Assembly: GCA_027057985.1 (NCBI GenBank)
Contig: JALUTJ010000250.1
Span: 1-12,698, forward strand
DNA from: Chromatiales bacterium
Lineage (GTDB): Bacteria; Pseudomonadota; Gammaproteobacteria; UBA6429; Thiohalophilaceae
DNA length: 12,698 bases
Reading direction: 5' to 3'
A program made the position numbers and the translations under genes. Below the pieces are notes generated by a model that saw only the letters and a list, made by a program, of their open reading frames with translations, had not been told where the DNA came from and did no database searches. Of this stretch, positions 1 through 12,698 are shown piece by piece; the stretch's first letter is position 1; each line of letters opens with the position of its first letter.

Positions 1-1924
1 TCTCGGCACGACCCACGCGGCTGGTTGCATACCGCACTTCAGGGAATGTCAGAAGGGCTGATTCCAGTTTCTGCGCAACTTTTAATGAAGTATTGAGGCT
101 GGAAGAGGGTGCTAGTGTCACCCTGATATTCAGGGTACCTTCTTCCAGTTCAGGGACAAACTCAGTACCCAGAAAAGGGACAAGAACAAGTGAGGCAAAA
201 AACATGACCGCTGAGCTGACAACGATGATTTTTCTGTTTTTAAGTGCAGTTTTGAGTTTGTCTCTGTACAGCCTGTCGATTGGTTTGAGAACAGGGCTGT
301 CTTTTTCCACAACACCTTTTTTGAAAAGGTATGTGGCCAGTGCAGGTATTACCATCAGGGCTACCACCAGAGAACCAAACATGGCCAGAAGTATTGATAT
401 GGCCATCGGCTGAAACATCTTGCCCTCGACACCTTCGAGTGCAAAAAGTGGTGCAAAGACTACGGCTACAATCAGAACAGCAAAAAATACCGGGCGTGCC
501 ACTTCCTTCGCTGCTTGCTGAATACGAATAGCAATAGCGTGAGTATCATGTCCCGGATCGAAAGGATCACTATTATTCACAGCCACTGACTCTGCTATGT
601 GCCTCTGATGCTGTCTATCTGGTCTGCTGAGATGCGAAAAAATATGTTCCATCATCACCACAGAACCATCTACGAGCATACCGATGGCGATTGCAAGCCC
701 ACCCAGTGACATGAGATTTGCTGATACTCCCCAGTACGCCATAGCCATCAGAGCAAGGCCTATCGAGATGGGTATAGATAAAAGTACCAGTAATGTTGCT
801 CTGATATTCATCATGAATAGTAATAGAATCACAATAATCAGAACAAATGCCTGTAACAGGGCAGTAACAACTGTGTTGACAGCCTTATCCACCAGGCTGG
901 CCTGGTCATAGAACGGTTCAAAATAAACACCATCTGGCAGTGCTTTCTGAATAACCGGGATACGTGATTCAATGCCATCGATTGTTGCCTTGGTATTTGC
1001 ACCAAGACGCTTGAGTACAACACCGGCAACAACTTCACCCAGTGCTTCAGGCTGGCCTTCACTGTCTCGCCGTGTGATAGAGACAGCCCCCTGACGAATC
1101 TCGGCACCAAAAGCAACATTGGCAACATCTTTCACTTTTACTGCGGTACCATCGAGAATTTTTAGTGGAATATTGCCAATATCGCGTAATCCATCCTCGC
1201 CACTGCGTACCCAACCAACACCACGGATAACCAGTTGTTCATCACCACGATCCATATACCAGCCACCGGCATTACGGTTATTATCTTCAATAGCTCGGGC
1301 AACTTCTTCACCAGTGATTTTATAGGCGAGAAGACGATCAGGGATCAGTCGAACCTGGTATTGTCTTACTTCACCACCAAAAGAGAGGACTTCGGTAACA
1401 CCATCAACTGGCATAAGCAGAAGTTTTACAATCCAGTCATTAAAACTGCGTAGTGTTATTGCATTGTATTTTACAGGGTCATCTGCACGCAGAATGTATT
1501 GATAGACCTGGCCAAGACCAGATGTATTCGGCCCAATGCCAGGCGTACCTATGCCTTCAGGAATTTCTTCTTTTGCTGTTTGCAGTCTTTCAAAGACAAG
1601 CTGACGGGCAAAATATATATCCGTCCCTTCCTTGAAGACCACGGTGATTACCGAAAGGCCTGTTTTTGAGATTGAACGTACTTCCTCAACATCAGGTAGA
1701 CTGTACATCACCGCTTCTACCGGAAAGGTTATCAGTTGTTCGACTTCTTCGGCTGCCAGCCCTCTGGCTACCGTATTGATCTGTACCTGCACATTTGTAA
1801 CATCCGGAAATGCATCCAGGTTCAGCTTTGGTAATACCATGGTGGCCGCAACCAGCATTGCTGCCAGCGCAATGACTACCAGCAGGCGACTGCCTACTGC
1901 CATATTAATCAGTTTGTTTAACAT
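1..1924 (-). CDS. Heavy-metal efflux RND pump, CzcA/CusA family (C-terminus outside window)
   Basis: Inner-membrane proton/cation antiporter of the HME-RND family, the engine of a tripartite efflux complex. The frame is open from an ATG at 1924 to the window edge. That gives 641 codons of an expected 1030-1060, so the C-terminal part is missing. Visible features: TM1 at about residues 13-31; LDAFPDVTNVQVQINT just after it; the family stretch GTDIYFARQ; GLGQVYQY; FEPFYDQASLVDKAVNT before the TM2-TM4 block; and VDGSVVMMEH in TM4, with Asp419 as the likely proton-relay aspartate. VEGKMFQPMA and GTEFVPELEEG follow. TM4 reads GGLAIAIGMLVDG rather than the DFG form of CzcA. The stretch after ELEEG (TLNIRVTLAPSSSL) has no methionine where CusA has its first substrate Met. 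The substrate therefore cannot be fixed, and a divalent cation seems more likely than Cu(I)/Ag(I). A GAGG ribosome site overlaps the end of the adaptor gene 8 bp upstream, so the two are probably co-translated. Confidence 0.95.
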   Translation of the reverse strand, partial: MLNKLINMAVGSRLLVVIALAAMLVAATMVLPKLNLDAFPDVTNVQVQINTVARGLAAEEVEQLITFPVEAVMYSLPDVEEVRSISKTGLSVITVVFKEGTDIYFARQLVFERLQTAKEEIPEGIGTPGIGPNTSGLGQVYQYILRADDPVKYNAITLRSFNDWIVKLLLMPVDGVTEVLSFGGEVRQYQVRLIPDRLLAYKITGEEVARAIEDNNRNAGGWYMDRGDEQLVIRGVGWVRSGEDGLRDIGNIPLKILDGTAVKVKDVANVAFGAEIRQGAVSITRRDSEGQPEALGEVVAGVVLKRLGANTKATIDGIESRIPVIQKALPDGVYFEPFYDQASLVDKAVNTVVTALLQAFVLIIVILLLFMMNIRATLLVLLSIPISIGLALMAMAYWGVSANLMSLGGLAIAIGMLVDGSVVMMEHIFSHLSRPDRQHQRHIAESVAVNNSDPFDPGHDTHAIAIRIQQAAKEVARPVFFAVLIVAVVFAPLFALEGVEGKMFQPMAISILLAMFGSLVVALMVIPALATYLFKKGVVEKDSPVLKPIDRLYRDKLKTALKNRKIIVVSSAVMFFASLVLVPFLGTEFVPELEEGTLNIRVTLAPSSSLNTSLKVAQKLESALLTFPEVRYATSRVGRAE

Positions 1925-1932
1925 AACTAGCC

Positions 1933-3144
1933 TCAGTGATTATGTATTTCAAATCCGCCTTTTGCGATTTCAGACTGGATAAAAAAAGCGCCCGCAGTAA
2001 CAACCTTGCTGCCGGGTTTTATGCCTTCGATAACGGCTTTACCATCGATAATCTGCTTAACTTCAACTTCGACAGCCTTGAATTCACCTTCTTCTTCCTG
2101 CTGAACAAAAACCTGCCAGTCACCATCACTGCTGCGAAGTACTGCGGCCTCCGGTAACTGCAGAGCTTTGTTTTTGTTGCTGGTTGAAATAAGAGCGGTA
2201 ACAAACATACCTGCATGAAAACGATCCTTGCTATTATCCAGCTCCAGTCTTACTGCTGATGTGCGTGTGGTTTCATCAAGTGTGTGATGCAATTGAATCA
2301 CCTTTGCCGGATAACGTTCGTTATTTACCAGTACTTCAGCTGGGCTACCTATCTGTACCATGCCTGCAGTCTCAGGTGTGACACGTGCTTCAACCCACAT
2401 AGTTGATTCATCCGCAATAACCATTAGTTCATAGCCGGCATCGACAAATTCACCAACGATAAACTTGTCATGCAGGATACGGCCACTGATAGGTGATTTA
2501 AGCTCAAAGGTGCCATCTGCACTTCGTTTTTGCCCTAGCAGTTTCCTGATTTCAGAATCAGACATACCATAGGCTTTAACATTGGCAAAGGATTTCTGGA
2601 AATCAATTTTCGCGGAAAGATAGCGACGTTCTGAAACAACACGACGACCAAGCTTGCGTACCCGTTTCCATTCCTTGTCTGCCAGTAGTAATTGCCCCTG
2701 TGCTTCAGCCATCTCAACACTGGAAAGAGTTACCAGTGGCTGTTCTTTCTCTACCTTGTCTCCGAGCTTTGCATGTCGTTCTATAACCTGAGCATTGATA
2801 CGCGGGGTAATCTTGACAGTTCGATAGGCATTCAGTCTGACTTCACCTGGTGCCTTAACAGTTTGTGCTACTGGTACTGGTTGTAACAGGCTTACTTTAA
2901 TGCCAGCCGTTTTCATTTGTTCACTGCTGAGATGAATTGTACCCGGCGCTTCTTCATGGCCGCCATGGCCTTCGCCTTCATCATGACCTTTACCTTCGTC
3001 ATGATCACCATGTTCTTCTTTAGCACCGTGATCATCATGTTTTTCTGCTGTCGCATGTTCAGCAGTTTTTCCTGGGCTTTCTGTTTCCTGGCCGCAGGCA
3101 GTTAAAGCTAATGTGGTTAATAGAATAAATATATAACGTGACAT
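1933..3144 (-). CDS. Periplasmic adaptor (membrane fusion) lipoprotein of RND metal efflux, CzcB/CusB type
   Basis: Links the RND pump to the outer-membrane channel. At 403 aa it has normal family length. It begins with a lipoprotein signal (MSRYIFILLTTLALTACG, lipobox LTAC, Cys17). A highly charged His/Asp/Glu-rich segment follows at about residues 28-65, with 8 histidines, and probably binds metal ions. The fold then follows the family order: APGEVRLNAYRTVKITPRI (first half of the lipoyl/barrel-sandwich domain), a helical hairpin at about 125-185, SPISGRILHDKFIVGEFVDAG (second lipoyl half), a beta-barrel with MWVEARV, and a membrane-proximal domain ending in HNH. The gene lies 4 bp after the outer-membrane factor gene and 8 bp before the pump gene, so it is part of one transcript. 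A short His-rich region in CzcB-type adaptors is known, but the metal is not determined by the sequence. Confidence 0.93.
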   Translation of the reverse strand: MSRYIFILLTTLALTACGQETESPGKTAEHATAEKHDDHGAKEEHGDHDEGKGHDEGEGHGGHEEAPGTIHLSSEQMKTAGIKVSLLQPVPVAQTVKAPGEVRLNAYRTVKITPRINAQVIERHAKLGDKVEKEQPLVTLSSVEMAEAQGQLLLADKEWKRVRKLGRRVVSERRYLSAKIDFQKSFANVKAYGMSDSEIRKLLGQKRSADGTFELKSPISGRILHDKFIVGEFVDAGYELMVIADESTMWVEARVTPETAGMVQIGSPAEVLVNNERYPAKVIQLHHTLDETTRTSAVRLELDNSKDRFHAGMFVTALISTSNKNKALQLPEAAVLRSSDGDWQVFVQQEEEGEFKAVEVEVKQIIDGKAVIEGIKPGSKVVTAGAFFIQSEIAKGGFEIHNH

Positions 3145-3148
3145 AGTC

Positions 3149-4438
3149 TTAATTCCTTATCTCTTTAATTTGCAGCCAGTTTTCAACCTGGGAGGTTGCC
3201 ATTAATAAATCCAGCCAGCTTTTGAGCATGGTTACCTGGAGTTCGATGCCCGCAGACTGGGTATCCAGGGTCTGTTTAATCTGTACCAGGTAGTCAGTTG
3301 TACTCATATCCCCTGAACGCCATAGTCGCTTGAGCAGTGATAACTGACGTTTAATACTTTTTCGTCCTGATTTTTTCCACTGCTGCCAGGCATTAAGGGT
3401 GAGGGCATAGTGCTGACTTCGACTGATGATATCGCGGCGAATATTTCGCATACCCTGTTGCGCAAGTTGCTGGGTGCGGGTGTATTGTTGTGCGGCGGCG
3501 TCGATTTCAGCGCTATAACTATTACGTATATTAAGCGGGATGGTCAGAGTGAGTCCGACAAGATTCTCATTGCCTTCCTTGCCACCACGAAGAGCAACTG
3601 TAGGATCGGCGCTGGCTTCACTACGACGCAGCTCAACGGTCTGTTTTGCAGCGGCAACATCTGCAGTAAGTCTTATCATATCCGGTAATTGCTGTAGAAA
3701 AGCATTATCCTGGTAAGGTACTTTTAGTTGCTGATAGTTAATCTGCAGAAAGTCCTGTTGTTCCAGTTCAGCAGGAATCGAGCCAAACAGGGCATAGACA
3801 TTTTGCTGTGCCTGGTTGAACTCTGATTCAATATTGGCGTTGTCAATGATTGCTTCATTATAAGCAAGCTGGGCAAGATCCATCTCTACCTGGCTGATAT
3901 CGCCAGTATTATATTTATCAGCAGCAACCTGGTAGAAACTTTTCATCAATGCCAGGCGTTGCTTTGATAATGTAGCCTGATGCTGCATGGCTTTATATGT
4001 GCCGGCGGTCAATAGCAGGTCCGCCATCAGTTGCTGACTCTGTTGTCTGAAGTCGGCCTGTGCTGCTTCAATATTGTAGCGGGCAATCAGGGTTTTAACG
4101 CCCTGCTGATCACCCCAGTCAATCGTCTGGCTGATACCGATAGTCGAGGTTTGTACCGAAGTTTTCTCACTGTCGATTTCGAGTTCCGGGTTGTATATAG
4201 CCTTGCTTGCCGCCTCATACTCAGACTGTACAGCTTTTAACTGAGCCTGGGCTGCAATATAGCGTGGATGGTTCTGCAGCTGACGATAGATTAACTCGCT
4301 CAGTGAGCTATTAGCTGGCTGAAGCGTAATCGGGTTTGTCTCTTTTGCAACAGACACGTTAATCAGCCCTGTTAGCAACAGGACGGAGATAACCACGGTG
4401 TATACAAAAGAGGTTTTATACTGATTTAATACAATCAT
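3149..4438 (-). CDS. Outer-membrane efflux channel, TolC/CzcC family
   Basis: Outer-membrane factor that completes the tripartite metal efflux complex. It has 429 aa, the usual CzcC length. The N-terminus has a charged start, a hydrophobic core (about residues 11-28) and a likely signal peptidase site after VSVA. The body is helical and alanine/glutamine-rich with the two-fold repeat expected of OEP domains: LIYRQLQNHPRYIAAQAQLKAVQSEYEAA opens the first repeat, and VGLTLTIPLNIRN, in the second half, is the typical beta-strand stretch. YNPELEIDSEK followed by GISQTIDWGDQQG is the CzcC-like first strand. The start at 4438 has only a weak AAAGG ribosome site about 10 bp upstream. It is separated by 114 bp from the czcI-position gene upstream and by 4 bp from the adaptor gene downstream. 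Confidence 0.92.
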   Translation of the reverse strand: MIVLNQYKTSFVYTVVISVLLLTGLINVSVAKETNPITLQPANSSLSELIYRQLQNHPRYIAAQAQLKAVQSEYEAASKAIYNPELEIDSEKTSVQTSTIGISQTIDWGDQQGVKTLIARYNIEAAQADFRQQSQQLMADLLLTAGTYKAMQHQATLSKQRLALMKSFYQVAADKYNTGDISQVEMDLAQLAYNEAIIDNANIESEFNQAQQNVYALFGSIPAELEQQDFLQINYQQLKVPYQDNAFLQQLPDMIRLTADVAAAKQTVELRRSEASADPTVALRGGKEGNENLVGLTLTIPLNIRNSYSAEIDAAAQQYTRTQQLAQQGMRNIRRDIISRSQHYALTLNAWQQWKKSGRKSIKRQLSLLKRLWRSGDMSTTDYLVQIKQTLDTQSAGIELQVTMLKSWLDLLMATSQVENWLQIKEIRN

Positions 4439-4470
4439 AAATCTTAAAACCTTTGTTTATAAAGTGATTT

Positions 4471-4494
4471 ATACAACTGAATTTTCAGCTGTAT
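4471..4494. promoter_or_regulatory. Near-perfect dyad upstream of the czcC-like gene (candidate operator or attenuator)
   Basis: The arms ATACAACTGA and TCAGCTGTAT are complementary apart from one position and are separated by ATTT. Reading leftward, the distal arm overlaps a good -10 hexamer TATAAA (4473-4468), but no good -35 sits at the right distance. No T-run follows, so a terminator is unlikely. A regulator site controlling the three downstream efflux genes separately from the leader gene is the simplest reading. It is an inference. Confidence 0.4.
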
Positions 4495-4552
4495 TTCGAA
4501 TAAATCTGTGACTTGTACAGTGCGTTGAGGAACGTCTATACAAAAAATAAAA

Positions 4553-4957
4553 TTATACGATCGGGAAGGCAGGTGGTGCCCTGAGAGGGGGTGAAAAATA
4601 CTGATAAGAGGATTTTAACCGATAGTGAAGAGGGGCTGACAGATGGATCAGCTTCCCCTGATATTCAGGTAATGGCAGACTTAGTGTAGAAAGAATAGCC
4701 AGTGGTAAAAATGCGTTATTTGGCTGTTTGTCCGGCGCAGCCTTGGTATAGACAATGGCATCTTCTTCACATAGCGAATCAATTTTTTCTTTGTTTTTGA
4801 AATGTAAATCAGCGACATGGCTATGACCATTCAGCTGCGGGTCATTTTTGTGGTGCAGGTGGAAGTGCACCGGTATCAGGGTAACGACCAGGATGGCCAG
4901 AGAAATGACCCATGATACTGATTTTAAAAGACTTTTTTGTTTGCGTAGCAAAAACAT
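4553..4957 (-). CDS. Small His-rich membrane-anchored protein at the czcI position of the efflux operon
   Basis: A 134-aa protein with no certain family assignment. An uncleaved-looking hydrophobic segment (about residues 13-30) is followed directly by HFHLHH and further histidines at 45, 47 and 52, with one cysteine at 63. A second hydrophobic stretch lies at about 82-97, and the C-terminus is proline-rich (PPLRAPPAFP). Similar short periplasmic proteins with a His-containing middle and a C-terminal RAPP/RPP motif precede czcC in many heavy-metal RND operons (CzcI, and DUF2946-type proteins). Position and general architecture fit that group, but the sequence does not let me assign it firmly. 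It is probably the first gene of the efflux transcript and may bind metal or tune induction. No ribosome site precedes the ATG and no other Met is available nearby, so the mRNA may be leaderless. Confidence 0.72.
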   Translation of the reverse strand: MFLLRKQKSLLKSVSWVISLAILVVTLIPVHFHLHHKNDPQLNGHSHVADLHFKNKEKIDSLCEEDAIVYTKAAPDKQPNNAFLPLAILSTLSLPLPEYQGKLIHLSAPLHYRLKSSYQYFSPPLRAPPAFPIV

Positions 4958-4963
4958 GACTGA

Positions 4964-4992
4964 ATTCTATCATTAGTCCAGTTTGTAAACAA
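4964..4992 (-). promoter_or_regulatory. Candidate sigma-70 promoter of the efflux operon
   Basis: On the minus strand, TTGTTT (4992-4987), a 17-bp spacer and TAGAAT (4969-4964) lie just before the ATG at 4957. Transcription would begin at or within a base or two of the ATG. That fits the absence of a ribosome site and suggests a leaderless message. The -35 is inside the palindrome at 4980-4995. Confidence 0.45.
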
Positions 4993-4995
4993 ACT
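4980..4995. promoter_or_regulatory. Palindrome AGTTTGTAAACAAACT, candidate operator
   Basis: Two perfect 7-bp arms (AGTTTGT/ACAAACT) are separated by AA. The palindrome covers the -35 of the predicted leftward promoter of the efflux operon, a typical repressor position. No regulator gene for it is adjacent. The nearest in the window are the Crp/Fnr and MerR genes. Confidence 0.45.
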
Positions 4996-5025
4996 TCTGC
5001 AGCGTTAATTTAAGCGGGAATTATA

Positions 5026-5044
5026 TCCATATGACTTTTATGGA
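5026..5044. promoter_or_regulatory. Dyad TCCATA-N7-TATGGA in the divergent intergenic region
   Basis: Perfect 6-bp arms separated by 7 bp, between the divergent efflux operon and cytochrome gene. It may be a regulator site serving either side. It is short enough to occur by chance in this AT-rich stretch. Confidence 0.25.
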
Positions 5045-5092
5045 AAATTTAGTAAAAAAGTCTGAACTTTAGCCTTATGATCAGGTCATATT

Positions 5093-5121
5093 TTGCTTAA
5101 TACTATTAACATCAATAATAA
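5093..5121 (+). promoter_or_regulatory. Candidate sigma-70 promoter of the cytochrome c gene
   Basis: TTGCTT (5093-5098), a 17-bp spacer and TAATAA (5116-5121), followed by a good AAAGGGA ribosome site before the ATG at 5145. A small dyad TATGA-N5-TCATA (5076-5090) lies directly upstream of the -35, where an activator could bind. Confidence 0.4.
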
Positions 5122-5144
5122 ATTAATGGCCGAAAGGGAAAATA

Positions 5145-5849
5145 ATGAAGCTGACATCAATTAAAGTATTACTGGGTTTTATCATTCTTGTGGTTCTGGG
5201 CGGGCTTGGAGTTGCCTGGTCTGGACTTTACAACATTGCAGCTACCGACAAGCACTGGGGAATTACCAGCGAATTTCTGGAAATTGTCCGCGAACGCTCC
5301 ATTAGCGCTAATGCCGAGAAAATTAAAGTACCTGATTTATCGGATAAGGCGCGCATCAAACGCGGTGCCGCGAATTATGACGCGATGTGTGCCCAGTGTC
5401 ACCTTGCTCCAGGTATGAAAACATCTGAGCTACATGAAGGGCTGTATCCTCAGCCACCGGTTCTCTATAAAGAACTCGATATGAGCAAGGAAGAACCACA
5501 TGAGCTTCACTGGATAATCAAAAATGGCATCAAACTAACAGGCATGCCAGCCTGGGGTAATTACAATAGTGATGAGCAGATATGGGATATGATTGCCACA
5601 ATCGGAGCAATGAAGGACATGACGGAAGAGGAATATAAGGCTCTGGTTGCTGCAGGGGAGCATACTCACGCCATGGGTGGTCATGAAAATATGGGAATGG
5701 ATCATCATACTAATGATCAACAGGAGAAAACTAGCGATCATCACGCTGCTGAAGAAGGGCAATCCAGTCATCACAATGCTGAAGAAGAAAAATCAGGCAA
5801 ACAGGAATCGGCACCACACTCTCATGGTGGTAAAGATCATCATCATTAA
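5145..5849 (+). CDS. Membrane-anchored monohaem cytochrome c with His-rich C-terminal tail
   Basis: A 234-aa periplasmic electron carrier. An N-terminal hydrophobic segment (about residues 7-25) probably acts as an uncleaved anchor. LYNIAATDKHW and a linker follow. Then comes a class I cytochrome c domain with one haem-binding CAQCH (82-86) and a likely distal ligand Met134 in GMPAW. From residue 173 to the end there is a hydrophilic tail with 14 histidines mixed with Glu, Asp and Met, ending in HHH. This tail is not part of the cytochrome fold and most likely binds metal ions. The start at 5145 has an AAAGGGA ribosome site. The gene is divergent from the efflux operon and convergent with the multicopper oxidase, so it may pass electrons in periplasmic metal oxidation or reduction. 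The redox partner is unknown. Confidence 0.92.
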   Translation: MKLTSIKVLLGFIILVVLGGLGVAWSGLYNIAATDKHWGITSEFLEIVRERSISANAEKIKVPDLSDKARIKRGAANYDAMCAQCHLAPGMKTSELHEGLYPQPPVLYKELDMSKEEPHELHWIIKNGIKLTGMPAWGNYNSDEQIWDMIATIGAMKDMTEEEYKALVAAGEHTHAMGGHENMGMDHHTNDQQEKTSDHHAAEEGQSSHHNAEEEKSGKQESAPHSHGGKDHHH

Positions 5850-5851
5850 GC

Positions 5852-5899
5852 AAAAAAATACCCCGGCTATGCCGGGGTAAATTTTATTTCTTTTTTTAT
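5852..5899. terminator. Bidirectional intrinsic terminator between the cytochrome and multicopper oxidase genes
   Basis: A 9-bp perfect stem TACCCCGGC/GCCGGGGTA with a TAT loop (5859-5879). On the minus strand it is followed directly by seven T residues (the A-run at 5852-5858), a strong signal for the oxidase gene. On the plus strand a T-rich stretch (5880-5899) follows. It begins 2 bp after the cytochrome stop codon and ends 9 bp before the oxidase stop. Confidence 0.9.
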
Positions 5900-5908
5900 A
5901 GTTTTGTA

Positions 5909-7375
5909 TTATTCCACAACGATAAACTGTGTCATCATGGCATGATCTTCATGCTCCAGGATGTGACAGTGCATCATATACGCAGTGGTGATCTCGTTTG
6001 GATCACCCACATAGTCGTCAAAGCGACCAATGACACGTACTGTACCACCTGGTGGAACCTTGAAGGTGTCTTTCCAGCCGGCATCCTCTGGTGCAGGAGG
6101 TCTTCCATTGACATCGAGAATCTGCCACATAATGTCATGAATGTGTACCGGGTGCATCATACCGGTATTGTTAACCAGCTCCCAGATCTCAGTAGTGCCA
6201 AGTTTAGGGAAGGCATCGACCCGGTTCTCATCATAGGCCTGACCATTAATCACCCATGGGAAGGTTCCGCCCCCCATGCTGAATACCCAGCGACGTGTTT
6301 GCACGGCATCTGCTGGATTCAGGCGTTCAATGGCGCGCAGGGTAGAAGGTACTGTGCTGTTATCAGATTCAGCGTAGGTAACATCAAAACGCATAATCTC
6401 TGAAGTGCCTGCCGAACCAGCTGTATTCTGTAATACAATCTGGTCACCAACCGATGCCGAACCAAAATCAATAACCACATCCAGGCGTTCAGCCGGGGCA
6501 ATATTGAGACTGGTACGGTTTACAGGTGCTGGTAACAGGCCACCATCAGATCCTATCTGAACAAAGCTGGCACCATTGCTCAGTGTCAGGTTATATGAAC
6601 GAGCATTCGAACCGTTCAGAATACGAATCCGGTACTTCGCTGTGCCGACATTGAAGTAAGGATATGGCGTACCATTGACCAGGATAGTATCACCCAGTTC
6701 ACCCATAAGATTATCACTGTAAACCAGTGAACCGTCCGCAGCGAAGGTACGATCCTGTATGACGATTGCAATCTCATGATCACCAGAAGGTAATCCCAGA
6801 GAACGTTCATAGTCATCCGACATCAGATAAAAACCGGCTAACCCGGCATAGACCTGGTCACCGGTGTAATCCATCGTATGGTCGTGATACCAGAGCGTTG
6901 CAGGAAGCTGCTTATTGGTATAAAGGTAATCTTTATAGGTACCTGGTTCAACATAATCTACCGGGTGACCATCATAACCAGCAGGCATATGACCACCGTG
7001 GAGGTGAGTAGTGGTACGTACATTGGTATTGTTGATCTGTCGTACGATAATTTCCTGATCGGAGTCAACCATAATGGTTGGACCGGGGGTCATGCCTTCG
7101 TAACCCAGTATGTCCGTCTGATAACCCGGAATGATTTCAACAGTAGCATTTTGCTGGGTCAGTTCATAAATGGGGCGTCCTGCCGCATCGGTAGAAACAG
7201 GTTTTGCAACAGGTGGAATGTTTAACGGAAGTTCAAAAACAGGAACATTGATTGCGGTGCCACCGCCACCTCCGCCGCCACCACCAGTTCTTGTCATACC
7301 TGAAAGACTTGTGGATGAATAGGCTAGTGCAGGGATTGCAGCAGCACTTTTCAGAAAGTTTCTTCTGCTTGTCAT
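5909..7375 (-). CDS. Tat-exported multicopper oxidase (laccase/CueO-like)
   Basis: Oxidises a substrate by one-electron steps and reduces O2 to water in the periplasm. Family members next to metal-efflux genes often oxidise Cu(I). It has 488 aa. MTSRRNFLKSAAAIPALA is a twin-arginine signal peptide, followed by an unusual run of nine glycines (31-39) before the first cupredoxin domain. All four copper motifs are present: HLHGGH (124-129), WYHDH (162-166), HPVHIH (408-413) and HCHILEHEDHAMM (469-481). The last supplies the type 1 Cys470, His475 and probable axial Met480. The methionine-rich insert of E. coli CueO is absent, so the electron donor may differ. The ATG at 7375 has an excellent GAGGAG ribosome site 6 bp upstream. 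The gene lies downstream of the Crp/Fnr gene in the same direction, with 138 bp between them, and ends at the shared terminator. Confidence 0.95.
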   Translation of the reverse strand: MTSRRNFLKSAAAIPALAYSSTSLSGMTRTGGGGGGGGGTAINVPVFELPLNIPPVAKPVSTDAAGRPIYELTQQNATVEIIPGYQTDILGYEGMTPGPTIMVDSDQEIIVRQINNTNVRTTTHLHGGHMPAGYDGHPVDYVEPGTYKDYLYTNKQLPATLWYHDHTMDYTGDQVYAGLAGFYLMSDDYERSLGLPSGDHEIAIVIQDRTFAADGSLVYSDNLMGELGDTILVNGTPYPYFNVGTAKYRIRILNGSNARSYNLTLSNGASFVQIGSDGGLLPAPVNRTSLNIAPAERLDVVIDFGSASVGDQIVLQNTAGSAGTSEIMRFDVTYAESDNSTVPSTLRAIERLNPADAVQTRRWVFSMGGGTFPWVINGQAYDENRVDAFPKLGTTEIWELVNNTGMMHPVHIHDIMWQILDVNGRPPAPEDAGWKDTFKVPPGGTVRVIGRFDDYVGDPNEITTAYMMHCHILEHEDHAMMTQFIVVE

Positions 7376-7387
7376 AGTTATCTCCTC

Positions 7388-7428
7388 AGTTTTAGTGCGA
7401 TTTATAGTTTTTTTATTGCACTAAAACT
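7388..7428. promoter_or_regulatory. 11-bp inverted repeat in the leader of the multicopper oxidase gene
   Basis: AGTTTTAGTGC (7388-7398) and its exact complement GCACTAAAACT (7418-7428) are separated by 19 bp. The centres of the two arms are 30 bp apart, about three helical turns. The proximal arm directly abuts the GAGGAG ribosome site. It could be a two-site operator over the promoter region or an RNA hairpin next to the ribosome site. A possible leftward promoter is TTACAT, 18 bp, TTATAA at about 7463-7434, which would start transcription inside the distal arm. Confidence 0.5.
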
Positions 7429-7513
7429 TTATAAAAATAAGTGTTAGGAGATATGTAACTGCAGATACAAAGTCCTGAAGAAATACGTAATAATTTTATA
7501 TTTTGTGACCTGT

Positions 7514-8197
7514 TTATGCTTCGTGTTGCCGAAGTTTGTGTTCGTTCAGAAGCTTAATCTGGCCACGGCCAAGCTGAATACAACCGCATTTTTCAAATGT
7601 CTTTAACATTCGACTGGTCACTTCACGGGTAGTACCAAGCTCAATCGCAAGTTGCTGGTGAGTAATCTGAATAGGTTGCATATCATTTTGTTTAAACATG
7701 CGACAAAGAAAATCAGCCATGCGGGTATCCAGTCTTTCAAAGGCAACTTCCTGAATAAGCATCATGGTGTTATCAAGCCTGTCGATAAGCAGGTTGATAA
7801 TATATTCACGAAAGGTGAGAGAGTTATTATAAACTTCCCGAAATTGCTCGCGATTAAGGGTTAAGGCACGAATTGAAGTAGCGGCAGTTGCTTCAACCTG
7901 GTAGGGTTTCTTTTTTAACAGACCGGCAAGACTGAGAATACACATTTCTCCCGGCTGAATATGATAGAGCACGATCTCACGTCCATTTTTACCCCGTACA
8001 AACACCTTGACACTGCCTTCAAGTAACAGGGTAAAGTTCTGGCATATATCACCGGTACGGTAAATACAGGCACCCTTGGGGATTTCAACATGCTGCATAT
8101 TGCCCAGGGCCTCATACCAGGCATGATCACTGATATCCTGTAGTTCTGGATAGTTTTTAAGGTATGTTGCGTTAAGATCTATGGGGCTGACAGACAT
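7514..8197 (-). CDS. Crp/Fnr-family transcriptional regulator
   Basis: DNA-binding regulator of 227 aa, normal for the family. A cyclic-nucleotide-binding-type beta-roll covers about residues 33-125 (IPKGACIYRTGD, LLLEGSVKVFVRGKNGREIVLYHIQPGE). A dimerisation helix follows at about 126-160. The C-terminal winged helix lies at about 176-213, with ITHQQLAIELGTTREVTSRM as helix-turn-helix. The N-terminal cysteine cluster of FNR is absent. Cysteines occur at 44, 52, 86, 165, 204 and 206, but I see no recognised cofactor motif. The signal is unknown. An AGGAG ribosome site precedes the ATG. Being directly upstream of the multicopper oxidase in the same direction, it could regulate that gene, but no operator proves this. 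Confidence 0.92.
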   Translation of the reverse strand: MSVSPIDLNATYLKNYPELQDISDHAWYEALGNMQHVEIPKGACIYRTGDICQNFTLLLEGSVKVFVRGKNGREIVLYHIQPGEMCILSLAGLLKKKPYQVEATAATSIRALTLNREQFREVYNNSLTFREYIINLLIDRLDNTMMLIQEVAFERLDTRMADFLCRMFKQNDMQPIQITHQQLAIELGTTREVTSRMLKTFEKCGCIQLGRGQIKLLNEHKLRQHEA

Positions 8198-8249
8198 AAC
8201 TTACTTGCTCCTGTTGCAATGAATCATCCATTCCCTTACTTAAAAAGGA

Positions 8250-8279
8250 ATATTAGAATCATTGTACTTTAGGATGCAA
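8250..8279 (-). promoter_or_regulatory. Candidate promoter of the Crp/Fnr-family gene
   Basis: On the minus strand, TTGCAT (8279-8274), an 18-bp spacer and TAATAT (8255-8250), about 50 bp ahead of the start codon. Confidence 0.4.
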
Positions 8280-8304
8280 AGCATGCCATTTCTGACAATT
8301 TTGG

Positions 8305-8324
8305 TATGTAACTAATGATACATA
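8305..8324. promoter_or_regulatory. Dyad TATGTA-N8-TACATA upstream of the Crp/Fnr-family promoter
   Basis: Perfect 6-bp arms with an 8-bp gap. Its centre lies about 71 bp upstream of the start point predicted from the promoter at 8250-8279, a distance used by Crp-type activators. It does not match the E. coli Crp or Fnr consensus. It also lies just after the stop of the glutamate-synthase-like gene, but no T-run follows, so a terminator is unlikely. Confidence 0.3.
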
Positions 8325-8339
8325 AAATTTGCGAGTAGT

Positions 8340-9956
8340 TCACACTAATGCATTTGCAGTATTACTGCAGCAGGTTTCCCAGCTATTTGCCTGTGCCAGT
8401 GCCCAGTCCTGTTTCCAGCCATCAGGAACTGTAGACTCATCCAGCAAGCAGCCGTCGTCAATCCAGTGATACAGTTCGCTATAGGTTTTTACGGTTTCAT
8501 TGTTGATACGTCGCAGTATATGACAGGCCTTGACCTGTTCAGGCCTTTTTAGCCCCATACTGGTGACCATTTCCATCAGGCTGTGCAGGGTAGTGGCATG
8601 GTAGTGTGCTACCCGTTCTGCCTTATTCGGGATATCGAGCTGCCGGTAACGGGAAGGATCCTGCGTTGCGATCCCGGTAGGACAGGTGTTGGCATTGCAT
8701 TGCCTCGACTGTATGCAGCCGAGTGCGAACATCATGGCACGGGCAGAGTTGACCATGTCGGCACCCAGTGCCATGGCACGAAGAATATGAAAAGCCGACA
8801 ACATTTTACCCGAGGCGATTATGCGGATATGTTCGCGGATACCACAACCGGTGAGGGCATTATGGACAAAAGCCAGTGCATCACGCAGCGGTGTGCCAAC
8901 TGAGTTAGTTAATTCAACAGGGGCTGCACCGGTGCCGCCTTCACCGCCGTCAACGGTAATGAAGTCAGGATAGATGCCGGTTTCCAGCATCGCTTTACAG
9001 ATAGCCAGAAATTCACCACGATAACCGATACAGAGTTTAAAACCGACGGGTTTACCACCAGAGAGTTCACGCAATTGCCGGATAAATTTTAACAGCCCAA
9101 GTGGATTAGAAAAGGCAGTATGGGCAGGTGGGGATACTACATCCTGTCCCATGGGCACGTGTCGAATCTCGGCAATTTCTCTGGTCAGCTTGGAAGAAGG
9201 GAGAATACCACCATGTCCCGGCTTGGCACCCTGAGACAGTTTGATCTCGATCATTTTAACCTGATCACTATGGGCCTTTTCCTGAAAACGATCGGGATTA
9301 AAACCACCATGATCATTTCGACAACCAAAATAACCGGTACCAATTTGCCAGACGAGATCGCCACCGCCTGCTTTATGATAGGGACTAATACCACCTTCAC
9401 CGGTATTGTGATAAAAGCCACCACGTTTGGCGCCCGCATTGAGTGCATGAATGGCATTGCGACTGAGTGCACCATAGCTCATGGCAGATATATTTAAATA
9501 CGCAGCCGAGTAGGGCTGACGACATTGTGCATTCCCCACCGTGATACGAGGAATTGTATCCGGCATTGGTTCTGGAGAAAGTGAATGATTGGTCCACTCG
9601 TAACCGGTACGGTAAACATCAAACAGGGTACCAAAGGGACGGGTATCTCGTACGCCCTTGGCGCGTTGATAAACCAGGGATCGAAACTCGCGGTTAACCG
9701 GGATACCGTTAATATCGGATTCAACAAAATATTGTTGTATTTCGGGTCGGATCGATTCAAACAGGTAACGCAAACGACCAATAACAGGGAAAATACGAGG
9801 AATGGTGCTGCGCGTCTGTACCAGGTCATAGATACCAAGCAGAATCAGTGGCGCAATAATAATAAATGACCACCACAGCCATGGGTAGGATTGTGCAATC
9901 AGAATAATCAGTAATGGAACTGTGATAGAGAGGAAGAAAAAAAGTTTGCGAACCAT
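8340..9956 (-). CDS. Membrane-anchored FMN-binding glutamate-synthase-family protein
   Basis: Protein of 538 aa resembling the FMN-binding (alpha/beta barrel) domain of the glutamate synthase large subunit. It lacks the glutaminase and C-terminal beta-helix domains. Two hydrophobic segments (about residues 5-21 and 26-44) anchor the N-terminus in the membrane. Key family stretches are ISAMSYGALS (157-166), KPGHGG (245-250), ITVDGGEGGTGAAP (333-346) and the 3Fe-4S cysteines Cys414, Cys420 and Cys425 in the C-x5-C-x4-C spacing of GltB. It therefore probably carries FMN and an iron-sulfur cluster and acts as an oxidoreductase. The substrate of these stand-alone proteins is not established, so glutamate synthesis should not be assumed. 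An AAAGGA ribosome site lies 8 bp before the ATG. The merR gene ends 18 bp upstream, so the two are probably one operon. Confidence 0.9.
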   Translation of the reverse strand: MVRKLFFFLSITVPLLIILIAQSYPWLWWSFIIIAPLILLGIYDLVQTRSTIPRIFPVIGRLRYLFESIRPEIQQYFVESDINGIPVNREFRSLVYQRAKGVRDTRPFGTLFDVYRTGYEWTNHSLSPEPMPDTIPRITVGNAQCRQPYSAAYLNISAMSYGALSRNAIHALNAGAKRGGFYHNTGEGGISPYHKAGGGDLVWQIGTGYFGCRNDHGGFNPDRFQEKAHSDQVKMIEIKLSQGAKPGHGGILPSSKLTREIAEIRHVPMGQDVVSPPAHTAFSNPLGLLKFIRQLRELSGGKPVGFKLCIGYRGEFLAICKAMLETGIYPDFITVDGGEGGTGAAPVELTNSVGTPLRDALAFVHNALTGCGIREHIRIIASGKMLSAFHILRAMALGADMVNSARAMMFALGCIQSRQCNANTCPTGIATQDPSRYRQLDIPNKAERVAHYHATTLHSLMEMVTSMGLKRPEQVKACHILRRINNETVKTYSELYHWIDDGCLLDESTVPDGWKQDWALAQANSWETCCSNTANALV

Positions 9957-9974
9957 TGAGAAATCCTTTGTTTT

Positions 9975-10379
9975 TTATTTTTCTATCTTGCGGGCAAGTG
10001 TTTCGACAATAGGGCAGTCAGATGCTTCACCTGTAAGTTTGCAGGAAACGATCAGATCATCCAGGGTTTTATGCAAAAGTTGAAGATCTTCGATTTGCTG
10101 TTTAATTTGCTTTTGTTTTAATTCCGCCCGCTGCCGTACATCATCACAGTGACCACCACCAATATCAAGTAATTCCTGTATTTCATCGAGACGAAACCCA
10201 AGTTGTTGTGCACGTTTAATAAAACGAATGCGATCAATGGCAGAATCCGGATAAACCCGGTAGCCCTGTAAGGGGCGAGCAGGTTCTTCGAGAATACCAA
10301 TCCGCTGATAATAACGGACAGTTTCAACATTTACGCCAGCTTTTTTTGCCAGCAAGCCGATGGTAAGAGGTTTTCTCAA
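9975..10379 (-). CDS. merR: MerR-family regulator with the mercury-type cysteine triad
   Basis: Metal-responsive promoter-distorting activator/repressor of 134 aa. The N-terminal winged helix reads LTIGLLAKKAGVNVETVRYYQRIG (about residues 5-28), followed by the wing RPLQGYRVYP. A long dimerisation helix spans about 78-112. Cys78 (in GGGHC), Cys113 and Cys122 (C-x8-C) keep exactly the spacing of the three Hg(II) ligands Cys82, Cys117 and Cys126 of Tn501/Tn21 MerR, so Hg(II) or a similar soft metal is the predicted inducer. CueR, ZntR and PbrR have different ligand sets. The start is TTG at 10379: no ATG is available in frame, the N-terminus matches the family there, and AGAG lies 7 bp upstream. 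It is co-directional with the glutamate-synthase-like gene and divergent from the HMA-domain gene. No mer transport or reductase gene is present in the window. Confidence 0.88.
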   Translation of the reverse strand: MRKPLTIGLLAKKAGVNVETVRYYQRIGILEEPARPLQGYRVYPDSAIDRIRFIKRAQQLGFRLDEIQELLDIGGGHCDDVRQRAELKQKQIKQQIEDLQLLHKTLDDLIVSCKLTGEASDCPIVETLARKIEK

Positions 10380-10448
10380 AATAAACTCTAATGTAGTATT
10401 ATTATCAGAAGTAATGACTCTAATCTGTGGATAAAGTTCCCCTGAATT

Positions 10449-10477
10449 TTGCCAGATAACACTGAATTAAATAGTAT
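10449..10477 (+). promoter_or_regulatory. Candidate promoter of the HMA-domain gene
   Basis: TTGCCA (10449-10454), a 17-bp spacer and TAGTAT (10472-10477). An overlapping alternative pairs the same -35 with TATAGA (10475-10480) at a 20-bp spacing, the stretched geometry of MerR-controlled promoters. The spacer shows no obvious MerR dyad, so MerR control is not supported. Confidence 0.35.
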
Positions 10478-10522
10478 AGACATTCTCTACCAGGCATCAA
10501 TTTTAAAACAGCGAGTTAATTT

Positions 10523-11098
10523 ATGAAAACCCGGATACATGTAATTGCACTACTGCTCACAATGATTATTTATACCGTTTCCAGCCACGCTGAGAGTCAG
10601 ATATATCATTACCAGGCGAAAGTAGAGGGTATGGTATGTGCTTTTTGTGCCTATTCAGTTTCTAAAAAGCTGCGTGGTATTGAAGGTATAATTGCAGATA
10701 CTGTAACGGTCAGTCTTGAGCAAAACAAAGCTGAATTTAGTTCCCGTAAAAAAATCCCCGAGTCCAGCATACACAGGGTCTTTTCTGAATCTGGCTTTTC
10801 CCTGACGAACATACATTTTAATGCGTCTGAGAGTGTTAGACCTGCTCACAGACGTGACATATTACTTGATCTCAATGTCAATGTCTTCAATACCGAGCAA
10901 TTTGAAAGTGTTTTCAGATCAATTGGTAATATTGCAATAAATACCGGAGCCAGTCTTTTGATTGAAGCACCTCAGGCGCAGGAAGAAACGATTCTCAAGG
11001 CATTATTAATGGGAAGAAAGAAATCGGTTAATGTCGAGTTTAACCCGATTGATATCGAAAGTACGGCACATATTCAGTTGTACCAGTTGTTAGATTAA
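10523..11098 (+). CDS. Secreted HMA-domain (MxCxxC) metal-binding protein with uncharacterised C-terminal half
   Basis: A 191-aa periplasmic protein. It has a cleavable signal peptide (about residues 1-23, ending SSHA). The first domain (about 27-98) is a heavy-metal-associated ferredoxin-like fold with GMVCAFCAYSVSKKL, where Cys39 and Cys42 of the MxCxxC motif would hold a soft metal such as Hg(II), Cu(I) or Zn(II), as in MerP and CopZ. Residues 100-191 have no cysteines and no family I recognise. The order of predicted strands and helices (DILLDLNVNV, a helical middle, VNVEFNP) could be a second, degenerate domain of the same fold, but this is a guess. The start has only a weak GCGAG ribosome site. 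It is divergent from merR across 143 bp, which suggests but does not prove joint regulation. The IS element begins 37 bp after its stop. Confidence 0.85.
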   Translation: MKTRIHVIALLLTMIIYTVSSHAESQIYHYQAKVEGMVCAFCAYSVSKKLRGIEGIIADTVTVSLEQNKAEFSSRKKIPESSIHRVFSESGFSLTNIHFNASESVRPAHRRDILLDLNVNVFNTEQFESVFRSIGNIAINTGASLLIEAPQAQEETILKALLMGRKKSVNVEFNPIDIESTAHIQLYQLLD

Positions 11099-11135
11099 AT
11101 TATTTTAAAATCATCTAATATACTTATGTTTATTC

Positions 11136-11160
11136 TGACCTTACCCCCAATTTAGTACCA
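11136..11160 (+). repeat. Left terminal inverted repeat of the IS3-family element
   Basis: Begins TGACCTTACCCCCA and continues through TTTAGTACCA. It matches the reverse complement of 12310-12335 with two substitutions, one gap and a few differences in the A/T stretch. It lies downstream of orfB. Confidence 0.85.
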
Positions 11161-11182
11161 ATTATCCGATGAGAAACTCATT

Positions 11183-12001
11183 TTATGCTGCTCTGTTTGC
11201 AAACGCCACAGGTGTCATATAATTCAGTGTGCTGTGTGGTCGTTCGTTGTTGTAGTGATAACACCACTTCTCAATGATATCTTTTGCCTCATCCAGGTTT
11301 CTGAACCAATGCTGATTCAGACACTCCAGACGAAATCTGCCATTCAGGCTTTCCACAAACGCATTTTGCGTCGGCTTGCCAGGCTGGATAAACGCCAGTT
11401 TGACACCCGATTCCTTTTGCCAGAAAAACATCGCCTTGCTGGTAAATTCTGTCCCGTTGTCACAGGTGATTTGATCAGGCGCTTGCCTGGCTTCGATAAG
11501 CTGATCCAGAAATCGAGCAACCTGGTTGCCTGAAATGGAAAACGCAACGTACTGACCAATCAGCTCTTTCGAATAGTCATCTTTGACATTGAGAATGCGA
11601 AAACGTCTGCCATTGCTGAGTTGGTCTGATACAAAATCCATTGACCAACGGATATCAGTTGCCACCGGTACTACCAGTGGCATGCGCGGCCGATCCAGCT
11701 TCTTCTTTTTACGCTGCCGCAACTGCAATTGTGCTTCACGGTAGAGCCTGTAGGTGCGTTTATGGTTGATGACCAGACCCTCGGACTTAAGCATACCGTG
11801 CAGCATGGGGCAACCCAGCGCCTTGTGTTTATTGGCGAGTTCCAGCAAACGTTTTATCAAAGGCGCGTCTTTTGAGGGAACGCACTTGTATCGGTATCCC
11901 GTACGGCTGATGCCTGCCAGTTCACAAGCCCTGCGCTCACTCAAGCGAAACTGCTTGATCATATGCGTAACCACGGGCTTCTTCGCAGCAGGCTTCACCA
12001 C
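11183..12001 (-). CDS. IS3-family transposase OrfB (DDE catalytic domain)
   Basis: Catalytic half of the IS3 transposase, 272 aa from the GTG at 12001. An HTH_21-like region is followed by an rve integrase core. The catalytic residues are Asp122 (RWSMDF), Asp181 (TCDNGTEF) and Glu217 (NAFVESLNGR), giving the DD(35)E spacing of the family. WCYHYNNERPHSTLNYMTP near the end is the standard C-terminal signature. The frame overlaps the end of orfA by 7 bp in the -1 register, so the active transposase is expected as an OrfAB fusion made by frameshifting. It may not be translated alone in quantity. Confidence 0.95.
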   Translation of the reverse strand: MVKPAAKKPVVTHMIKQFRLSERRACELAGISRTGYRYKCVPSKDAPLIKRLLELANKHKALGCPMLHGMLKSEGLVINHKRTYRLYREAQLQLRQRKKKKLDRPRMPLVVPVATDIRWSMDFVSDQLSNGRRFRILNVKDDYSKELIGQYVAFSISGNQVARFLDQLIEARQAPDQITCDNGTEFTSKAMFFWQKESGVKLAFIQPGKPTQNAFVESLNGRFRLECLNQHWFRNLDEAKDIIEKWCYHYNNERPHSTLNYMTPVAFANRAA

Positions 12002-12261
12002 TTTTTTGAAAGCACATCCTTCATCGCTTCTACCTCGAGCAGTTTATCTGCCAGCAGCTTCTTGAGTTTGGTGTTCTCTGCCTCCAGCTCCTTTAGTCGA
12101 CGGACTTCATTTACTTCCATTCCCGCATATTTGCTGCGCCAGTTGTAAAACGTACCGTTGGATATTCCCATCCTGCGGCAGATATCATCAACTTTGGCAC
12201 CGACTTCGTGTTCTTTAATAGCCTTGATGATTTGTTCTTCTTTGTATCGTTTGTTCTTCAT
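11995..12261 (-). CDS. IS3-family transposase OrfA (helix-turn-helix protein)
   Basis: DNA-binding half of the transposase, 88 aa. It has an HTH_Tnp_1 domain (DDICRRMGISNGTFYNWRSKY, about residues 25-45) and a leucine-zipper-like coiled coil at about 55-80 (LKELEAENTKLKKLLADKLL). The ATG at 12261 follows a GGAG ribosome site. It alone usually binds the ends and limits transposition, and the OrfAB fusion carries out the reaction. Confidence 0.94.
   Translation of the reverse strand: MKNKRYKEEQIIKAIKEHEVGAKVDDICRRMGISNGTFYNWRSKYAGMEVNEVRRLKELEAENTKLKKLLADKLLEVEAMKDVLSKKW
12001..12007 (-). promoter_or_regulatory. A AAA AAG slippery heptamer for -1 frameshifting
   Basis: In the orfA frame the minus strand reads tcA AAA AAG TGG TGA. 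Slipping back one base gives AAA AAA GTG GTG, which enters the orfB frame exactly at 12001. The heptamer is the classical IS3-family signal and lies 3 bases before the orfA stop codon. Confidence 0.8.
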
Positions 12262-12281
12262 TTTGAGATCTCCTCTATGAT

Positions 12282-12310
12282 AGATTAACTGGAAATCTCA
12301 TCGTTGTCAT
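12282..12310 (-). promoter_or_regulatory. Candidate promoter of the IS transposase
   Basis: On the minus strand, ATGACA (12310-12305), a 17-bp spacer and TAATCT (12287-12282), inside the IS ahead of orfA. Only partial matches to the consensus. Confidence 0.35.
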
Positions 12311-12335
12311 GGTGCTAATTATGGGGGGAAGGTCA
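12310..12335 (-). repeat. Right terminal inverted repeat of the IS3-family element
   Basis: On the minus strand it begins TGACCTTCCCCCCATA and continues ATTAGCACCA. It is the partner of 11136-11160 and directly joins the broken HlyD-family gene. Confidence 0.85.
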
Positions 12336-12698
12336 CGGCATGCTGGTATGATTTACGCCGGGCAAGATACTTGGCATAGACATTTTTAAACAGTTCGGGG
12401 GCTTCCTGTGGCAACTTTTCAAACTTATCGCCATTCAGTTCTGCATCGATACTACGCAGCAGTATTTTTGAGTTTGCCAGCTCAAAGCGCAGTTTTTCAG
12501 TGTCTGCCTCAGAAAGTTGTGTGTCCATCAGCATGACGGTCTGACCTGCCTTTACCAGGTCGCCTTCTTTCACCAGTATCCGGGATATACGACCACTTCG
12601 AAAGGCTGAGCGATTTTTATGCGAGTTTTCGGAACAAGCTTGCCCTGGGCACGGGCAACAATATCTATATACGTGATCCTAATTCCACTCCACTTTAT
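12336..12698 (-). pseudogene. HlyD-family type I secretion adaptor fragment, frameshifted and cut by the IS
   Basis: Remnant of a periplasmic adaptor of an ABC-type (type I) protein secretion system. From the window edge one frame reads IDIVARAQGKLVPKTRIK then IAQPFE, the usual HlyD stretch after the membrane segment. The frame then meets a stop. A second frame continues the same protein as SGRISRILVKEGDLVKAGQ, MDTQLSEAD and a helical region ending YLARRKSYQHA at the IS border. The join needs one extra A near 12596-12599 (GAAGTGG where GAAAGTGG is expected), so a single base appears to be lost. The IS removes everything after about 120 residues. The apparent last residues VTFPP come from the IS end. 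The 5' part lies beyond the window. A sequencing error could explain the frameshift but not the IS truncation. Confidence 0.85.

Follow-up and report, generated by a model that had tools for sequence, protein, structure and literature searches.

The closest described system is the Tn501-type mer operon, whose regulator MerR has Cys82, Cys117 and Cys126 as Hg ligands according to the available part of PMC5027573. The accessible text of PMC1526738 describes proteobacterial MerR sites as palindromes of the type GTAC-N4-GTAC and places promoters with a spacer of 20 in a mixed type among the MerR promoters. In Synechocystis, the unlinked merR Slr0701 acts on a distant merA, as far as the sections of PMC6741143 at hand report. 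The locus studied here lies in a window of 12,698 nucleotides, which is the whole contig C250 of a draft genome of a Chromatiales bacterium (G000; 2.44 Mb in 539 contigs, 94.85% complete). In it, a merR gene stands between a gene for a glutamate-synthase-domain protein (Glt) and a divergent gene for an HMA protein. With moderate confidence we read the locus as part of a split mer regulon, in which the window MerR would be a mercury-type sensor acting in trans and the HMA protein would belong to an accessory island, and no role of Glt in the mercury response is implied.

Besides these three genes, the contig encodes a CusA/CzcA-type RND set on the reverse strand, which consists of a CusA/CzcA-family permease truncated at the contig end (2..1924), a periplasmic adaptor of CzcB/CusB type (1933..3144; profile matches) and an outer membrane protein (3149..4438; profile match). 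A His-rich ORF of 134 aa without Pfam or NCBIfam match lies upstream of this set (4553-4957), and a multicopper oxidase, a cytochrome c and a Crp/Fnr regulator are also encoded. A transposase pair (11183-12261), labelled IS3-like by eye, is located directly past the HMA gene, and an ORF beyond it (12319-12573) has a weak match to an HlyD-family adaptor (TIGR01843, 26.7 bits). The G+C content is 0.394 in 9960-11100 vs 0.451 in the whole window. The first-pass annotation of this DNA had described the three genes as standing in place of a mer operon, with no merT, merA or P-type ATPase. None of these turned up among the scanned ORFs of the window; in the same assembly, merT and merP are present on contig C454. 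No MerA above the TIGR02053 cut-off was found in the 94.85% complete draft, and 14 of 40 genomes of the order pass this cut-off. As a draft, the assembly may lack a further merR or a merA.

The merR gene (9975-10379, reverse strand) encodes a three-Cys regulator of the mercury type with 134 aa, whose TTG start gives the N-terminus MRKPLTIG, in agreement with its relatives. Its Cys78, Cys113 and Cys122, already noted for spacings of 35 and 9 as in Tn501, align to the Tn501 MerR cysteines (5crl, E 2.1e-30), and two mercury MerRs, 5crl and 4ua1, lead its PDB matches. The spacings by themselves are no proof of mercury; PbrR has the same ones. The profiles favour mercury as the ligand class, judged from sequence, with 149.8 bits for MerR (TIGR02051) vs 85.2 bits for CadR-PbrR. 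The former value is about 1 bit below the curated cut-off (150.85), and the MerR of L157, which adjoins merTPA, scores lower (141.7).

Of 40 genomes in the order, 23 have a MerR match at E 1e-30. For 11 of 22 homologues (the window left out), merT, merP, merC, merB or merA is located within flanks of about 1.5 kb, while among the other 11, four have genes of the barrel1 module described below and seven have neither; two of these seven loci, G020 and G031, have merT-merP 3.3-3.7 kb away. Three Cys at spacings of 35 and 8-10 were detected in 20 of the 22 by pattern and in one more by eye, the remaining one being cut by the contig. The tree of 30 MerR rows places the window protein in no starred set and as sister to the MerR of the merR-merC-merA locus of G035 (support 91/84), with a long branch (0.58 vs a median of 0.18) that might reflect drift and a lost function. 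It keeps its open reading frame, the three Cys and the DNA-binding part. By sequence, the window MerR belongs to the mercury clade, and the mercury type first proposed is supported by profile matches, structure matches and the mer-linked homologues.

To describe possible targets, we used two operator classes. Class A is the MerR-site palindrome common to many merT and merC promoters of the fetched loci, TTGACTCTGTAC-N4-GTACRGAGT, and class B is the ZntR-like operator with the consensus TTGACNTGGAGNNNACTCCAG. The matrices were built on 35 and 46 distinct sites, respectively, in overlapping loci, with some palindromes counted in reverse too; the training sites score 19-48 for class A (lowest 19.3) and not below 13.6 for class B. 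The merR/HMA intergenic region (10380..10522), from which local control had been proposed, contains neither class (best scores -11.2 for class A and -12.6 for class B), and this proposal is not upheld. The best scores of the whole window, 9.3 for class A (inside merR at 10279) and 6.5 for class B, are both below the lowest training site; the former is far below the training minimum, yet not nil.

Across the G000 assembly, only one class A site with up to 3 mismatches was found, and the backwards control of this search gave 0 matches. The site is perfect, lies at C454:1332-1359 ahead of merT-merP and carries the palindrome GTAC-N4-GTAC; the -35/-10 spacer is 20 by count in two measured sites, including this one. 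Here merP, merT and a gene for a CopZ-like iron-sulphur chaperone (NF047645 over cut-off; L130:165-3424) are divergent from Grx, CcdA and 2-Cys MerR genes, and the shared promoter region has both operator classes. In G003, a relative of the same genus, merR still occupies the slot between this operator and the divergent Grx gene. G000 has both the operator and Grx there but no merR, which supports a split regulon. The window and the C454 stretch are alike in tetranucleotide make-up (r 0.89).

At E up to 1e-3, G000 has two MerR matches, namely the window protein, which is the sole 3-Cys MerR found in the draft, and the 2-Cys regulator on C454. Because no other 3-Cys MerR was found, no operator is local and the sole operator is that of merTP on C454, the window MerR probably acts in trans. 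It would act at the C454 operator ahead of merT, merP and the CopZ-like gene, where it would hold a promoter with an overlong spacer and untwist it on Hg(II), as in the usual MerR mechanism. The 2-Cys MerR on C454 could also act on merTP, which counts against a split regulon.

The divergent gene (10523-11098, forward strand) encodes an HMA190-type protein of 191 aa, with an HMA domain containing GMVCAFC (C39, C42) and a cysteine-free second domain of about 80 residues. It matches PF00403 with 26.7 bits (cut-off 24.8), and its N-terminus is signal-like by eye. The HMA domain and CxxC are of the MerP kind, and the protein has no match to the MerP model TIGR02052 at E up to 0.001. An AlphaFold2 model built from 8 sequences (mean pLDDT 82.5, pTM 0.67) predicts beta-alpha-beta-beta-alpha-beta for domain 1 and beta-alpha-beta-alpha-beta-beta for domain 2; structure matches of the full protein are almost confined to residues 25-108, and no fold was found for the second domain. 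The protein is probably exported, with Hg(II) or a similar ion as its probable periplasmic ligand. Full-length relatives turned up in few genomes (7 of 369 in the class at E 1e-15, its own included, with a single-sequence query). The 8-row HMA190 alignment found 12 of 40 genomes of the order at E 1e-12, where near-full-length matches come only from G000, G033 (two copies), G035 and G060. In the order to which G328 belongs, it matched one of 4 genomes.

We summarized the neighbours of HMA190 at 10 loci other than the window. Each contains barrel1, nine have the small HMA protein HMA100 and a MerT-like gene, and five have a 3-Cys MerR, so that the linkage of a mercury-type MerR with an HMA protein recurs at 6 of 11 loci with the window included. 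An RND set occurs in two of the 10, G033 (53-74% identical to the window's proteins; beside a 3-Cys MerR and HMA190) and G096 (40-73%). Four of the 10 carry merA (G035, G328, G197 and G037). Because of this co-occurrence, HMA190 appears to be an accessory of a soft-metal island, often accompanying mer genes and not replacing them; with merTP elsewhere in G000 as well, the replacement of a mer operon that had been suggested is not supported. In the split regulon, the HMA protein would be the exported metal-binding accessory of this recurrent island. Glt is found in none of the 10, which gives no support to the three genes as a unit.

The island shows up as a recurrent module of barrel1, HMA100, MerT-like, (barrel2), thioredoxin-like, DsbD/CcdA-like, (metallo-beta-lactamase fold) and 2-Cys MerR genes, found at L204:9806-14626 and likewise from barrel1 to the 2-Cys MerR at L004:166-5588, L210:9899-14962 and L220:8602-13198. 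ZntR-like operators are located ahead of barrel1 or Grx, and the island regulator, with two Cys, scores best with the ZntR model (113.9, below the cut-off of 143). For the MerT-like protein of L204, neither Pfam nor NCBIfam gave a match, and for barrel2 Pfam gave none (E 0.001), while a MerT-like ORF of G000 (C252) matches the MerT family weakly, below cut-off. In plasmid searches, barrel1 and HMA190 gave no match and the MerT-like protein gave 6 records. We recognised no description of the barrel1 island in the literature searched.

Glt (8340-9956, reverse strand) is a protein of 538 aa with a hydrophobic N-terminus and a glutamate synthase domain (PF01645, E 9.3e-86). Its C-x5-C-x4-C, which we take to be a 3Fe-4S motif, aligns to an identical pattern in a glutamate synthase large chain of known structure, and no amidotransferase domain was matched in Pfam at E up to 0.001. 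The coordinates confirm that merR lies 18 bp upstream and codirectional, with the MxCxxC-type HMA gene divergent, as described before, and Glt may be read through from merR. To place this neighbourhood, 86 Glt loci were compared, comprising the best 80 of at least 583 confirmed stretches, five loci from G020, G021, G029, G033 and G048, and the window. Flanks are short (below 5 kb on one side in 29 of 86 and below 2 kb in 17 of 86), and because many contigs are short, missing mercury neighbours are partly due to assembly limits.

Mercury-related genes near Glt were found in 6 of the 86 (the window, L004, L005, L006, G020 and L013), and none was found in the other 80, again with the best 80 of at least 583 stretches included. 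The arrangements vary: Glt follows merR in the window, is divergent from barrel1 in L004 and L005, convergent with merP in L006 and G020, and ahead of a MerB-domain gene in L013. Thus, among the 85 other loci (best 80 of at least 583 stretches plus 5 genomes), five have a mercury-related gene and none has the merR/Glt/HMA triplet, so that its conservation is not supported in this set. By tblastn, MerR lies within 6 kb of Glt in 3 of the best 80 of at least 583 stretches (L004, L005 and L006, the last being the same contig as G031), and those of L004 and L005 are of the 2-Cys type. In L004, the segment 5585-6046 between barrel1 and Glt is rich in short repeats of the type AATAATAGGTACCAGAGACGTATT. 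In the Cycloclasticus symbiont locus L013 (7998-10258), whose Glt is a more distant relative, the MerB-domain gene (PF03243, 86.2 bits, below the NCBIfam MerB cut-offs) lies 26 bp past Glt, and no further mercury gene was seen in the vicinity.

Other metal-related matches were sorted likewise. MerA-profile matches lie near Glt in L008, L015, L068 and L075; those of L008 and L015 were rejected, as Pfam identifies them as disulphide oxidoreductases other than MerA that carry a VTT domain, and those of L068 and L075 are profile matches only (92-99 bits). RND-profile matches occur in eight loci, of which L046 has a true CusA/CzcA-type permease 4.7 kb away and the others are profile only. Neighbour clustering of 82 loci (L051, L053, L058 and L128 left out, with no ORF match) gave no constant partner of Glt.

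In the Glt tree (33 rows), the window, L004, L005, L006 and G020 fall in one clade of seven (support 99/97), and because these five mercury-linked loci share a supported clade, closeness to mercury genes is a tendency of one Glt lineage. The mercury label needed 2 changes, which 1 of 500 shuffles equalled, with near-copies among the rows and L013 unlabelled; with L013 labelled, one more change would be needed. As the L013 Glt adjoins a MerB-domain gene, the odds of a role for Glt are raised a little. A part of Glt in a mercury response, as suggested at first, thus finds some backing in its nearest relatives and in L013, and none as a fixed unit: the linkage of 6 in 86 (best 80 of at least 583 included) and the varied arrangements rule out a fixed partner of mercury genes. 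Glt is a widespread stand-alone gene, and as the neighbour of merR it probably belongs to no fixed unit. No Glt-merR link was recognised in the literature searched.

Several other readings were weighed. The original proposal of a separate soft-metal response, in which MerR would locally control Glt and the HMA gene and both would replace the transporter and the reductase, conflicts with a gap that lacks either operator class, with a triplet seen in no other locus examined (best 80 of at least 583 Glt stretches included) and with merTP and its operator elsewhere in the genome. We consider it quite unlikely, even with merR and Glt codirectional at 18 bp, the HMA gene divergent, no MerA above cut-off in the genome, and Glt near mercury genes in 6 of 86 loci (best 80 of at least 583 included), five of them in one clade of seven plus L013. 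The merR-HMA piece might instead be the leftover of a rearranged mercury island with its MerR out of use. The long branch, the adjoining transposase pair, the low G+C of 9960-11100 and the lack of a local operator agree with such a relic, but the protein keeps its reading frame, three Cys and DNA-binding part and the operator ahead of merTP is intact, and we hold this unlikely.

A sensor of a different soft metal (Pb or Cd, for example) serving the RND efflux genes of the contig appears most improbable. RND genes are present on the same contig and, in G033, beside a 3-Cys MerR and HMA190, and the Cys spacing is shared with PbrR. The MerR profile outscores CadR-PbrR, however, and the relatives lie in mer operons with MerR-type palindromes, following the consensus in the available text of PMC1526738. 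A reductase-free form of the split regulon is also conceivable: the displaced MerR would drive merTP and the CopZ-like chaperone in trans, HMA190 and the linked RND pump would bind and expel the ion with no reduction, and Glt would have been recruited time and again as a redox partner for mercury genes (merTP, merR and the MerB-domain gene). This combination seems to us very unlikely.

In conclusion, the odd triplet becomes a sharp question, namely whether a merR parted from its operator still runs mercury transport. A recurrent, mostly unannotated set of barrel, small HMA, MerT-like, thiol-redox and 2-Cys MerR genes accompanies mer genes in Gammaproteobacteria, and the barrel1 set may deal with soft metals whether or not MerA is present. 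Besides, one flavoenzyme lineage is repeatedly close to mercury genes. The main value lies in a split regulon that can be put to the test and in an island that recurs with little annotation.

Compared with known systems, Glt shares the synthase domain and C-x5-C-x4-C with the FMN-binding glutamate synthase family, the usual label of its plasmid homologues among the matches listed, but it adjoins merR, and it differs from the glutamate synthase large chain in having no amidotransferase domain match. HMA190 resembles MerP/CopZ-type proteins in HMA fold and CxxC, with the MerP structures 1afi and 1osd among its matches, whereas its cysteine-free second domain and the lack of a TIGR02052 match set it apart. 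Relative to the Tn501-type mer operon, the window merR is apart from its operator with no merT, merP or merC beside it, the spacer in G000 is 20 and not 19, and no MerA was found; the three Cys at 35 and 9, the same fold by sequence and the merT operator with GTAC-N4-GTAC are shared. Synechocystis Slr0701, within the available text on it, differs in that its target is merA and its merR has its own site, while in G000 the target would be merTP and no site precedes merR; the two are alike in a merR that lies far from the gene it controls.
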